Positions 1 through 64,000 of a stretch of 64,000 nucleotides of DNA are shown one piece after another (positions within the stretch are counted from its first letter, which is position 1; each line of letters starts with the position of its first letter). The DNA is taken from assembly GCF_003332305.1 (NCBI RefSeq), contig NZ_QOIO01000006.1:62001-126000 (forward strand). The letters are read 5' to 3'. The stretch comes from Microvirga aerophila. GTDB lineage: Bacteria; Pseudomonadota; Alphaproteobacteria; Rhizobiales; Beijerinckiaceae. The notes beneath the pieces are model-generated. The model worked only from the letters and a program-made list of their open reading frames with translations, was not told the DNA's origin and searched no databases. Both the position numbers and the translations under genes were made by a program.

Positions 1-710
1 CGGAGCCGCATTTCGGCCTTGCTCACTCCATGGGCGGCGCCATCGCCTTGAGCGCGGCCTACGAGAGCTGGCTGCCCTTCCGCCGCCTGGTCACCTCGAC
101 GCCGATGATCGCCCTGTGCATGATCCGCTATACCCGCGCCGCAGCCCTGACGGCCAGGATCCTGAAACTGCTGGGCTTCGGGAAGACGTTCGTGCCCGGT
201 GGAGGCGAAACCTCGATCAGCACCCTGCCATTCAAGGGAAACCGCCTCACGAGCGACCCTGTCCGCTATGCCCGCAACGCCCATGTGGCCAACGCCATCG
301 GGGCCGGTGCGATCGGCGCTCCGACCGTCTCGTGGCTCGATGCCGCCTTCCGTTTCATGAGGCGTTTCGTCGATCCTCGTTACGCCCTAAAAATCCGCCT
401 GCCGACCCTGATCATCGCAGCTGGGGCCGACCCGGTCTGCGCAACCCCGGCGACAGAGCGGTTCGCCGCACGCCTCAAGGCCGGGCGCGCCATCGTCCTG
501 CCCGGGGCCAGGCATGAGATCCTGATGGAGCGCGACGTGATCCGCGAGCAGTTCTGGGCCGCCTTCGACGCCTTCATTCCCGGAAGCCCCGACAGTGCAG
601 GGGCGAAACAGGATGCCGTCGAAACGGCGTCAGCGGCTGAGCAGCTCGACGGCGGCCGCGTGGACGCGGCGGTCGCCGGCCGCCACAATGCGCCCGCCCT
701 CAGCGGCTGA
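1..710 (+). CDS. alpha/beta hydrolase (lysophospholipase-like), 5' truncated by window edge
   Basis: This is the C-terminal part of a serine hydrolase; the reading frame is already open at base 3. The nucleophile elbow A-H-S-M-G-G is encoded at about bases 21-38. A likely acid (G-A-D-P-V) and a catalytic histidine (G-A-R-H-E) follow at the expected distances, so the whole C-terminal half of the fold is present. The family acts on monoacylglycerols, lysophospholipids or other esters; the substrate cannot be told from sequence. The last 81 bases overlap convergently with the 3' end of hisN on the other strand, and the tail there is low-complexity Ala/Gly/Asp-rich, so the final 25 residues may be an extension of little function. 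Confidence 0.8.
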   Translation, partial: EPHFGLAHSMGGAIALSAAYESWLPFRRLVTSTPMIALCMIRYTRAAALTARILKLLGFGKTFVPGGGETSISTLPFKGNRLTSDPVRYARNAHVANAIGAGAIGAPTVSWLDAAFRFMRRFVDPRYALKIRLPTLIIAAGADPVCATPATERFAARLKAGRAIVLPGARHEILMERDVIREQFWAAFDAFIPGSPDSAGAKQDAVETASAAEQLDGGRVDAAVAGRHNAPALSG

Positions 711-1412
711 GCCGCCGTCCCAGGCGGTGACGATGCCGCCTGCGCCTTCGATGATCGGGATGAGCGCCACGATGTCGTAGGGCTTGAGGCCGGATTCGAC
801 CACGAGGTCGATATGGCCCGCCGCCAGCATGCAATAGGCGTAGCAGTCGCAGCCGTAGCGGGCGAGACGGGCGACGCTCTCGACCCGGTCGTAGGCCCGC
901 AGCTCCTCGCCGGCGAAGAGTTTCGGGCTGGTGGTGGAGATGACCGCATCCTTGAGGGAAGCGCAGCGGCGCGTCATCAGCTTGCGCTCGCCGCCGTGCC
1001 CCTGATAGGTCGCGCCGCCCTCGTCCCCGAAGAAGCGCTCGCCCGTGAAGGGCTGGTGCATCATGCCGAAAACCGGCTGCCCGTTGCGCGAAAGGCCGAT
1101 CAGGGTGCCCCAGGTTGGGAGGCCCGCAATGAAGGCTCGTGTGCCGTCGATGGGATCGAGCACCCAGACGTATTCCGCATCTGTCCCCTCGGAGCCGAAC
1201 TCCTCGCCGATGATGCCGTGGGTCGGGAAGGTGCGCTTGATGAGCTGGCGCATGGCCGCCTCGCTCGCCCGGTCGGCTTCCGTGACCGGATCGAAGGCTC
1301 CGCCCCGGGACTTGTCCTCCGCCGCGATGGTGGTGCGGAAGAAGGGCAGGATCGCCTGGCCCGACACAGTCGCGAGCTCGTTGACGAAATGCTTGAAGTC
1401 GATGAGCCCCAT
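630..1412 (-). CDS. hisN: histidinol-phosphatase, inositol-monophosphatase fold
   Basis: It probably removes phosphate from L-histidinol phosphate in histidine synthesis. The Mg-binding motifs of the inositol monophosphatase family are clear: G-E-E-F-G and D-P-I-D-G-T. The late motif reads P-Y-D-I-V-A-L-I-P-I-I-E-G-A-G-G, where the Tyr-Asp pair and the IPIIEGAGG stretch are typical of the HisN branch rather than SuhB. I start it at ATG 1412 (MGLIDF, 260 residues) because purine-rich AAGGGA lies just upstream and the earlier in-frame part is low-complexity. It is divergent from the MFS gene. A true SuhB-like paralogue lies at 45.3-46.1 kb. A general inositol-phosphate phosphatase role is the alternative. 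Confidence 0.85.
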   Translation of the reverse strand: MGLIDFKHFVNELATVSGQAILPFFRTTIAAEDKSRGGAFDPVTEADRASEAAMRQLIKRTFPTHGIIGEEFGSEGTDAEYVWVLDPIDGTRAFIAGLPTWGTLIGLSRNGQPVFGMMHQPFTGERFFGDEGGATYQGHGGERKLMTRRCASLKDAVISTTSPKLFAGEELRAYDRVESVARLARYGCDCYAYCMLAAGHIDLVVESGLKPYDIVALIPIIEGAGGIVTAWDGGSAAEGGRIVAAGDRRVHAAAVELLSR

Positions 1413-1544
1413 GTGCCCCGATCCCTTGTCTCTTGCCGCAGACCGCCCTGGCGGCCCCGTTTCCCCTCCGCTTTTATCAACAGCGCCTCGCGCGGCAAGC
1501 GATTCCATGGCAGGAAGCCGTTCCCGTCACGGATACCAAACGGC

Positions 1545-2804
1545 ATGAAGACTGCTCACAGCTCTGCTCCGACCCGCTCTGAGACAGCCATCGTTCTCAT
1601 CCTCGCGCTTGTGGCGATCTACGCGGTCAGCCAGTTCCTGCGTAATTCCGTGGGGGTCATCGCCCAGGATCTCGCTCGGGAACTCAGCCTGACGGCGACC
1701 CAGATCGGTCTCCTATCGAGCACGTTCTTCTTCGCCTTCGCGGCCGCGCAAATTCCTGTCGGGATCGCGATCGATCGCTATGGCCCCAAGCGGACGATGG
1801 TCGCAACCGCCGTTCTGGCGATTCTCGGTGCCGTCCTGTTCGCCCTTGCGTCATCGGGCGCGATGCTGGTGACAGCCCGCGCCGTTATGGGTCTTGGCTG
1901 TTCGGCGTTCCTGATGGCCCCATTGGTGATCTATGCCCGGCGCTTTCCGCCGGAGCGGTTCGCGAGCCTGACGAGCCTTCAGATGGGCTTTGCCAATATC
2001 GGAACCCTGACGGCCACGGCCCCGCTTGCGGCCGCGGCCGGCCTGTTCGGCTGGCGTGCCTCTTTCCTCGTGGTGGCCGGCTTCGCCGTTCTCGTGACCC
2101 TCTGGATCGCCTGGAAAGTGCCAAGCGACAAGGATGCCGGTCCGGCGCGGGAGAGCTTGTCCGCAGCCGTTCGGGGCGCGGTGCTCGCCCTCAAGGTGCG
2201 GTCGTTCTGGCCGGTCTTCTTCGTGCACCTGACCGCCTATTCGTGCTTTGCCAGCGTCATCGGTCTCTGGGGCGGCCCCTGGCTGGCGGATGTCCATCAG
2301 GCGGACGCCGCCGTGAAGGGCAATATCCTCCTCATCGGCGCGAGCGCCCAGATCGCCGGCCTGCTTCTCTGGGGCGCCATGGACCGCTTCTGGGGAAGCT
2401 ACAAGCAGCCGGTGCTGTTCGGTGGCGGGACTGTGGTGTTTCTCCTGATCATCGTGACTTTCTTCCAACTCGACAGAACCTCGGCTGCCGTGTGGTTCGG
2501 CCTGTTCGGTCTGTTCGTCGCCTTCACGCCGATCCTGACGGCGCACGGCAAATCCCTCTTTCCGCCTGAGCTGACGGGACGAGGGATCACCCTCATGAAC
2601 ATGGGCACCATGGGAGGCGCGTTCATTTCCCAGAGCGTGACCGGAATGCTGATGGACCTCATAGGCCGGACTGAGACCGGAGCCAACCTGCCGGAAGGCT
2701 ATCGGCTGGTTTTTGCCGCTTTGGCAGGCTGGCTGCTCATCAGTCTTGCATTCTATACCAGGGCTATTGACCTACATCCAAGCAGGTATGCATCCAATGC
2801 ATAA
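1545..2804 (+). CDS. MFS transporter
   Basis: A 419-residue major facilitator with about 12 hydrophobic segments and the loop 2-3 signature D-R-Y-G-P-K-R-T near residue 77. The first helix starts at about residue 15 (IVLILALVAIYAVSQF). The frame is open far upstream, to about base 813, but that part is the antisense of hisN and is not protein-like, so ATG 1545 is taken as the start; no strong ribosome site is visible. Substrate unknown; the family includes drug, sugar-phosphate and organic-acid carriers. It is transcribed away from hisN and towards the sRNA at 2.86-2.95 kb. Confidence 0.8.
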   Translation: MKTAHSSAPTRSETAIVLILALVAIYAVSQFLRNSVGVIAQDLARELSLTATQIGLLSSTFFFAFAAAQIPVGIAIDRYGPKRTMVATAVLAILGAVLFALASSGAMLVTARAVMGLGCSAFLMAPLVIYARRFPPERFASLTSLQMGFANIGTLTATAPLAAAAGLFGWRASFLVVAGFAVLVTLWIAWKVPSDKDAGPARESLSAAVRGAVLALKVRSFWPVFFVHLTAYSCFASVIGLWGGPWLADVHQADAAVKGNILLIGASAQIAGLLLWGAMDRFWGSYKQPVLFGGGTVVFLLIIVTFFQLDRTSAAVWFGLFGLFVAFTPILTAHGKSLFPPELTGRGITLMNMGTMGGAFISQSVTGMLMDLIGRTETGANLPEGYRLVFAALAGWLLISLAFYTRAIDLHPSRYASNA

Positions 2805-2856
2805 CAAAAAGCTGGATTTCGGTTGCAAATGTTGCGGCGCGGTGTAATTGTTGCAG

Positions 2857-2945
2857 TGCGGTAAGGCGATGGCGTCGCCCTACCGCAGCCCTTCTTGGGC
2901 GTTTCCTCCCTAAACTTTGGGCCGCTGGCAACAGCGGCCTTTTTT
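2857..2945 (+). ncRNA. mmgR: MmgR / suhB-type (alpha-r8) trans-acting small RNA
   Basis: Three elements lie in order. A hairpin at 2857-2887 has a 7-bp plus 5-bp stem with one mismatch. It is followed by an unpaired stretch holding TTTCCTCCCT at 2902-2911, then a perfect 8-bp terminator hairpin at 2920-2939 with six T. From memory, the decamer is the conserved single-stranded core of the Sinorhizobium MmgR (Rfam suhB) family, which sits between a suhB/hisN-type phosphatase gene and an N-formylglutamate amidohydrolase plus cpdR. The same neighbours occur here, with an MFS gene added. A weak promoter (TTGCAA, 16 bases, TAATTG, 2823-2850) would start it near 2857. The CCUCC core could pair with ribosome-binding sites. 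The 5' end is inferred. Confidence 0.75.
2920..2945 (+). terminator. rho-independent terminator of the MmgR-like sRNA
   Basis: Perfect stem GGCCGCTG / CAGCGGCC with GCAA tetraloop followed by TTTTTT. It probably also ends read-through from the MFS gene. Confidence 0.9.
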
Positions 2946-3032
2946 CTTGCCCGGATTCCTAAAATGCCCGGCCGAGACGTGGCAGTTCATCGGGCGCGAA
3001 GCTTCCCGAGGGCAGGGGAGGTGGGATCGGGA

Positions 3033-3923
3033 TTATTCGGCTGCGATCTGCCGGGGGGTGAGTTCGCCGGAGAGTTCGCCGATGACCTGGGAAAAGGTCT
3101 CCATCAGATCGCTCGCCAAGGGAGCGAAGCCCGCCTTCTTCTGCAGACCGCGCTCGTCCATGTAGATGGCGCGATTGATCTCGACCTGCAGGGCATGCCG
3201 GCCCAGCGCCGGTTCGCCGTAATGTTCCGTAATGAAGCCGCCCGCATAGGGCTTGTTGCGCACCACCGTATAGCCTCTGCCCCGCAGGGCCGCCTCCACC
3301 AGATCGATCAGCAGCACGGCGCAACTGGTGCCGTAGCGATCCCCTAGGACGATGTCGGCCTTGGCGCCGTCTTCGCGGCTCACGCTGCTGGACGGCATGG
3401 AGTGGCAGTCGATCAGGATGGCGTGGCCGAAGGTCCCTCCCGTGCGGCGCAGGAGCTGCCGCAAGGCCCGGTGATAGGGTTTGTAGAGCCATTCGATGCG
3501 GTGGAGCGCTTCTTCGACAGGCAAGCGCGAGCGATAGATCTCCTGCCCGTCGGCGACGATGCGCGGGATGGTTCCGAGGCCTCCCGCGACCCGCATGGAG
3601 CGCGTATTGGCGAAGGCTGGCAGCCTTCCATCGAACATGCGGGAATCGAGTTCGTAGGGCTCCCGGTTCAGGTCGAGATAGGCGCGCGGGAAACGAGCCG
3701 TCATGAGGGGCGCACCGAGGCTTGGGACCTCGGCGAAAAGCTCGTCCACGAAAGCGTCCTCGGACCGCCGCAGGGCCATGGCGTCGAGGCGGGATTCGGC
3801 CAGGAACGATGCGGGGTACACAGCCCCCGCGTGAGGAACGTTGAAGATGAACGGCACCGATTGGGCCGGTGGTTCAACGACGACGTAGGGTGGATCGAAC
3901 TCGTCAGCGATTACTGGCCGCAT
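3033..3923 (-). CDS. hutG: N-formylglutamate amidohydrolase
   Basis: It hydrolyses N-formyl-L-glutamate to formate and glutamate, the last step of one histidine-degradation route, or acts on a related N-formyl amino acid. Family landmarks are the N-terminal F-N-V-P-H-A-G, N-R-E-P-Y-E-L, the I-D-C-H-S-M-P motif with metal-ligand His, and V-E-I-N-R near the C-terminus. I choose ATG 3923 (MRPVIADEF, 296 residues), since homologues begin at this point; a longer version from 4001 has no better ribosome site. No hutH, hutU or hutI is near, so the gene need not serve histidine use. A more distant paralogue lies at 8890-9723. It is divergent from cpdR, as in Sinorhizobium. Confidence 0.85.
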   Translation of the reverse strand: MRPVIADEFDPPYVVVEPPAQSVPFIFNVPHAGAVYPASFLAESRLDAMALRRSEDAFVDELFAEVPSLGAPLMTARFPRAYLDLNREPYELDSRMFDGRLPAFANTRSMRVAGGLGTIPRIVADGQEIYRSRLPVEEALHRIEWLYKPYHRALRQLLRRTGGTFGHAILIDCHSMPSSSVSREDGAKADIVLGDRYGTSCAVLLIDLVEAALRGRGYTVVRNKPYAGGFITEHYGEPALGRHALQVEINRAIYMDERGLQKKAGFAPLASDLMETFSQVIGELSGELTPRQIAAE

Positions 3924-4101
3924 CAGGGTGTTGGTTCTGCCGGAGATGAAGGAAAATGAAAACGTTTCATTTAGTGTAAGGAAGCGCTCTCGTCTGTCCA
4001 TGACAATATTGTTGACGAACTGCGTCGTTCTTTCACGGCTTGTTTACCACGAGGCGTCATGAAGGCTGGAGATATCCGCCACGATTCGGGGTCGGCAACC
4101 G

Positions 4102-4458
4102 ATGAAGATTATTCTCGCTGAAGATGACAATGACATGCGGCGCTTCCTTGTGAAGGCGCTGCAGAACGCAGGCTACGACGTGGCCTCGTTCGACAACGGC
4201 CTTTCGGCCTACAACCGGTTGCGCGAAGAACCGTTCGAGCTCCTGCTGACGGATATCGTCATGCCGGAGATGGACGGAATCGAGCTGGCGCGTCGGGCGA
4301 CGGAGCTCGATCCGGACATCAAGGTGATGTTCATCACCGGCTTCGCGGCCGTGGCTCTCAATCCGGATTCCCAGGCTCCTCGCGACGCCAAGGTCCTGTC
4401 GAAGCCGTTCCACCTTCGCGACCTCGTCAACGAGGTCGAGAAAATGATGGCCGCCTGA
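4102..4458 (+). CDS. cpdR: CpdR-type single-domain response regulator
   Basis: A stand-alone receiver of 118 residues. The acidic pair is E8/D9, the phospho-acceptor is D51 in L-L-L-T-D-I-V-M-P-E-M-D-G, the conserved Thr is T79 and the Lys is K101 in S-K-P-F-H. There is no output domain. In Caulobacter, unphosphorylated CpdR primes ClpXP to degrade CtrA-network substrates such as PdeA; phosphorylation by the CckA-ChpT relay blocks this. The F-H-L-R-D-L-V-N-E-V-E-K-M tail matches CpdR orthologues. Neighbours (hutG, MmgR-type sRNA, hisN) reproduce the cpdR1 locus of Sinorhizobium. rcdA, encoding a second ClpXP adaptor, is 36 kb away in this window. Confidence 0.9.
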   Translation: MKIILAEDDNDMRRFLVKALQNAGYDVASFDNGLSAYNRLREEPFELLLTDIVMPEMDGIELARRATELDPDIKVMFITGFAAVALNPDSQAPRDAKVLSKPFHLRDLVNEVEKMMAA

Positions 4459-4559
4459 AAAAGGTTGCCGTTCACGGCTTGCGTCCCTGGGCGCTTGCCG
4501 CTATATCGCCCTCCACACCGGGGGCGCGGTCTTTTATAGATCATCTTCCGGATGGAGAT

Positions 4560-4634
4560 GGGCGATTAGCTCAGCGGGAGAGCACACCCTTGACATGGGT
4601 GGGGTCACAGGTTCAATCCCTGTATCGCCCACCA
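4560..4634 (+). tRNA. tRNA-Val (anticodon GAC)
   Basis: A complete cloverleaf. The acceptor GGGCGAT pairs with ATCGCCC, the D arm is GCTC/GAGC, the anticodon stem is CACCC/GGGTG with loop TTGACAT (anticodon GAC), and the T arm is ACAGG/CCTGT with TTCAATC. The terminal CCA is encoded, with discriminator A. It lies 101 bases after cpdR. Confidence 0.97.
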
Positions 4635-4945
4635 TCTCCACCCCAATATTCCAGCCCCGTGAATCGCTGCGGCTGGCCGGCACCCCTTAAAATTCATTCC
4701 TTTGGCTCCCGCTTGCGGGCGCATCGAGCTTTGCCGTTGCGACGCGGCCCATGCAGCGCGTCATAGGCTCAGTACGCGCGAAAGATGCCACGAAAGGGGT
4801 TGCTTTTCTTGAGGAAATCCGTAGATAGACGGCTCCAACAGCACGGCAGTGATGTGTCCACATCGTGGGGTCGTTCATTCGATCCCAGCCGGGCTCAGTC
4901 TTTGCTTATTTTCCGGCCTTCCTGAAAGGCCGCAGGAGACCGGAT
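4635..4945 (+). promoter_or_regulatory. structured leader and candidate promoter of rpmJ
   Basis: This 311-base gap holds no gene I can support. A possible promoter is TTGCTT (4800-4805), 16 bases, TAGATA (4822-4827), giving a leader of about 110 bases. The leader contains three hairpins. The first is GATGTG/CACATC (4851-4864). The second, GGGGT/ATCCC (4867-4886), looks like a degenerate tRNA T-arm. The third is a 7-bp stem CGGCCTT/AAGGCCG (4914-4932), which ends two bases before the AGGAG ribosome site. The last could control access to the ribosome site. Function is inferred only. Confidence 0.35.
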
Positions 4946-5071
4946 ATGAAGATCCGTAACTCGTTGAAGTCGATCCGCGGCCGTCACCGCGACAACCAGC
5001 TGGTTCGTCGCAAGGGCCGGGTCTACATCATCAACAAGACCCAGAAGCGCTACAAGGCTCGTCAGGGCTGA
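4946..5071 (+). CDS. rpmJ: 50S ribosomal protein L36, cysteine-free type
   Basis: 41 residues, beginning M-K-I-R-N-S-L-K and ending K-R-Y-K-A-R-Q-G. It is the zinc-independent C-minus form of L36 (YkgO type): the Cys4 zinc ribbon of the classical protein is absent. It binds 23S rRNA in the large subunit. The start at 4946 is fixed by AGGAG at 4934-4938; an upstream in-frame ATG at 4865 would add 27 residues found in no L36. It is a lone gene with its own leader and a strong terminator just after it. Confidence 0.95.
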
Positions 5072-5112
5072 GTTTCGCTTGCGGCAATGCCGCACGCATT
5101 ATTGAATTGACC

Positions 5113-5151
5113 GCGCATGCCGGGACCCTAAAATCCCGGCATGCGCTTTTT
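5113..5151 (+). terminator. rpmJ terminator that contains the next gene's start codon
   Basis: Perfect 13-bp stem (5113-5125 with 5134-5146), eight-base loop, then TTTTT at 5147-5151, 41 bases after rpmJ. ATG 5141, the start of the following TPR gene, sits inside the 3' arm. Confidence 0.85.
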
Positions 5152-5737
5152 CGCGTTCCTGCTGACCGCCTCATTGAGCCTCCTCATCCACCCCGTTGGG
5201 GCGCAGGAGGGCGCGCGTCCCAAGGAGCAGGCTCCCGCCGCGCGACCGGCGCCCCGCGCCTCGACCCTCGATGAGCTGTTCGAGCGTCTCTCCAAGGCTG
5301 AGAACGAGCAGGAAGCGCAGGGCATTTCGACCCTGATCGACCGGCGTCTGTCACGGTCCGGGTCCGATACGGCCGACCTACTGCTGAGCCGGGCAACGCA
5401 GGCCTACGAGTCGAAGGATCATCCGCTGGCGGTCGAGCTTCTGGATCGCGTGTTGGCGCTCCAGCCCGCCTGGGCTGAGGCCTGGTACCGGCGGGCCACC
5501 ATTTTCTACCAGCTCGATGATCCCATCGGCGCCATGGCGGATCTCCACAAGGCCCTGAAGATCGAGCCGCGCCATTTCGGAGCTTGGGCCGGGCTCGGCC
5601 ATATTCTCATGGCGTCAGAGGACAAGATCCGCGCCCTGGAGGCCTACCGGCGCGCCCTTAAGATCAACCCGCAATTCCCGACCCTTCAGACCATCGAGAA
5701 GCGCCTCAGCCAGGAGGTCGGCGGTCAGGACCTCTGA
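5141..5737 (+). CDS. periplasmic tetratricopeptide-repeat protein
   Basis: 198 residues with a signal peptide (MRFFAFLLTASLSLLIHPVGA, cleavage near residue 21), a charged and Pro-rich linker, and about three TPR units from residue 85 to 190, including A-W-A-E-A-W-Y-R-R-A. Exported TPR proteins usually act as scaffolds; the partner is unknown. The start codon is unusual: it lies inside the rpmJ terminator stem, so any transcript beginning upstream either terminates or carries the start codon in a stable hairpin. A later start would cut into the signal peptide, so I keep ATG 5141. It converges with pyk. Confidence 0.8.
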   Translation: MRFFAFLLTASLSLLIHPVGAQEGARPKEQAPAARPAPRASTLDELFERLSKAENEQEAQGISTLIDRRLSRSGSDTADLLLSRATQAYESKDHPLAVELLDRVLALQPAWAEAWYRRATIFYQLDDPIGAMADLHKALKIEPRHFGAWAGLGHILMASEDKIRALEAYRRALKINPQFPTLQTIEKRLSQEVGGQDL

Positions 5738-5796
5738 CCCGACCATCCATCAAGACATGATGTCCCAGCCACGCGCGGCGGCCGGGACCTGCAGGC

Positions 5797-7233
5797 TCAG
5801 GCCTGGGCGGCGTGTTCCGGGCTGACGAAGGCGATGCGCACCATGTTGGTGGCGCCCGGCGTGCCGAAGGGGACGCCCGCCACGATGATGATGCGGTCCC
5901 CGACCTGCGAATGGCCTTCGCGTACGGAGAATTTGCAGGCCCGGAACGCCATGTCGTCGATGTCGCTGGCATCCTTAGTGCGGATCGAATGCACCCCCCA
6001 GACCAGCGCTAGGCGACGGGCGGTGTTGACGCTCGGCGTCAGGGCAATCACCGTCGAGTTGGGCCTCTCGCGGGCGATGCGGAACGCGGTGGAGCCCGAA
6101 TAGGTCCAGGCGGCAATGGCCTTGAGGTTGAGCGTATCGGCGATCTGGTGCGCGCCGGCCGCGATGGCGTCGGAGCCGGTGGCCTCGGGCGCGGCGTTCT
6201 GGGTCTGCACGATCGACCAGTAGCTCTGGTCCTGCTCGACCTCCTCGGCGATCCGGTTCATGGTGGCGACCGCTTCGATCGGGTATTGGCCTGAAGCGCT
6301 TTCCGCCGAGAGCATCACCGCATCGGCTCCGTCATAGACGGCCGTCGCTACGTCGGACACCTCGGCGCGGGTCGGCACCGGCGACGTGATCATGGATTCC
6401 AGCATCTGGGTCGCCACCACCACGGGCTTGCCCAGCCGGCGCGCCGCGCGAACGATCCGCTTCTGGATGCCCGGCACCTTCTCCAGGGGCATCTCGACGC
6501 CCAGATCCCCGCGCGCCACCATGACCGCGTCCGAAATCTCCATGATTTCGTCGAGGCGGGTGATGGCCTGGGGCTTCTCGAGCTTGGCCATGACGAGCGC
6601 GCGCCCGCGCGCCACCTTCTTCACCTCGGCCACGTCCTCGGGGCGCTGCACGAACGACAGGGCGATCCAGTCGACGCCCGCGTCGAGAGCGGCTTCCAGA
6701 TCAGAGCGGTCCTTATCGGTCATGGCCGCCACGGGGATCACCGTGTCGGGCAGGCTCACGCCCTTGCGGTTGGAGATCTTGCCGGCCACCTCGACCTCGG
6801 TAGTGGCCGAACCCTGCTTCACGCTTTTCACCCGCAGGCGAAGCTTGCCGTCGTCAACGAGAACCGTATCGCCCGGCTCCAGGGAGGACAGGATTTCCGG
6901 ATGGGGCAGGTGAACGCGGTCTCCGGTGCCGAGGGTCTTGTCGGCGTCGAGGGTAAAGGTCTGACCCTGCACCAGCATGGTGCTGTCGCCTTCGAACGCG
7001 CCGACCCGCAGCTTCGGGCCCTGAAGATCGGCCAGGATGGCGATGGGGCGCTTGAACTTCGCCTCCACGGCGCGGATCATCTCGACCCGCTCCTTCAGGC
7101 GCTCCCGGGGCAGGTGGCTCATGTTGAGGCGGAACACGTCGGCGCCCGCCTCGAACAGCTTGGCGATCATCTCCGGGCTCTCGGAGGCCGGGCCCAAGGT
7201 TGCCAGTATCTTCGTGCGCCGTGCGCGTCTCAT
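5797..7233 (-). CDS. pyk: pyruvate kinase
   Basis: It converts phosphoenolpyruvate and ADP to pyruvate and ATP, the last step of glycolysis, in the cytosol. 478 residues, the normal bacterial length. The N-terminal T-K-I-L-A-T-L-G-P-A-S, the active-site M-A-K-L-E-K-P and M-V-A-R-G-D-L-G-V-E motifs, and the C-terminal allosteric domain are all intact. AGGGGGG lies before the start. The stop codon of the upstream DUF1036 gene is one base from this ATG, so the two are almost certainly cotranscribed. The pairing with a DUF1036 gene recurs in Rhizobiales, from memory. Confidence 0.97.
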   Translation of the reverse strand: MRRARRTKILATLGPASESPEMIAKLFEAGADVFRLNMSHLPRERLKERVEMIRAVEAKFKRPIAILADLQGPKLRVGAFEGDSTMLVQGQTFTLDADKTLGTGDRVHLPHPEILSSLEPGDTVLVDDGKLRLRVKSVKQGSATTEVEVAGKISNRKGVSLPDTVIPVAAMTDKDRSDLEAALDAGVDWIALSFVQRPEDVAEVKKVARGRALVMAKLEKPQAITRLDEIMEISDAVMVARGDLGVEMPLEKVPGIQKRIVRAARRLGKPVVVATQMLESMITSPVPTRAEVSDVATAVYDGADAVMLSAESASGQYPIEAVATMNRIAEEVEQDQSYWSIVQTQNAAPEATGSDAIAAGAHQIADTLNLKAIAAWTYSGSTAFRIARERPNSTVIALTPSVNTARRLALVWGVHSIRTKDASDIDDMAFRACKFSVREGHSQVGDRIIIVAGVPFGTPGATNMVRIAFVSPEHAAQA

Positions 7234-7234
7234 G

Positions 7235-7696
7235 TCATTGCCCCCCTGGGCGGTTCGTTTCGGTCAGCTGAATTGTCCAGCTCTTCTGTTCCCCGGTATC
7301 GACTTCGAAGAAGCCGCTGCGATCGAAGCCCCTGGCGAGGCAGTCCTCCGTGCCGCGAATGGTAAATTCCCGCTCGCGCGTGCACATGAAGGAGCGTCCG
7401 CTCCACTCGCCGCCCCGGTCGTAATCGACGGCGTACACATAATAGAATCGCCCGGCGAGCTGCCCCTTGAGAAGGGTTTCGCACCCGCGCGCCGTCAGAT
7501 TCCACCAGCCTTCGGTCACCCAGCCATCGGCATCCCGGTAACCGAGGGCGATGCCAACCCGACTCGACGTCATGTTGCACAGGCGCAGGTCGGCCCGCGC
7601 CGGGGAAGCGCTCAACATTCCTCCCGTGACGAGAAAGACCGCGAGCCCGAGGCTTCGCCGCCAGCAAGGAGCCGAGAGGATGGATGCGGGCTTCAT
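7235..7696 (-). CDS. secreted DUF1036 family protein
   Basis: 153 residues with a signal peptide ending near A-S-P-A-R-A (residue 35). The DUF1036 domain that follows starts D-L-R-L-C-N and carries several Trp and Cys residues (E-G-W-W-N-L, three further Cys), suggesting disulfides in the periplasm. Function of the family is unknown. ATG 7696 is chosen because it begins the signal peptide; the frame stays open for another 390 codons upstream but is the antisense of the EamA gene and is not coding. It is immediately upstream of pyk, one base apart. Confidence 0.8.
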   Translation of the reverse strand: MKPASILSAPCWRRSLGLAVFLVTGGMLSASPARADLRLCNMTSSRVGIALGYRDADGWVTEGWWNLTARGCETLLKGQLAGRFYYVYAVDYDRGGEWSGRSFMCTREREFTIRGTEDCLARGFDRSGFFEVDTGEQKSWTIQLTETNRPGGQ

Positions 7697-7872
7697 GGAT
7701 GCCGGTTCAGGTCTGTCCGAGAGGAGCGGGATCGCGCAATGCTTCGTGAACGATGGTGAGCCCTTGTCGATCAGAAGTGCCGTCGCATCAAGTCCCACCG
7801 ACAGGATTGATGCAGCTTGAGCGCGTTTAAATTCACCAAGCCTCTCTGTTCCAAGGGGGAAAAGGGCCTGGA

Positions 7873-8793
7873 TCAGCCGATCGGCGCCTGCGGCTGTTTG
7901 GGCCGCGCGGCCCAGATGCCGATGAGGATCAGCGCGCCGCCCAAGCTTTGGACGAGGGTCAGCGCCTCGCCCAGAATCGCCCAGCCGAACAGAGCCGCCG
8001 CCACCGCTTCGAGAAAGATCACCAGCGACGAGAAGACCGGAGGCAAACGCCCAAGGGCTAAGACCAGCAATCCCTGGCCGCCCGCATGGCTGATGAACGC
8101 CATGGCGGTCAAAGCCGCGACACCCTGCCAGGTCTGCGGGATCACCCGCGTGTCGAACAGAGTCGCGATCACCAGGAGAACCGCGGACGTGATCACGCCC
8201 GTCTCGAACGTCACCCGGGCGGCTCCCGCCGTTTCGCGGGCGCGGCCGACGGCGAGGAAATAGAGCCCAAAGAAGAACGCCGTGGCGATCCCATAGAGAT
8301 CGCCCCGAATGCGGGCCGGGTCCACCTGGAGGCTCTGTCCGATCAGGGCCGCGCCGCCGAGCAGGCAGAGCAGCAAGCCCACGAAAGTGCCGCGCGATAC
8401 CCGCTGCTTGAGCACCAGCCAGACCATCAAGATCACGAACAGGGGGGCGGTCGTGGCGAAGAAGGTGGCGTTGGCCACCGTGGTGCTGAGGATCGACAGG
8501 TGCCAGAAGAAAAGGTCGCCCGAGAAGGCGAGGCCCGCCAGGATCGTCCCCTTGCTGTACGAGGTTCGGGGCGCATCCGCCGGCGCTTTGGCTTCCTCGA
8601 ACCTCATCCAGGCATAGAGAAGCGGCAGCGACAGGGCGACGCGCCAGAAGGCGCTGGCGAAAGGACCGACGTCGGCCGCGGCGAAACGCACGAAGATGGG
8701 CGAGATGCCCATGGCGACGGCGCCCAGGCAGAGAGCCGCAAAGGCCGACGCGAAGCCTGTCTCCAGGGGAGCCGTGGTCGAGGGGGAGGTCAT
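7873..8793 (-). CDS. EamA/DMT-superfamily transporter
   Basis: 306 residues with ten predicted membrane helices in two EamA halves. The first half opens A-A-L-C-L-G-A-V-A-M-G-I-S-P-I-F-V-R; the second contains G-L-Y-F-L-A-V-G. This is the usual length for RhaT/YdcZ-like drug/metabolite exporters. Substrates in the family range from amino acids to nucleobases, so none is assigned. It is divergent from the hutG-like gene with a 96-base shared promoter region, and 176 bases upstream of the DUF1036-pyk unit on the same strand. Confidence 0.85.
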   Translation of the reverse strand: MTSPSTTAPLETGFASAFAALCLGAVAMGISPIFVRFAAADVGPFASAFWRVALSLPLLYAWMRFEEAKAPADAPRTSYSKGTILAGLAFSGDLFFWHLSILSTTVANATFFATTAPLFVILMVWLVLKQRVSRGTFVGLLLCLLGGAALIGQSLQVDPARIRGDLYGIATAFFFGLYFLAVGRARETAGAARVTFETGVITSAVLLVIATLFDTRVIPQTWQGVAALTAMAFISHAGGQGLLVLALGRLPPVFSSLVIFLEAVAAALFGWAILGEALTLVQSLGGALILIGIWAARPKQPQAPIG

Positions 8794-8889
8794 GGATTCT
8801 TCTGATGCTGCGCGGATGGTCGCGTTGTGTTGTTTCGTAGGTCAGTTTAAGGCTTTTCTTCAACCCCAAAACCACTCCGCTCCTCGTCC

Positions 8890-9723
8890 ATGCATTCTTC
8901 TGCCGCGCTCAAGCTTGCCGACCCCTCCCTGGAACCTTGCCCTGTCGAGACCATCGAAGGCGCCGTCGAATCCGGCGTGCTGGTCCTGTGCGATCACGCG
9001 TCCAACGCGGTGCCGCCGGATCTCGGGGACCTCGGCCTGCCCGACACGGAGTTCCAGCGCCACATCGCCTACGATATCGGGGCCGCCGCCGTGACCCGGT
9101 CGCTGGCCCGGCGTCTCAAGGCTCCGGCGATCCTCACGCAGTTCTCGCGCCTGATCATCGACCCCAACAGGGGGCGGGACGATCCGACCCTGGTCATGCG
9201 GCTGTCCGATGGCGCGGTGGTGCCCGGCAACGCGCAGGTGGACGAAGCCGAGGTCGCGGCCCGGATCGAGCGCTTCTACGATCCTTACGATGCCGCCATC
9301 ACGGCCCATATCGAGCGGGCCATGGCGGCCGGTCATCCGCCCGTCATCGTGACGGTCCATAGCTTCACGCCCATCTGGCGCGGCTGGGTTCGCCCCTGGC
9401 ACGTAGGCATCCTGTGGGATTCGGACGAGCGTTTCGCGCGGCCGCTCCTGGAGGGCCTGAGCGCGGAGGATGGCCTCGTGGTCGGCGACAACGAGCCCTA
9501 TGACGGCGCGCTCGCCGGCGATACGGTCGACCGCCACGCAAGCGTGCGCGGGCTCGCCAATGCGCTCATCGAGATCCGCCAGGACCTGATCGCTTCCGAC
9601 GAGGGCGCCGAGGAATGGGCCGAGAGGTTCGCGCGGTTGCTCGATCCCCTGGCGAAGCGGCCGGATCTGCGGGCCCCAAGAATCCACGCTTCCCGCACGC
9701 GGGAGCGCCTGCGCCGTCACTGA
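8890..9723 (+). CDS. N-formylglutamate amidohydrolase family protein (second paralogue)
   Basis: 277 residues. It retains the family signatures V-L-C-D-H-A-S-N-A near residue 32, the F-S-R-L-I-I-D-P-N-R-G segment and V-T-V-H-S-F-T-P, the counterpart of the metal-binding H-S-M-P of HutG. Identity to the hutG product at 3.0-3.9 kb is low apart from these motifs, so the substrate is probably different. It is the first gene of a tight run with DUF1244 (10-base gap) and gapR (62-base gap), an arrangement recalled as common in Rhizobiales. It may hydrolyse an N-formyl or N-acyl amino acid; that is inference. Confidence 0.75.
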   Translation: MHSSAALKLADPSLEPCPVETIEGAVESGVLVLCDHASNAVPPDLGDLGLPDTEFQRHIAYDIGAAAVTRSLARRLKAPAILTQFSRLIIDPNRGRDDPTLVMRLSDGAVVPGNAQVDEAEVAARIERFYDPYDAAITAHIERAMAAGHPPVIVTVHSFTPIWRGWVRPWHVGILWDSDERFARPLLEGLSAEDGLVVGDNEPYDGALAGDTVDRHASVRGLANALIEIRQDLIASDEGAEEWAERFARLLDPLAKRPDLRAPRIHASRTRERLRRH

Positions 9724-9733
9724 GGACAAAGTC

Positions 9734-10039
9734 ATGAAGGACATCGACGCCCAGACACAGCTCGAGCTGGAAGCCGCGGCTTTCCGACGGCTCCTCGAAC
9801 ACCTGCGCGAAAGGACGGACGTTCAGAATATCGACCTGATGAATCTTGCGGGTTTCTGCCGCAACTGCCTGTCCAACTGGCTGAAAGAGGCGGCCGATGC
9901 GCGGAGCGTTCCGCTCACGAAGGACGACAGCCGGACACATGTCTACGGCATGCCCTACGAGGAGTGGAAGGAGCGCCACCAGCGCGAGGCCACGACCTCC
10001 CAGCTTCGGGACTTCCAGGAAACGAAGCCGTCGCATTAA
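9734..10039 (+). CDS. DUF1244 domain protein
   Basis: A 101-residue soluble protein. The central part has the conserved core [13 protein letters not shown], with two Cys three residues apart, and then Y-G-M-P-Y-E-E-W-K. The family is found in proteobacteria and has no proven role; the Cys pair could bind metal. It sits between a hutG-like gene and gapR with short gaps, so cotranscription is likely. A sequence close to a CtrA box (TTAA, 7 bases, TCAAC) overlaps its stop codon. Confidence 0.8.
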
Positions 10040-10101
10040 ACCGGCTTCAACCAAATCGGTGTAACCCTGGTCCCAACACTATCAATCAAAGGCTAGAATT
10101 C

Positions 10102-10362
10102 ATGGACGACGCAGCTTTTCAGACCGAATCGGTCGCAGCCGACCAGCTCAAGGCCTTCATCGAACGCATCGAGCGCCTCGAAGAAGAAAAGGCCGGCATC
10201 GCGGGCGACATCAAGGATGTTTACGCCGAAGCCAAGGGCAACGGCTTCGACACCAAGGTCCTGCGCAAGATCATCGCGCTTCGCAAGCGCGACTACGCCG
10301 AGCGCCAGGAGGAAGAGGCGATCCTCGAACTCTACATGCAGGCGCTCGGGATGGTCGGCTAA
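10102..10362 (+). CDS. gapR: GapR-type nucleoid-associated protein (DUF2312)
   Basis: 86 residues. An N-terminal coiled-coil helix ([17 protein letters not shown]) is followed by the basic [12 protein letters not shown] and an acidic E-E-E-A-I-L-E-L-Y end. This is the GapR pattern over its full length. In Caulobacter, GapR clamps overtwisted AT-rich DNA ahead of replication forks and transcription, helping topoisomerases, and is needed for normal growth. The start at 10102 follows homologues; an earlier in-frame start would add DUF1244-antisense-like residues. A strong hairpin follows. Confidence 0.9.
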
Positions 10363-10380
10363 GGCTGTCCTGTTCACCAT

Positions 10381-10409
10381 TTTGCGCCGGAGCTCCCCTC
10401 CGGCGCAAA
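10381..10409. terminator. 12-bp hairpin between gapR and the LysR gene
   Basis: Perfect stem TTTGCGCCGGAG / CTCCGGCGCAAA with a five-base loop, placed between two converging genes. Neither side has a proper T-run, so it may be a weak two-way terminator or a 3'-end stabiliser. Confidence 0.6.
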
Positions 10410-10411
10410 GC

Positions 10412-11302
10412 TTATGCCCTCCGTCGTTCCGCCAGCGCCTGATCCAGCGCGGCGATGAAAACCCGTAGTTTGGGCAAGACCAAGCGGGCGCTGGGGTAAA
10501 CGGCCCAGATGGCGATCTCCTGTGGCAGGGCTGCGCTGAGCGGGACCTCCACCAGCGCGCCCGACCGAAGCTCGTCCACCACGTCCCAGGCCGACAACAA
10601 GGCCAGGCCGAGACCGCCCAGACAGGCGGCATGCACCGCCTCGACGCTGCTGCTCGACAACCGACCGTTGACCCGGATGTCCTTGAGGCGCCCGCCGATC
10701 TCGAACGGCCAGTGGGTCGTGCCGCTGAGCAGGATGCATTCGTGCCGACCCAGATCCTCCAAGGTCTGAGGGGTCCCGGCGCGCTCCAGATAGGCGGGCG
10801 ATGCGCACAAAACCCGTGGGTTTGGCGCGAGCTTCTTGGCGATCAGGCTGGAATCGCGCAGACGGCCGATGCGCACCGCCACGTCGATCCCGGCCGATAC
10901 GATGTCGACGACGCTGTCGGTCAACTCCAGGTCCACGCGCAGTTCCGGGTTCTGTTCGAGCAGCGCGGGCATGAGAGGCGCCACGACCTTCCGGCCGAAG
11001 GCTGCAGGCGCCGTGACCCGCAACAGCCCGTTGGCCCCATGGGTCGCGCTGGGCGCGAGGCTCGCCTGGGCCGCTTCCATGGCCTCGAGCATGGCCTGAG
11101 CGTGGGGCAGAAACGCCTCGCCTTCAGGTGTGAGTGACACCGAGCGGGTCGTGCGGTGCAAGAGGCGTGTGCCGGTTTCCCGTTCCAGGCTGGCGAGCCG
11201 CCGGCTTGCGATCATCGGCGTAAGGCCCAGCCGTCGCGCGGCGGCTGACAGGCTGCCCGATGAGGCCGCGTGGACCAGGACCGCGAGGTCATCGGTGTTC
11301 AT
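10412..11302 (-). CDS. LysR-family transcriptional regulator
   Basis: 296 residues. The N-terminal winged helix-turn-helix (residues 1-60) shows G-S-L-S-A-A-A-R-R-L-G-L-T-P and S-R-R-L-A-S-L-E-R. The effector domain includes the usual D-S-V-V-D-I-V-S-A-G-I-D-V-A-V-R-I-G strand. It is divergent from an old-yellow-enzyme gene, and the 106-base region between them has two direct copies of TTATAC(T/A)GC, so it most likely controls that gene in response to an electrophile or related ligand. The inducer is not deducible. The branch resembles the many close CrgA/YafC-type regulators. Confidence 0.9.
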   Translation of the reverse strand: MNTDDLAVLVHAASSGSLSAAARRLGLTPMIASRRLASLERETGTRLLHRTTRSVSLTPEGEAFLPHAQAMLEAMEAAQASLAPSATHGANGLLRVTAPAAFGRKVVAPLMPALLEQNPELRVDLELTDSVVDIVSAGIDVAVRIGRLRDSSLIAKKLAPNPRVLCASPAYLERAGTPQTLEDLGRHECILLSGTTHWPFEIGGRLKDIRVNGRLSSSSVEAVHAACLGGLGLALLSAWDVVDELRSGALVEVPLSAALPQEIAIWAVYPSARLVLPKLRVFIAALDQALAERRRA

Positions 11303-11316
11303 CGGCTATATCGCAA

Positions 11317-11370
11317 TTCGTTATACTGCCTTATCAGCTGGGAGGACTACATCGGATTATACAGCATAAG
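11317..11370. promoter_or_regulatory. candidate LysR operator/promoter region
   Basis: Two direct repeats TTATACTGC (11321-11329) and TTATACAGC (11357-11365), 36 bases apart, in the divergent space between the LysR gene and the alkene reductase. A ribosome-site-like GGGAGGA (11340-11346) between them is too far from either start to serve it. Confidence 0.35.
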
Positions 11371-11408
11371 CATCTACGGTAGACCAAGTTTCCCACCAGA
11401 GGTTCTTA

Positions 11409-12533
11409 ATGTCTGCTTCCCTGTTCGCTCCCGTCTTGATGGGTGCGCTTGATCTCAAGCATCGCGTTGTCATGGCTCCTTTGACCCGTCTGCGCTCCAG
11501 CCAGCCCGGCGATGTGCCGAACGCCCTGAATGCCGCCTATTACGGCCAGCGCGCAAGCGAGGGCGGCCTCCTCATCACCGAGGCGACCGACATCTCGGCG
11601 CAGGCCCATGGCTATCCGGGCGCGCCGGGCATCTACTCGCCGGAGCAGATCGCCGGCTGGCGTCTGGTGACGGACGCGGTCCATGCCAAGGGAGGCAAGA
11701 TCGTCGTGCAGCTCTGGCACACGGGGCGTGTGTCCCACTCGTCGATGCAGCCCGGTGGCGCTCTGCCGGTCGCACCGTCGGCCATTGCGGCGGCGGGGAA
11801 CCACATGGATGCGAACGGCGGCACCGTTCCGTTCGAAACGCCCCGCGCCCTTCGCGAGGACGAGATCCCGGGCATCATCGAACAATTCCGTCAGGCCGCC
11901 CTCAACGCCCGCGAGGCAGGGTTCGACGGCGTGGAAGTGCATGGGGCGAATGGCTATCTCTTCGACCAGTTCCTGCAGGACGGCACGAACCATCGCATGG
12001 ACGCCTATGGCGGTTCGATCGAGAACCGCGCCCGCCTGCTGCTCGAAGTGGTGGACGCGGTCGCGGCGGCCTGGAGCGCCGATCGGGTGGGTGTGCGCCT
12101 GTCCCCCTGGGGACGCGCCAACGGCACGAGCGACAGCAATCCGGCCGAGCACTTCGCCTATGCGGCGACCGAACTCGGCAAGCGTGGGCTGGCCTATCTG
12201 CACGTGATCGAGCCACGGGCGGATCAGCACAGCGACACCAATGCCCTCAATCCGAATGCGCCTGATGCGGCATCCCGCTTCCGCTCGCTCTTCGGCGGCA
12301 AGCTGATCGTCGCTGGCGGATTCGTGCGTGAAACGGCCGAGAAGGTGGTGGCGCGAGGCGACGCAGACGCGGTGGCGTTCGGCCGCCTGTTCATCGCCAA
12401 TCCCGATCTGCCCGAGCGCCTGCGCCTGAACGCGTCGCTGAACCGATACGATCGTCCCAGCTTCTATGGCGGCACCGAGCGCGGCTACACGGACTATCCG
12501 ACTCTCGCCGACAAGGATGCGGCGGCGGCGTAA
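11409..12533 (+). CDS. alkene reductase, old yellow enzyme family (NemA-like)
   Basis: An FMN-dependent (beta/alpha)8 barrel of 374 residues that uses NAD(P)H to reduce activated C=C bonds, nitroesters or N-ethylmaleimide. Visible markers are the N-terminal H-R-V-V-M-A-P-L-T-R, the substrate-carboxylate/nitro site H-G-A-N-G-Y-L-F-D-Q-F-L around residue 177, the R-M-D-A-Y-G-G-S-I-E-N-R stretch, and the FMN phosphate loop I-V-A-G-G-F followed by A-V-A-F-G-R. Divergent LysR regulator as in nemRA-like detoxification units. The physiological substrate is unknown. Confidence 0.93.
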   Translation: MSASLFAPVLMGALDLKHRVVMAPLTRLRSSQPGDVPNALNAAYYGQRASEGGLLITEATDISAQAHGYPGAPGIYSPEQIAGWRLVTDAVHAKGGKIVVQLWHTGRVSHSSMQPGGALPVAPSAIAAAGNHMDANGGTVPFETPRALREDEIPGIIEQFRQAALNAREAGFDGVEVHGANGYLFDQFLQDGTNHRMDAYGGSIENRARLLLEVVDAVAAAWSADRVGVRLSPWGRANGTSDSNPAEHFAYAATELGKRGLAYLHVIEPRADQHSDTNALNPNAPDAASRFRSLFGGKLIVAGGFVRETAEKVVARGDADAVAFGRLFIANPDLPERLRLNASLNRYDRPSFYGGTERGYTDYPTLADKDAAAA

Positions 12534-12693
12534 GCACCATGCGGGTGGTGAGCTTCCGTCACCACCCGCTTTTCCCGCGCCGTATCCTTATGTCCGTCGT
12601 TTAAGCCTAAAGCGTTGTGGGCGTGCGGTGCGGCGGACACGCATCCGCCGGAATTGGCGTCGAACCTGATCGGTCCCGGTTCGAGAGGCGCTC

Positions 12694-13218
12694 ATGATTT
12701 CGACGAACAGGACGGCCGTCGCGGCCGCCGCTTTGATGATTGCGGGCTTCTCGCTGCCAGGAGCCCAAGCCGCCGAGGATGCATTTCTCGACCGGTTCAA
12801 GGGGAGCTGGACGGGATCGGGCCGCGTTCAGCGCAATGCAGAGACGAGCCCCTGGCAGGTCAATTGCCGCGTCACCGGCAACACCGGCCAGGATCGAATC
12901 AGCATCCAGGGCAATTGCCGCGCGGCCATCATCATCCAACGGCAGATCGCCGCCGATCTCACCTACAATCCACGCTCGGGCGACTACAGCGGCACCTATA
13001 TCGGCGCGAGGGTCGGGCCCGCGCGCCTGACGGGCACGCGCAAGGGCGACGTGGTCAACCTGAAGATCGCTTGGCCGAAGCCCGTCAATGGCGACAGCCA
13101 GGCCGAGATGACGATCCAGAACACGGGCAGCGGGATGCTGCGCATCGTCGTGCGCGACAATCTGAGCCCCGGCGGTCCGGTGCAGCAGACGTCGGACCTT
13201 GTCTTACGGCAACAATAG
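12694..13218 (+). CDS. secreted hypothetical protein, beta-rich
   Basis: 174 residues with a signal peptide ending at about residue 26 (G-A-Q-A-A). The mature part begins D-R-F-K-G-S-W-T-G-S-G-R-V and alternates short hydrophobic and polar stretches, with two Cys (V-N-C-R and G-N-C-R) that could form a disulfide. The pattern suggests a small periplasmic beta-barrel or lipocalin-like fold; I do not recognise a named family. It ends 63 bases before otsA on the same strand and could be cotranscribed. GAGAGGCGCTC before the ATG gives a weak ribosome site. Confidence 0.65.
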   Translation: MISTNRTAVAAAALMIAGFSLPGAQAAEDAFLDRFKGSWTGSGRVQRNAETSPWQVNCRVTGNTGQDRISIQGNCRAAIIIQRQIAADLTYNPRSGDYSGTYIGARVGPARLTGTRKGDVVNLKIAWPKPVNGDSQAEMTIQNTGSGMLRIVVRDNLSPGGPVQQTSDLVLRQQ

Positions 13219-13281
13219 CCGATGTTTACCCCCATAAGCGGGTTGCGGATCGACCCGCAGCAAACGAACGGAGACAGTGGG

Positions 13282-14709
13282 GTGCCACGGCTAGTTGTTG
13301 TGTCCAATCGGGTGGCCATTCCGGATCCGACGGGAAAAGGTTCGGCCGGCGGTCTGGCGGTCGCCTTGAAGGAGGCCTTCGAGGCCCATCGGGGCCTGTG
13401 GTTCGGCTGGAGCGGCAAGGTTGCGGCGCAGCCCTCGACCACGCCGAGGATCGTCGACAAGGGGAATGTGCAATACGCCCTCATGGACCTGACTCCCCTC
13501 GACCGTCAGGAATATTACAACGGCTTCGCCAACCGGGCGCTCTGGCCCATCATGCATTACCGGATCGGCCTGTCGGAGTTCTCGCGCGCCGATTACGCCG
13601 GCTACCTGAGGGTCAACCGCAGCTTCGCCAGCGCGTTGGCCGGCATGATCCAACCCGACGATCTCATCTGGGTCCACGACTACCATCTCATTCCCCTGGC
13701 GGCGGAACTGAGAGCGCTCGGGGTGACGAACCGGATCGGCTACTTCCACCACATTCCGTGGCCTGCTCCCGAGGTGCTTGGAACCCTGCCCGGAAGCCAG
13801 GATCTCCTGCGCGACATCACCGAGTACAACCTCGTGGGCGTGCAGACCGATCTCGACGCGGACAATCTCAGGCGCGGTCTCGTCCAGGAGGTCGGAGCCA
13901 TTCAACGGAAAGGGGATCTGGTCGAGCTGGGCGAGAAGCAGATCCGCGTCAAAGGATTTCCCATCGGGATCGACGTCAACAGCTTTCAGCAGGCCGCCAA
14001 GCGCTCCTCCACGAACCGCCTCGTCCGCCAGACGGTCGCCGGCCTGGGTTCGCGCCGGCTGATCATCGGGATCGACCGGCTCGACTACTCAAAAGGCATT
14101 CCGGAGCGGATGGAATCCTTCGAGCGCTTTCTCATCGGCAATCCCGATCAGCGCGGGCAGGTGACGTATTTGCAGGTGACACCGGTCAGCCGCAGCGAGG
14201 TCCCGGAATACGCGACCCTGAGCCGGGTCGTGAACGAGACCCTCGGGCGGATCAACGGTTCCCTCGGCGAGCCCGGCTGGGTGCCGATCCACTACGTGAA
14301 CAGCACCTATCCGCGCCCCGTCCTGGCGGGTCTCAACCGGTTGGCGCGCGTCGGTCTCGTGACTCCTATGCGCGATGGCATGAACCTCGTGGCCAAAGAA
14401 TACGTGGCGGCTCAGGATCCGGAGGATCCGGGCATGCTGGTCCTGTCCAAGTTCGCCGGCGCGGCGCAGCAAATGACCGATGCGCTCATCGTCAATCCCA
14501 ACGACAAGATCGAGGTCGCGGAAGCCATCCGGGACGCCCTCTACATGGGCCGGGAGGAGCGCGTGGCTCGTTGGGAGAGAATGATGGCCACGATCACCCA
14601 GTGCGATATCGCGTCGTGGACGGCCTCTTTCCTGAAGGATCTCTCAGGAGGCAGGTCTCCAGGGGCAGGCCGCATCCTGCGTCCGGTGCAGAGCGCCGGA
14701 CAGCGCTAG
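13282..14709 (+). CDS. otsA: alpha,alpha-trehalose-phosphate synthase (UDP/GDP-forming)
   Basis: A GT20 glycosyltransferase that joins a sugar nucleotide to glucose-6-phosphate to give trehalose-6-phosphate, part of osmotic and desiccation protection. Motifs in order: R-L-V-V-V-S-N-R-V-A, G-G-L-A-V-A-L, W-V-H-D-Y-H-L-I-P-L near residue 131, G-Y-F-H-H-I-P-W-P, I-G-I-D-R-L-D-Y-S-K-G-I and M-R-D-G-M-N-L-V. I start it at GTG 13282 (475 residues), where the family's N-terminus begins and GGAG lies 8-9 bases upstream; ATG 13222 would add 20 non-conserved residues. No trehalose phosphatase (otsB) gene is adjacent. Confidence 0.95.
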   Translation: MPRLVVVSNRVAIPDPTGKGSAGGLAVALKEAFEAHRGLWFGWSGKVAAQPSTTPRIVDKGNVQYALMDLTPLDRQEYYNGFANRALWPIMHYRIGLSEFSRADYAGYLRVNRSFASALAGMIQPDDLIWVHDYHLIPLAAELRALGVTNRIGYFHHIPWPAPEVLGTLPGSQDLLRDITEYNLVGVQTDLDADNLRRGLVQEVGAIQRKGDLVELGEKQIRVKGFPIGIDVNSFQQAAKRSSTNRLVRQTVAGLGSRRLIIGIDRLDYSKGIPERMESFERFLIGNPDQRGQVTYLQVTPVSRSEVPEYATLSRVVNETLGRINGSLGEPGWVPIHYVNSTYPRPVLAGLNRLARVGLVTPMRDGMNLVAKEYVAAQDPEDPGMLVLSKFAGAAQQMTDALIVNPNDKIEVAEAIRDALYMGREERVARWERMMATITQCDIASWTASFLKDLSGGRSPGAGRILRPVQSAGQR

Positions 14710-14726
14710 AACAAGCGACCATATGA

Positions 14727-14751
14727 AAAAGGCGGGCTTGGCCCGCCTTTT
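14727..14751. terminator. bidirectional rho-independent terminator
   Basis: AAAAGGCGGGC, loop TTG, GCCCGCCTTTT: a perfect 11-bp palindrome with A-run and T-run, serving both otsA (plus) and the DUF882 gene (minus). Confidence 0.93.
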
Positions 14752-14760
14752 CCGTCTGAC

Positions 14761-16461
14761 CTATCGCGTCACCGGCAGAGGTTTGACGGCGGGGCCCGTA
14801 AAACGGTTCGTCGCCAGATCTCCCATGGGCTTGGACGTGAAGCCTGTGGACAGGCTCGGCTCGGCCGACAAGAGAGCGCTCAGCGCTGTCGGCGGCCCTT
14901 TCTTGGGGGCAGGGGCCGCCTTGCTCACCGCGGCGGGCGTCGGCTTGTCCTCCTTCGCTGCAGGCTTGTGGGCCGGCAGGCTCGGAACGGGGATCTCCAC
15001 AGGGCTCGCCGCCGCAACCGCGATCGGGCGCATGGAGGGCCTGGGCGGAGGAAGCGGGTGCTGGTCCGACGCCGTGCTCGCCACCAGGCCAGTCGCGCCG
15101 CGAAGCTCCGGGATGCCCGGGATCGGGTTCGACTCGGCCAGCGCACTCGGGCGCACCGGCGGAAGGGGCGCATACGCCAAGGCGCCGGTCTCCACGATGT
15201 CATCCGCATCGGGTCGGCGCGGCGGAACTGGCGCAAAGGCGACCTCCTGCGGCATGCCGCCCAGCCCGGAGCGGGTCAGGGCCTGCCCACCCGGCCCCTG
15301 TTGCCAATTGAGGGACGGACCCGTCGGGGTCTCGACGGTATTCGGCAGGCCGGCGATCCGGGTCGGCGGGAGCGGAGGCGGGGTCAGATCCTCACGCAGG
15401 GCAGGTGCGATGGACATGGGCGCCACGGCCACGGCCTGCGGCTCAGGCTCGGGCCGCGGCTGCACCACGGGCGCCGGCCTTGCGATCGCCTGCGGGGCGG
15501 GCGCTGCGGTCGTCTGCAGGGCCGCATAAACCGACGAGTTGGAATCGCTGGCGTAATAGTTCTGTGGGTTTTGCGGGCTCGGCGCGCTGGAGCGCGCCGC
15601 CAGAACGGCGCGGCCCGGGCGTGACGCGGTGCGGATCTCCTCCACGTCCTCGTCCTCGTCGCTACCGCCAAAGCCGAACAGGGTGGCCCAGAAGCTCTTG
15701 CGCTTGGGCTGCGCGACCTCTTCGGCGGACGCGTAGGCGGTGTATCCGGCCACGGTGCCGCCCTTGGCCAGAACTTCGGCCTTGGCTTCCTCGTAACGGG
15801 CCATCGGAGAGCCGTCCGCCGGGATGTGCACCGTCTTGCCGTCCGGGAAGATGCGCGCGAGCTGGTCGCGGGTCATGCGCGGCCAAGCGCGCACGCTTCC
15901 CACATCGAGATGGATGAAGGGCGTGTAGGCGTTGGGATAATACCCGACGCCGCCGTTCTGCAGGCGCATGCCGATGGCGCGCACCTGTTGGGCTGGAACG
16001 TCGGGCAGGTAGAAGTCCAGGGCCTTGCCGAGCATGTGCTGGCTGTGCTTCGCAACCGCGCTGGAGCGCCGCCGCAGCATCGAGTTGGTCTGGGGCGAGC
16101 GATAGGCCGAGTTCACGCGGACCGGCGCGCCTGATCCCACCTCGCGATAGACCTCCCAGACGGTGTCGAAGAGGCGGGGGTCCATTCGGGTCGGCTCATC
16201 CCGGCGCCAGTCGCGCAGGAACCAGTTGAGCTGCTGCAACGCCGCGGAATCGTATTGGCCGTTGCGCCGGAAGGTGACCGTGAGGGTCTCCTTCGTGTTG
16301 TTGTGATAGAAGGTGAGGGTGCGCGTATCGCCATTGGCGACGGCATCCTGTGTGCCACGTATGCCACCCACCATAACGACCGCCAATGCCGCAAGACCAA
16401 TGCCGGCACGACGCAAAAGGTTCGACGCGACCGCAGAGCGATCCGAACGCAATACTCTCAC
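14761..16461 (-). CDS. DUF882 (M15-like, YcbK family) envelope protein with long Pro/Ala tail
   Basis: 566 residues. A signal or anchor helix lies near residues 15-35. The DUF882 domain (about 45-200) has the zinc-peptidase pattern S-Q-H-M-L-G-K-A-L-D-F-Y and F-I-H-L-D-V-G-S-V-R-A-W, with R-V-N-S-A-Y-R-S-P upstream, as in D-Ala-D-Ala carboxypeptidase-like M15 enzymes. The remaining 350 residues are Pro-, Ala- and Val-rich and probably disordered, several times longer than the E. coli YcbK type. Likely a peptidoglycan hydrolase or binding protein in the periplasm. The start is GTG with a poor ribosome site. An L,D-transpeptidase gene lies just upstream on the same strand. Confidence 0.85.
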   Translation of the reverse strand: MRVLRSDRSAVASNLLRRAGIGLAALAVVMVGGIRGTQDAVANGDTRTLTFYHNNTKETLTVTFRRNGQYDSAALQQLNWFLRDWRRDEPTRMDPRLFDTVWEVYREVGSGAPVRVNSAYRSPQTNSMLRRRSSAVAKHSQHMLGKALDFYLPDVPAQQVRAIGMRLQNGGVGYYPNAYTPFIHLDVGSVRAWPRMTRDQLARIFPDGKTVHIPADGSPMARYEEAKAEVLAKGGTVAGYTAYASAEEVAQPKRKSFWATLFGFGGSDEDEDVEEIRTASRPGRAVLAARSSAPSPQNPQNYYASDSNSSVYAALQTTAAPAPQAIARPAPVVQPRPEPEPQAVAVAPMSIAPALREDLTPPPLPPTRIAGLPNTVETPTGPSLNWQQGPGGQALTRSGLGGMPQEVAFAPVPPRRPDADDIVETGALAYAPLPPVRPSALAESNPIPGIPELRGATGLVASTASDQHPLPPPRPSMRPIAVAAASPVEIPVPSLPAHKPAAKEDKPTPAAVSKAAPAPKKGPPTALSALLSAEPSLSTGFTSKPMGDLATNRFTGPAVKPLPVTR

Positions 16462-16597
16462 TGTAATACTCGTCTTTAGCGCCGCGAACTCAGAGCGGCA
16501 TCCTTATAGTGAAAGGATCTTTGCCGAAGACGGTTACCTCCCGGTTAAGCGCGGGGCAAAAAACACGGGAAAATTCCAGGAGAATTCAAGGGTTTGC

Positions 16598-18322
16598 TCA
16601 GGAGGCGAACCCAAGGGCCGCGCGGACCTTGCGGTCCAGGCCATAGATGTCGTCGAAGGTCTTCAGCTGGCCGTGCTCGTCGGCCGCCACCGTGAAATAG
16701 GTCAGGTGCACGGGCAGCGGCTTGCTCAGGTGAACGTAGCGCTCGCCCTTGCCGATCAGGCCGCGAAGCCGCTTCTCGGGCCACTTGCCGTCCGCCCCTA
16801 GAACCTCCTCCGCCAGCTCGAAGGGCTGGTCGACGCGCACGCAGCCGTGGCTGAAGGCGCGCTTGGCGGCCGAAAACAGGTTCCTGTTGGGGGTATCGTG
16901 CAGATAGACCGCGTGATCGTTCGGGAACATGAACTTGACGAAGCCCAGGGCATTGCGCTCGCCGGGCGGCTGCTGCACCGAAATCTGCTTGCCGCGGCGG
17001 ATGATCTTATAGCCTTTCCGCGCCGCATAGTTCGGGTCGGCCGCCAGTGCCGGAAGGATCTCCTTCTTCATGATCGAAGGCGGGATCGTCCAGGACGGAT
17101 TGACCACGAGATACTTCATCTCTTCCGAGAAGATCGGCGTCTGGGATTCAGGCTTGCCGACGATGACCCGGGTCTGATGGATCAGCCTGTCGTCGTCCAT
17201 GAACCGCAGGCGGTATTCCGGCAAGTTCACGATGATGTGGCGCGAGCCGAGATCGGCCGGAAGCCACCGCCAGCGCTCCATGTTGGAGATCAGCTCCGCC
17301 TCCATGCGGGCTACGGAGGGCCCCGACAGGGCCGCAACGGTCTGCGGCGTCAGCACGCCGTTCGTCGGCAGGCCCTTCTCCTTCTGGAACTCGGCCACGG
17401 CGGAAGCGACCCGCTTGTCGTAGACTGTCCGGTCGTCGCCCTCGCCAAGCTTGAAGCGGGCCCGGATCAGCGGCACGCGCGGATCCTGCATGCCGACCCG
17501 CAAGGTGGGGCCTTTCGGCACCTGAACGCTGGGCTGAGACGGATGCGTCTCGCGCAGCTGCGCCAGGCGCTCCTTGAGGGCGCGGTAGCCTGGATGCGGC
17601 GGGTTGTAGGATGCGAGCGCTGCCCCCGCATCCTTGGCGGTCGACACCTTGGCCAGCACGTCGCCCGCATCGGGGAGATCGAGCTTCGGCGTCGCCAGAC
17701 GCGAAAGTCGGGTGGGGTCGATTCGTCCCCCGCGAGCGTCGCGGGCGTAGCGGAGCACGGATACGCTGAGCTTCATGTCCGCCTCGGCCCATTTGGCCGG
17801 AGCGGCGTCCTTGCGCAGACCAAGATCCGGGAGCGGGTAGTTGGTGGGATCGAGACCATCCTCCGCAGCGGCCCTGAGCTGGCCGGCCACCGCACGGGCG
17901 GCGGGCGTCCATGTGCCGTCCTGCACCCAGGCCAGCGGGCGCTCGGCCTGGGCGTAGAACGCCGACAGCGCATCGCGGTCGGCGCGGCTGAGGCGCAGCT
18001 CCCGCATGGCCGTCTCGTCCGCGAGACGCTCCTCGATGGCGATGCGGAGCCAGTTGGAGCGGGTGACCGCAACATCCAGCGGTCCGGGCAGTGGAATATC
18101 GATGGTAACCGCCGGGCCGCTATCGGCTGCGGCCTGCGGCGCGGCGGAAGCCCTCGGCGTCGCGCCGGTGGCGACATCGTGGAACGAGGGTTCGGCCGCC
18201 ACCGTGTCGGTCAGCACGAACGGTTCGGGCTGGGGAGAGATTTGCGCTGCGGCGGGAAGCGTTAGCAGGGAGGCGGATCCGAGCAGACCCAGCCAGAGTG
18301 TCGTCGTGCGCAAATCCCGCAT
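16598..18322 (-). CDS. L,D-transpeptidase, YcbB/LdtD type
   Basis: It makes 3-3 cross-links in peptidoglycan using a catalytic Cys. 574 residues: signal peptide (residues 1-26), an N-terminal scaffold domain, a peptidoglycan-binding motif region (V-A-E-F-Q-K-E-K-G-L, about residue 310), and the YkuD catalytic domain with Y-L-H-D-T-P and S-H-G-C-V-R-V (Cys near residue 493). N-P-S-W-T-I-P-P-S-I and the inserted subdomain before the Cys are typical of YcbB. Start ATG 18322 has GAGGAA at the right distance. Downstream DUF882 and the upstream degenerate regulator on the same strand suggest a wall-maintenance group. Confidence 0.93.
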   Translation of the reverse strand: MRDLRTTTLWLGLLGSASLLTLPAAAQISPQPEPFVLTDTVAAEPSFHDVATGATPRASAAPQAAADSGPAVTIDIPLPGPLDVAVTRSNWLRIAIEERLADETAMRELRLSRADRDALSAFYAQAERPLAWVQDGTWTPAARAVAGQLRAAAEDGLDPTNYPLPDLGLRKDAAPAKWAEADMKLSVSVLRYARDARGGRIDPTRLSRLATPKLDLPDAGDVLAKVSTAKDAGAALASYNPPHPGYRALKERLAQLRETHPSQPSVQVPKGPTLRVGMQDPRVPLIRARFKLGEGDDRTVYDKRVASAVAEFQKEKGLPTNGVLTPQTVAALSGPSVARMEAELISNMERWRWLPADLGSRHIIVNLPEYRLRFMDDDRLIHQTRVIVGKPESQTPIFSEEMKYLVVNPSWTIPPSIMKKEILPALAADPNYAARKGYKIIRRGKQISVQQPPGERNALGFVKFMFPNDHAVYLHDTPNRNLFSAAKRAFSHGCVRVDQPFELAEEVLGADGKWPEKRLRGLIGKGERYVHLSKPLPVHLTYFTVAADEHGQLKTFDDIYGLDRKVRAALGFAS

Positions 18323-18429
18323 GACCCAGTTCCTCGTCGCAATGAAAAGGGAGGTTTGAACATCCTCCCATGTTGGTCGAAAAATTCCGTGTGACGGCGC
18401 ACACCCGCTACGCTTAACGCACAAACCCG

Positions 18430-19467
18430 TCATGCGGCTGCATCGTCTAAGCCAAGTTCTTTCAATTTCCGGTAAAGAGTTGAACGTCCGATGCCAAGCC
18501 GACGCGAGATCACGGACAATTGTCCTTGATAATGGACGAGCGCGAACCGGATGGCCTGCGCCTCCAACTCAGCGAGCGTAGATACCTCGCCGGTTTCGTT
18601 CACGAGCGCAAGCACATGCGGATCGCGCCTCTCCGCCAAAGTGAACTCTCGGATCGGCGCCGGCGGTTTCGCTTGCGGCGCCGGTGGGATTTCAATCCGG
18701 CAGCCCGGTACATGCGCTGCGATCTGGGGAAATTCGGACGGCCTCAGGAGCGGGCCATCAGCCAGGATCACCGCACGGAAGATTGTGGTCTCGAGTTGGC
18801 GCAGGTTGCCCGGCCAGTCGTAACCGTGGAGAAGATTTTCCGCCTCGGCGGACAGCCCGTGGATCGACTTGCCTTCCTCGGCGGCGGAGCGCTCGAGGAA
18901 GCGCCCCGCCCATGCGAGGATCGAGCCGCGCTCGCCGCGGAGCGGCCGCAGGGAGATCGGCAGGGCCTGAAGTCGGTAGAACAGGTCCTCGCGGAAGCCG
19001 CCCTGGCGCACCGACTCGCTGAGGTCGACGCTGGTAGACGCGATGATGCGGACATCCGGGCGAGCCCCGCGCCGTCCGGCGCGTCCTGACATGTCCTGCG
19101 GGTGCAAGGCCTCGAAGAGTTGGTGCTGGGCCGGGGTTGCCAGCCCTTCGACGTCCTGAACCAGAAGAGTGCCGCCATGGGTCTCCTGCAACCGCTTGTG
19201 CAGGATCGAAGGCCCATCCTGCTCCGTGAGGTCGCCCGCATGAAATCGGACGAAAGGGCGCTGCCTGCGCTCGCCGGCATCATGAATCGCGCGGGCAAGA
19301 TCCTGCGCCCCGCTGCCCGGCTCCCCTTGGATCAGGACCGGAATCGCCGAGCGGGCGGCGCGATCCCCCAAGCGCACGACCCTTGCCCAGTCGGAGCCCG
19401 CTGCATGGGGAGGCGCGCCATGCCGAACGGCGCGGATGTCGTCCGTGAAGATCTGTACCAGGAGCAT
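18430..19467 (-). CDS. degenerate sigma-54 activator-like AAA+ protein with Fis-type HTH
   Basis: 345 residues from ATG 19467 (MLLVQIFTDD). The AAA+ layout of bacterial enhancer-binding proteins is recognisable but damaged at key sites. Walker A reads G-E-P-G-S-G-A-Q (residues 48-55) without the Lys, the GAFTGA loop is missing altogether, and Walker B reads T-L-L-V-Q-D-V-E. The arginine-finger region F-R-E-D-L-F-Y-R-L and sensor II W-P-G-N-L-R-Q-L-E remain. A C-terminal Fis helix-turn-helix (R-R-L-G-I-G-R-S-T-L-Y-R-K-L) should bind DNA. It probably cannot drive sigma-54 transcription and may act as a DNA-binding regulator. It sits 107 bases upstream of the L,D-transpeptidase. The start is uncertain; the frame extends to 19584. 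Confidence 0.85.
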   Translation of the reverse strand: MLLVQIFTDDIRAVRHGAPPHAAGSDWARVVRLGDRAARSAIPVLIQGEPGSGAQDLARAIHDAGERRQRPFVRFHAGDLTEQDGPSILHKRLQETHGGTLLVQDVEGLATPAQHQLFEALHPQDMSGRAGRRGARPDVRIIASTSVDLSESVRQGGFREDLFYRLQALPISLRPLRGERGSILAWAGRFLERSAAEEGKSIHGLSAEAENLLHGYDWPGNLRQLETTIFRAVILADGPLLRPSEFPQIAAHVPGCRIEIPPAPQAKPPAPIREFTLAERRDPHVLALVNETGEVSTLAELEAQAIRFALVHYQGQLSVISRRLGIGRSTLYRKLKELGLDDAAA

Positions 19468-19604
19468 GATTGGGTGTGAAACAAAGGATCGTATGTCCCG
19501 ATGCTGGGCCACGCGGGTAAACGAGTTCTTAACGGGAGGGCCCGCGCGGAACTTATCCTCAGAGGATGCCTTCAATCCGGCCAAGAGCGGATCATCGGTG
19601 TGAG

Positions 19605-19686
19605 CCTCATCCTGAGGAGCGAAGCGTCTCCAGAGACCGCAGGATCCTCCTTCGAGACGCCGCTCACGCGGCTCCTCAGGATGAGG
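19605..19686. repeat. palindromic intergenic repeat (REP-like)
   Basis: Outer arms CCTCATCCTGAGGAGC (19605-19620) and GCTCCTCAGGATGAGG (19671-19686) are perfect complements; inner arms GCGTCTC and GAGACGC also pair. This 82-base element resembles the CCTCATCCTGAGGAGC family I recall as scattered in Bradyrhizobium/Methylobacterium-type genomes. It lies in the 363-base gap between the regulator and pepF. Confidence 0.8.
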
Positions 19687-19830
19687 TGAGAGGCATGAGC
19701 CAGTTCCTCAGGATGCGGCCGCGAGAGGCGACGATCCTGGATGGGCCCGACTCTCGGGCAGGATCGGGTTGATCCAGGGGCGCAGGAGCCAATATGTGAT
19801 GGTCACCTGACCTCGAACCATGCTCCGGAA

Positions 19831-21693
19831 ATGCCACGCACTCTCGACCTCCAGACCGCTTCCCCCCTTCACCATACGGCCTCCGCGGGCGCGGCCCAAG
19901 CCGAACTGGGCGCTTTGCCCGAATGGAATCTGGCGGATCTCTATCCGGCCATGGACAGCGAAGCGTTCAAGCGCGATCTCGCCAAGGCCGAGGAGGAGTG
20001 CAAGGCGCTGGCCGAGGCCTATCGAGGCAAGCTCGACGGCCTTGCGCGTGGCGGCGAGGCCGCGGAGATGCTCGGCCAGGCGGTGAAGCGCTACGAGGCG
20101 ATCGAGGATCTCCTGGGCCGCCTTATGTCCTATGCGGGCCTCGTCTATTCGGGCGACACCACCGATCCGGCCCGCGCCAAGTTCTACGGCGACACCCAGG
20201 AGCGGCTCACCGCGGCGTCGAGCGAACTGCTTTTCTTCGGGCTGGAGCTGAACCGGATCGAGGACGCGGTGCTCGACAAGGCCGTGGCCGAGGAGCCCCT
20301 GGCCCATTACCGCCCGTGGGTCGAGGACCTGCGCAAGGACAAGCCTTATCAACTCGACGACACGATCGAAAAGCTCTTCCACGAGAAGTCGGTGACCGGG
20401 CGCGCTGCCTGGAACCGCCTGTTCGACGAGACCATCGCGTCCCTGCGCTTCACCGTGCGCGGGGAGGAGCTGCCCATCGAGCCGACCCTCAACAAGATGC
20501 AGGATCCGGACGAGGGCGTGCGCAAGGACGCGTCCGACGCCCTGGCAAAGACGTTCCGCAACAATCTGCGCACCTTCACGCTGATTACAAACACGCTTGC
20601 CAAGGACAAGGAGATCTCCGACCGCTGGCGCGGCTTCGAGGATGTGGCGGATTCCCGGCATCTCGCCAACCGGGTCGAGCGCGAGGTGGTGGAGGCGCTG
20701 GTCTCCGCCGTGCGCGAGGCCTATCCGCGCCTGTCTCATCGGTACTACGCCCTCAAGGCCAGGTGGTTCGGCAAGGACAAGCTCGACCACTGGGACCGCA
20801 ACGCGCCCCTGCCGAAGGTCGAGCAGCGCACCATCGCCTGGGATGAAGCCAAGGAGACGGTGCTCTTAGCCTATTCGGCGTTCTCGCCGCGCATGGCCGA
20901 CATCGCCAGGCGCTTCTTCGACGAGAGCTGGATCGACGCGCCCACGCGCCCCGGCAAGGCCCCGGGGGCATTCGCCCATCCAACGGTGCCCTCAGTGCAT
21001 CCGTATGTGCTGCTGAACTACCAGGGCAAGCCCAGGGACGTGATGACGCTGGCCCACGAACTCGGTCATGGCGTCCATCAGGTGCTCGCCGCTCCCAACG
21101 GGGCGCTCATGGCTCCGACGCCCCTGACGCTCGCCGAGACCGCGAGCGTCTTCGGCGAGATGCTCACCTTCCGGCGCCTCCTCGACCAGACCGCCAACCC
21201 GGTCCAGCGCAAGGCGATGCTGGCGGCCAAAGTCGAGGACATGATCAACACGGTGGTGCGCCAGATCGCGTTCTATTCGTTCGAGCGCAAGGTGCATTTG
21301 GAGCGCCGCAACGGCGAACTGACGGCCGACAAGCTGTGCGAGCTCTGGATGTCCGTGCAGGACGAAAGCCTCGGCCCGTCGATCCGTTTGGGAGACGGCT
21401 ACGAGTCCTTCTGGACCTACATCCCGCACTTCATCCATTCGCCGTTCTACGTGTATGCCTATGCGTTCGGCGACTGCCTGGTGAATTCGCTGTACGGGAA
21501 ATACGAGACCGCCAACGAAGGCTTCGTGGACCGCTACTTCGCGCTCCTGTCGGCGGGCGGCACGAAGCATTATTCGGAGCTCCTCGCGCCCTTCGGGCTC
21601 GACGCCCGCGATCCTGCCTTCTGGCAGATCGGGCTGTCGATGATCGAGCGGCTGATCGGCGAACTGGAGGACATGGAGAAAGAGGCGGCTTGA
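19831..21693 (+). CDS. pepF: M3-family oligoendopeptidase F
   Basis: A zinc metallopeptidase of 620 residues that degrades cytosolic oligopeptides of roughly 7-17 residues. The zinc site T-L-A-H-E-L-G-H-G-V-H is at about residue 406, and the third ligand region A-E-T-A-S-V-F-G-E-M follows about 25 residues later. The N-terminal helical PepF domain is complete. ATG 19831 is preferred over 19741, which would add 30 residues translated from the intergenic repeat edge. The stop codon lies within a perfect hairpin (21681-21702). Confidence 0.93.
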   Translation: MPRTLDLQTASPLHHTASAGAAQAELGALPEWNLADLYPAMDSEAFKRDLAKAEEECKALAEAYRGKLDGLARGGEAAEMLGQAVKRYEAIEDLLGRLMSYAGLVYSGDTTDPARAKFYGDTQERLTAASSELLFFGLELNRIEDAVLDKAVAEEPLAHYRPWVEDLRKDKPYQLDDTIEKLFHEKSVTGRAAWNRLFDETIASLRFTVRGEELPIEPTLNKMQDPDEGVRKDASDALAKTFRNNLRTFTLITNTLAKDKEISDRWRGFEDVADSRHLANRVEREVVEALVSAVREAYPRLSHRYYALKARWFGKDKLDHWDRNAPLPKVEQRTIAWDEAKETVLLAYSAFSPRMADIARRFFDESWIDAPTRPGKAPGAFAHPTVPSVHPYVLLNYQGKPRDVMTLAHELGHGVHQVLAAPNGALMAPTPLTLAETASVFGEMLTFRRLLDQTANPVQRKAMLAAKVEDMINTVVRQIAFYSFERKVHLERRNGELTADKLCELWMSVQDESLGPSIRLGDGYESFWTYIPHFIHSPFYVYAYAFGDCLVNSLYGKYETANEGFVDRYFALLSAGGTKHYSELLAPFGLDARDPAFWQIGLSMIERLIGELEDMEKEAA

Positions 21694-21702
21694 GCCGCCT
21701 CT
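21681..21702 (+). terminator. hairpin across the pepF stop codon
   Basis: Perfect 10-bp inverted repeat AGAGGCGGCT / AGCCGCCTCT with a two-base loop. The T-run after it is poor, so termination is possible rather than certain. Confidence 0.45.
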
Positions 21703-21918
21703 CACCCATTTATTCCATCTCGATCGGGAAATTCCGGTGAGGTTGCGCTCGATTGCCCGAAGGGCCATCCTGCGCCGCAAGACGGGTTCATATCTCTATC
21801 CCTCGTCCTGAGGAAAAGCATGTGGGCTTTGGGATACTCAGCTTTTTGAGTCATGGTCAGATGACGGATCACAGAGCGCGTTCAGCGCCGGCAATGCGGG
21901 GCAGGCAGGAGGCCTGTA

Positions 21919-24150
21919 GTGGTCACTCGTATTGGTAACAACGCCGAGAACATTCTCGTCGGCAGCAGCAGGGCCGACACGATCTACGGATACGATCCAC
22001 AATCCACCAGCGCGCCGACGATTGCCGCCACCGCCATCACCTCGGGCCTGAACAGTCCGCTCTACCTGACGATTCCTCCCGGCGATCCGAACCGTCTCTT
22101 CGTCGTGGAGAAGGGGGGGCTGGTGAAGATCCACAATGCCGCCACCGGCCAGACCCTCGCGACGCCGTTCCTCGATGTGTCGAACCAAGTGGCCACGAGC
22201 GGAGAGCAGGGGCTCCTTGGTTTGGCCTTCGCGCCGGATTACGCCACGAGCCGGAAGTTCTACGTCTATCTCAGCAACACCGCTGGCGACACGGAAATCC
22301 GCGAATATCAGACGCTCGCCTCCGATCCGTCGAGAGCCGATGCCGCCAGCATGCGGCGCATCACGACCATCGACTACCCGTCGACCACGACCAACCATCG
22401 CGGCGGATGGATCGGCTTCGGTCCCGACGGGTATCTGTATGCGGCGACCGGCGACGGAGCCGTCCGGGCGAACGCGCAAAGCCTCAATCAGCTCGGCAAG
22501 ATCCTCCGCCTCGACGTGAATGCCGACGCATTTCCGAACGATGCCGGCCGGAACTACGCGGCCCCGGCGGACAATCCTGCGTCCATCGCGGGGATCAGCG
22601 GCAGCGCAGCGGGAACCGGCATTTTTGCGGCTGGCCTGCGCAACCCCTGGCGCGCCAGCTTCGACCGCCAGACCGGGGAATTGTACATCGGCGACGTAGG
22701 CGAGGGGACCTTCGAGGAAATCAACCTGGGAAGGGCAGGAGCCAATTACGGCTGGAGCCTGACCGAGGGTCCGTTCAATTCATCCTCGTTCCCGAATTTC
22801 ACCAACCCGATCCACTCCTACGGGCGCGCGTCTGGTCAGGCGGTGACGGGCGGTTATGTCTATCGCGGCCCCGAAGAGGCGTTTCAGGGCCAGTATTTCT
22901 TCTCGGATTTCAGCACGAGTCGGATCTGGACGCTGCAACCCGCCAACGGTTCGAGACTGTTGGCGGATTACACGGACCAGACCGCGGTCGCGGGCGGTCC
23001 GATCAATTCGGTTCCGTCCCTGGGCGAGGACGCATCTGGGAACCTCTACATCGTCGACATCGGCGGCAAGATCTTCCGTCTCGATCTCACGTCGGGCGGC
23101 GCCGCGGATCCTGCCGCCGATGCCGGAGACGACCTGAGAGGCGGCGGCGGCAACGACACGATCGACGGCGGCGGCGGACGCGATACCCTGCGGGGCGAGA
23201 ATGGTTCGGATCGCCTCGAGGGAGGCGCGGGCGCCGATCGCCTGCTGGGCGGAAACGGCTTCGACTTTGCGGTCTACAGCGACTCGCCGCAGCGCGTGGT
23301 GGTGGACCTGTCCCGGATCACCCAGAGCGGCGGGGAGGCGGCCGGAGATCGCTTCTCCAGCATCGAGGGCGTGTTTGGAAGCGCCTTTAACGACATCATC
23401 AGAGGATCGAACGGCAACGACGCCGTGAATGCAGGAGCCGGCAACGACAGCGTGTCCGGACGCGCCGGGAACGACCGGCTTTCCGGCAACGCGGGAGACG
23501 ACTGGATCAATGGCGGGCCGGGCCGGGATACCATGTCGGGAGGAAGCGGAGTCGACACGGTGAGCTATGCGGGCTTTGCCGCCGGCGTCACGGTCGATCT
23601 GGGCCGCTCTCTCCAGCGCGGGCCGGGCGCTTTGGGGGACGTGCTCTCCGGCTTCGAGAACATCGCAGGCTCCTCGCACAACGATGTGCTGATCGGCGAC
23701 GCGCTCGCGAACCTGCTGTCTGGCGGCGCGGGCCATGACAGGCTCAGCGGGCGCACCGGCAACGACGTGTTGCGCGGCGGCGCGGGAAACGACCAGATGC
23801 GCGGCCAGGCCGGTGCGGACATCCTCGAGGGCGGGGCGGGCCGGGACCTGTTCCGATGGCGATCCGTGGCCGAGAGCCGGGCCGACAGCGCCGATCTCGT
23901 GCTGGACTTCCGGCGTTCCGCCGGCGATCGTTTCGATCTTGCCCAGATCGATGCCAATACCACGCGGGGCGGCAGCCAAACCTTTGCCTTCGTGGGAACG
24001 GATGCCTTCACGGCGGCCGGACAGGTGCGCTACGCAGTCCAAGGCGCGGAGACGCATGTCCTCCTGAACGTGGACGGCGATCTCGAGGCCGAAGGCATGA
24101 TCCGTCTCAATGGTGTGTTCACCATTCGGGCGGGCGATTTCATGCTGTAA
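21919..24150 (+). CDS. secreted PQQ-type sugar dehydrogenase fused to RTX calcium-binding repeats
   Basis: 743 residues starting at GTG 21919 with AGGAGG six bases before. A short RTX-like lead (residues 1-25) is followed by a six-bladed glucose/sorbosone dehydrogenase propeller (about 30-393), showing G-L-L-G-L-A-F-A-P-D-Y, W-I-G-F-G-P-D-G-Y-L-Y and G-L-R-N-P-W-R. Then come Gly-Asp-rich nonapeptide repeats (about 405-645, such as G-G-A-G-N-D) and a serralysin-type C-terminal domain. There is no N-terminal signal peptide, so type I secretion by the C-terminus is expected, but no secretion genes are near. The dehydrogenase domain would oxidise an extracellular sugar or sugar polymer using PQQ. 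Confidence 0.88.
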   Translation: MVTRIGNNAENILVGSSRADTIYGYDPQSTSAPTIAATAITSGLNSPLYLTIPPGDPNRLFVVEKGGLVKIHNAATGQTLATPFLDVSNQVATSGEQGLLGLAFAPDYATSRKFYVYLSNTAGDTEIREYQTLASDPSRADAASMRRITTIDYPSTTTNHRGGWIGFGPDGYLYAATGDGAVRANAQSLNQLGKILRLDVNADAFPNDAGRNYAAPADNPASIAGISGSAAGTGIFAAGLRNPWRASFDRQTGELYIGDVGEGTFEEINLGRAGANYGWSLTEGPFNSSSFPNFTNPIHSYGRASGQAVTGGYVYRGPEEAFQGQYFFSDFSTSRIWTLQPANGSRLLADYTDQTAVAGGPINSVPSLGEDASGNLYIVDIGGKIFRLDLTSGGAADPAADAGDDLRGGGGNDTIDGGGGRDTLRGENGSDRLEGGAGADRLLGGNGFDFAVYSDSPQRVVVDLSRITQSGGEAAGDRFSSIEGVFGSAFNDIIRGSNGNDAVNAGAGNDSVSGRAGNDRLSGNAGDDWINGGPGRDTMSGGSGVDTVSYAGFAAGVTVDLGRSLQRGPGALGDVLSGFENIAGSSHNDVLIGDALANLLSGGAGHDRLSGRTGNDVLRGGAGNDQMRGQAGADILEGGAGRDLFRWRSVAESRADSADLVLDFRRSAGDRFDLAQIDANTTRGGSQTFAFVGTDAFTAAGQVRYAVQGAETHVLLNVDGDLEAEGMIRLNGVFTIRAGDFML

Positions 24151-24276
24151 TCCGGACCTACTCTGCGTCCATCTGCCCGTTGGGTCGAAGCCGCGCCCCC
24201 CGGGGCCGCCCTGGCGTTCGGCGCTTCACGCCATATCTAAGGATCTCCCACTTTCCTGAGGAAGAGATCCCGCTCC

Positions 24277-25644
24277 ATGTCCGATACCGACCGCGAAGGG
24301 AACCGCTTCTCGGCCCGCGCCGCGCGTTATGCGCGCGTCGGGGCCAATATGGGCGGGGTCGCGGCCCGCATGGCGGGCGCAAGGCTCTTCAACCTCGATG
24401 GGCGCGATGCCTCCAACGCGGCGGTGCTGGCCCAGGCGCTCGGCGGCCTGAAGGGGCCGATCATGAAGGTGGCGCAGCTTCTCGCCACCATCCCCGATCT
24501 GATCCCGCCGGAATACGCCGCCGAGCTGCAGAAGCTGCAGAGCGAAGCGCCGCCCATGGGCGCGGCTTTCGTCAAACGGCGCATGCAGGCGGAGCTCGGA
24601 CCGAACTGGCAGAGCCGCTTCGGCTCCTTCCAGCTGAACCCGGCCGCCGCCGCATCCCTCGGCCAGGTGCACCGCGCCGCCACGAAGGACGGGGAGAGGC
24701 TGGCGTGCAAACTGCAATATCCGGACATGCAATCCGCCGTAGAAGCTGACTTAAAGCAGCTGGAACTGGTCTTCGCCGTCCATCGCCGCATGGACCCGGC
24801 CATCGACACCCGCGAGATCTCGAAGGAAATCGGCGAGCGGGTGCGCGAGGAACTCGATTACGAGCGGGAGGCGAAGCACGCCGCGCTCTACGCCATGGCG
24901 CTCGACGACGTGGAGCAGGTGCGGGTGCCCAAGGTCCATCTCGACCTGTCGACGAAACGCCTTCTCTCGTTGAGCTGGTTGGAGGGCGAGAAGATCCTGC
25001 AATTCACCGAGGCCGAGACGGAGATCCGCAACCGGCTGGCCATCGCTATGTTCAAGGCCTGGTGGCACCCCTTCAGCCACGCAGCCGTCATTCATGGAGA
25101 TCCGCATCTGGGCAACTACACGGTCTTCTCCGAGGACGGAGAGGCGAAGGGGATCAACCTTCTCGATTATGGCTGCGTTCGCATCTTCCATCCCCGCTTC
25201 GTGGGCGGCGTGGTGGATCTCTATCGGGGGCTCCAGCGCGGTGAGCGGGACCGTATCGTGCACGCCTACGAGACCTGGGGCTTCAAGGACCTGTCGAACG
25301 AGCTCATCGACATCCTCAACATCTGGGCCCGCTTCATCTACGCGCCGCTCCTCGATGACCGCATCCGCACGGTGGCTGATGGGGTGAAACCTGGCGAATA
25401 CGGCCGCCGCCAGGCCTTCGAGGTGCACAAAGCCTTGAAGGAGAAGGGCCCTGTGACCGTCCCGCGCGAATTCGTCTTCATGGACCGCGCCGCGGTGGGC
25501 CTGGGAGCCGTGTTCCTGCACCTCAAGGCGGAGCTGAACTATCACCAGCTGTTCGAGGCCGAGATCGAGAAGTTTTCCCTGGAAACCCTCGCGGCGCGTC
25601 AGACCGAGGCTCTTACGGCGGCCGGATTGCCGCTTCCTGCGTAA
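24277..25644 (+). CDS. ABC1/UbiB (AarF) family atypical kinase
   Basis: 455 residues. The family's own signatures are present: a K-V-A-Q-L-L-A version of the KxGQ motif near residue 63, the Ala-rich nucleotide loop A-A-A-A-S-L-G-Q-V-H near 126, a Lys in L-A-C-K-L-Q-Y-P (about 143), catalytic H-G-D-P-H-L-G-N-Y (about 272) and metal-binding L-L-D-Y-G. These proteins support ubiquinone synthesis or lipid homeostasis through ATPase activity. There is no C-terminal membrane-helix pair as in UbiB, so this is more like the soluble AarF/ADCK branch. The KxGQ Gly is replaced by Ala. It stands alone between the RTX fusion and a glycosyltransferase. Confidence 0.88.
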   Translation: MSDTDREGNRFSARAARYARVGANMGGVAARMAGARLFNLDGRDASNAAVLAQALGGLKGPIMKVAQLLATIPDLIPPEYAAELQKLQSEAPPMGAAFVKRRMQAELGPNWQSRFGSFQLNPAAAASLGQVHRAATKDGERLACKLQYPDMQSAVEADLKQLELVFAVHRRMDPAIDTREISKEIGERVREELDYEREAKHAALYAMALDDVEQVRVPKVHLDLSTKRLLSLSWLEGEKILQFTEAETEIRNRLAIAMFKAWWHPFSHAAVIHGDPHLGNYTVFSEDGEAKGINLLDYGCVRIFHPRFVGGVVDLYRGLQRGERDRIVHAYETWGFKDLSNELIDILNIWARFIYAPLLDDRIRTVADGVKPGEYGRRQAFEVHKALKEKGPVTVPREFVFMDRAAVGLGAVFLHLKAELNYHQLFEAEIEKFSLETLAARQTEALTAAGLPLPA

Positions 25645-25702
25645 CGAGGTTGCGCCCTGGCCCGTCTTGCCTTACGGCGATGCCGGGGACTAGGGGGCAG
25701 CC

Positions 25703-26920
25703 ATGAAGATCGCTTTCGTTCACCAGAACTTTCCGGGGCAGTTCGGACGTCTGGCCCTGGCGCTCGCCAAGGACGGCCACGAGGTCACGGCGATCGGGAT
25801 GGTCAAGACCTGCGCGCTCCCGGGCATCGCCTACCATTCCTACGCGCCCGTTCCAGGGCCCGACGACGCGCAGTTCCAGAACCGGTACTCGCCGGCCATT
25901 CCCCGCATGCGGCGGGCCTACGGCGTTGCCCACAAGGCGCGCCAGCTGGCCGAAAAGGGGTTTCGGCCCGACGTGGTGGTGGTCAATACGGGATGGGGCG
26001 AGAACCTGTTCCTCAAGGATGTGTGGCCCGACGCCCGGCACGTGGCCTATTTCGAATATTATTATGCCGCCAAGGGTCAGGACCTGGATTTCGATCCCGA
26101 ATTCCCGCCTCCCACCGAGGAGACGATCTGGCGGCTGAGGGCCAAGAACGCCATGCAGCTCGGGGCCTTCGATGCGGCTGATCTGGCCGTTGCCCCGACT
26201 CGCTACCAGCAGGGCACCTTCCCGGACTACCTGCGCGACCGAATCGCCGTCATTCACGACGGTATCGACGCCCAGAACCTGAAGCCCAACCCGGACATGT
26301 CGATCCAGCTCGGAAAGGACGGCCTCAAGCTCGACCGCAATACGCCCGTGGTGACCTATGTCACCCGCAACATCGAGCCTATGCGGGGCGCGCACATCGT
26401 CCTTCGCAGCCTGCCGGACATTCTGGACATCGACCTGCGCCTCCAGGTCGTGATCGTGGGCGGGGCCGGCGTGAGCTATTCGGGGAGCGCCCCCAAGGGG
26501 AAATCCTGGCTCGACATCTTCCGCCAGAAGATCAAGCGTCCGGTAGACTGGTCGCGGGTCCATTTCGTCGGGCACCTGCCTTACGACCAGTTCATCAAGG
26601 TCCTGCAGATCTCCTCCGCTCACCTCTACCTGACTTATCCGTTCGTGCTTTCCTGGTCGTTGATCGAGTCCATGGCCTTGGGATGCCGCATCGTGGCCTC
26701 GGACACCGCGCCTGTGCGCGAGGTCATCCAGGACGGGGTGACCGGTCGGCTCTTCCCGTTTTTCGACGAGAAGGCCCTGGCCGAACGGGTGCGGGAAACC
26801 CTGGCCGAGAAGGAGCGCTCCGCCGCCATGGCCGAGGAGGCGCGCAAGTTCGCTCTTGCGCAGTACGATTTCCAGACGGTGTGTTTGCCCCAGTGGCGTG
26901 AATTTCTAGGAATACAATGA
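25703..26920 (+). CDS. family 4 glycosyltransferase
   Basis: 405 residues with a GT-B fold. The N-terminal domain starts M-K-I-A-F-V-H-Q-N-F-P-G-Q-F. The C-terminal domain contains V-I-H-D-G-I-D and the nucleotide-sugar region S-W-S-L-I-E-S-M-A-L-G-C-R-I-V-A-S-D-T. It transfers a sugar from a nucleotide donor to a polysaccharide, lipid or protein acceptor in the cytosol; donor and acceptor are unknown. GGGGGCAGCC before the ATG gives the ribosome site. No other polysaccharide genes surround it, so it is not obviously part of an EPS cluster. Confidence 0.9.
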   Translation: MKIAFVHQNFPGQFGRLALALAKDGHEVTAIGMVKTCALPGIAYHSYAPVPGPDDAQFQNRYSPAIPRMRRAYGVAHKARQLAEKGFRPDVVVVNTGWGENLFLKDVWPDARHVAYFEYYYAAKGQDLDFDPEFPPPTEETIWRLRAKNAMQLGAFDAADLAVAPTRYQQGTFPDYLRDRIAVIHDGIDAQNLKPNPDMSIQLGKDGLKLDRNTPVVTYVTRNIEPMRGAHIVLRSLPDILDIDLRLQVVIVGGAGVSYSGSAPKGKSWLDIFRQKIKRPVDWSRVHFVGHLPYDQFIKVLQISSAHLYLTYPFVLSWSLIESMALGCRIVASDTAPVREVIQDGVTGRLFPFFDEKALAERVRETLAEKERSAAMAEEARKFALAQYDFQTVCLPQWREFLGIQ

Positions 26921-27036
26921 CAGAGGCGGCCCGTTCACAAAGTTTTCGCCGGATGACATCGGGGTGATTGCGGCTCCGCAGCGCATGGGTTAAACGCAGC
27001 AATTAAGAATTGTTGTTCTAAAGGGCATTTTTGAAC

Positions 27037-27330
27037 ATGGCCGATGTAAAACACGCATCCCACGGGGGCTACAGCCCGGACATGGATGGGCGCGCCCACG
27101 AGGCGACCTATCACGGGTTCGTCAAGTTCGCCGAAATCGGCGCCGCCGTCGTCATCTGCCACGTGCTGGCTTTGGCGGTGGGAGGCATCAAGCATGCCTG
27201 GCTGACGGCGATCTTTGGCGTCATCCTGTCCCTCGTGGCGGGCGGCGTCGGGGCTGTCGCGCCGTCCGTCGGCGTGCGTGCTCCGGCGGCGGTGGGCGTC
27301 CTGCTCCTGCTGGCCCTCATCTTCTATTGA
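27037..27330 (+). CDS. aa3-type cytochrome c oxidase subunit IV-like protein
   Basis: 97 residues. A polar N-terminus (M-D-G-R-A-H-E-A-T-Y-H-G-F) leads into three hydrophobic segments. The H-E-A-T-Y start of the helix region is typical of the small alphaproteobacterial aa3 oxidase subunit IV. It lies 67 bases upstream of pntAA, a linkage I recall from other Rhizobiales. Start could be TTG 27031 or ATG 27037; the AAAGGG site fits either. The catalytic oxidase genes are not in this window. A small membrane protein working with the transhydrogenase cannot be excluded. Confidence 0.75.
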   Translation: MADVKHASHGGYSPDMDGRAHEATYHGFVKFAEIGAAVVICHVLALAVGGIKHAWLTAIFGVILSLVAGGVGAVAPSVGVRAPAAVGVLLLLALIFY

Positions 27331-27397
27331 TAAGCTTGCCGACCCGGCTCAAAGTGGAAAGACCCGAAGGCGCTTAAACCCGAACAAGAGGTTGTGG

Positions 27398-28534
27398 ATG
27401 CGGATCGCCGTTCTCTCCGAAACCGACAGAGCGGAGACTCGCGTCGCCGCTACGCCCGACACGGTCAAGAAATACAAGGCTCTCGGCGCCGATGTCGCGG
27501 TCCAGGCCGGCGCCGGCGCCCAGGCGGGCGTTCCCGACCAGGATTTCGAGGCCGCCGGCGCGACGATCGCCGCCAGCGCCGCGGAGGCCCTGCGGGACGC
27601 GGATGTGGTCCTGAAGGTGCGCCGCCCGGCCGAGGGTGAATTGACGGGCGCCAAGTCCGGCGCCCTCGTCATCGCCATCATGGACCCCTACGGCCAGGAA
27701 GCCGCCCTCAAAAGCCTCGCCGACGCGGACGTGGCGGCCTTTGCCATGGAGCTGATGCCCCGCATCACCCGGGCCCAGGTCATGGACGTGCTCTCCTCCC
27801 AGGCCAATCTGGCCGGCTACCGCGCTGTGATCGACGCCGTGGCCGAGTATGGCCGCGCCATGCCCATGATGATGACCGCAGCCGGCACCGTGCCGGCCGC
27901 CCGCGTCTTTGTCATGGGAGCGGGCGTTGCAGGCCTGCAGGCCATCGCCACCGCCCGCCGCCTCGGCGCGGTCGTCACCGCCACCGACGTTCGCCCCGCC
28001 GCCAAGGAACAGGTGGAAAGCCTCGGCGGCAAGTTCGTGGCCGTCGAGGACGAGGAGTTCAAGCAGGCGGAGACCGCCGGCGGCTACGCCAAGGAAATGT
28101 CGGCGGAGTACCGCGCCAAGCAGGCGGAGCTCGTGGCCTCCCACATCGCCAAGCAGGACATCGTCATCACCACGGCGCTCATCCCCGGCCGTCCGGCTCC
28201 CAAGCTGGTGACCCGCGAGATGGTGGAATCCATGAAGCCCGGATCGGTGATCGTGGATCTGGCCGTCGAGCGCGGCGGCAATTGCGAGGTTGCGCAACCG
28301 GGCCAGGTGGTCGACCACAACGGCGTGAAGATCGTCGGGCACCTCAACGTGCCGGGCCGGCTCGCGGCGACCGCGTCCAGCCTCTACGCGAAGAACCTCT
28401 ACGCCTTCGTCGAGACGCTGGTCGACAAGGAAACCAAGACGCTCGCCGTGAAATGGGACGATGAACTGGTGAAGGCCACCTGCCTGACGCGACAGGGCGC
28501 CATCGTTCACACGGCCTTCCAGCCGACGGTTTGA
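27398..28534 (+). CDS. pntAA: NAD(P) transhydrogenase subunit alpha, part 1 (NAD-binding domain I)
   Basis: 378 residues making up the soluble NAD(H)-binding domain of proton-translocating transhydrogenase, which uses the proton gradient to reduce NADP from NADH. Seen: M-R-I-A-V at the start, the Rossmann motif V-M-G-A-G-V-A-G-L-Q-A, and the domain I loop V-I-V-D-L-A-V-E-R-G-G-N. AAGAGG precedes ATG 27398. As in Rhodospirillum, the alpha chain is split: this gene, then the 144-residue membrane part 16 bases downstream, then pntB 5 bases further. Confidence 0.95.
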   Translation: MRIAVLSETDRAETRVAATPDTVKKYKALGADVAVQAGAGAQAGVPDQDFEAAGATIAASAAEALRDADVVLKVRRPAEGELTGAKSGALVIAIMDPYGQEAALKSLADADVAAFAMELMPRITRAQVMDVLSSQANLAGYRAVIDAVAEYGRAMPMMMTAAGTVPAARVFVMGAGVAGLQAIATARRLGAVVTATDVRPAAKEQVESLGGKFVAVEDEEFKQAETAGGYAKEMSAEYRAKQAELVASHIAKQDIVITTALIPGRPAPKLVTREMVESMKPGSVIVDLAVERGGNCEVAQPGQVVDHNGVKIVGHLNVPGRLAATASSLYAKNLYAFVETLVDKETKTLAVKWDDELVKATCLTRQGAIVHTAFQPTV

Positions 28535-28549
28535 GACAGGGGGACAATC

Positions 28550-28984
28550 ATGGCACTCACGCCCGAACAGGCCGTCGAGCAATCCCGAGCCGCGGCGGAC
28601 GCCGCCCAGCGGGCGGCCGAAACGGCCCAGGCCATCGCCGACCAGGTGGCGGTCGCCGCCTCAGCGGTCACCCATGGGGCGGTCGATCCGACCGTGTTCC
28701 GCCTCGCCATCTTCGTGCTGGCGATCTTCGTCGGCTACTACGTGGTCTGGCAGGTGACGCCGGCCCTGCACACGCCCCTGATGTCGGTCACCAACGCGAT
28801 CTCGTCGGTGATCGTGGTGGGCGCGCTCCTGGCGGTGGGCGTCGACGTGGCCCCGGCCTTCGACGATGGGTCGGTCTGGTCGCGGGCGCTCGGCTTCGTG
28901 GGCCTGATCCTCGCCTCCATCAACATCTTCGGCGGCTTCCTGGTGACCCAGCGCATGCTCGCCATGTACCGCAAGAAGGGTTGA
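28550..28984 (+). CDS. pntAB: NAD(P) transhydrogenase subunit alpha, part 2 (membrane domain)
   Basis: 144 residues. An Ala-rich N-terminal helix (about residues 1-40) is followed by four hydrophobic segments, with [12 protein letters not shown] (about 79-90) typical of the proton-channel domain II. The N-terminal extension is longer than in many PntAB (about 100 residues) and looks like a coiled linker. It forms the inner-membrane channel together with PntB. Confidence 0.93.
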
Positions 28985-28988
28985 GGCC

Positions 28989-30386
28989 ATGTCGGCGAAC
29001 CTAGCCTCGATCCTCTACCTCGTCTCCGGCGTCCTGTTCATCCTGGCCCTGCGCGGCCTGTCCCACCCGACCACCTCCCGGCAGGGCAACCTGTACGGCA
29101 TGGTCGGCATGGGGATCGCGATCCTCACCACCCTGATGATCCAGCCGCCGACCGGCTTCGGCGGCTGGATCCTGGTGATCCTCGGCCTTGGCATCGGCGG
29201 CGGCGTGGGCGCGGTGATCGCCAAGCGCGTGCCGATGACCGCGATGCCGCAGCTGGTGGCGGCCTTCCACTCGCTGGTGGGCCTCGCGGCGGTTCTGGTG
29301 GCCGCGGGCGCGCTCTACGCGCCACAGGCCTTCGGCATCGGCACCGTGGGCACCATCCATGGCGGCTCCCTGTTCGAGATGGCGCTCGGCGCCGCCATCG
29401 GCGCCATCACGTTCACCGGCTCGGTGATCGCGTTCCTGAAGCTCGATGGGCGCATGTCCGGCAAGCCGATCATGCTGCCGCAGCGTCACCTGCTCAATAT
29501 CGGCCTCGGTCTGCTGCTGCTGGTGCTGCTCGTCGCCTTCATCCGCACCGAGAGCTACGCGGCCTTCTGGCTGATCGTGCTGGTGTCGTTCGTGCTCGGC
29601 GTCACGCTGATCATCCCCATCGGCGGCGCGGACATGCCGGTGGTGGTGTCGATGCTCAACTCCTATTCGGGTTGGGCGGCCGCCGGCATCGGCTTCACGT
29701 TGGGCAACCTCGCGCTGATCATCACCGGCGCCCTGGTCGGCTCCTCGGGCGCGATCCTGTCCTACATCATGTGCAAGGGCATGAACCGCAGCTTCATCTC
29801 GGTCATCCTGGGCGGCTTCGGCGGGGATACGTCGGGTGGTGCTGCAGGCGCGGTCGAGACCCGTCCGGTGAAGCACGGCTCGGCGGACGATGCGGCCTTC
29901 ATCATGAAGAACGCCTCCAAGGTCATCATCGTGCCCGGCTACGGCATGGCGGTGGCGCAGGCGCAGCACGCCCTTCGCGAGATGGCGGACGTTCTCAAGG
30001 GCGAAGGCGTCGAGGTGAAGTACGCCATCCATCCGGTGGCGGGGCGCATGCCCGGCCACATGAACGTGCTGCTGGCCGAAGCCAGCGTGCCCTACGACGA
30101 GGTGTTCGAGCTCGAGGATATCAACGGCGAATTCGCGCAGGCCGACGTGGCCTTCGTGATCGGCGCCAACGACGTCACCAACCCGGCCGCCAAGACCGAT
30201 CCGCAATCGCCGATCTTCGGCATGCCGATCCTCGACGTGGAGCGGGCCAAGACGGTGCTGTTCATCAAGCGCGGCATGGGCTCCGGCTATGCGGGCGTCG
30301 AGAACGAGCTGTTCTTCAAGGACAACACCATGATGCTCTTCGGAGACGCCAAGAAGATGGTGGACGAAATCCTCAAAAATCTCTGA
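28989..30386 (+). CDS. pntB: NAD(P) transhydrogenase subunit beta
   Basis: 465 residues. Eight or nine membrane helices in the first 280 residues are followed by the NADP(H)-binding domain III, with I-I-V-P-G-Y-G-M-A-V-A-Q-A-Q, Y-A-I-H-P-V-A-G-R-M-P-G-H-M-N-V and G-A-N-D-V-T-N-P-A. It completes the transhydrogenase. A terminator hairpin follows at 30410. The operon therefore runs from the cox IV gene or pntAA to pntB. Confidence 0.96.
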   Translation: MSANLASILYLVSGVLFILALRGLSHPTTSRQGNLYGMVGMGIAILTTLMIQPPTGFGGWILVILGLGIGGGVGAVIAKRVPMTAMPQLVAAFHSLVGLAAVLVAAGALYAPQAFGIGTVGTIHGGSLFEMALGAAIGAITFTGSVIAFLKLDGRMSGKPIMLPQRHLLNIGLGLLLLVLLVAFIRTESYAAFWLIVLVSFVLGVTLIIPIGGADMPVVVSMLNSYSGWAAAGIGFTLGNLALIITGALVGSSGAILSYIMCKGMNRSFISVILGGFGGDTSGGAAGAVETRPVKHGSADDAAFIMKNASKVIIVPGYGMAVAQAQHALREMADVLKGEGVEVKYAIHPVAGRMPGHMNVLLAEASVPYDEVFELEDINGEFAQADVAFVIGANDVTNPAAKTDPQSPIFGMPILDVERAKTVLFIKRGMGSGYAGVENELFFKDNTMMLFGDAKKMVDEILKNL

Positions 30387-30409
30387 GCCGTCCAAAACGG
30401 GATGATGCG

Positions 30410-30438
30410 ATAAGGCCGGTTCGACCCGGCCTTATTTT
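30410..30438 (+). terminator. rho-independent terminator after pntB
   Basis: Perfect 10-bp stem ATAAGGCCGG / CCGGCCTTAT with a six-base loop and a short TTT tail. Confidence 0.85.
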
Positions 30439-30452
30439 ATGAAGGCGGGGAT

Positions 30453-30929
30453 ATGACCATTAAGTTGCGGACGGCGCTTTCATCCGACCGGGATGCGGTC
30501 ATCGAGCTGATCCACCGGCTCAATGTCTACGAGGCCGACCTCACGGGCGACCGTCGCCGGGATTATGGCGGCGCGATCGGCTATTACGATGAACTGCTCC
30601 AACGCCTCGCCAAGCGTCAGGGCCGGATCGTGCTCGCGGTCGAGGACGGGGTCGTCGTGGCGGCCATGGGGTACTCGCTCGATGAGGATGCGGCCTATGT
30701 CACCAATGACGTGCGCCGCCACGGCACCGTCACGGATCTGATCGTCCACGAGGAATGGCGCGGGCGCGGCATTGGCCAGTTGCTCCTGGCGGAGGCCGAG
30801 CGCCTGACCCGGGAGGCGGGCCTGAAGCGCCTCATGATCGGGGCGCTGGCGGCCAACGAGCCGGCCTGCCGGATCTACGGCAAGTTCGGCTTCGAGCCCT
30901 ACGTGTCGATCATGGTGAAGGAACTGTGA
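30453..30929 (+). CDS. GNAT-family N-acetyltransferase
   Basis: 158 residues. The acetyl-CoA pyrophosphate loop is in W-R-G-R-G-I-G-Q-L-L-L (about residues 104-114), preceded by the strand T-V-T-D-L-I-V-H-E. The C-terminal A-N-E-P-A-C-R-I-Y-G-K-F-G-F-E is the usual motif B. Substrate unknown; closest in feel to the small amino-acid or aminoglycoside-type GNATs. It starts just after the pntB terminator, so it needs its own promoter or read-through. Confidence 0.88.
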   Translation: MTIKLRTALSSDRDAVIELIHRLNVYEADLTGDRRRDYGGAIGYYDELLQRLAKRQGRIVLAVEDGVVVAAMGYSLDEDAAYVTNDVRRHGTVTDLIVHEEWRGRGIGQLLLAEAERLTREAGLKRLMIGALAANEPACRIYGKFGFEPYVSIMVKEL

Positions 30930-31011
30930 GAAACCTTACTTAAGCCGACATTGCGAAGCCGCGCCGGATGGAACTATGTTTCAAATTAGCTCCAGCGACA
31001 GAGAGGCTCGC

Positions 31012-31506
31012 ATGATCGGGACTAATCGAAGTTTCAGGCTTATGGCCTGTATCGCCCTAATCGCATCGTTTGCGTGGGGACCATCGATCGCGCAAACGGG
31101 AAGCGGTGCCTCGTCTCGGGCGGCAACGGACGAACGGGTCCGAGAATTGCTGGACTTGGCTCTGCGAAACATCTCGCGCGCCCGATGCGACGGCGACACG
31201 CCTTGCAAGCCCGCCACGGCAGCTGAATTACGGTCTCCTCCGTTGCCTATGGAGCATGCCCGAAGGGCTGTGCAGACGGGCGTCTTATCAGCTGTTGCGG
31301 AAAGATGCGGTTTCGGCTCCGATCAGAAACTCTTCCGTGCCATGATGGCTCACTTCCGCCATTCCGTCGGCCTCAGTGAGCGCCAGCTCGTCATACTAGC
31401 CTTGATGCACGGGATAGAGTTGGGGTCTTCCTCAAGAAACCTGCCGCAGGATGCCTGCACGCCGGAAATCAGAGAATTGCTTTCCAAGAGCCTCAAGAGA
31501 TCTTGA
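31012..31506 (+). CDS. secreted orphan protein, cysteine-containing
   Basis: 164 residues from ATG 31012 with GAGAGG five bases upstream. A signal peptide (R-L-M-A-C-I-A-L-I-A-S-F-A-W-G, cleavage near S-I-A-Q) leads a mainly helical mature part with four Cys (R-A-R-C-D, T-P-C-K, E-R-C-G, D-A-C-T), enough for two disulfides. I do not recognise the family. The coding sequence has more A/T at third positions than its neighbours, which may mean recent acquisition. It is flanked by GNAT and a converging TPR lipoprotein gene, and no operon partner is evident. Confidence 0.6.
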   Translation: MIGTNRSFRLMACIALIASFAWGPSIAQTGSGASSRAATDERVRELLDLALRNISRARCDGDTPCKPATAAELRSPPLPMEHARRAVQTGVLSAVAERCGFGSDQKLFRAMMAHFRHSVGLSERQLVILALMHGIELGSSSRNLPQDACTPEIRELLSKSLKRS

Positions 31507-31645
31507 GGGCTCGGCCACAAGGAACGCGCCGTCCTTCACAGTCTTCTGTAAGTTCGGAATCTAGGGCCAGAGCGCGGCGCATTCGCCTGGAATAAGGGTC
31601 CGCGATATACGCGAACCCCCTCACGCCCGAAGCCTTAGATCTGCC

Positions 31646-32515
31646 TCAGCGGAACAGGCCCGCCACGCCGCCACCGCCGCCTTGGACACGCGACTGACCC
31701 TGACGGGCGGTGGCGTTGGCGTTGTCGATGGAGAGGGCGCGTTGGAAGCTTTCCACCGCCTGCGGCCGGTCGCCCTTGCGCTCGAAGGCAACGCCGCGCC
31801 AGGCCCAGGAATCGGCGTCCTGCGGGTTGACGTTGAGGGCCGCGTTGAAATCCTCGATCGCCTTGTCGAACTGGCCTGTCGCCACGAGGCTCTGGCCGCG
31901 GGCCGCATAGGGCGCGCCCACGAAGGGATTGCGGTCGATGGTGGCGTCGAAGTCGAGGATCGCCTGGGGGTGCTGGCCCTGGCGCTGATAGAGCAGGCCG
32001 CGGGCATGAAGGGCCTCGGCGGATTCCGGCAGGAGACGGATCGCCACCGACAGGTCGTTGAGGGCTTCCTGATACTGGTTCTGCGCGCGCAGCAGGTTGC
32101 CGCGACCGATATAGGCAGGTCCGTAATTCGGGTCGGCCTGGATGGCGCGGCTGAAATCGGCCAGGGCCTGCTCGTTGCGGTTGGTCTGGCGGAAGGCCAG
32201 CGCCCGGTTGGTATAGGCCGGGGCGTAGTTCTGGTCGATCTGCACCGCCTTATTGAAATCGGTGATCGCGTCGCTGTAGCGGCCGACGCGGGCATAGGCA
32301 GCGCCGCGGGTGTTGTAGGCGCTCGGATCACTCGGGTTGCGCTGGATCACGTCCGTCAGGGAGGCGATGTTCACGCTGCTCGTGCCCTGCGTGTCCTCTT
32401 CCACCACGGCGATCCGCTGGGCGACCCCGCGGCTCGTGGTCTCGCAACCGGCAAGGCCGAGGGCCAGAAGGGTGAGGCTCAGAGGGGCAAAACGGCGAAT
32501 CGATGGGGCGAACAC
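31646..32515 (-). CDS. TPR-repeat lipoprotein (NlpI-like)
   Basis: 289 residues. The lipobox is L-G-L-A-G-C with the acylated Cys at residue 24, then about six TPR units from residue 60 to 275 (for example A-Y-N-T-R-G-A-A-Y and A-Y-T-N-R-A-L-A-F). I start it at GTG 32515 because GGAG lies six bases upstream and a clean lipoprotein signal results; TTG 32527 is the alternative. Likely an envelope adaptor protein; NlpI in E. coli recruits proteases and peptidoglycan enzymes, but orthology is not proven. The C-terminus is Gly-rich. Confidence 0.85.
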   Translation of the reverse strand: MFAPSIRRFAPLSLTLLALGLAGCETTSRGVAQRIAVVEEDTQGTSSVNIASLTDVIQRNPSDPSAYNTRGAAYARVGRYSDAITDFNKAVQIDQNYAPAYTNRALAFRQTNRNEQALADFSRAIQADPNYGPAYIGRGNLLRAQNQYQEALNDLSVAIRLLPESAEALHARGLLYQRQGQHPQAILDFDATIDRNPFVGAPYAARGQSLVATGQFDKAIEDFNAALNVNPQDADSWAWRGVAFERKGDRPQAVESFQRALSIDNANATARQGQSRVQGGGGGVAGLFR

Positions 32516-32599
32516 CTTCGTCTCCAATTTTCAGGGGAAAGGCCACTCTGCCGAGAAAACCTTAACAGCCGCAAAACGGGTGGCCAAAAGAGGCCCACA

Positions 32600-32636
32600 A
32601 ATGCAAACAGCGCCCCGCTTGCGCGGACGGGCGCTG
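32600..32636 (-). terminator. probable rpsU terminator
   Basis: On the minus strand CAGCGCCC and GGGCGCTG pair (32608-32636) around a 13-base loop, followed by TTTGCATTT, 38 bases after the rpsU stop. Confidence 0.6.
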
Positions 32637-32674
32637 AATTCACAACCGATAGACCAAGCCTGAGCTCGGTAAGC

Positions 32675-32914
32675 TTAGCGCGTCGCCGTCGTCGGACGGG
32701 GCTTCGAAGGCAGCAGGCCTTCGCGCTGCATGCGCTTACGGATCAGCTTGCGGGCGCGACGGACGGCCTCGGCCTTTTCACGGGCCTTCTTCTCAGAGGG
32801 CTTCTCGTAATGGCCGCGAAGCTTCATCTCGCGGAAGATGCCCTCACGCTGCATCTTCTTCTTGAGAGCGCGGAGCGCCTGGTCGACATTGTTATCCCGG
32901 ACAAGAACCTGCAC
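32675..32914 (-). CDS. rpsU: 30S ribosomal protein S21
   Basis: 79 residues. The core [19 protein letters not shown] is followed by the strongly basic [12 protein letters not shown]21 helps 30S subunits engage mRNA leaders. GTG 32914 is the start: GAGGAA lies six bases upstream and homologues begin with the Q-V-L-V-R segment. The upstream frame to 32959 is not conserved. The tail P-R-P-T-T-A-T-R is longer than in E. coli (71 residues), as in other Rhizobiales. Confidence 0.95.
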
Positions 32915-33082
32915 GCGAATTCCTCGTATTGATCCGTTTCGATTGTGACAAAAAAACAAAGGAGGCGCGTCATGCGCACCTCTATCTGGCCGGCGGGATT
33001 ATCAGAAGAAGCCTCGATTGTCCAGGCTTGGTTCCGACAAAAGCGCCGCTCGTCTAAGGCAACTGCCGAGTTTTGAAAAGGT

Positions 33083-34162
33083 TCAGGTTGTCTCGGCGAA
33101 AATTCGCGTCACATGGCCCATCTTGCGGCCCGCGCGGGCTTCCGCCTTTCCGTAGAGGTGCAGATGGGCGCCTGGCTCCGTCAGAATGCGCTCCCAGGCA
33201 TCGACATCATGGTCGATCAGGTTCTGCATCTCGACCCGGCCGAGCCGCCGGGTCTCGCCCAGGGGCCAACCGCAGACCGCCCTGACATGCTGCTCGAACT
33301 GCGACGTGGCCGCGCCGCCCAGCGTCCAATGGCCTGAATTGTGGACCCGAGGAGCGATCTCGTTCACCACCAGGCGCTCGCCGCCGTCGCCGGTCACGAG
33401 GAACATCTCGACTGCCAGAACCCCCACATAGTCCAGGGCGTCGGCGATGGCTCGGGCAATGTCCACGGCCTGCTGCTCGGTCCGGGCGGACACGCCTGCC
33501 GGAACCCGCGTGATGTCGAGGATGTGGTTGCGATGCTCGTTGGCGCACAGATCGTAAGCTGCGAAGTCCCCCGACGCCGTGCGGGCGGCCACCACCGAGG
33601 CCTCGCGCTCGAACGGCACGAAACCCTCGAGAATGGAGGGCGCCGACCCGACAGCCCGCCAGGCCTCGCCTGGCTCCGTCTCCGGACGGATCATCGCCTG
33701 GCCCTTGCCGTCGTAGCCGAACCGGCGGGTCTTGAGCACGCAGGGCCGGCCGATGCGGCTCAAGGCTTCATCGAGCTCGGCCTCGTTCGCGACAGCCGCA
33801 AAGGGCGCAACCGGGATGCCGAGATCGGCGATGAAGCTTTTCTCCACGAGCCGGTCCTGGGCCACAGCGAGCGCCCGGGCGTTCGGGGCAAGCTGTGTGT
33901 GGGCGCTCAAGGTCGCGGCGGTGGCGCTCGGCACGTTCTCGAATTCATAGGTGACCGCGTCCACCGCCTTGGCGAAGCGGATCAGGGCGGCCTCGTCCTC
34001 GTAGGCCGCCAGCGTGTGCTCCGCCGCCACGTCAAAGGCGGGGCTGCCGGCGTCCGGCGAGTAGATGTGTGTGCGCAGACCGAGCTGCGCCGCCGCCATG
34101 GCGATCATCCGCCCAAGCTGGCCGCCGCCGAGGATGCCGAGGGTGCTGCCGGGGCGAATCAT
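33083..34162 (-). CDS. purK: N5-carboxyaminoimidazole ribonucleotide synthase
   Basis: ATP-grasp enzyme of purine synthesis that carboxylates AIR with bicarbonate and ATP to N5-CAIR. 359 residues: N-terminal G-I-L-G-G-G-Q-L-G-R-M, central A-F-A-A-V, K-T-R-R-F-G-Y-D-G-K-G-Q and the C-terminal E-M-F, N-E-I-A-P-R-V-H-N-S-G-H-W-T motifs. It lies six bases after the purE stop, so the two are one operon and pass the unstable intermediate on directly. Confidence 0.96.
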   Translation of the reverse strand: MIRPGSTLGILGGGQLGRMIAMAAAQLGLRTHIYSPDAGSPAFDVAAEHTLAAYEDEAALIRFAKAVDAVTYEFENVPSATAATLSAHTQLAPNARALAVAQDRLVEKSFIADLGIPVAPFAAVANEAELDEALSRIGRPCVLKTRRFGYDGKGQAMIRPETEPGEAWRAVGSAPSILEGFVPFEREASVVAARTASGDFAAYDLCANEHRNHILDITRVPAGVSARTEQQAVDIARAIADALDYVGVLAVEMFLVTGDGGERLVVNEIAPRVHNSGHWTLGGAATSQFEQHVRAVCGWPLGETRRLGRVEMQNLIDHDVDAWERILTEPGAHLHLYGKAEARAGRKMGHVTRIFAETT

Positions 34163-34168
34163 GGGGGT

Positions 34169-34660
34169 CTAGCTTTCGTTGGAGGGGCGCTCGGCGACGC
34201 TCTCGCTCTGCCGGGTCCGCCAGTTGTCCAGGCGGGTGCTCAGGGCCTCGTCGTGGAGCGCCAGGACCGCCGCCGCCAGGAGAGCCGCGTTCACGGCTCC
34301 GGCCCGGCCGATCGCCAGGGTGCCAACCGGAATGCCGGCCGGCATCTGCACGATGGACAGCAGGCTGTCCTGGCCCGAGAGGGCTTTCGATTCCACCGGC
34401 ACGCCAAAGACCGGCAGCGGCGTCATGGCGGCCGTCATGCCGGGCAGATGCGCCGCGCCGCCCGCGCCCGCGATGATGATCTTGAATCCGTCCGCCTTGG
34501 CGGACTTGGCGAAGCTGACGAGGCGATCCGGCGTGCGGTGGGCGGAGACGATGCGGGCGTCGAAGGCGATGCCCAAAGCCTCCAGGGTCTCGGCCGCATG
34601 GCGCATGGTCGCCCAGTCGGACTGGCTGCCCATGATGATGGCAACGGGGGCTCCCGCCAT
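34169..34660 (-). CDS. purE: N5-carboxyaminoimidazole ribonucleotide mutase
   Basis: It converts N5-CAIR to CAIR, the step after PurK. 163 residues with I-I-M-G-S-Q-S-D-W near the start, S-A-H-R-T-P holding the catalytic His, [12 protein letters not shown] and [10 protein letters not shown]. Length and motifs are those of the class I mutase. The start at 34660 agrees with homologues; the frame continues to 34720 without conserved sequence. Confidence 0.96.
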
Positions 34661-34752
34661 GATGTCGCTCCGGCTGACGGCCTCTGGATAATGGCGGAAT
34701 AGCGAAGGCTTCTCGGCCAAGCAAGGCCGGGAGCGCGCAGCCCTGACAATTC

Positions 34753-34953
34753 TTAGGCGATAATGTCGGGCGTGAGCTGGTCTTCGAGCTGGATGATCTG
34801 GTCCTTGAGGCCGAGCTTGCGCTTCTTCAGGCGCTGGATCTGAAGCTGATCCCCCGCGACCATGCGCTCCAAAGCCTCGATGGCCATGTCCAGGTCGCGA
34901 TGTTCCTGCTTCAATCGGGCGAGTTCCGATTCCAGTTCAAGCGTTTCTGTCAT
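34753..34953 (-). CDS. YdcH/DUF465 small coiled-coil protein
   Basis: 66 residues, nearly all one helical hairpin: [17 protein letters not shown] and [12 protein letters not shown]. That is the DUF465 pattern, with the conserved H-R-x-L-D and K-K-x-K-L-x-L-K-D. Function unknown. Divergent to a second DUF465 gene 199 bases away, so the two may share control. The short start at 34953 is chosen because the frame upstream of it is not protein-like. Confidence 0.85.
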
Positions 34954-35152
34954 TGAAAGATCCAGATGGCCGATCCGCTCCGGGCGATCCGGCGAGAGGG
35001 CGAAATTATGCCCTTCGGCCTCATGGAGAGCAAGGTGATTCCGGGCCCTTTCATGCGGCAGCGCAGCGAAAATGTAACAATATTGGCCTTCGACTCGCCA
35101 CACTCTGCGTGTCACATTCGGCCTGTCGGAATATCGAATAGGAGGGACCGAC

Positions 35153-35332
35153 ATGGCGTTACAGAACCATTTGACGGAACTCGAACGGAAGCATCGGGCG
35201 CTCGAGCGCGAAATTCAGGATGCTCTGAACCACCCGTCTTTGGACGATACCAGACTTGTTGAGCTCAAGCGCAGGAAGCTTCAGCTCAAGGACGAGATCG
35301 CCAGGCTGCGTGACAACACGGTGGTGCATTAA
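35153..35332 (+). CDS. second YdcH/DUF465 small protein
   Basis: A 59-residue coiled-coil protein, M-A-L-Q-N-H-L-T-E-L-E-R-K-H-R-A-L at the start and L-K-R-R-K-L-Q-L-K-D-E-I in the second helix: the same K-H-R-x-L and K-L-x-L-K-D signature as the gene on the other strand. Strong ribosome site AGGAGGGA (35140-35147). Ends at TAA 35330-35332, with a good terminator beyond. The two divergent paralogues may form a heterodimer; that is inference. Confidence 0.88.
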   Translation: MALQNHLTELERKHRALEREIQDALNHPSLDDTRLVELKRRKLQLKDEIARLRDNTVVH

Positions 35333-35370
35333 CCAGGCAAAGCCTCACCTTCCCTGTACATTTCCCGAGT

Positions 35371-35406
35371 AAAGCCGTCGTTTCTCGAAGAAGCGGCGGC
35401 TTTTTT
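35371..35406 (+). terminator. rho-independent terminator after the DUF465 gene
   Basis: AGCCGTCG pairs with CGGCGGCT (35373-35401, one G-T pair), with an inner TTCT/AGAA stem, then TTTTTT. Confidence 0.85.
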
Positions 35407-35423
35407 GCTGCCGGCCTGACGCT

Positions 35424-36182
35424 CTAGAGAAGCATGCCCGCTCCATCGACGATGAGCTTCGCGCCAACCGCGATCAACAGCCCATACACGAGGGTGTAGA
35501 ACCGCTCGCCCGACACGTATCGAACGAGGCGCACGCCCGCCCATGTGGACGCGATGGCGAGCGGGAACAGGGCTGCGGCGGTGGCGAGGTTTTCAGGCGT
35601 AAGCTGGCCGAGGGCAAAGTAGGGCGGCACCTTCATCCAGTTGTTGACCGCGAAGAAGATCGCGCCGGTCCCGATGAACACGTCCCGGGCCAGCCGCTGC
35701 GGCATCACGTAGATCTGGAAGGGAGGCCCGCCCGCATGGGCGATCATGCTCGTGAAGCCCGTGACCCAGCCCCAGAAGATTCCGCGGGGCACATCGGAGC
35801 GCGTAGGCGCAGGCGGGGTCTTGCGGCGCTCCAGGACAATTCGGCGCAGCGCGAAGCCGACCGCGATCAACCCGACCGCGAGTCTGATGGCCGCGTCCGA
35901 GACCTGCGCCGCCAGAAGATAGCCCGTGCCGGTGCCCAGGATTGCGCTCGGAACCAGGATCATCACGTTCCGCCGGTCCCAGGAGTGCCGATAGACCCAC
36001 ACGGAGACGGCGTCCTGCACCAGCAGGATCGGCAGGATGATGGCCGCAGCCTGCACCGGCGAGAGGACAAGGGAGAGCAGGGGCATGGACAAAAGCCCGA
36101 GTCCCGAGAAGCCGCCCTTGGCGAGCCCGAGAAGCACGACCGCCGGGATGGCGGCGGCATAGAAAAGGGGATCAGTGATCAT
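35424..36182 (-). CDS. TauE/SafE family sulfite/anion exporter
   Basis: 252 residues with seven or eight hydrophobic segments. G-L-A-K-G-G-F-S-G-L-G near residue 20 and G-W-V-T-G-F-T-S-M-I-A-H-A-G-G-P-P near 118 are the paired TauE motifs. Family members move sulfite, sulfoacetate or other organosulfur anions. No sulfur-metabolism genes lie beside it, so the substrate is open. It is divergent from prpE with about 107 bases between. Confidence 0.9.
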   Translation of the reverse strand: MITDPLFYAAAIPAVVLLGLAKGGFSGLGLLSMPLLSLVLSPVQAAAIILPILLVQDAVSVWVYRHSWDRRNVMILVPSAILGTGTGYLLAAQVSDAAIRLAVGLIAVGFALRRIVLERRKTPPAPTRSDVPRGIFWGWVTGFTSMIAHAGGPPFQIYVMPQRLARDVFIGTGAIFFAVNNWMKVPPYFALGQLTPENLATAAALFPLAIASTWAGVRLVRYVSGERFYTLVYGLLIAVGAKLIVDGAGMLL

Positions 36183-36289
36183 GAAAACCCGCAGAAACTC
36201 GCCGAAAGTCGCCCCTGACCGCGGCGCGATTGCCTGCTACCACGGCAAGGCTTTCATGTCTCATGCGGTCAGAACAACGGGGTAACGCC

Positions 36290-38203
36290 ATGACATCAAC
36301 CCAAAGCCGCTATCACGACGTCTATGCGAGCTGGAAATCCGATCCCGTGCGCTTCTGGGAGGAGGCGGCGCGGGAGATCGACTGGATCAAGCCCGCCGAC
36401 AAGGTGTTCGACGCCGAGGCCGGCGCCTATGGCCGCTGGTTCGTAGGCGCCGAGTGCAACACCTGCCACAACGCTCTCGACCGGCATGTGGCCGGGCGAG
36501 GCGATCAGGCGGCGATCATCTACGACAGTCCGGTGACGGGCACAAAGCGCACCTTGACCTATGCGGAGCTGCGGGACGAGGTCGCGACGCTCGCGGCCCT
36601 TTTGCAGGACCTCGGCGTCGAGAAGGGGGATCGGGTCATCCTCTACATGCCGATGATCCCGGAGGCGGCCGTCGGCATGCTGGCCTGCGCCCGCATCGGC
36701 GCGGTCCATTCCGTGGTCTTCGGCGGCTTTGCCCCGAAGGAGCTCGCTACCCGTATCGAGGACGCACAGCCCAAGCTCATCCTGTCCGCCTCCTGCGGCA
36801 TCGAGGGAGCCCGCGTCATTCCCTATAAGCCCCTCTTGGACGAGGCGATCACGCTCTCCACGGCCAAGCCCGAGGCCTGTCTCATCTTCCAGCGTCCGCA
36901 ACTCGCCGCGTCCCTGGTCGAGGGCCGGGACCGCGACTGGAGCGAGGCGGTTGCAGGCGTCCGCGCCGCGGGCCGCCAGGCGGAGTGCGTGCCGGTGGCG
37001 GCGACCGATCCGCTTTATGTGCTCTATACCTCGGGCACGACCGGCAAGCCCAAGGGCGTGGTGCGGGACAACGGCGGCCACATGGTCGCGCTGAAATGGA
37101 CCATGCGCCACTTCTTCGGCGTCGAGCCCGGCGAGGTCTTCTGGGCGGCCTCCGACGTGGGCTGGGTGGTGGGCCATTCTTACATCGTCTATGCGCCGCT
37201 CTTCCACGGCGCGACCGCCATTCTCTACGAGGGCAAACCCATCGGCACACCGGATGCGGGCGCGTATTGGCGGGTTATCGCCGAGCATGGGGTCGTGACG
37301 ATGTTCACGGCGCCGACGGCCTTCCGGGCCATCCGCAAGGAAGATCCAAACGCCACCCTGCTGAAAGGTCATGACCTGTCGCGATTCCGGGCTCTGTTCC
37401 TCGCGGGCGAGCGGGCGGATCCTGACACGATCAAATGGGCCGAATCGGTGCTGAACGTGCCGGTCATCGACCATTGGTGGCAGACCGAAACCGGCTGGCC
37501 GGTCGCGGGCAATCCCATCGGGCTCGGGGCTCTGCCGGTCAAGTACGGTTCGCCCACCGTTCCCATGCCGGGCTACGTGCTCGACGTTCTCGACGAGAAC
37601 GGGAAGCCCGTTCCGCCCGACACGATGGGCTCCATCGTGATCAAGCTGCCGCTGCCTCCGGGCTGCCTGCCGACCCTGTGGAACGCGGACCAGCGTTTCC
37701 GGGAAGCGTATCTCTCGGTGTTCCCGGGCTACTACACCACCTCGGATGCGGGCTATCTGGACCAGGACGGCTATGTCTGGGTCATGGGTCGCACTGACGA
37801 CATCATCAACGTGGCGGGCCATCGCCTGTCCACCGGCGGCATGGAGGAGGTGCTGGCCTCTCACCCGGCAGTGGCCGAATGCGCGGTGATCGGCGTCAAG
37901 GACGCGCTGAAGGGTGAGGTGCCTTGCGGCTTCGTGGTGCTGAAATCCGGCGTCAACCGCCCGCCTGCGGAGGTCGAGACGGAGCTCGTGGGCTTGGTGC
38001 GCGAGAAGATCGGGCCCGTGGCGGCCTTTAAGCTCGCCATCACGGTGGGGCGCCTGCCCAAGACCCGGTCGGGCAAGATCCTGCGCGGGACCATGAAGAA
38101 GATCGCCGACGGCGATTCCTGGACGATGCCAGCCACCATAGACGACCCGATGATCCTCTCCGAAATCGGTGAGGCCCTGCGGGGCAGGGGGCTTGCGGGA
38201 TGA
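36290..38203 (+). CDS. prpE: propionyl-CoA synthetase (propionate-CoA ligase)
   Basis: ATP-dependent acyl-CoA ligase of the AMP-forming class, 637 residues. Motifs: Y-T-S-G-T-T-G-K-P-K-G near residue 245, W-W-Q-T-E-T-G-W-P for adenylate/acyl binding, and the C-terminal R-S-G-K-I-L-R-G-T with the acetylatable Lys near 597. The V-V-R-D-N-G-G-H stretch after the P-loop and the N-terminal Y-H-D-V-Y-A-S-W-K separate PrpE/ACSS3 from acetyl-CoA synthetase. Start ATG 36290 agrees with the family; the frame extends 20 codons upstream. It would activate propionate for the methylcitrate or methylmalonyl route. Confidence 0.93.
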   Translation: MTSTQSRYHDVYASWKSDPVRFWEEAAREIDWIKPADKVFDAEAGAYGRWFVGAECNTCHNALDRHVAGRGDQAAIIYDSPVTGTKRTLTYAELRDEVATLAALLQDLGVEKGDRVILYMPMIPEAAVGMLACARIGAVHSVVFGGFAPKELATRIEDAQPKLILSASCGIEGARVIPYKPLLDEAITLSTAKPEACLIFQRPQLAASLVEGRDRDWSEAVAGVRAAGRQAECVPVAATDPLYVLYTSGTTGKPKGVVRDNGGHMVALKWTMRHFFGVEPGEVFWAASDVGWVVGHSYIVYAPLFHGATAILYEGKPIGTPDAGAYWRVIAEHGVVTMFTAPTAFRAIRKEDPNATLLKGHDLSRFRALFLAGERADPDTIKWAESVLNVPVIDHWWQTETGWPVAGNPIGLGALPVKYGSPTVPMPGYVLDVLDENGKPVPPDTMGSIVIKLPLPPGCLPTLWNADQRFREAYLSVFPGYYTTSDAGYLDQDGYVWVMGRTDDIINVAGHRLSTGGMEEVLASHPAVAECAVIGVKDALKGEVPCGFVVLKSGVNRPPAEVETELVGLVREKIGPVAAFKLAITVGRLPKTRSGKILRGTMKKIADGDSWTMPATIDDPMILSEIGEALRGRGLAG

Positions 38204-38450
38204 GCCGCGAGCCCGATCGGGGCGGTGTGGGTCCGAGGACGTCACACAGGCTGCCGACGCGGCGCAAGCGCGGTTTGAGGCCATGCTGGCGCAGGTTCTC
38301 ACGACGGACGAGGAGGCGCTTGAGCATCAGGCCGCTAAGGGCACGCGGATGGCGGCCCGGCGACACGCCCGCAAAGCCAGGGCGACCTTCGAGCGAAATC
38401 GGACAAAGCCCCTCAAGCCCCGTAGGCGGGAGCCGAAGCGGGGCGACTGA
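38169..38450 (+). CDS. small basic hypothetical protein overlapping the prpE end
   Basis: An open frame of up to 93 residues. Its later part (A-A-Q-A-R-F-E-A-M-L-A-Q-V-L-T-T-D-E-E-A-L-E, then a run rich in Arg and Lys) reads like protein and uses G/C at most third positions. The start is unclear: GTG 38169 and TTG 38193 lie inside prpE, ATG 38283 is internal. A competing frame begins with an ATGA overlap at the prpE stop, but it is Arg/Ser/Pro-rich throughout and looks like a shadow. The charged tail would suit nucleic-acid binding. No family recognised. Confidence 0.4.
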   Translation: MRPCGAGGLRDEPRARSGRCGSEDVTQAADAAQARFEAMLAQVLTTDEEALEHQAAKGTRMAARRHARKARATFERNRTKPLKPRRREPKRGD

Positions 38451-38469
38451 GCCCGACAGCTTGAAATGA

Positions 38470-38495
38470 AAAGGCCCGGAGCGATCCGGGCCTTT
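38470..38495. terminator. bidirectional terminator between prpE unit and trcR
   Basis: AAAGGCCCGGA / TCCGGGCCTTT, 11 bp perfect, loop GCGA. Confidence 0.92.
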
Positions 38496-38502
38496 CGAAT
38501 TC

Positions 38503-39225
38503 TTACTCTTCGTCCTCATCGTCCGCTCGCCGGAGCTGCTTGAGCTTGGCGAAAACCGAATTGACGTCGATCTTCTCTTCCTCGACGGGCTTCGGACGGC
38601 TCATGTCGGCGAAGGGATCGTCGCGCCGCTCGGGAGCCGTCGAGACCTCGGCCGGCATCAGGGTGCCGCCGGTCTCCTGAACTTCCACGTGCGGACGATC
38701 CTTGGCGGCGCGCTGAACCTCGAAGTCGAGATCGATCTGCGAACACAGGCCCAGCGTCACCGGGTCCATCGGAGCAAGGCTCGCCGAGTTCCAGTGGGTC
38801 CGCTCGCGCACCTGCTGGATCGTGGTCTTGGTCGTGCCCACGAGGCGCATGATCTGCGCATCCTTCAGCTCGGGATGGTTGCGCACGAGCCAGAGGATCG
38901 CGTTGGGACGGTCGTGGCGGCGGGACACGGGAGTGTAGCGCGGTCCCTTCTTGACCCGCTTCTGCTCGGGCAGCTTCACGCGGGATTCGGCGATCTTGAG
39001 GCGATGGTCAGGGTTGCCCTGAGCCTTCTCGATCTCCTCGCGGGTCAGCTGGCCGGTGGTGATCGGATCGAGGCCCTTGATGCCTGCCGCAACTTCGCCG
39101 TCGGCGATACCCTTCACCTCGAGCGGGTGGAGCTTACAGAAATCGGCGATCTGCTCGAACGACAGCGACGTATTCTCGACGAGCCAAACGGCTGTCGCCT
39201 TCGGCATCAGCGGTCCCTGGGACAT
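38503..39225 (-). CDS. trcR: TrcR, DUF1013 RNA-polymerase-associated cell-cycle regulator
   Basis: 240 residues. The N-terminus M-P-K-A-T-A-V-W-L-V-E-N-T-S-L-S-F-E-Q-I, the central R-P-N-A-I-L-W-L-V-R-N-H-P-E-L and the HTH-like V-G-T-T-K-T-T-I-Q-Q-V-R-E-R-T-H-W are DUF1013 hallmarks, ending in an acidic tail D-D-E-D-E-E. In Caulobacter the DUF1013 protein TrcR travels with RNA polymerase and affects CtrA-dependent transcription and antibiotic tolerance (recalled from the literature). Start ATG 39225 is set by AAGGAG. Conserved across alphaproteobacteria; here a single gene with a terminator after it. Confidence 0.88.
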   Translation of the reverse strand: MSQGPLMPKATAVWLVENTSLSFEQIADFCKLHPLEVKGIADGEVAAGIKGLDPITTGQLTREEIEKAQGNPDHRLKIAESRVKLPEQKRVKKGPRYTPVSRRHDRPNAILWLVRNHPELKDAQIMRLVGTTKTTIQQVRERTHWNSASLAPMDPVTLGLCSQIDLDFEVQRAAKDRPHVEVQETGGTLMPAEVSTAPERRDDPFADMSRPKPVEEEKIDVNSVFAKLKQLRRADDEDEE

Positions 39226-39532
39226 GCCCGAATCTCCTTCAAGCCGGGCGCCAACCTGGCGGCGCCGCACGGCAAAACTCTCTTGCGCTCCGAACCGGTC
39301 GACCCGGAGCATCTCGTCTCACGATGTGAGGGAAACGAGTTGATTATAGGGATCGTGCCCCGATGTTGCAAATTTTAAAGGCGAAATGCGGCCATGCCGA
39401 TGCCTTTTTGATCGTGAGATCATGTAGTGTCGGCGGGCTCCGCTCCGGCCAGGGCAGCCGGAGGGCCCCGGCGTTGGCAAACGGGCCGTCCCGCACTAAT
39501 TTTCGGCTCGATCGTTCAGAAGGAGAGACGCC
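39226..39532. promoter_or_regulatory. divergent control region trcR / DUF1192
   Basis: This 307-base gap has no gene. It holds small palindromes CTCAC-GAT-GTGAG (39318-39330) and TGATC-GTGA-GATCA (39409-39422), and an AT-rich patch CAAATTTTAAAG (39367-39378). They may be operators or promoters; none is assigned. Confidence 0.3.
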
Positions 39533-39739
39533 ATGGCTTTCGATCCCTTCGCCGACGAACCGGCCGTCCAAGCGGCCGGGCATCAGGTCGGACAAGACCT
39601 GTCGATGTTGTCCATCGACGAAATCGACGAGCGCATCGCTCAACTCGAGCGCGAAATTTCCCGGCTCAAGGAGGCCCGGTCCGGCAAGGAGAGTTCACGC
39701 GCCGCCGCCAGCGCCTTTTTCAAGCTCGGTCAGGAATAA
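39533..39739 (+). CDS. DUF1192 small protein
   Basis: 68 residues, M-A-F-D-P-F-A-D-E then a coiled coil I-D-E-R-I-A-Q-L-E-R-E-I-S-R-L-K-E-A. DUF1192 is a short alphaproteobacterial family of unknown role. AAGGAGAGA gives a strong ribosome site. Followed by the candidate sRNA and rcdA on the same strand. Confidence 0.88.
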   Translation: MAFDPFADEPAVQAAGHQVGQDLSMLSIDEIDERIAQLEREISRLKEARSGKESSRAAASAFFKLGQE

Positions 39740-39799
39740 AGCGCTTTTTGTCACTCAGTTACGTTGTTTAACGGCTTTTTAAGGTTTCCGAGAGATAAA

Positions 39800-39899
39800 T
39801 GAGGCTATCCAGTTTCCTCTGGATGCCGAGTGGCTCCTATCCACTCTGTTTGACGCCTCCCTGTTATGACTTAGAGCCGCCTCTGGCGGCTCGATTTTT
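39800..39899 (+). ncRNA. candidate trans-acting sRNA with two anti-Shine-Dalgarno-like loops
   Basis: About 100 bases ending at a strong terminator. Hairpin 1 is ATCCAG-TTTCCT-CTGGAT (39807-39824). Hairpin 2 is GAGTGG-CTCCTAT-CCACTC (39828-39846). The unpaired stretch between hairpin 2 and the terminator holds GCCTCCC (39855-39861). All three exposed stretches contain CCT-rich sequence able to pair with ribosome-binding sites. This layout resembles the alpha-r14/cuckoo class of alphaproteobacterial sRNAs, though I cannot match it to a named family. It carries no ORF. A clear promoter is not visible, so it might also be the processed 3' UTR of the DUF1192 mRNA. Confidence 0.5.
39874..39899 (+). 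terminator. rho-independent terminator of the sRNA candidate
   Basis: GAGCCGCC-TCT-GGCGGCTC followed by GATTTTT. Confidence 0.9.
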
Positions 39900-39922
39900 G
39901 TCAGGCACCCTCCGGTTTAACC

Positions 39923-39937
39923 TTAACCGAGGGTTAG
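39923..39937. promoter_or_regulatory. putative CtrA-binding box upstream of rcdA
   Basis: TTAA, seven bases, TTAG (39923-39937), one base from the full consensus TTAA-N7-TTAA, 105 bases before the rcdA start. The same bases also form a palindrome TAACC-GAG-GGTTA. In Caulobacter rcdA is recalled to be CtrA-activated, so a feedback loop is plausible. Confidence 0.45.
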
Positions 39938-40042
39938 CGAAGCATCCGGCGCAAAGGCGCTCTATAATCATCTCCTAACGACAACATCACGCCCTCGTCC
40001 GACGACCCGGACCGAGGACGAGAAGCGCTTTGGAGACCCTTG

Positions 40043-40573
40043 GTGAGCGAACCCGACGTGATCAATCTTGGCGCCGGTCCGATCCGTTTCGGGCAGAGCT
40101 TCGTGCATTCCGAGGCCTTCAAGGTGCTGTTCCAGGAAGGCATGGAGCTCATCGAGGAAACGGCCGCCTATCTGGACGGCCCCGGGCGCGAGGATTCGCG
40201 GCTCATGGCGCGGGAACTGAGCGTCGTCTACGCCAGCGAGAGCATGCGCCTGACAACCCGCCTGATGCAGATCGCCTCCTGGCTCCTCCTGCAACGGGCC
40301 GTGGCCGAGGGCGAGATCACCCCCGATCAGGCCCACGAGGAGAAGAACCGGGTCCGCCTGTCGGCGCAGGACACCCCCACCACGGTGGGCGAGTTCGACG
40401 CGCTCCCGCCGCGCCTGCAGGAGCTGGTGGGCCTCGCGACGCGGCTCCATGCCCGCATCATCCACCTGGAAAGGCTGATCTCGGAACCCCAGGCCGCCCC
40501 TGAGCCGATCGCCGCGAATCCCGTCTCGGCCCAACTCGGACTGCTCGAACGGGCTTTCGGCAGCCACACCTGA
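40043..40573 (+). CDS. rcdA: RcdA-type regulator of CtrA degradation (DUF1465)
   Basis: 176 residues of the DUF1465 family: F-V-H-S-E-A-F-K-V-L-F-Q-E-G-M-E-L-I-E-E-T-A near residue 22, then the helix S-M-R-L-T-T-R-L-M-Q-I-A-S-W-L-L and a disordered tail. In Caulobacter, RcdA joins ClpXP with CpdR and PopA to deliver CtrA for proteolysis at the cell pole. The start is GTG 40043 with GGAG about eight bases before; TTG 40040 is in the same frame. CpdR is encoded at 4.1 kb of this window; PopA is not seen here. Confidence 0.85.
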   Translation: MSEPDVINLGAGPIRFGQSFVHSEAFKVLFQEGMELIEETAAYLDGPGREDSRLMARELSVVYASESMRLTTRLMQIASWLLLQRAVAEGEITPDQAHEEKNRVRLSAQDTPTTVGEFDALPPRLQELVGLATRLHARIIHLERLISEPQAAPEPIAANPVSAQLGLLERAFGSHT

Positions 40574-40581
40574 GACAAAGA

Positions 40582-40607
40582 AAAAGCCCCGCCGAAGCGG
40601 GGCTTTT
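40582..40607. terminator. bidirectional terminator rcdA / rpmE
   Basis: AAAAGCCCCGC-CGAA-GCGGGGCTTTT, an 11-bp perfect stem between converging genes. Confidence 0.94.
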
Positions 40608-40636
40608 CGCAACCGGATCCCTTGCGGATCGGCGGC

Positions 40637-40879
40637 TTACTTCTTGCCGAGGCCCAGGTTGCCGAACTTCGAGTTGAAGCGCGACAGACGGCCGCCGCGG
40701 TCGAGCAGCTGCTGCTGGCCGCCGGTCCAGGCCGGGTGGGTGTTCGGGTCGATGTCGAGGTTGAGCGTGTCGCCCTCTTTGCCGTAGGTCGACCGGGTCA
40801 TGTACTCGGTGCCGTTGGTCATGACGACCTTGATCATGTGGTAGTCGGGATGGTCGGTTTCTTTGCGCGCCATTGCCAT
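40637..40879 (-). CDS. rpmE: 50S ribosomal protein L31
   Basis: 80 residues. [14 protein letters not shown], then [15 protein letters not shown] and F-N-S-K-F-G identify L31; it is the cysteine-free type that needs no zinc, like the L36 encoded at 4.9 kb. It bridges the subunits near the central protuberance. Two start codons six bases apart (ATG-GCA-ATG) are possible; AAGGAC lies upstream of both. Confidence 0.94.
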
Positions 40880-41033
40880 AGTCCTTCTTGCGGCCAGCCA
40901 GTCTGGCTTACCGCAGCCTGAGATCGAGCCTGTCTGAATGATTGCGCGCCTATACCTCACTTAGGACCTTGAAACAAGCCGGTGGAAAGATGCTAAGTCC
41001 TTGAGCTCCCGAATTGTCGTAACGAAACCTGTG

Positions 41034-42824
41034 ATGGCCGAACCTTCCAACCGCCCGAAAGCCGCTCTCAGCTCGCTCAAGCCCCTGATCCCGTACGGCT
41101 TGGCCTATAAGGGGCGGATCGCAGCCGCGATTGCGGCGCTGGTCGTCGCCTCGGCAGCCACCCTCGTGGTGCCGATCGCCGTGCGCCGGGTGGTGGATTA
41201 CGGCTTCTCGGACCAGGGCAGGGCCTATATCGACGCCTATTTCGCCGTTCTGATCGTGGTCGTGGCCGTTCTGGCCGTCGCCAGCGCCATGCGCTACTAC
41301 CTGGTCATCACCCTGGGCGAGAGGGTGGTGGCGGACCTACGATCCGCCGTCTTCCGGCATCTCACGTCCCTCGATCCGGCGTTCTTCGACCAGACCAAGA
41401 CCGGCGAGATCGTCTCGCGCCTGACCGCCGACACCACCCAGGTGAAGGCCGCCTTCGGGGTCAGCGTGTCGATCGCGTTGCGCAACGCCGTCCTGTTCCT
41501 GGGCGCGCTTATCCTCATGGTGATCACGAGCCCCAAGCTCTCCGCCTTGGTGCTCATCGCCATTCCGGTCATCGTCCTGCCGCTGGTCTTCTCCGGCCGG
41601 GCCGTGCGCCGCCGGTCCCGAGCCGCTCAGGACCGGCTGGCCGACGCCTCGGCCTATGCGGCGGAGGCCATCGGGGCGGTGCGGACCATGCAGGCCTTCG
41701 GGATGGAGCGGCTCACCGCCTCCCGGTTCTCCGCCGCGGCCGAGGAAGCGTTCGATGCCGCCCGCATGTCCACCACCATGCGGGCGCTCTTGACCGGCAC
41801 CGGGATCTTTCTGGTCTCGGCGAGCGTCGTCGGCGTGCTCTGGTATGGGGCGCAGGACGTTCTGGTCGGCGAAATGACCGGAGGGCGGCTCTCGCAGTTC
41901 GTCCTCTATGCGGTCTTCGCCGCGAGTTCGCTGGGTCAGCTCTCGGAGGTTTACGGGGAACTCGCCCAAGCGGCCGGTGCGGCCGAGAGGCTCGGCGAGA
42001 TCCTGGCCGCAAAACCCGCCGTCGAGGCGCCCAAGGACCCGGTCGCCCTGCCGCAGCCGCCCCTGGGCACCGTCGCTTTCGAGGATGTGCGGTTCTTCTA
42101 CCCCACCAGAACCGAGCAGCCGGCCCTTCATGGGGTGTCGTTCAAGATCGCGCCCGGCGAGCGGGTGGCACTGGTCGGTCCCTCGGGAGCGGGCAAGAGC
42201 ACCGTTCTGCAGTTGCTGCTCCGGTTCTACGATCCTGTGAGCGGGTCAATCCTGGTCGACGGCGTGCCGATCCAGCGGGCCGACCCGTTTGAGCTGCGCC
42301 GGCGCATGGCCCTGGTGCCGCAGGAGCCGACGATCTTCGCCGCGAGCGTTCTCGACAACATCCGCTACGGCCAGGCCGACGCCACCGAGGACGCGGTGCG
42401 TCAGGCCGCGGCGCTTGCCTCCGCGGACGGTTTCATCCAGGCCTTGCCTCAAGGATACGAATCCATGATCGGCGAACGGGGCGTCACCCTCTCCGGGGGA
42501 CAGCGCCAGCGTCTCGCCATCGCGCGGGCCATTCTCAAGGATGCGCCGATCCTGCTCCTGGACGAGGCAACCTCGGCTCTCGACGCCGAGAGCGAGCGCA
42601 AGGTGCAGACCGCCCTCGACCGCCTGATGGAGGGGCGCACCACCCTCGTCATCGCCCATCGCCTGGCCACCGTGCGCTCGGCGGACCGGATCCTCGTGAT
42701 GGATCACGGCCGCATTGTCGAGGAGGGCACCCACGACACGCTTCTGGCTCAGAGCGGGCTCTATGCGCGCCTGGCGCGGCTCCAGTTCACCAGCCAGGGT
42801 GGGCGCGCGGAGGCCGCAGAATAG
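41034..42824 (+). CDS. ABC exporter, fused permease and ATPase (MsbA/BmrA-like)
   Basis: 596 residues: six membrane helices (about 25-310) then an ATPase domain with Walker A G-P-S-G-A-G-K-S-T near 381, signature L-S-G-G-Q-R-Q-R near 486, Walker B I-L-L-L-D-E near 506 and the H-loop I-A-H-R-L. A homodimer should export a lipid, peptide or drug across the inner membrane. G-E-R-V-V-A-D-L-R-S-A-V-F-R-H is the usual coupling-helix region. The substrate is not evident, and essential MsbA would need LPS-gene context that is missing here. Confidence 0.93.
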   Translation: MAEPSNRPKAALSSLKPLIPYGLAYKGRIAAAIAALVVASAATLVVPIAVRRVVDYGFSDQGRAYIDAYFAVLIVVVAVLAVASAMRYYLVITLGERVVADLRSAVFRHLTSLDPAFFDQTKTGEIVSRLTADTTQVKAAFGVSVSIALRNAVLFLGALILMVITSPKLSALVLIAIPVIVLPLVFSGRAVRRRSRAAQDRLADASAYAAEAIGAVRTMQAFGMERLTASRFSAAAEEAFDAARMSTTMRALLTGTGIFLVSASVVGVLWYGAQDVLVGEMTGGRLSQFVLYAVFAASSLGQLSEVYGELAQAAGAAERLGEILAAKPAVEAPKDPVALPQPPLGTVAFEDVRFFYPTRTEQPALHGVSFKIAPGERVALVGPSGAGKSTVLQLLLRFYDPVSGSILVDGVPIQRADPFELRRRMALVPQEPTIFAASVLDNIRYGQADATEDAVRQAAALASADGFIQALPQGYESMIGERGVTLSGGQRQRLAIARAILKDAPILLLDEATSALDAESERKVQTALDRLMEGRTTLVIAHRLATVRSADRILVMDHGRIVEEGTHDTLLAQSGLYARLARLQFTSQGGRAEAAE

Positions 42825-42903
42825 GCCGGTTGAACAAAGTCCTAGACTTTCCTGTTAAGAGAGAGCCGACCGAAGGTCGGTTCCTTCATTCGGGAGAGCG
42901 AGC

Positions 42904-43086
42904 ATGGCCGACAATCTGGGCAAGAGAAGTCCGCAGGATGCGTCCCGCATCAATGTTCATGAGGATTGGGAGGTCCGCTACTGGACGGACAAGTGGCAGA
43001 TTTCCCGCGAGCAGCTGATGGAAGCCGTCAAGCGGGTCGGCGTCCACGTCAGCGATGTCGCCAAGGCGCTGGGCAAAAGCCAGTAG
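42904..43086 (+). CDS. DUF3606 small protein
   Basis: 60 residues: R-I-N-V-H-E-D-W-E-V-R-Y-W and L-M-E-A-V-K-R-V-G-V-H-V-S-D-V-A-K-A-L, the DUF3606 pattern. Length and helical content suggest a compact DNA- or protein-binding module; the function is unknown. GGGAGAGCGAGC before the ATG. It follows the ABC exporter by 79 bases and converges with the MotB-like gene. Confidence 0.85.
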   Translation: MADNLGKRSPQDASRINVHEDWEVRYWTDKWQISREQLMEAVKRVGVHVSDVAKALGKSQ

Positions 43087-43166
43087 AGCCGCCTCAGGCA
43101 GCGCCTCGCATCGAGCGAGGAACACCCTTCGCTTCGTCGCGGGATGATTGCGTCAGGGCCCCGGCC

Positions 43167-44195
43167 TCAGCGCTCCGTCATCTTGAGCTCGATGCGCCGG
43201 TTGCGCGCATAGGCGTCTTCCGTCGTTCCCTGATCAATGGGCTGGAATTCGCCGAAGCCCGCCGCGACCAGGTGCTGGGGCTGAATTCCCCGCTGCACCA
43301 GCGCCTGCACCACCGCAATGGCGCGGGCCGCCGAAAGGGCCCAGTTCGACGGGAACTGCGCGGTTGCAATGGGGCGATTGTCCGTATGACCGTCCACCCG
43401 GATCACCCACGGGATGTCCGGCGGGATCTGTCGCTCGAGCTCGAGCAGAGCAGTGGCGATCCGGTCCATCTCGCCTGACGCCTCCGGCCGCAGGACCGCC
43501 TGGCCGCCCGGGAACAGCACCTCCGACTGAAACACGAAACGGTCGCCCACGATGCGGATGTCCGGCCGGTTGCCCAGGATCTGCCGCAGGCGGCCGAAGA
43601 AGTCCGACCGATAGCGGGCGAGTTCCTGGACCCGTTGGGCCAAGGCGACATTGAGGCGGCTGCCCAGATCGGCGACGCGGGCCTGGCTTTCCTTGTCTCG
43701 CGTCTCGGAGGCGGCAAGGGCCTGCTCCAGGGCCGCCAGCTGCTGGCGCATGGCGGCGATCTGCTGGTTCAGGATCTCGACCTGGCTCATGGCCCGGCTG
43801 GCCGTCTGGCGCTGCGATTCCAAGGCCGTGTTTAGCTCGTTTGCTCGCGCTTCGGCCACGCCGCCGCTGTCGATGAGGCCCTGAAGGCGATTGCGCTCGG
43901 CCTGATTGGCCTGCAGGGTCATCTGGAGAGCGCTTAGATTGTCCTCGACCGAGCGCCGGCTCGACCGTTCGAGGGACAGGAGGTCGGTGAGCTCGGAGAT
44001 CTGCCGGTTCAGCCGGTCGAGCACCGTGTCCCGGCTCGAAAGTTCGCGGGACAGGAAGAACTGTCCGACCATGAAAACCGAGATGAGGAACACGATGGCC
44101 AGAAGCAGGGTCGAGAGCGCATCCACAAAGCCGGGCCAGTAATTGATCTGGCCCCCTCGACCGCGACGGCGGCCTCCCGTGCTCGACATGGGCAT
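43167..44195 (-). CDS. MotB/OmpA-like peptidoglycan-binding protein with long coiled coil
   Basis: 342 residues. One membrane helix at about residues 22-48 (F-V-D-A-L-S-T-L-L-L-A-I-V-F-L) carries the Asp expected of a proton-channel partner. About 140 residues of coiled coil follow (R-L-N-R-Q-I-S-E-L-T and on), then an OmpA/MotB domain with V-D-G-H-T-D-N-R-P and A-R-N-R-R-I-E-L-K. It overlaps the MotA-like gene as TGATG, so the two are translated together. The coiled coil is much longer than in MotB of flagella, and no flagellar gene is near. Probably an ion-driven envelope machine of unknown output. Confidence 0.85.
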   Translation of the reverse strand: MPMSSTGGRRRGRGGQINYWPGFVDALSTLLLAIVFLISVFMVGQFFLSRELSSRDTVLDRLNRQISELTDLLSLERSSRRSVEDNLSALQMTLQANQAERNRLQGLIDSGGVAEARANELNTALESQRQTASRAMSQVEILNQQIAAMRQQLAALEQALAASETRDKESQARVADLGSRLNVALAQRVQELARYRSDFFGRLRQILGNRPDIRIVGDRFVFQSEVLFPGGQAVLRPEASGEMDRIATALLELERQIPPDIPWVIRVDGHTDNRPIATAQFPSNWALSAARAIAVVQALVQRGIQPQHLVAAGFGEFQPIDQGTTEDAYARNRRIELKMTER

Positions 44196-45154
44196 CAGGG
44201 CAACCTTTCACGGGTGAGGCGATCGAGCACCTGCTTCAGCTCCTTCTCCCGGGCGGCCTGCGCCTCCACCCAGTCCCGGATCATCTGCTGCTCGGCGCGC
44301 ATATGCTGGACGAGGCCCTGAACGCCCTCGGCCAGGTTCGCCATGGCCTGGGTCGAGGCGCGTCCGCCAGCCCCGTCGTTGACGGCGGCCGTGAGGCGGT
44401 TGAGGGCGATCGCGATGTCGCTCGAATGACCGGACGGGCTCACGATGTCCGTGTTGTCGGTGGTGGAGATGGCGAGCCAATCCTCCAGTTCGGTATAGAA
44501 GCGGCTCTGCGCCTGTCCGGCCTGAAGGTCGAGGAAACCGACCACGAGTGAACCGGCGAGGCCGAAGAGCGAGGCCGAGAAGGACAGGCCCATGCCTTGG
44601 AGCGGGCCGGCCAGGGAGTTCTTCAATTCGTCGAACAGAACGGCGGTGTCCTGGCCGGTTCGGAGCGACGAGATGATGCGCCCGACGGAGCCAACCGTGT
44701 CGATGAGACCCCAGAAGGTGCCGAGAAGGCCGAGAAACACCAGAAGGCCCGCCAGATAGCGCACAATCTCACGGCTCTCGTCCAGGCGCGCGCCAACCGA
44801 ATCGAGCAGCGAACGCATCGCCGTCACGGACATGAACGAGCGGCTCGACCGGTTGCCGATCAGGGCCGCCATGGGGGCGAGAAGCACGGGATTGGTCGGG
44901 GCCACGAGCCCTTCATCGGTCTGCCGGATCGTGTTGACCCAGCGCACCTCCGGGAAAAGACGCCAGACCTGGCGGATAGCCAGGATGGCGCCGATGAGCA
45001 TGACGCCCAGGATCAGCGCGTTGAGGCCCGGATTGGCCAGAAAGGCTTCCCAGATCTGCCGATAGAGAATGAAGGCGACGAACCCCGCCAGAACCAGAAA
45101 GACCGCCATGCGGACAAGATAGATCCGCGGTGGGGTAAGGGGTTGGTCGTGCAT
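44195..45154 (-). CDS. MotA/TolQ/ExbB-like proton-channel protein
   Basis: 319 residues with membrane helices near 15-33, 43-60, 140-162 and 185-208. The channel motif G-L-L-G-T-F-W-G-L-I-D-T-V-G lies in the third helix and S-F-S-A-S-L-F-G-L-A-G-S in the fourth. These are the conserved channel parts of MotA/TolQ proteins. The C-terminal tail (about 110 residues) is soluble and helical. It forms a unit with the MotB-like protein. A separate complete TolQ-TolR pair sits at 61.9-63.1 kb, so this is an additional stator. Zorya defence ZorA/ZorB look similar, but no ZorC/D/E partner is present. Confidence 0.85.
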   Translation of the reverse strand: MHDQPLTPPRIYLVRMAVFLVLAGFVAFILYRQIWEAFLANPGLNALILGVMLIGAILAIRQVWRLFPEVRWVNTIRQTDEGLVAPTNPVLLAPMAALIGNRSSRSFMSVTAMRSLLDSVGARLDESREIVRYLAGLLVFLGLLGTFWGLIDTVGSVGRIISSLRTGQDTAVLFDELKNSLAGPLQGMGLSFSASLFGLAGSLVVGFLDLQAGQAQSRFYTELEDWLAISTTDNTDIVSPSGHSSDIAIALNRLTAAVNDGAGGRASTQAMANLAEGVQGLVQHMRAEQQMIRDWVEAQAAREKELKQVLDRLTRERLP

Positions 45155-45258
45155 CGTTATCCTGCTCGCCGGTGCTTCGAGACGGCTCCACTGTGACCGC
45201 GCTGGATCGTTCGATCAAGCGCGGCTGCAGGCTGCGGCGCGTCGGCGAACAGAAAATA

Positions 45259-46053
45259 TCAGCCTTTGGCGCTTTTCAGCAGCTTCAGCAGTTCGCGATG
45301 GATGATCTCGTTCCCACAGGCCACCGATCCCTTGGCCAGAGGATCGCTGCCGCCATCGGCGTCCGACACGAAGCCGCCGGCTTCGCGGATCATCAGAATG
45401 CCGGCCGCGATGTCCCAGGTGTTGAGGCCACGCTCCCAGTAGGCGTCCACGCGCCCGCAGGCCACATAGGCGAGGTCGAGGGCCGCGGCGCCCAAGCGGC
45501 GCATTCCGCCCACATGGCCCATGACGGAGGCCGTCTCCCGGAGGAATTGGCCGTGATCGCCCCGGCCGATATGCGGCATGCCGCAGGTCACGACTGCGTC
45601 GGCCATGTCGTTACGGGCCGCCACGCGGATGCGGCGGTTGTTGAGATACGCGCCCTTGCCGCGCTCGGCGATGAAGAGTTCGTCCTTGGCCGGGTCGTAG
45701 ATCACGCCGGCGACGACTTGGCCCTCGCGCTCCAGGCCCACCGAGATGGCGAATTGCGGCAGCCCGTGGAGGAAATTGGTGGTGCCGTCGAGGGGATCGA
45801 TGTGCCAGCGGTGCGAAGGGTCGGTGCCTTCGACGACGCCGCTCTCCTCCATCACGAGGCCATAGCCCGGGCGCGCCTTCTCGAGTGCCTCGCGCAGGAT
45901 CTTCTCCGCCTTGCGATCGGCCGCGGAGACGAAATCGCCAGGGCCCTTACGGGAAACCTGAAGGTTTTCGACTTCGCCGAAGTCGCGCTTGAGGGAGCGC
46001 GAGGCCTTCATCACGGCATCGGTCATGACGGTCATGAGGGGCGAGCGGATCAT
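45259..46053 (-). CDS. suhB: inositol-1-monophosphatase (SuhB-like)
   Basis: 264 residues of the inositol monophosphatase family with H-I-D-P-L-D-G-T-T-N-F-L-H-G-L-P and W-D-I-A-A-G-I-L-M-I-R-E-A-G-G. The Trp-Asp pair in the second motif marks the SuhB/IMP branch, unlike the Tyr-Asp of hisN at 0.6-1.4 kb. Mg-dependent release of inositol from its monophosphate; in E. coli SuhB also binds Nus factors. ATG 46053 is preferred to 46143 because it begins the conserved M-T-D-A-V region. It is in line with SEL1 and ThiE-like genes upstream. Confidence 0.88.
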   Translation of the reverse strand: MIRSPLMTVMTDAVMKASRSLKRDFGEVENLQVSRKGPGDFVSAADRKAEKILREALEKARPGYGLVMEESGVVEGTDPSHRWHIDPLDGTTNFLHGLPQFAISVGLEREGQVVAGVIYDPAKDELFIAERGKGAYLNNRRIRVAARNDMADAVVTCGMPHIGRGDHGQFLRETASVMGHVGGMRRLGAAALDLAYVACGRVDAYWERGLNTWDIAAGILMIREAGGFVSDADGGSDPLAKGSVACGNEIIHRELLKLLKSAKG

Positions 46054-46139
46054 TCGGAGGTGTCCTGGATAGTAAGCGGCCTGAAGGGAATGTGGTCGGG
46101 TGGACCACGACGGGGGGATAACGTCAAGCGGCTCGAAAA

Positions 46140-47039
46140 TCACCGCATCCCGAGACGCTCTGCCGCGAGGCGTTCAGCGCGCTTGCGGTCGTCGGCGCTC
46201 AAATCCTTGAGGGCGTCGTCGAGCCAGGGGTCGCTGAGCCCCTGCGCGGCAGCCAGAAGGTGCCATGCGGCCGCGTCCACCTTGTTTTGCGGAACGCCCC
46301 GGCCGGCCGCAAGAAGCCGCGCCAGCCGGTTGCGCGCGATGGCGTTGCCCTTGGCGGCGGCGCGCCGGAAATAGCGGGCGGCCTGGGATTCGCTGGCCGG
46401 AACGCCTTCGCCGTTGAACAGCAGGATGGCGTATTCCACCTCGCCGACCGAGCTGCCGTTCCGGGCCGCACGCTCGAACAGGCGGGCGGCCTCCGCTGCG
46501 TCCCGCGGCACGCCGCTGCCTTTGAGGTAAAGCACCCCGAGCGCATGCTGCGCATCCGGAATTTCGGCCTCGGAGGCCTTTTCCAGCAGCTCGACGGCCT
46601 TCTGCACATCCGTGAAGGAGCCGCTCGTCAGCAGCATAAGGGCGAGATTGTAGGAGGCGATCGGATTGCCCTTGGCGGCGGCCTGCTCCAGCCAGATCCG
46701 GGCCTGCGCGGGGTTCTTGTCCACGCCCCGTCCTTCGAGCGCCATGAGGCCCAGTGCGGCGAGCGCATAAGCATCGCCGCGCTCAGCCGCGAGCCGATAC
46801 CACTCGGCGGCCTTCTTGGGATCGTTGGGAACGCCGAGGCCCTGATTGTAGAGCTCGCCCAGGAGCGTCATGGCGGGCGCATCGTTGCGGTTCTTCTCGA
46901 GCCGCAGCGTCGCTTCCCGAAACGCCGTTTGATAGAGGCCCCGTTGATAGGCGCCAAAGGCCAGATCAGGCTCGGCGGCGCGACCCGGCAGGGCGGAGGC
47001 CAGGAAGAGCACAAGACCGATGACGAAAGGAGAGCGCAT
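46140..47039 (-). CDS. periplasmic SEL1-repeat protein
   Basis: 299 residues: signal peptide (to A-L-P-G-R-A-A, about residue 22) then six or seven SEL1-like repeats of about 36 residues, such as L-G-E-L-Y-N-Q-G-L-G-V and A-A-E-W-Y-R-L-A-A-E-R-G-D. SEL1 proteins serve as binding scaffolds, often in the envelope. It overlaps the preceding ThiE-like gene by one base (TGATG), so the two are translated in one message. Partner not evident; the neighbouring MotAB-like pair is a candidate. Confidence 0.85.
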   Translation of the reverse strand: MRSPFVIGLVLFLASALPGRAAEPDLAFGAYQRGLYQTAFREATLRLEKNRNDAPAMTLLGELYNQGLGVPNDPKKAAEWYRLAAERGDAYALAALGLMALEGRGVDKNPAQARIWLEQAAAKGNPIASYNLALMLLTSGSFTDVQKAVELLEKASEAEIPDAQHALGVLYLKGSGVPRDAAEAARLFERAARNGSSVGEVEYAILLFNGEGVPASESQAARYFRRAAAKGNAIARNRLARLLAAGRGVPQNKVDAAAWHLLAAAQGLSDPWLDDALKDLSADDRKRAERLAAERLGMR

Positions 47040-47689
47040 CAGCCGGCCTCTTCCTCGTCGCCGATGGCCTCCACGGCCGCCGCCACAGCCTTCACCGGGC
47101 CGCCCTCATGGGACCAGACCGCATCGCCCAGGGCGATGAACTCCGCCCGGGTGGCGACTAGGGCCGGAATGGCCGCCAGATCGGGCGCATAGGCGACGCA
47201 CGGCGTCTCGAATATCTCGGCCCACCAGGCGGCCCGCTCCACCACCGTGTCCAGGGCCGGAACGGACCCGTCCGGCCGCGGCTCCCCGAAGAGCAGATAA
47301 TCGACCCCCGCCTCACCCAACGTCATGGCCTCATCCTTGGTGCGGATTCCGCCGGCCCCAACGGCGCGATCCGCCTTGAGCCTCTCCCGCAATTCCCGGG
47401 CGCTGGCAGGGTTGCCCTGGAGATGAACGCCGTCGGCCCCGCCCCGGGCCGCGATGGTGGCGAGATCCGCCTCGCCCTCCACGGCGACGATCAACGCGGC
47501 CCCGTGGTCCTGAACCGAGGGGCCGAGGGCTTTCACGTGATTGATGAGGGTCCGCTCGTCGGCGCTTCCTAGGCGAAGCAGCACGGCCGCCACGCTGCCG
47601 GACGCGCAGGCCTCGGCGAGGTGCGGCGCGAAGGCGGCATCGGTCAGAACGGGGGTGACGAGATAGAGACGGGCAGCGGGCTCGGCCAT
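47039..47689 (-). CDS. thiamine-phosphate synthase-like protein
   Basis: 216 residues with a ThiE-type (beta/alpha)8 barrel: L-Y-L-V-T-P at the start, G-A-D-G-V-H-L-Q-G, V-G-A-G-G-I-R-T-K-D-E-A, and G-V-D-Y-L-L-F-G-E-P. The pyrophosphate loop (normally G-x-S-x-H/T) is altered to G-A-G-G-I-R-T, and the usual L-R-x-K near the N-terminus is L-R-L-G-S-A. It may be a diverged ThiE or a TenI-like protein rather than the working enzyme. No other thi gene is near. Translated together with the SEL1 gene. Confidence 0.7.
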   Translation of the reverse strand: MAEPAARLYLVTPVLTDAAFAPHLAEACASGSVAAVLLRLGSADERTLINHVKALGPSVQDHGAALIVAVEGEADLATIAARGGADGVHLQGNPASARELRERLKADRAVGAGGIRTKDEAMTLGEAGVDYLLFGEPRPDGSVPALDTVVERAAWWAEIFETPCVAYAPDLAAIPALVATRAEFIALGDAVWSHEGGPVKAVAAAVEAIGDEEEAG

Positions 47690-47732
47690 GGTCCACGGAT
47701 CGTGAGAGGTTTCAGACAGCTACGCCATAACG

Positions 47733-47762
47733 AAAACGGGGCCATCTTGCGAGGCCCCGTTT
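47733..47762 (-). terminator. terminator of the tkt-gap-pgk-fba operon
   Basis: Minus-strand AAACGGGGCC / GGCCCCGTTT with a nine-base loop and a T-run, 52 bases after the fba stop. Confidence 0.85.
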
Positions 47763-47813
47763 ATTGTTACCCGATTGAGGCGAAAGCCTGATCGGCTTTT
47801 CCTGAAGATGCTT

Positions 47814-48902
47814 TTACTCGGCTGCCTGACGGCTGGCGCCGAAGGTCGGGTCCAGCTCGCCGGAGGCGTAGCGCTTGGCCATCTCGGCCAGGGTGAAGAC
47901 GCGCTTGATCTTGGAGGCCTGGCCGGCGGTGTTGAATTCCTGCAGGCGCTGCTTGCAGAGCTTCGTCATCGCCTCCATGGCGGGCTTCAGGTACTTGCGT
48001 GGGTCGAACTCGCCCGGGTTCTCCGACAGAACCTTGCGGATCTGGCCGGTCATGGCCATGCGGTTGTCGGTATCGATGTTGATCTTGCGCACGCCGTTCT
48101 TGATGCCGCGCTGGATTTCTTCCACGGGCACGCCCCAGGTCGGCTTCATCTGGCCGCCATACTGGTTGATGATGTCCTGCAGGTCCTGCGGAACCGACGA
48201 GGAGCCGTGCATCACCAGGTGGGTGTTCGGGAGCTTGCGGTGGATCTCCTCGATCACATGCATCGCCAGGATCGCGCCGTCGGGCTTGCGGGTGAACTTG
48301 TACGCGCCGTGGGAGGTGCCCATGGCGATGGCGAGCGCATCCACCTTAGTTTCAGCCACGAACTTCACGGCCTCATCCGGGTTGGTCAGAAGTTGGTCGT
48401 GGGACAGCTTGCCCTCAGCCCCGTGGCCATCCTCGGCCTCGCCCTCACCGGTTTCGAGAGAGCCCAGCACGCCAAGCTCGCCTTCCACCGAGATGCCGCC
48501 GAGATGCGCCATCTCGACCACCTTCCTGGTGACGCCCACATTGTAGTCCCAATCGCCCGGGGTCTTGCCGTCCGCCTTCAGCGAGCCGTCCATCATCACC
48601 GACGTGAAGCCGGCCTGGATCGCCGTCATGCAGGTGGCGGGCTCGTTGCCGTGGTCGAGGTGTACGCAGACCGGGATGTGCGGGTAGATCTCGGTGACCG
48701 CGTCCATCATGTGCTTGAGCATGACGTCGTTGGCGTAGGAGCGCGCGCCGCGGCTCGCCTGGATGATCACCGGCGCGTCGACCTCGCTGGCGGCCGCCAT
48801 GATGGCCAGCGCCTGCTCCATGTTGTTGATGTTGAAGGCAGGCACGCCATAGCCTTGCTCGGCTGCGTGATCCAGAAGCTGCCTCATGGTGATGCGTGCC
48901 AT
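47814..48902 (-). CDS. fba: class II fructose-bisphosphate aldolase (Calvin-cycle subtype)
   Basis: Zinc enzyme that cleaves or forms fructose-1,6-bisphosphate. 362 residues from ATG 48902. [15 protein letters not shown] (catalytic Asp and zinc His), [17 protein letters not shown] and K-I-N-I-D-T-D are all present. The long middle segment [10 protein letters not shown] marks the CbbA-like subtype. ATG codons at 48905 and 48902 are adjacent; GGAGG is placed better for the second. Last gene of the carbon operon. Confidence 0.95.
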
Positions 48903-48957
48903 CATAATCCTCCGTTTGTGTTCTTGCTCTTTAACCGTGGCGAAGCTGAACCGCGCC

Positions 48958-50148
48958 TTAAGCCTTCAACGCCTCGACGCCCGGCAGCGACTTGCCTTCG
49001 AGCCATTCGAGAAAAGCGCCACCTGCCGTTGATACATAGGAGAACGTCTCCGTAACGCCAGCGTGGTTGAGGGCTGCGACCGTATCGCCGCCACCCGCCA
49101 CCGATACGAGCTTGCCGGCCTTGGTGCGCTCCGCCGCATGGCGCGCCGCCGCCACCGTGCCCTGGTCGAAGGGCGCGATCTCGAATGCGCCGAGGGGGCC
49201 GTTCCAGACCAGCGTCGCTGCGTCGTTGATGGCCGAATTCACCCGCTCGACCGACTGCGAACCCACGTCGAGGATCATCTGGTCCTCGGGGATCGCGTCG
49301 ATGCCGTAGGTGTGGTTCTGGGCTCCCGCCTTGAACTCGTAGGCGCAGACCCCGTCCACCGGCAGGATGATGGCGCAGTTGGTCTCGCGGGCCCGCGCGA
49401 AGATGCGCATGGCCGTCTCGGCCAAGTCCTTCTCGGCCAGCGACTTGCCGATCCCGAGCCCCATCGCGTGCAGGAAGGTGTTGGCCATGCCGCCGCCGAT
49501 CACCAGCGCGTCAACCTTGCTGACGAGATTTTCGAGCAGGTCGATCTTGGTCGAGACCTTCGCTCCGCCCACGATGGCGACCACTGGGCGCTTGGGCGCC
49601 TCGAGGCCCTTCGTCAGGGCGTCCAGCTCGGCCTGCATGGTGCGGCCTGCATAGGACGGCAGGGCGCGGGCCAGACCCTCGGTCGAAGCATGGGCCCGGT
49701 GAGCTGCCGAGAAGGCGTCGTTGACATAGATGTCGCCGAGCTTCGCCAGCTCTTGAACGAAGGCCGGATCGTTCTTCTCCTCGCCCGCATGGAAGCGGGT
49801 GTTTTCGAGGAGAAGCACGTCGCCGTCCTTCAGGGCGTTCACGGCCTGGGACGCCGCGCCGCCGATGCAGTCATCCGCAAAGGCGACGGGCTTGCCGAGA
49901 TGGCTCGAGACCGCTTCGGCCACGGGTTTCAGGGACTCTTTGGGATCGCGGCCCTTGGGGCGTCCGAAATGGGCGAGAAGTATGACCTTCCCGCCCTTGT
50001 CGGCGATCTCCTGGATGGTCGGGAGGACGCGTTCGATGCGCGTCGCATCCGTCACCCGGCCGTTTTCCATAGGGACGTTCAGGTCCACCCGGACCAGAAC
50101 GCGCTTGCCCTTGACGTCAGCCTGATCGAGCGTGCGGAAGGCGGTCAT
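48958..50148 (-). CDS. pgk: phosphoglycerate kinase
   Basis: 396 residues. It makes ATP from 1,3-bisphosphoglycerate and ADP, reversibly. [30 protein letters not shown] and the C-terminal G-G-G-D-T motif are intact, giving a complete two-lobed enzyme of normal length. It is 12 bases downstream of gap. Confidence 0.97.
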
Positions 50149-50160
50149 ATGGGCCTCCCG

Positions 50161-51168
50161 TCAGATGAGCTTCGCCATGGCCACGGCGGTGTCCGCCATG
50201 CGGTTGGAGAAGCCCCACTCGTTGTCGTACCAGGACATGACGCGCACGAGATTGCCGTCCATTACCTTGGTCTGGTCCATGTGGAAGGTGGACGAGGCCG
50301 GGTTGTGGTTGAAGTCGATGGAGACGTTGGGATCATTCGTGAAGGCCAGAACGCCCTTGAGCTCCTGCTCGGCGGCGCGCTGGATCGCGGAGTTGATCTC
50401 GTCCTTCGTGGTGGCCTTCTTGGCGATGAACTTGAAGTCGATCACCGACACGTTCGGGGTCGGAACGCGGATCGAGACGCCGTCGAGCTTGCCGTTGAGT
50501 TCCGGCAGCACGAGGCCCACGGCCTTGGCGGCGCCCGTGGAGGTGGGGATCATCGACAAGGCCGCCGCGCGGGCGCGGTAGAGGTCCTTGTGCATCTGGT
50601 CCAGGGACGGCTGATCGTTGGTGTAGGAGTGGATCGTCGTCATGAAGCCTTTCTCGATGCCCACCGCGTCGTTGAGCACCTTCGCGACGGGCGCGAGGCA
50701 GTTCGTGGTGCAGGAGGCGTTCGAGATGACGATGTGTTCCTTGGTGAGCTGGTCGTGATTGACGCCGTAGACAACCGTAAGGTCCGCGCCGTCGGCGGGA
50801 GCCGACACGATCACGCGCTTGGCGCCGGCGGTCAGGTGCGCCGAGGCCTTCTCCTTTGAGGTGAAGATGCCGGTGCACTCCATGGCGATGTCGACGCCGA
50901 GTTCCTTATGCGGCAGGGTCGCCGGATCCTTGATGGCCGTGACCTTGATCTTCTGCCCATTGACGACGATCGAGTCGCCCTCGACCGTCACCTCGGCCGG
51001 GAACCGGCCATGGACCGAGTCGTAGCGAAGCAGGTGCGCATTCGTCTCGACCGGGCCGAGATCGTTGATGGCGACGACCTGAATGTCCGTCCGGCCGCTC
51101 TCCACGATGGCGCGCAGGATGTTGCGCCCGATGCGACCGAACCCGTTGATCGCGACCTTCACCGTCAT
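50161..51168 (-). CDS. gap: glyceraldehyde-3-phosphate dehydrogenase
   Basis: 335 residues from ATG 51168 ([15 protein letters not shown]). The catalytic Cys lies in [12 protein letters not shown], and the G-Y-S motif region reads [10 protein letters not shown]. The NAD-specific Asp after the first beta strand (A-I-N-D-L) is kept. The frame is open to 51306 but that part is not conserved. Second gene of the operon, 43 bases after tkt. Confidence 0.97.
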
Positions 51169-51211
51169 AGTCTTTGCTCCCTTTTTAGAAGGCTCGAAAT
51201 CAGTTCGAGCC

Positions 51212-53215
51212 TCACAGATTATGCGTTCTGAGAACCTTCTCGACGATCGCCTCGGCGGTGATGCCGAAGTGCCGGTAGAGATCCTTATAGGGCGCGCTCG
51301 CGCCAAATCCGGTCATGCCGACGAAGATTCCGTCGGGTCCGATGACCGAATCCCAGCCGAAGCGCACGGCGGCCTCGACCGCGACCTTGACCGGCGCATC
51401 GCCGATGATGCGGGCACGGACGTTCTCGGGCTGAGCCAGGAAGAGGTCGAGCGAGGGCACCGATACAACGCGAACGGCGAAGCTTTGTTCATTCAGAAGC
51501 TTCTGGGCCGCAAGCGCGATCTCCACCTCGCTGCCCGAGGCGAAGATCGTCGCGCGGGCCTTTCCGCCAGCCGGCGAGAGTTCGTAGGCCCCGGTCGCCG
51601 ACAGATTGTCGCCTGATGCGTCCTTGCGCACCTGCGGCAGGTTCTGGCGGGTGAGGGCCAGGACGCTCGGTCCGTCCGTGCGCTCGAGGGCGAGTTGCCA
51701 GGACTCCGCGGTCTCCACCGCGTCGGCCGGGCGGAAGACCCGCATCTTCGGCATGGAGCGCAGCGCCGCCAAGTGCTCCACCGGCTGGTGGGTCGGTCCG
51801 TCCTCGCCGAGGCCGATGGAATCGTGGGTCATCACGTAGACCACCGGAATGCCGGCGAGCGCCGCGATGCGCATGGCGGGCCGGGCATAGTCGGTGAAGA
51901 CCAGGAAGGTCGCGCCGACGGGCACGAGGCCGCCATGGAGCGCGATGCCGTTCATGGCCGCCGCCATGCCATGCTCGCGGATGCCGTAATGGATGTAGCG
52001 GCCGGCGAAGGAGCCGGGCGAGATGGCGTTGAGGTTCTTGGTCTTGGTGTTGTTGGACGGCGTCAGGTCAGCCGAGCCCAGCACCAGCTCCGGCACCGCC
52101 TCGGTGATCACCTCCAGGGCGATCTCGCTGGCCTTACGGGTGGCGACTGCCTGCGGCTCGGCGATCAGCCGCTCCTTCAGCTTGGCGACTGCCGCGGCCA
52201 GACCCTGCGGGCGGGTGCCGGAAATGCGGCGCTCGAACTCGGCGCGCTTATCGGCCGGCAAGGTGCTCAACCGGTCGGCCCAAGCCTTGCGCAGATTGTT
52301 GCTCTTCCGGCCGGCTTGCGCCCAGGCGTCCTTGATCTCGCCAGGCACCTCGAAGGGCGCATGGCTCCAGCGGTAGGCGGCCTTCGCGCCCGCCAGCTCT
52401 TCGGCACCGAGCGGCTCGCCGTGGGCCTTCGACGTGCCGGCCTTCTTGGGTGCGCCGTAGCCGATGGTGGTCTTACAGGCGATGAGGGTGGGGCGGTCGG
52501 AGTCTTGCGCCCGGGACAGGGCGTCGGCGAGCGCCTTCGGGTCGTGCCCGTCGACGCGCTCGGCCCGCCAGCCGCAGGCCTCGAAGCGCTTCACCTGATC
52601 GACGGAATCGGAGAGCGACAGGGGGCCGTCGATGGAGATTCCGTTATCGTCGAACAGAACGATGAGGCGGTTGAGCTTCAGGTGGCCCGCAAGCGCGATC
52701 GCCTCGTGGCTGATGCCCTCCATCAGGTCGCCGTCCGAGGCGATCACGTAGGTGCGGTGGTCGACGAGGTCGTCACCATACTCAGCGTTGAGCATGCGCT
52801 CGGCGAGCGCCATGCCGACCGCCGTGGCGATGCCCTGGCCGAGCGGGCCGGTGGTGGTTTCAACGCCCGGCGTCATGAAGTTTTCGGGGTGGCCCGGGGT
52901 CTTCGAGTCGAGCTGGCGGAAGCGCTTGAGCTCCTCGACAGTCATGCCGTCAACGCCTGTCAGGTGCAGGAGCGAGTAGAGCAGCATCGAGCCGTGTCCG
53001 GCCGACAGCACGAAGCGGTCGCGATCAGGCCATTTCGGGTCGGCGGCGTCGTATTTCAGGAATTGCGTGAAGAGCACGGTCGCCATGTCGGCGGCGCCCA
53101 TGGGCAAGCCCGGATGGCCCGATTTGGCCTGCTCCACGGCGTCCATGGCGAGAACGCGAACGGCATTCGCCAGATCGGAATGGGTGACGCGATCGGCGGA
53201 GACGGTATCTGACAC
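51212..53215 (-). CDS. tkt: transketolase
   Basis: Thiamine-diphosphate enzyme that moves two-carbon units in the pentose-phosphate and Calvin pathways. About 667 residues from GTG 53215. [21 protein letters not shown], the cofactor motif [13 protein letters not shown], and [16 protein letters not shown] in the C-terminal half. An ATG at 53257 would give 681 residues with a Pro/Arg-rich lead; the shorter start resembles homologues but its ribosome site is only moderate. First gene of tkt-gap-pgk-fba. Confidence 0.93.
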
Positions 53216-53385
53216 GGCTTGATCCACAGGTCTTGCGGGCCTTGGAGGCAGGCCCATCCAAAAAGCCCGGGCTCCTTAACACGCGGGCGGGGCGAGTCAA
53301 AGGCATGAACCTGCTTAATTCCCAAAGGACCGTTGCCCGTCGATATCGACGGGCCTAGTGTCTTTGCCGATTCCCGGATGATCCC

Positions 53386-53679
53386 ATGACCTCCACTCTC
53401 GACGACGCGTTGAAACGGCTTGAGATGGCCGTCGGCCTGCTGGAGGCCTCGGTCTCGCGCAGGCTCGAGGCCGAGAACCGGCGCGGGGACCTGGAAACCG
53501 AGCTTCAGCTCATGCAGGACGACCGGGCCCGTCTCGCCGTGGAGCTGGACAGCGCCTTGACCCGCCTTCATCGGTTCGAGGCCGCCACCGACGACGTGAG
53601 CAGGCGCGTCCGCCAGGCGATCGGAGCCGTGCAGAGCGTGCTCGTCCAGGCCGGACAGCTCGAGCCGGAGGAGGGCTGA
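53386..53679 (+). CDS. DUF4164 coiled-coil protein
   Basis: 97 residues, almost all helical heptads (L-D-D-A-L-K-R-L-E-M-A-V, R-L-E-A-E-N-R-R). DUF4164 genes lie just before zapA in many Rhizobiales; here the gap is one base and translation is probably linked. A ZapB-like role with ZapA at the division ring is an attractive guess but unproven. Confidence 0.85.
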   Translation: MTSTLDDALKRLEMAVGLLEASVSRRLEAENRRGDLETELQLMQDDRARLAVELDSALTRLHRFEAATDDVSRRVRQAIGAVQSVLVQAGQLEPEEG

Positions 53680-53680
53680 G

Positions 53681-54055
53681 ATGTCTCAGGTGACCGTGGA
53701 GATCGCCGGAAAAACCTACAGAATGGCCTGCGCCGACGGTGAGGAGCGGCACCTGGAAGGGCTGGCGGCTTTGTTCGACTCCAAGATCTCCGAGATGCGG
53801 GCAGCCTTCGGTGAAATTGGCGACATGCGCCTCCACGTGATGGCCGCCATCACGCTCGCGGACGAAATGCACGACATGAAACGGCGGATCGCGGCCCTGG
53901 AGGCGGAACTCGCGGAGTCGCGTGGCTTCGAATCGTCGGGAGACGAGCGCACGCAGCGGATCGAAGCGAAGTTCGCGGAAGGCATCCAGAAGACCGCGGA
54001 ACGGATCGAGCGGTTGGCCAGAAGCCTGAACGCGCCAGGGCAAGGGCAGGGCTGA
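53681..54055 (+). CDS. zapA: cell division protein ZapA
   Basis: 124 residues. V-T-V-E-I-A-G-K-T-Y-R-M opens the ZapA beta domain, followed by L-F-D-S-K-I-S-E-M and V-M-A-A-I-T-L-A-D-E, then a long coiled coil. ZapA cross-links FtsZ filaments at mid-cell. In many bacteria zapA is followed by 6S RNA and the 5-formyl-THF cyclo-ligase; here a GNAT gene is placed between zapA and 6S RNA. Confidence 0.92.
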   Translation: MSQVTVEIAGKTYRMACADGEERHLEGLAALFDSKISEMRAAFGEIGDMRLHVMAAITLADEMHDMKRRIAALEAELAESRGFESSGDERTQRIEAKFAEGIQKTAERIERLARSLNAPGQGQG

Positions 54056-54067
54056 GGCCGGCCCGCC

Positions 54068-54838
54068 ATGGAGCACGCCCAACGAGCCCGCCTGACCCGA
54101 AGCGTTGAGGAGGCCTGCCTCAACGGCTGGCCTGCCTTGCGCGAGGCCGTGTTCGACGGTTGGCTGCTGCGCTTTGCCGACGGGTATACCCGTCGGGCGA
54201 ATTCGGTGCACCTGCTGTCGTCCGGAACCTGCGACCCGCACGAGAAGATCCGCTCCTGTGAGACGGCGTATTCCGCCCAGGGGCTGCCAACGATCTTTTG
54301 CGTCTCTTCGATGATGCAATCCACCATTGGCCCGGCGCTGGACGGGAGAGGCTATGGCCCGCCTGAAGATGAAACCCGGGTCCTCTACAGGAGTTTTGCC
54401 GATGGACTTCCGTCGATAGGCGAGGTCGAACTCACGGAGCGCCTGCCCGGCGCGGAATGGCTCCGGACCATTGCCCGGTTGCAGGGACAAAGAGCCGACG
54501 CGCAGGAGATCCATCGGCGGATCTTGGAAAGCCTCGCAGTGCCTGCGGTGTTCGCTGCCATTCCGGTGGCCCCGGGACGCCTCGGCGCCGTGGCCTTCGG
54601 GGCCGTTCACGATCGCATCGTCTGCGTGAATTCGGTCGCGACCGACCCCGACTTTCGGCGGCAGGGACACGCCCAAAGAGTGATCTCGGCCATTCTGGCA
54701 TGGGCGCAGGACCGGTGCGGGGCGAAGGGGGCCTGCGTGCCGGTGGTGGCCGGCAATGCCCCGGCCGTCGCCCTCTATGAAGGCCTGGGGTTTGGAACCG
54801 AGGCCTACCGGTATCACTACCGCCGTCATGCTCTGTAG
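54068..54838 (+). CDS. GNAT-family N-acetyltransferase (two-domain)
   Basis: 256 residues. The C-terminal half carries the acetyl-CoA motif V-A-T-D-P-D-F-R-R-Q-G-H-A-Q-R (about 195-209) and G-N-A-P-A-V-A-L-Y-E-G-L-G-F. The N-terminal half, with W-P-A-L-R-E-A-V-F-D-G-W-L-L-R-F, is a degenerate GNAT-like domain. This layout is that of the large uncharacterised GNAT group. It starts 13 bases after zapA, so it has been inserted into or recruited to the zapA-ssrS-fau neighbourhood. Confidence 0.85.
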   Translation: MEHAQRARLTRSVEEACLNGWPALREAVFDGWLLRFADGYTRRANSVHLLSSGTCDPHEKIRSCETAYSAQGLPTIFCVSSMMQSTIGPALDGRGYGPPEDETRVLYRSFADGLPSIGEVELTERLPGAEWLRTIARLQGQRADAQEIHRRILESLAVPAVFAAIPVAPGRLGAVAFGAVHDRIVCVNSVATDPDFRRQGHAQRVISAILAWAQDRCGAKGACVPVVAGNAPAVALYEGLGFGTEAYRYHYRRHAL

Positions 54839-54910
54839 GCGGCAATTTTAAAAGCTGGCGTCGGTCGATTTCCCTCTTTCCCCGGACCCCTATCGTCCCT
54901 ACATAAGGAA

Positions 54911-55050
54911 GGCGGGGCTGCGGGGCGCGTCAGGAGTTCATTCCCCGGGGCCTTAACGATCCTATGGGAGCTGTCCCTGACCCGGTCCCTGGACCGGGAT
55001 ACACGGCGCCCACCTACTTATGTAGGTTCCCGGGATCGCTTCTCCGACGG
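54911..55050 (+). ncRNA. ssrS: 6S RNA
   Basis: The gap between the GNAT gene and the cyclo-ligase gene holds a sequence matching my memory of rhizobial 6S RNA: GGGGCTGCGG, then CCCCGGGGCCTTAACGATCC, a terminal hairpin CCCGGTCC-CT-GGACCGGG (54981-54998), GGCGCCCACC, and a small hairpin ACCTAC-TTAT-GTAGGT (55012-55027) before CCCGGGATCGC. 6S RNA mimics an open promoter and holds the main sigma-factor RNA polymerase in stationary phase. Its place upstream of the cyclo-ligase gene is the usual one. Ends are approximate. Confidence 0.82.
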
Positions 55051-55070
55051 CTTTTGTGGCTCCGCACTCT

Positions 55071-55646
55071 ATGACTTCTCTGCCCGCTCCCGAGTATAAA
55101 GACCAGCTTCGCGCCGAGGGCTTCACCCGCCGCGACGGCCTCGACAAGGCGTTCCGAAAAAAAGCCGCGCAACGTATCGCCGAGCAGGTTCTGTCTCTTC
55201 CCGATCTTCGTGAATTGACCCCGGTCGGCTCCTATTGGCCGATCCGCAGCGAGGTCGACACGCGCCCGCTCATGGAGGCGCTGCTCGCCCGTGGGCAGGA
55301 CGTCGCCCTCTCGCAAATCCTCCACCCCCATTTGAGCTTCCGCCTCTGGCAGCCCGGCGACGTGCTGGTGAAAGGCGGCTTCGGCGTGCGCGAGCCCGGG
55401 CCAGACGCGCCCGAGTGCTTTCCCGTGGCGCTCCTCGTGCCCCTGGTGGCCTTCGACCGTTCCGGCGGGCGCATCGGCTACGGCAAGGGGCATTTCGACC
55501 GGGCCATCGCGGCGCTCGAAGACAAGCACCCGGTCTTGACCATCGGCTTGGCTTATGCGGTTCAGGAGATCGAACGAGTTCCGGTGGAGCCCCACGACCG
55601 GCGGCTTGACGTGGTCGTCACCGAAGCCGAGCTCATTCGGACCTGA
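55071..55646 (+). CDS. fau: 5-formyltetrahydrofolate cyclo-ligase
   Basis: It recycles 5-formyl-THF to methenyl-THF with ATP. 191 residues: the N-terminal R-A-E-G-F-T-R-R-D-G-L-D-K region, G-S-Y-W-P-I-R-S-E-V-D-T, and the ATP loop R-I-G-Y-G-K-G-H-F-D-R. ATG 55071 is chosen over in-frame GTG 55056. Directly downstream of 6S RNA, the classic ssrS-ygfA pair, and 17 bases before the phosphoesterase gene. Confidence 0.93.
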   Translation: MTSLPAPEYKDQLRAEGFTRRDGLDKAFRKKAAQRIAEQVLSLPDLRELTPVGSYWPIRSEVDTRPLMEALLARGQDVALSQILHPHLSFRLWQPGDVLVKGGFGVREPGPDAPECFPVALLVPLVAFDRSGGRIGYGKGHFDRAIAALEDKHPVLTIGLAYAVQEIERVPVEPHDRRLDVVVTEAELIRT

Positions 55647-55663
55647 GTTTGTAAGGAATTTCC

Positions 55664-56485
55664 ATGCGTCTTCTGTTCCTTGGCGATGTGGTCGGGCGGG
55701 CCGGCCGCAATGTGGTGGTCGAGCGCCTGCCTCATCTGCGCGACCGCTGGCGGCTCGACTGCGTGGTCATCAACGGAGAGAATTCGGCGGGTGGGTTCGG
55801 CATTACCGAGGCCATCTGCGACGATCTCATCAACGCGGGCGCCGATGCGGTGACCCTCGGGAATCACAGCTGGGATCAGCGCGAGACCCTGGTGTTCATC
55901 GAGCGCCAGTCGAGGCTCCTGCGTCCCGTGAACTACCCGCCTGGAACGCCTGGCCGTGGCGCCAACCTCATCGACACGCGCGGGGGCCACCGGGTCCTGG
56001 TCGTGAACGTCATGGGTCGCCTCTATATGGATGCCCTGGACGATCCTTTTGCCGCCGCCGACCGGGAGCTCGACGCCTGTCCCCTGGGTCAGGTGGCTGA
56101 CGCGATCATCGTGGACGTTCATGCGGAGGCGACCAGCGAGAAGGAGGCCATGGGCCACCATCTCGACGGGCGGGCGAGCCTGGTGGTGGGCACCCACACC
56201 CATGTGCCGACCGCCGATCACCGGGTCCTGCCGGGCGGCACGGCCTATATGTCGGATGCGGGCATGTGCGGCGACTACGATTCGATTCTCGGCATGCAGA
56301 AGGAGGAGCCGATCCGCCGCTTCCTCCAGAAGACGCCCGGGTCCCGCCTGGAGCCGGCGCTCGGCGAGGGCACCCTGTCGGGCATCGCGGTCGAGACCGA
56401 CGACCATACCGGCCTCGCAACCAGGGTCTCGGCCCTGCGGCTCGGGCCTCATCTCGAGGAAACCTGGCCCCGGTTCTGGGATTGA
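55664..56485 (+). CDS. YmdB-type metallophosphoesterase (TIGR00282 family)
   Basis: 273 residues. Binuclear metal ligands are visible in M-R-L-L-F-L-G-D-V-V-G, N-G-E-N-S-A-G-G, L-G-N-H-S-W-D, D-V-H-A-E-A-T-S-E-K and G-T-H-T-H-V-P-T-A-D. The Bacillus homologue YmdB hydrolyses 2',3'-cyclic nucleotides and affects colony development; the role in alphaproteobacteria is not known. Closely behind the cyclo-ligase gene and likely on one transcript with it. Confidence 0.92.
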   Translation: MRLLFLGDVVGRAGRNVVVERLPHLRDRWRLDCVVINGENSAGGFGITEAICDDLINAGADAVTLGNHSWDQRETLVFIERQSRLLRPVNYPPGTPGRGANLIDTRGGHRVLVVNVMGRLYMDALDDPFAAADRELDACPLGQVADAIIVDVHAEATSEKEAMGHHLDGRASLVVGTHTHVPTADHRVLPGGTAYMSDAGMCGDYDSILGMQKEEPIRRFLQKTPGSRLEPALGEGTLSGIAVETDDHTGLATRVSALRLGPHLEETWPRFWD

Positions 56486-56558
56486 GGGTCTGGGACTTCC
56501 GCACAAGTACCTTGGCCTGAGCGAAAACATCCCCATCTGTGCTCAAACGGAGGATCAG

Positions 56559-57230
56559 GTGGACGCCGAAATCAAGAGAAGGCCCTATCGCGAGGTGGGC
56601 GCCACGGTACCCGAGGTGCTCGAGCACAAGAGCGCGTCGGCTGTCCTGCGCGCGGTCATCAACAACGCCAAGGGCGAAGCGATCTCCATCGGAGACATCA
56701 TCGAGGCCTTCGGCGAGCGCGCCTTCGGATTCGTCCTGATCCTGTTCAGCCTGCCCAACTGCGTGCCGGCGCCGCCGGGCATCGCGGGCATCGTCGGGAC
56801 GCCGGTCCTGATTTTCGGCGTTCAGATGATGCTCGGCCACAAGCACCCCTGGCTCCCGGGGTTCATCCGCCGCCGCACCATCTCGACCGCGAAGTTCAAG
56901 CGCCTCATCGACATCGCCGAGCCCAAGCTCCAATGGCTCGAGAGCTGGTGCAAACCGAGGCTGACCCAGCTCTTCAGCGCGTTCGGCGACCGCGTCGTCG
57001 GGCTTTTTGCCTTCCTGGCGGCCCTCTCGGTCCTGATCCCGTTTCCCGGCACCAACTTCCCACCGTCCATCGCCCTCGTGATCGTGTCCATCGCCGTGAT
57101 GGAGGAGGATGGCTATCTCCTGGTCCTGGGGTATCTCATCGGCCTGGCGGGCCTCGCCTATACGGTCACGATCCTCGGGGCGTCCTATCACCTGATCCAA
57201 GCGGCGATGACGAGCTGGTTCGGCTTCTAG
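56559..57230 (+). CDS. exoD: ExoD-family membrane protein
   Basis: 223 residues from GTG 56559, with GGAGGA four bases upstream. A soluble start is followed by G-E-R-A-F-G-F-V-L-I-L-F-S-L-P-N and three or four more hydrophobic segments, with I-P-F-P-G-T-N-F-P-P-S in the second half. ExoD of Sinorhizobium is needed for normal exopolysaccharide production, alkaline tolerance and nodule invasion; its biochemical activity is unknown. No exo cluster is near. The frame upstream is the shadow of the phosphoesterase gene. Confidence 0.88.
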   Translation: MDAEIKRRPYREVGATVPEVLEHKSASAVLRAVINNAKGEAISIGDIIEAFGERAFGFVLILFSLPNCVPAPPGIAGIVGTPVLIFGVQMMLGHKHPWLPGFIRRRTISTAKFKRLIDIAEPKLQWLESWCKPRLTQLFSAFGDRVVGLFAFLAALSVLIPFPGTNFPPSIALVIVSIAVMEEDGYLLVLGYLIGLAGLAYTVTILGASYHLIQAAMTSWFGF

Positions 57231-57504
57231 GCTGGATCTCTCATAGGTCTGGGCGTCGGCGCGACGTTCGGCAGAGATGTCCCCTTGCCGGAAGAGCATG
57301 GGGGCTTGGCCTCGGGCGCAACAGCGTTTTATAAGCCCCGGAAGCATCTTCAGGCGCGGCGCACGCCCGTTCGCCCCTGGAAAGTGCAGAAACGAAATCA
57401 GGAGTGATATCCTCTGCCGGAGGTGTATTGCTCTACCATCAACATCCGTGGCCTGACGGGCTCTTGACCATCAAGACGCTCTCGGCCGCGATCGCGGAGG
57501 CCCC
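57231..57504. other. gene-free region before yebC
   Basis: 274 bases with no supportable gene. It must contain the yebC promoter; a TTGACC at 57462-57467 could be a -35 element but no convincing -10 follows. No terminator-like T-run hairpin after exoD was found. Confidence 0.3.
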
Positions 57505-58251
57505 ATGGCCGGACATTCACAATTCAAGAATATCATGCACCGCAAGGGCAAGGTGGACGCGGTCCGCTCCAAGGTGTTTTCCAAGCTCGCCCGCGAAATC
57601 ACCGTGGCGGCCAAGATGGGTATGCCCGACCCCAACATGAACCCGCGCCTGCGCGCCGCCATTCTGGCGGCCCGGGCCGAGAACATGCCCAAGGACAACA
57701 TCCAGCGCGCCATCAACAAGGCGTCGGGCGGCGACAGCGAGAACTACGAGGAGATCCGCTACGAGGGCTACGGTCCCGGCGGCGTTGCCCTCATCATCGA
57801 GGCCATGACCGACAACCGCAACCGCACGGCCTCGGACATCCGCTCCTACTTCACCAAGAGCGGCGGTAACCTGGCCGAGACCGGCGCGGTCTCGTTCATG
57901 TTCGACCGGGTCGGCTTCATCGAGTTCGGGCCCGAGGCCGCCAGCGCCGACGATATGCTGGAGGCCGCCATCGAGGCGGGCGCGGACGACGTGGTGTCGA
58001 GCGAGAACGGCCACGAGGTCTATTGCGAGCAGACCTCCCTCAACGAGGTCACTAAGGCGCTTGAGGAAAAGTTCGGCGAGCCGAAGGCCTCCAAGCTCGT
58101 CTGGAAGCCTCAGACCCCAGTGGCTGTCGACGACGAGACGGGCGAGAAGCTCATGCGCCTCATGGAGACCCTGGAAGAGCACGACGACGTGCAGAACGTC
58201 TACGGCAACTTCGAACTCTCCGACGCCCTCATGCAGAAGATGGCCGGGTGA
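57505..58251 (+). CDS. yebC: YebC/PmpR/TACO1 family protein
   Basis: 248 residues, [15 protein letters not shown] at the start and [10 protein letters not shown] in the middle, the full three-domain family length. Older annotations call it a transcriptional regulator; newer work links the family to translation of proline-rich stretches. TolA, which has a ten-proline run, is encoded in this window, but that is only a coincidence worth noting. It lies upstream of ruvC as in many proteobacteria. Confidence 0.94.
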
Positions 58252-58256
58252 TATAG

Positions 58257-58350
58257 CATCGTCGTGGCCGGACTTGATCCGGCCATCCACGCCTTTGCGC
58301 GGTTGGAAGACGTGGATACCCGGGACAAGCCCGGGCATGACGGTGGAGAT
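58257..58350. repeat. intergenic palindromic repeat between yebC and ruvC
   Basis: GGCCGGA-CTTGA-TCCGGCC and CCCGGGA-CAA-GCCCGGG hairpins flank an imperfect ATCCACG ... CGTGGAT stem. The whole element resembles the widespread Rhizobiales repeat that starts GTGGCCGG and ends CCCGGGCATGACGG. It fills nearly the entire yebC-ruvC gap. Confidence 0.75.
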
Positions 58351-58356
58351 TGATCA

Positions 58357-58860
58357 GTGACTGAACGCATCCGCATCCTCGGCCTCGATCCCGGCCTGCG
58401 CAACACCGGCTGGGGCGTCATCACGATCGAGGGGACGAAGCTCTCCTTCGTGGCTTGCGGCGTGGTCACGTCGGACGGCGACTTGGCGCTTGCGCTTCGC
58501 CTCAAGCAGCTCCACGACCGGTTGACGGATGTGGTCGGCACCTGGACCCCCGACGAGGTCGCCGTGGAGGAGACCTTCGTCAACAAGGACGCCCAGGCGA
58601 CCCTGAAGCTGGGACAGGCCCGCGCCATGTCCCTGCTGGTTCCGGCCCTTCACGGTCTGCCGGTGGCGGAATACGGCGCCAATCAGGTGAAGAAGACCGT
58701 GGTAGGCGTCGGCCACGCCGAGAAGGACCAGGTCCAGGCCATGGTGAAAATCCTGCTGCCCAAGGCCGACTTCAAGAAGGCCGACGCCGCAGACGCGCTC
58801 GCCATCGCCATCGCCCACGCGCACCACCGCAAGGCCAGGGCTTTGGCGGCGAGCCTATAG
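58357..58860 (+). CDS. ruvC: Holliday junction endonuclease RuvC
   Basis: 167 residues from GTG 58357 with GGAG upstream. Catalytic acidic residues are D11 in [13 protein letters not shown], the Glu in V-E-E-T-F-V-N-K, and the Asp of [12 protein letters not shown]. It cuts four-way junctions bound by RuvAB. ruvC, ruvA and ruvB follow in order but are separated by a repeat and by a foreign-looking gene. Confidence 0.96.
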
Positions 58861-58874
58861 GGTGTTACAACGCA

Positions 58875-58982
58875 ACAGCAGCCGTCATCCCGGACGCCGC
58901 AGGCGATCCGGGATCGTACGCAGGACAAGGCACCATTCTCGTTGAACGATCTCGGGCTCTGCTTCGCAGCCCCGGGACGACC
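58875..58982. repeat. intergenic repeat between ruvC and ruvA
   Basis: Starts CGTCATCCCGGACGCCGCAG and ends CCCCGGGACGACCG; ATCCCGG and the later CCGGGAT (58908-58914) can pair, as can the outer CGTC...GACG ends. It resembles another common alphaproteobacterial intergenic element. The ruvA ribosome site begins at its last bases. Confidence 0.65.
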
Positions 58983-58992
58983 GGAGACTCAA

Positions 58993-59610
58993 TTGATCGG
59001 CAAACTCAAAGGCGTGGTGGATTCTTACGGCGACGACTTCGTCATACTCGACGTCCAGGGCGTCGGCTACGTGGTCCATTGCTCCTCCCGCACCCTCCAG
59101 AACCTGCCTCAGACCGGCGAGGCGGCGGTTCTGTCCATCGAGACCCATGTGCGTGAGGACATGATCCGCCTGTTCGGCTTCCGGTCGGATGCGGAGCGCG
59201 AATGGTTCCGCCTGCTGCAATCCGTTCAGGGCGTGGGCGCCAAGGTGGCGCTCGGCATCCTGTCCGTCCTCGATCCCGGAGCTCTCGCCACCGCCATCGC
59301 CACCGGCGACAAGGCCTCCGTGGCGCGCGGCCCCGGCGTCGGCCCCAAACTCGCCCAGCGCATCGTGTCCGAGCTCAAGGATAAGGCTCCGGCCTTCTCC
59401 AGCGTCGACCCAGCCCTCATCCGCCTGTCCGGTTCCATCGAGGATCGCAGTGCCCCCGTACCCGTCTCGGACGCCATCTCGGCTCTGGTCAACCTCGGCT
59501 ATCCCCAGATCCAGGCCTCCGCGGCAGTCGCCGCCGCCCTGAAGCAGGCGGGTGAGGAGGCCGAGGCCAAGACACTCATTCGGCTTGGTTTGCGAGAGCT
59601 CGCGAGATAA
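58993..59610 (+). CDS. ruvA: Holliday junction DNA helicase subunit RuvA
   Basis: 205 residues from TTG 58993 (L-I-G-K-L-K-G-V-V). GGAG at 58983-58986 decides the start; the frame is open to 58942 within the repeat. OB-fold N-terminus, V-G-Y-V-V-H, two helix-hairpin-helix motifs ([10 protein letters not shown] and [10 protein letters not shown]), and domain III at the end. It loads RuvB on junctions. Confidence 0.95.
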
Positions 59611-59633
59611 CATTACACTCATGGAGGTTTTCC

Positions 59634-60083
59634 ATGAGAAGATTTGTTCTTCGGTTCGTTCTCCTCGCCCCTCTGCTGCTTTGGCTCTCGGCAACAGTAG
59701 CATTGGTTGCAACAGCTCCGATTTGGCTAAGTTTCCCAACCTGTTGCGTCATTGACGATGCAGCCATGCTCGGATGGCTATATATGCTTCCAAAGCTGTA
59801 TGTTGTCGCGGCATTCCCAGCAGCGTTCGTGGCGTCCCTGTTGTTCAAGCTATATGCTTGGCACGATGAATTCGAACCTATAGCAATGTTCATAAGCTTG
59901 CTGGTGGCTTTGATAGGATTCTTTATTTGTATAGTGGCCATGGACGTGAAATTTAAGTTTTACGAGAGCATCTTTGACGCAACTTCTCTTGTGTTTTCCT
60001 GTGCCATATTTGGGATTTTGTTTGTTTCAACCGCACTTTCTGCGCTCATGGCGCGACGGTTGTCGCGAAAGTCCATCAGCTAG
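59634..60083 (+). CDS. AT-rich orphan membrane protein inserted between ruvA and ruvB
   Basis: 149 residues with about four hydrophobic helices (V-L-L-A-P-L-L-L-W-L; L-Y-V-V-A-A-F-P-A-A; I-S-L-L-V-A-L-I-G-F-F; V-F-S-C-A-I-F-G-I-L). No family recognised. Base use is unlike its neighbours: by hand count 46 of 120 bases (38%) are G or C in 59881-60000, against well over 60% around it. ATGGAGG gives a ribosome site. Likely gained by transfer. It follows ruvA by 23 bases, so it is probably read with ruvA. Confidence 0.7.
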   Translation: MRRFVLRFVLLAPLLLWLSATVALVATAPIWLSFPTCCVIDDAAMLGWLYMLPKLYVVAAFPAAFVASLLFKLYAWHDEFEPIAMFISLLVALIGFFICIVAMDVKFKFYESIFDATSLVFSCAIFGILFVSTALSALMARRLSRKSIS

Positions 60084-60242
60084 CAGCGGTGCAGGTTCGC
60101 GTGTTGGAAACCGGCAATGCACTTGTTAAGACGACCCAACTGCGCTGCTGATGACATTGTTTGTGTTCCCGTTTTGATCTTTTTAAGGATTGGCGTATGA
60201 GAACGGGTGCGCCCATATCAAATCTCTGAAGGGTACGTTTCT

Positions 60243-61289
60243 TTGACCGATTCCCGCCGCCTGCTCAGCCCTGAAAAGCGCGAGGACGATGCCGAAGCGT
60301 CGATCCGGCCGCTGTCGCTCGACGATTTCACGGGCCAAAAGGCCGCGCGGGCGAATTTGCAGGTGTTCATCAACGCGGCGAAGACCAGAGGGGATGCCCT
60401 CGACCACGTGCTCTTCGTCGGCCCGCCGGGGCTGGGCAAGACGACGCTCGCGCAGATCGTGGCCCGCGAGCTTGGGGTGAATTTCCGCTCGACCTCGGGC
60501 CCGGTCATCGCCAAGGCGGGTGACCTGGCGGCGCAGCTGACCAACCTGGAAGAGCGGGACGTGCTCTTCATCGACGAGATCCACCGCCTCAACCCGGCCG
60601 TGGAGGAGATCCTCTATCCGGCGATGGAGGATTACCAGCTCGACCTGATTATCGGCGAGGGCCCGGCCGCCCGTTCGGTGAAGATCGAGCTGCCGAAATT
60701 CACCCTCGTCGGGGCCACCACGCGCGCGGGCCTTCTCACGACCCCGTTGCGCGACCGGTTCGGCATCCCGATCCGGCTTGAATTCTATACGGTCGAGGAG
60801 CTGGAGCTGATCGTCCGGCGCGGCGCCCGGGTGCTGGGGCTCGGCATGAGCGAGGAGGGCGCCAACGAGATCGCCCGTCGCTCCCGCGGCACCCCCCGCA
60901 TCGCCGGCCGCCTCCTGCGCCGGGTGCGCGACTTCGCCATCGTGGACGACGTGAAGACCGTGACCCGCGAACTCGCCGATAGGGCCCTGCGCCTCCTCGA
61001 CGTGGACCCCATCGGCCTCGACCTCATGGACCGCAAATACCTGACCATGATCGCTAATTCCTTCGGCGGCGGCCCGGTCGGCATCGAGACCATCGCGGCG
61101 GCCCTCTCCGAGCCCCGGGATGCCATCGAGGAGATCATCGAGCCCTACCTGATCCAGAAGGGCTTCGTGCAGCGCACCCCCCGCGGCCGCATCCTCACCC
61201 CCCACGCCTTCAAGCACCTTGGCCTGCCCGAGCCCACCCGCGAAACGGTGGCGCAGTTCGGGCTCTTCAACGCGGACGAGGATGAGTGA
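60243..61289 (+). CDS. ruvB: Holliday junction branch migration ATPase RuvB
   Basis: 348 residues from TTG 60243. Walker [10 protein letters not shown], Walker B L-F-I-D-E-I-H-R, sensor G-A-T-T-R-A-G and the arginine finger [12 protein letters not shown] are all normal, plus the C-terminal winged helix. GTG 60207 would add 12 residues, but the family starts near T-D-S-R-R-L-L-S-P. Its promoter must lie in the AT-rich 159 bases upstream or behind ruvC/ruvA. It abuts ybgC. Confidence 0.96.
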
Positions 61290-61290
61290 T

Positions 61291-61755
61291 ATGCGAGGCG
61301 GAGAAGCGCAGGGCCACGCCTTTCCTCACCTCTCCGGTCGCCTGGATAACGGCACCCATATCCTGCCCGTCCGGGTCTATTACGAGGACACGGATTTCTC
61401 CGGCGTGGTCTACCACGCGAGCTATCTCCGGTTCCTGGAGCGTGGCCGTACGGACTTTCTCCGTCTGGCCGGGGTGGACCAATCGACGCTGCACGCAGAC
61501 GGGGAAGGCCTCATCTTCGCGGTCCGGCGCATGACCATCGACTATTTCAAGCCTGCCCGCATGGACGACATTCTGACCGTCGAGACCCACACGGCGGATG
61601 TACGGGGCGCATCCCTGGTCATCGCCCAGCGCATCCTTCGCGGCGAAGAGGTTATCGTCACGGCGGACGTGCGCGTAGCGGCCATTTCAGGGGGGCGTCC
61701 GGCCCGCATTCCAGATGATCTCCGGGGGATATTGGCCCCTGCCGATCAGGCTTAA
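61291..61755 (+). CDS. ybgC: Tol-Pal-associated acyl-CoA thioesterase
   Basis: 154 residues of hot-dog fold: R-V-Y-Y-E-D-T-D-F-S-G-V-V-Y-H-A-S-Y with the active-site Asp, then F-L-E-R-G-R-T-D-F-L. The first gene of the tol-pal cluster in most proteobacteria; YbgC hydrolyses acyl-CoA or acyl-ACP in phospholipid metabolism. GAGG is nine bases before ATG 61291; ATG 61282, which would overlap ruvB, is possible. Confidence 0.93.
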   Translation: MRGGEAQGHAFPHLSGRLDNGTHILPVRVYYEDTDFSGVVYHASYLRFLERGRTDFLRLAGVDQSTLHADGEGLIFAVRRMTIDYFKPARMDDILTVETHTADVRGASLVIAQRILRGEEVIVTADVRVAAISGGRPARIPDDLRGILAPADQA

Positions 61756-61931
61756 ACCAAGCCTTAACCCTACTGTGTGCTTAACATGTAACGGACGGAG
61801 AGGAAGTGCGCCTCCTGGACGGCCGCCCTTATTTTCGACAGATTCCGGGGCGAACGAACAGTGATACGCAAAAAGATTTTCCTAAGCGGAGCCTTGGCTT
61901 AAGGCTGCTCGAAGAGCGAGGACGCGAGATC

Positions 61932-62672
61932 ATGAATCCGGCTGATGTGGCCCAGGCCGCCCCTGTGGTGCACGACATGTCCCTGTTCGGCCTGTTCTGG
62001 CAGGCGCATTTCGTCGTCAAGCTCGTGATGGTGGGGCTGCTTGCGGCGTCCGTCTGGTGCTGGGCGATCATCGTCGACAAGACCCTGCTCTACACCCGCA
62101 CCAAGCGCGCCATGGACCGGTTCGAGGAAGTGTTCTGGTCGGGCCAGTCCCTGGAGGAGCTCTACCGCTCCCTCCAGAGCCGCACGCCCACGGGTCTCTC
62201 GGCGGTGTTCGTGGCGGCCATGCGCGAGTGGAAGCGCTCCTTCGAGGGCTCGGGCCGCTCGTTCCAGAGCCTGCCGCAGCGCATCGACAAGGTTCTCGAC
62301 GTCACCATCCAGCGCGAGGTGGAGCGCCTTAATGCCCGCCTGACGGTGCTGGCCTCCATCGGCTCCGCCGGCCCCTATATCGGCCTCTTCGGCACGGTGA
62401 TAGGCATCATGAATTCGTTCACGTCCATCGCGGCTTCCAAGAACACCAGCCTGGCGGTGGTGGCCCCGGGCATCGCCGAGGCGCTGTTCGCCACCGCCAT
62501 CGGCCTCTTCGCGGCCATTCCGGCGGTTTTGGCCTACAACAAGCTCCAGTCGGAAGTGGGCAAGCTGCAGTCGCGGCTCGAAGGCTTCGCGGACGAGTTC
62601 TCGGCCATCCTGTCGCGCCAGATCGATGAGCGCATGGGACATGGAACCCACCACCCGGCGAACGCGGCGTAG
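61932..62672 (+). CDS. tolQ: Tol-Pal system proton channel TolQ
   Basis: 246 residues, three membrane helices. The channel helices contain G-S-A-G-P-Y-I-G-L-F-G-T-V-I-G-I-M and A-P-G-I-A-E-A-L-F-A-T-A-I-G-L-F-A. With TolR it uses the proton gradient to drive TolA and pull the outer membrane in at division. The 176-base gap before it holds TTAAC-like motifs and probably a promoter of its own. Confidence 0.95.
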   Translation: MNPADVAQAAPVVHDMSLFGLFWQAHFVVKLVMVGLLAASVWCWAIIVDKTLLYTRTKRAMDRFEEVFWSGQSLEELYRSLQSRTPTGLSAVFVAAMREWKRSFEGSGRSFQSLPQRIDKVLDVTIQREVERLNARLTVLASIGSAGPYIGLFGTVIGIMNSFTSIAASKNTSLAVVAPGIAEALFATAIGLFAAIPAVLAYNKLQSEVGKLQSRLEGFADEFSAILSRQIDERMGHGTHHPANAA

Positions 62673-62683
62673 GGGAAGCGGTC

Positions 62684-63124
62684 ATGGCAACCAGCACAGG
62701 CATGGCGGGCGGACGCCGCCGCAGGCGGAGCCGGCGCGGAGGCGCCATCAACGAGATCAACATGACGCCGTTCATCGACGTCATGCTCGTGCTCCTCATC
62801 ATTTTCATGGTAGCGGCTCCCATGATGACCGTTGGCGTGCCCTTGGACCTGCCGCAGACCACGGCCGCGCCCCTCAACATGGATTCCAAGCCTGTGACCC
62901 TCTCCATCAAGGAGACGGGACAGATCTTCATCGGCGACGCCGAACTGACGGACGACGCTATCGTGGGCAAGCTCGCGGAAGTCTCGAAGCAAGGCTTCGA
63001 CGAGCGTATCTTCGTGCGCGGCGCAAAACAGGTGGATTATGGCCGGGTCGCACAGATCATGTCGCTGGTGACATCGGCCGGCTACAAGCGGGTTGCGCTC
63101 GTGACAGAGCCCGACCAGCGCTGA
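62684..63124 (+). CDS. tolR: Tol-Pal system protein TolR
   Basis: 146 residues. E-I-N-M-T-P-F-I-D-V-M-L-V-L-L-I-I-F is the single membrane helix with the essential Asp, followed by a periplasmic domain ending S-A-G-Y-K-R-V-A-L-V-T. The Arg-rich start (G-G-R-R-R-R-R-S-R-R) is basic cytosolic. Eleven bases after tolQ. Confidence 0.95.
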   Translation: MATSTGMAGGRRRRRSRRGGAINEINMTPFIDVMLVLLIIFMVAAPMMTVGVPLDLPQTTAAPLNMDSKPVTLSIKETGQIFIGDAELTDDAIVGKLAEVSKQGFDERIFVRGAKQVDYGRVAQIMSLVTSAGYKRVALVTEPDQR

Positions 63125-63149
63125 CGAGACGGACAAGGGGCAGGCAGCC

Positions 63150-64000
63150 GTGGCGTTGAAGCTTAAATTCAACCCTTCCGAACCAGGGTTCTGGGTCTCG
63201 GGCGTCGCGCATGCGGCGATCCTGGCCGCAGCCATGGTCGGCCTGTCGTCCGTGAGCGAATTTCCCGAGGCGCAGGAAGGTATTCCGGTCGAAATCATCA
63301 CCGACAACCAGCTCTCCCAGATCACCAAGGGCGAGAAGACCGCCAAGGAAGTCCTGAACAATCCCAAGCCCCGCGCCGACCGGGTCGCCGACAAGACGGA
63401 GGAGCGCGATCCCGGCGAGGACAAGCGCGATGCGCCGGCCCCGCCCAAGCGCCCGGAGGAGATGAAGGTCGCCGACAAGGAAGAGCCCGTCGCGGCTCAG
63501 CCTCCGCCGCCGCCCCCTCCGCCGAAGCCGTCTCAAGCCGAGGCTGAGGCGAAGGCCGAGGAAGCCCGGAAAATGGCGGAGACGAAAGCCGAAGCCGAGG
63601 CCATAGAGCAGGCTGCCGAGAAGGCGAAAGCCGAGGCGGAAGCCAAGGCCGAGGCGGACGCTGAAGCAAAGGCCGAAGCCGAAGCGAAGGCCAGAGCCGT
63701 CGCGGAAGCCAAGGCGAAGGCAAAGGCCGAAGCAGAGGCCAAAGCCAAGGCGGAGGCCGAGGCCAAGAAAATCGCCGACGCCAAGGCAAAGGCGGAAGCC
63801 GAAGCCAAGGCTCGCAAGGAGGCGCAGGCTGCCAAAAAGCTCGACATGGGCGACATCAAGCAGTTCCTCGACAACAAGGACAGGAACCAGTCCACTGGCG
63901 CCACCGGAGCGGAGGTCCAGAAGACCGCCTCGCTCGGCACCGCCACGGGAACGTCCGCCAAGCTCAACCCGAGCATGCGTGACGCCTTGATGGGAATCCT
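63150..64000 (+). CDS. tolA: TolA, cell-envelope integrity protein (3' end beyond window)
   Basis: Open from GTG 63150 to the window edge (283 codons). One membrane helix near residues 14-32 (V-S-G-V-A-H-A-A-I-L-A-A-A-M-V-G), a Pro-rich linker with a run of ten prolines (near residue 118), then about 100 residues of Ala/Lys/Glu coiled coil (A-E-A-K-A-E-A and relatives), then the beginning of the C-terminal part D-M-G-D-I-K-Q-F-L. AAGGGG lies nine bases before the start. It links TolQR to Pal across the periplasm. tolB and pal are expected next. Confidence 0.93.
   Translation, partial: MALKLKFNPSEPGFWVSGVAHAAILAAAMVGLSSVSEFPEAQEGIPVEIITDNQLSQITKGEKTAKEVLNNPKPRADRVADKTEERDPGEDKRDAPAPPKRPEEMKVADKEEPVAAQPPPPPPPPKPSQAEAEAKAEEARKMAETKAEAEAIEQAAEKAKAEAEAKAEADAEAKAEAEAKARAVAEAKAKAKAEAEAKAKAEAEAKKIADAKAKAEAEAKARKEAQAAKKLDMGDIKQFLDNKDRNQSTGATGAEVQKTASLGTATGTSAKLNPSMRDALMGI

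Follow-up and report, generated by a model that had tools for sequence, protein, structure and literature searches.

The window analysed here (64,000 nucleotides of the Microvirga aerophila genome, to which all coordinates below refer unless another locus is named) carries on its forward strand a short interval between a DUF1192 gene (39533–39739, Pfam PF06698 and synteny) and a DUF1465 gene (40040–40573, forward strand, Pfam PF07323 and synteny), the product of which we take to be RcdA, a protein that helps CtrA degradation. The original prediction had placed a candidate sRNA at 39800–39899, directly upstream of rcdA, and this position holds, as does the statement that no reading frame fits (no ORF of at least 60 aa crosses 39800–39899). 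The fold of 39790–39910 beats 200 of 200 dinucleotide shuffles (z −3.67). That the RNA is new did not survive the Rfam search that had been proposed as a check: RF02356 (BjrC1505) covers 39760–39899 with 84.5 bits, above its gathering score of 50, along the full model (1–140), and a genome search returns this single match. The candidate is a genuine bacterial sRNA, the local copy of a catalogued family. The Rfam description line reads just “Alphaproteobacterial sRNA”, and in the open-access literature we found no function for BjrC1505, whose name was met there only within a list; its source is presumably Madhugiri 2012, on small RNAs of Bradyrhizobium and Rhodopseudomonas.

The same neighbourhood holds a gene for TrcR, a transcriptional cell cycle regulator (PF06242; 38503–39225, reverse strand), which recurs in 35 of the 135 loci described below, many of them too short to show it. 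Further along the window lies a 6S RNA (RF00013, 85.7 bits; 54912–55066, forward strand).

Predicted transcript structure and the conserved CCUCCC loop

The predicted transcript (~94 nt, 39806–39899, forward strand, its start placed by inference to within ~3 nt) folds into four hairpins. Hairpins 1 (39806–39825, loop TTTCCT) and 2 (39828–39846, loop CTCCTAT) have 6–7 pairs each and are present as originally described, and the strong terminator announced with them is an 8-pair stem (39874–39892) followed by a T run to 39899. Between these elements, the CCTCCC motif (39856–39861) is where it had been reported, but is not simply unpaired sequence ahead of the terminator: it forms the loop of a weak hairpin 3 (39848–39870), which has a conserved core and which RNAalifold also draws across 27 diverse relatives. 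We presume this loop to be an anti-Shine-Dalgarno seed. Its unpaired probability is 1.0 in the fold of the 94-nt window transcript; in model-length folds the mean for CCUCCC is 0.50 in the window and ranges from 0.02 to 1.00 over 24 of 73 family representatives, and on these modelled structures presentation of the motif in a loop is likely, though not uniform among families.

Conservation is distributed unevenly along the molecule. In a plain MAFFT alignment (n = 27), two-sided changes occur in 5/6 pairs of hairpin 1 (69% of cells paired), 5/6 pairs of hairpin 2 (71%) and 5/8 pairs of the terminator (99%), and hairpin 3, with 96.3% of cells paired, has zero; a structure-fitted alignment (n = 48) concurs, but is biased toward structure. 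The covarying stems that had been proposed as a test are thus found in hairpins 1 and 2, whereas deep conservation of loop sequence is confined to the third. Of 73 family representatives, 70 have an exact CCTCCC; the 5′ hairpin regions of these contain CTCCT in 26 cases (shuffled 9.8), TTCCT in 5 (shuffled 8.2) and CCTCC in 3 (shuffled 7.0). The notion of three anti-ribosome-site motifs therefore stands for CCTCCC, the other two loops being variable between families (hairpin 1) or lineage-specific (hairpin 2).

Family distribution and a CtrA-type box in the promoter

In a class sample of 385 genomes, RF02356 itself finds 40 at E ≤ 0.001, 17 of them above its cut-off. Nearly all of the 30 loci from the Rfam-model search share a core, approximately TTGAYGCCTCCCTGTTR, just 5′ of a G+C-rich terminator (L012, L013, L020 and L022 depart from it), and a pattern scan with TTTGAYGCCTCCCTGTTR gave at least 118 stretches; among the matches listed, these are mainly from Rhizobiales (Bradyrhizobium, Mesorhizobium, Phyllobacterium, Devosia, Bosea, Stappia, Roseibium), with Kiloniella and Sneathiella beyond that order. 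Of 144 core matches with 190 or more bases of upstream sequence, a terminator-stem test accepted 135 (28 rows from the RF02356 search, 107 from the TTTGAYGCCTCCCTGTTR scan); the nine dropped included apparently chance matches in Lentisphaerae, Flavobacteriaceae and Planctomycetota records, and also some apparently genuine members whose stems are imperfect (L010, L030, L076, L089).

Two models of the family were built, R1 from 27 sequences below 78% identity (L040 excluded by hand) and R2 from 48 sequences. Forty further stretches comprised 19 members together with L215 (which duplicates the L020 locus), 19 MmgR-like stretches that were excluded, and one filler (L214), with members among weak scores sorted by eye on core sequence. 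As 19 of these 40 resemble MmgR, we rejected the idea that every R1 or R2 match is a member; weaker matches of both models are mixed with MmgR, so that the larger of the following counts are not all members. R2 reaches 131/385 class genomes at E ≤ 1e-4 and 50 at E ≤ 2.2e-8 (counted from the listing), and in the window's order 138/150 genomes at E ≤ 0.001 and 116 at E ≤ 2.2e-8 (likewise by listing count). When 16 member loci were scored by Rfam, 8 passed RF02356 and 8 had no match at all. A search of plasmids gave no match to the RNA, and a Caulobacter ncRNA table (PMC5988900) has, in the part available, no entry attributable to rcdA; for this and the other papers cited here, statements refer to the accessible passages. 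Tandem copies of the RNA were seen within single genomes (G378, G210), at 1301–1419 and 1501–1616 on the reverse strand of L025 and also in L026, and TTAA-N7-TTAA-like boxes stand ahead of the copies read.

CtrA is a well-studied cell-cycle regulator of alphaproteobacteria, and its reported outputs are mostly protein genes. The original prediction had linked the RNA to CtrA through the pathway in which RcdA works; the link goes further, a CtrA-type full box (TTAA-N7-TTAA, 39768–39782, forward strand) sitting in the sRNA promoter itself, with its spacing kept, at nearly the same position, in relatives. Among 66 aligned family representatives one half of the box reads TTAAC and the other TTA(A/G)(C/G), and a TA-rich peak lies 26–31 nt past the box start, the distance to be expected of a box that overlaps the −35 region. 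The peak position suggests GATAAA (39794–39799, forward strand) as a putative −10 region, and the box itself points to a start near 39806; with this placement, the first ~40 positions of RF02356 are probably promoter DNA and not RNA. R1 and R2 begin downstream of the box, which was consequently not selected by either model, whereas RF02356 includes the promoter and the 30 loci from the Rfam-model search are therefore not independent of it.

Upstream of the 135 loci, the strict TTAA-N7-TTAA occurs in 60 (shuffled mean 1.0, maximum 5) and the relaxed TTWA-N7-TTAR in 119 (shuffled mean 3.1, maximum 7), and other spacers from 0 to 15 give at most 10 strict and 14 relaxed boxes; after thinning below 65% identity (n = 39), 31 loci retain a relaxed and 17 a strict box. 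A family-level count (119 loci in 73 GTDB families by GTDB label, the first-listed genome representing each family) finds at least 7 of 8 positions at spacer 7 in 69/73 families (shuffles 10.8) and a perfect box in 33/73 (shuffles 0.84). At spacers 5, 6, 8 and 9 the same promoters reach 7 in 17, 31, 15 and 20 families and are perfect in 3, 1, 1 and 1; the near-boxes at spacer 6 (31/73) are more numerous than those that shuffles give at spacer 7. Four of the 73 families lack a box scoring 7 or above. Membership is doubtful for L191, L189, L192 and L197 (families f121, f136 and f127), without which families the count is 67/70 by hand, and also for L205 (f24), which is counted as a miss. Of 1692 control windows taken from other parts of these loci, 39 reach 7 and 9 are perfect, and among 16 MmgR promoters (those of 15 excluded MmgR-like stretches and of the window's own MmgR) only one reaches 7.

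The motif agrees with the CtrA ChIP consensus TTAA-N7-TTAAC of Hyphomonas (PMC7200025), the full site TTAA-N7-TTAA given in PMC4287350, and the S. meliloti site TAA-N7-TTAAC (PMC3616915); in Caulobacter, CtrA sites with a spacing other than 7 are described as weakly bound (PMC3616915). Judged by sequence, a conserved CtrA-type box at promoter distance is what would be expected of a member of the CtrA regulon. The ctrA gene itself was detected in 45 of the 50 class genomes carrying the RNA (missing from G113, G210, G195, G230 and G224) against 258/385 overall (E ≤ 1e-55, at most 7 candidates per genome, cross-counted by hand), a weak comparison since reduced genomes are missing much else besides.

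A second CtrA-type box, TTAA-N7-TTAG (39923–39937, forward strand), lies in the interval between the sRNA and rcdA and is followed by CTATAAT, a candidate separate promoter for rcdA. Across the 109 loci with rcdA, this interval contains a relaxed box in 26 and a strict one in 24, and the sRNA promoter of the same loci has a relaxed box in 98.

Gene context, related RNAs and alternative readings

We argue that the box-bearing gene is an independent sRNA gene. The most serious question concerns rcdA, as the frequent gene order is DUF1192, box, sRNA, terminator and rcdA on one strand, followed by an oppositely oriented gene for ribosomal protein L31. An RNA in this position could be a CtrA-activated rcdA leader, an attenuator whose terminator tunes read-through into rcdA, in place of a trans-acting RNA; rcdA indeed lies no more than 1 kb downstream in the same orientation in 109/135 loci (median gap 160 nt), and in 49 of the 60 families with at least 500 nt downstream (profile search, counted by hand). 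Yet a profile search of the fetched locus (E ≤ 1e-3, which a strongly diverged rcdA could escape) did not find rcdA in ten families for which 1.3 kb or more of downstream sequence was available (f43, f3, f69, f66, f81, f59, f189, f182, f180, f190), and each of these retains a box matching 7/8 positions or better. Pfam names other neighbours at such loci, with a zinc-type dehydrogenase upstream (L007, L011, L029, L231) and a Cys/Met-metabolism enzyme (PF01053) downstream (L007, L011, L021), and it is this retention of the box beside other genes that argues for an independent sRNA gene and leads us to disfavour the leader. One genome has two copies in tandem (L025), copies occur on viral contigs (DUF1465 in 0/10 of their proteins scanned with Pfam), and a separate box precedes rcdA in the window (39923–39937). 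We accordingly regard a leader function as unlikely.

A relationship to MmgR needs more care. The window contains, at 2881–2955 on the forward strand, an MmgR/suhB RNA (RF00519, 73.9 bits), a second sRNA with a CCUCCCU seed, and the MmgR/alpha-r8/SisA-D group resembles BjrC1505 in carrying this seed shortly 5′ of a G+C-rich terminator, with ACUYGGGCCGC-like letters soon following it in both RNAs. R1, although built without MmgR-like loci, picks them up weakly, and four of four such matches (L181, L185, L200, L213) scored RF00519 in Rfam. That the candidate might be a plain MmgR (alpha-r8) duplicate serving carbon-storage control, its CtrA box incidental, nonetheless seems improbable: the window holds both RNAs, RF00519 matching 2881–2955 and not the candidate locus; the box is absent from 15 of 16 MmgR promoters; and the 10-mer UUUCCUCCCU, the seed of MmgR/alpha-r8, is missing from the candidate, whose 5′ hairpins also differ. 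For sisA-D, the accessible text of PMC12559287 reports no conserved upstream motif. Least credible is the design that the original prediction had favoured, that of the alpha-r14 (cuckoo) silencing sRNAs. These have hairpin loops of anti-Shine-Dalgarno character, and three hairpins with CU-rich loops ahead of a terminator are present here too; alpha-r14 RNAs, however, carry CCUCCUCCC in all three hairpins (PMC10746234), whereas BjrC1505 has one conserved CCUCCC, displays the loops UUUCCU, CUCCUAU and CCUCCC in place of CCUCCUCCC, does not conserve loops 1 and 2 as anti-Shine-Dalgarno elements and gives no ar14 match at E ≤ 1 over 39600–40050. We consider alpha-r14 membership highly improbable and reject it. 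Overall, the observation behind the original prediction is confirmed and its interpretation partly supported.

Other regulatory RNAs of the class offer partial parallels. Caulobacter CcnA shares a predicted CtrA site in an ncRNA promoter and a C-rich loop, but is described as a 182-nt RNA at the replication origin with CCCC in loop A (PMC8959179) and is set apart by this description. The Sinorhizobium RNAs GspR and EcpR1 are trans-acting sRNAs on the CtrA/GcrA/DnaA network (PMC5928217; PMC7143759), as we propose for BjrC1505. Unlike BjrC1505, GspR is described as flanked by SMc03844/SMc03845, Sinorhizobium-limited and with no known promoter signatures 5′ of it (PMC5928217; PMC7143759, available parts), and the possibility that it is the Sinorhizobium member of the family is unsupported by its published description (PMC5928217), on which we judged it.

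Proposed function, viral copies and the CtrA circuit

The family, its structure, the conservation of seed and box, and synteny form the computed basis for what follows; from it we infer CtrA binding and activation, the position of the start, the action of the seed, the existence of targets and a function in phages. BjrC1505 is, we think, probably a broadly distributed alphaproteobacterial trans-acting sRNA that is a direct output of CtrA and a seed-based repressor of mRNAs. CtrA would bind the TTAA-N7-TTAA box overlapping the −35 region and activate a transcript of ~94 nt, which would stop at the intrinsic terminator and expose CCUCCC as the loop of a nearly invariant hairpin that is short and weak. 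By analogy with SisA (alpha-r8) of Caulobacter, where the anti-Shine-Dalgarno sequence UUUCCUCCCU represses an mRNA upstream of its start codon as supported by paired mutations (PMC12559287), this seed would pair with purine-rich ribosome-binding regions and repress translation of many mRNAs, likely with assistance from Hfq, and the CtrA-type box would confine such silencing to the phase in which CtrA is active. A SisA-like action is our best guess given the CCUCCCU and similar terminator common to both RNAs.

Extended complementarity within the genome, sought with AACAGGGAGGCGTC at up to 2 mismatches, occurs at 101 places against 47 for a reversed control. Of 30 target-candidate loci, 25 gave a row (one being the sRNA gene itself), 7 had a possible start codon by a mechanical test, and the sole candidate examined further was L291, where an ATG lies one base past the complementarity match. 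The gene there (1500–1881 of L291, forward strand) encodes a small protein with the ribosome-binding site AACAGGGAGG, is found in its own genome only, among 61, has a paralogue in L319 and gives no Pfam match. The L319 leader carries CCTCCCTGTT upstream of the site, a likely cis hairpin over the ribosome-binding site that resembles the sRNA seed, and such a hairpin accounts for the L291 match no less well than the sRNA does. This search, with one exact-complement pattern in the window's own genome, yielded no conserved target.

Pattern scans of IMG/VR gave 37 distinct viral stretches, 14 of which have, by eye, the core immediately followed by a terminator-like stem (L321, L322, L323, L324, L325, L328, L330, L333, L341, L345, L346, L347, L354, L357). 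R2 finds 11 of these at E < 1e-4 and L346 at 0.005, with L354 and L357 unlisted; the strongest copies are L324 (68.5 bits) and L347 (58.4 bits), and L343 and L351 (R2 at 0.009) were left uncounted as no terminator was seen. PHROGs matches on the contigs include terminase (L322, L330), virion or tail proteins (L347, L328, L325), integrase (L341), primosomal proteins (L324, L354), a DNA ejection protein (L345), endolysins (L321, L323) and a helicase (L357), with no match among the two proteins scanned for L333. A phage RNA-binding protein (phrog_850) is encoded at 5689–7176 on the forward strand of L321, ~180 bp from the phage sRNA copy. Among annotated phages, no match was found for the window core or for L324, L321 or L347; with L330, Vibrio and Escherichia phages matched only in pieces of 25–27 bases from the end that holds the terminator. 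An N7 box above 6/8 is absent from all 14 core-and-terminator stretches; five of the other 23 reach 7 (L331, L332, L340, L343, L351). We would guess that the phage copies put a host regulatory RNA to phage use, which is a testable prediction.

Published work on CtrA and rcdA can be reread in this light. In Sinorhizobium, ChIP-seq places CtrA at the rcdA promoter region, yet CtrA depletion leaves rcdA unchanged (PMC4433202), and a comparative scan describes control of rcdA by CtrA as conserved within its cluster A (PMC2877005, where a 400-bp limit appears in a passage about different sites); either result would be expected if the CtrA site drives the intervening sRNA. The report that CtrA does not regulate rcdA in Hyphomonas (PMC7200025, available part) fits either view, of a site belonging to the sRNA or to rcdA. 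Against a general reading of such sites as the sRNA's own stand Caulobacter, in which rcdA itself is credited with a cell-cycle start site having a CtrA motif and a ChIP signal (PMC4287350), and S. meliloti, in which a CtrA motif was located ahead of an rcdA start site (PMC3616915). In species that carry the sRNA, some of the CtrA sites published as lying “upstream of rcdA” may belong to it.

New in this analysis are the CtrA-type box ahead of BjrC1505 (our search of the open-access literature found no CtrA link for it in print), the association with rcdA, the MmgR-like seed and terminator, and the viral copies. More speculatively, the RNA may form a hidden, conserved arm of the CtrA circuit, with much of the reported CtrA-to-rcdA edge outside Caulobacter being an edge from CtrA to the sRNA, and with boxless phage copies imposing the translation programme of the CtrA phase at a time of their own; we hold this wider picture only tentatively. 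Provided that S. meliloti carries the RNA, CtrA binding at the Sinorhizobium rcdA promoter without a change in rcdA on depletion would have a reason, as would the conserved CtrA control of rcdA seen by the comparative scan. If the RNA is a common CtrA output in the window's order (116/150 genomes at E ≤ 2.2e-8) and in further lineages dispersed over the class, post-transcriptional silencing is built into the CtrA circuit.
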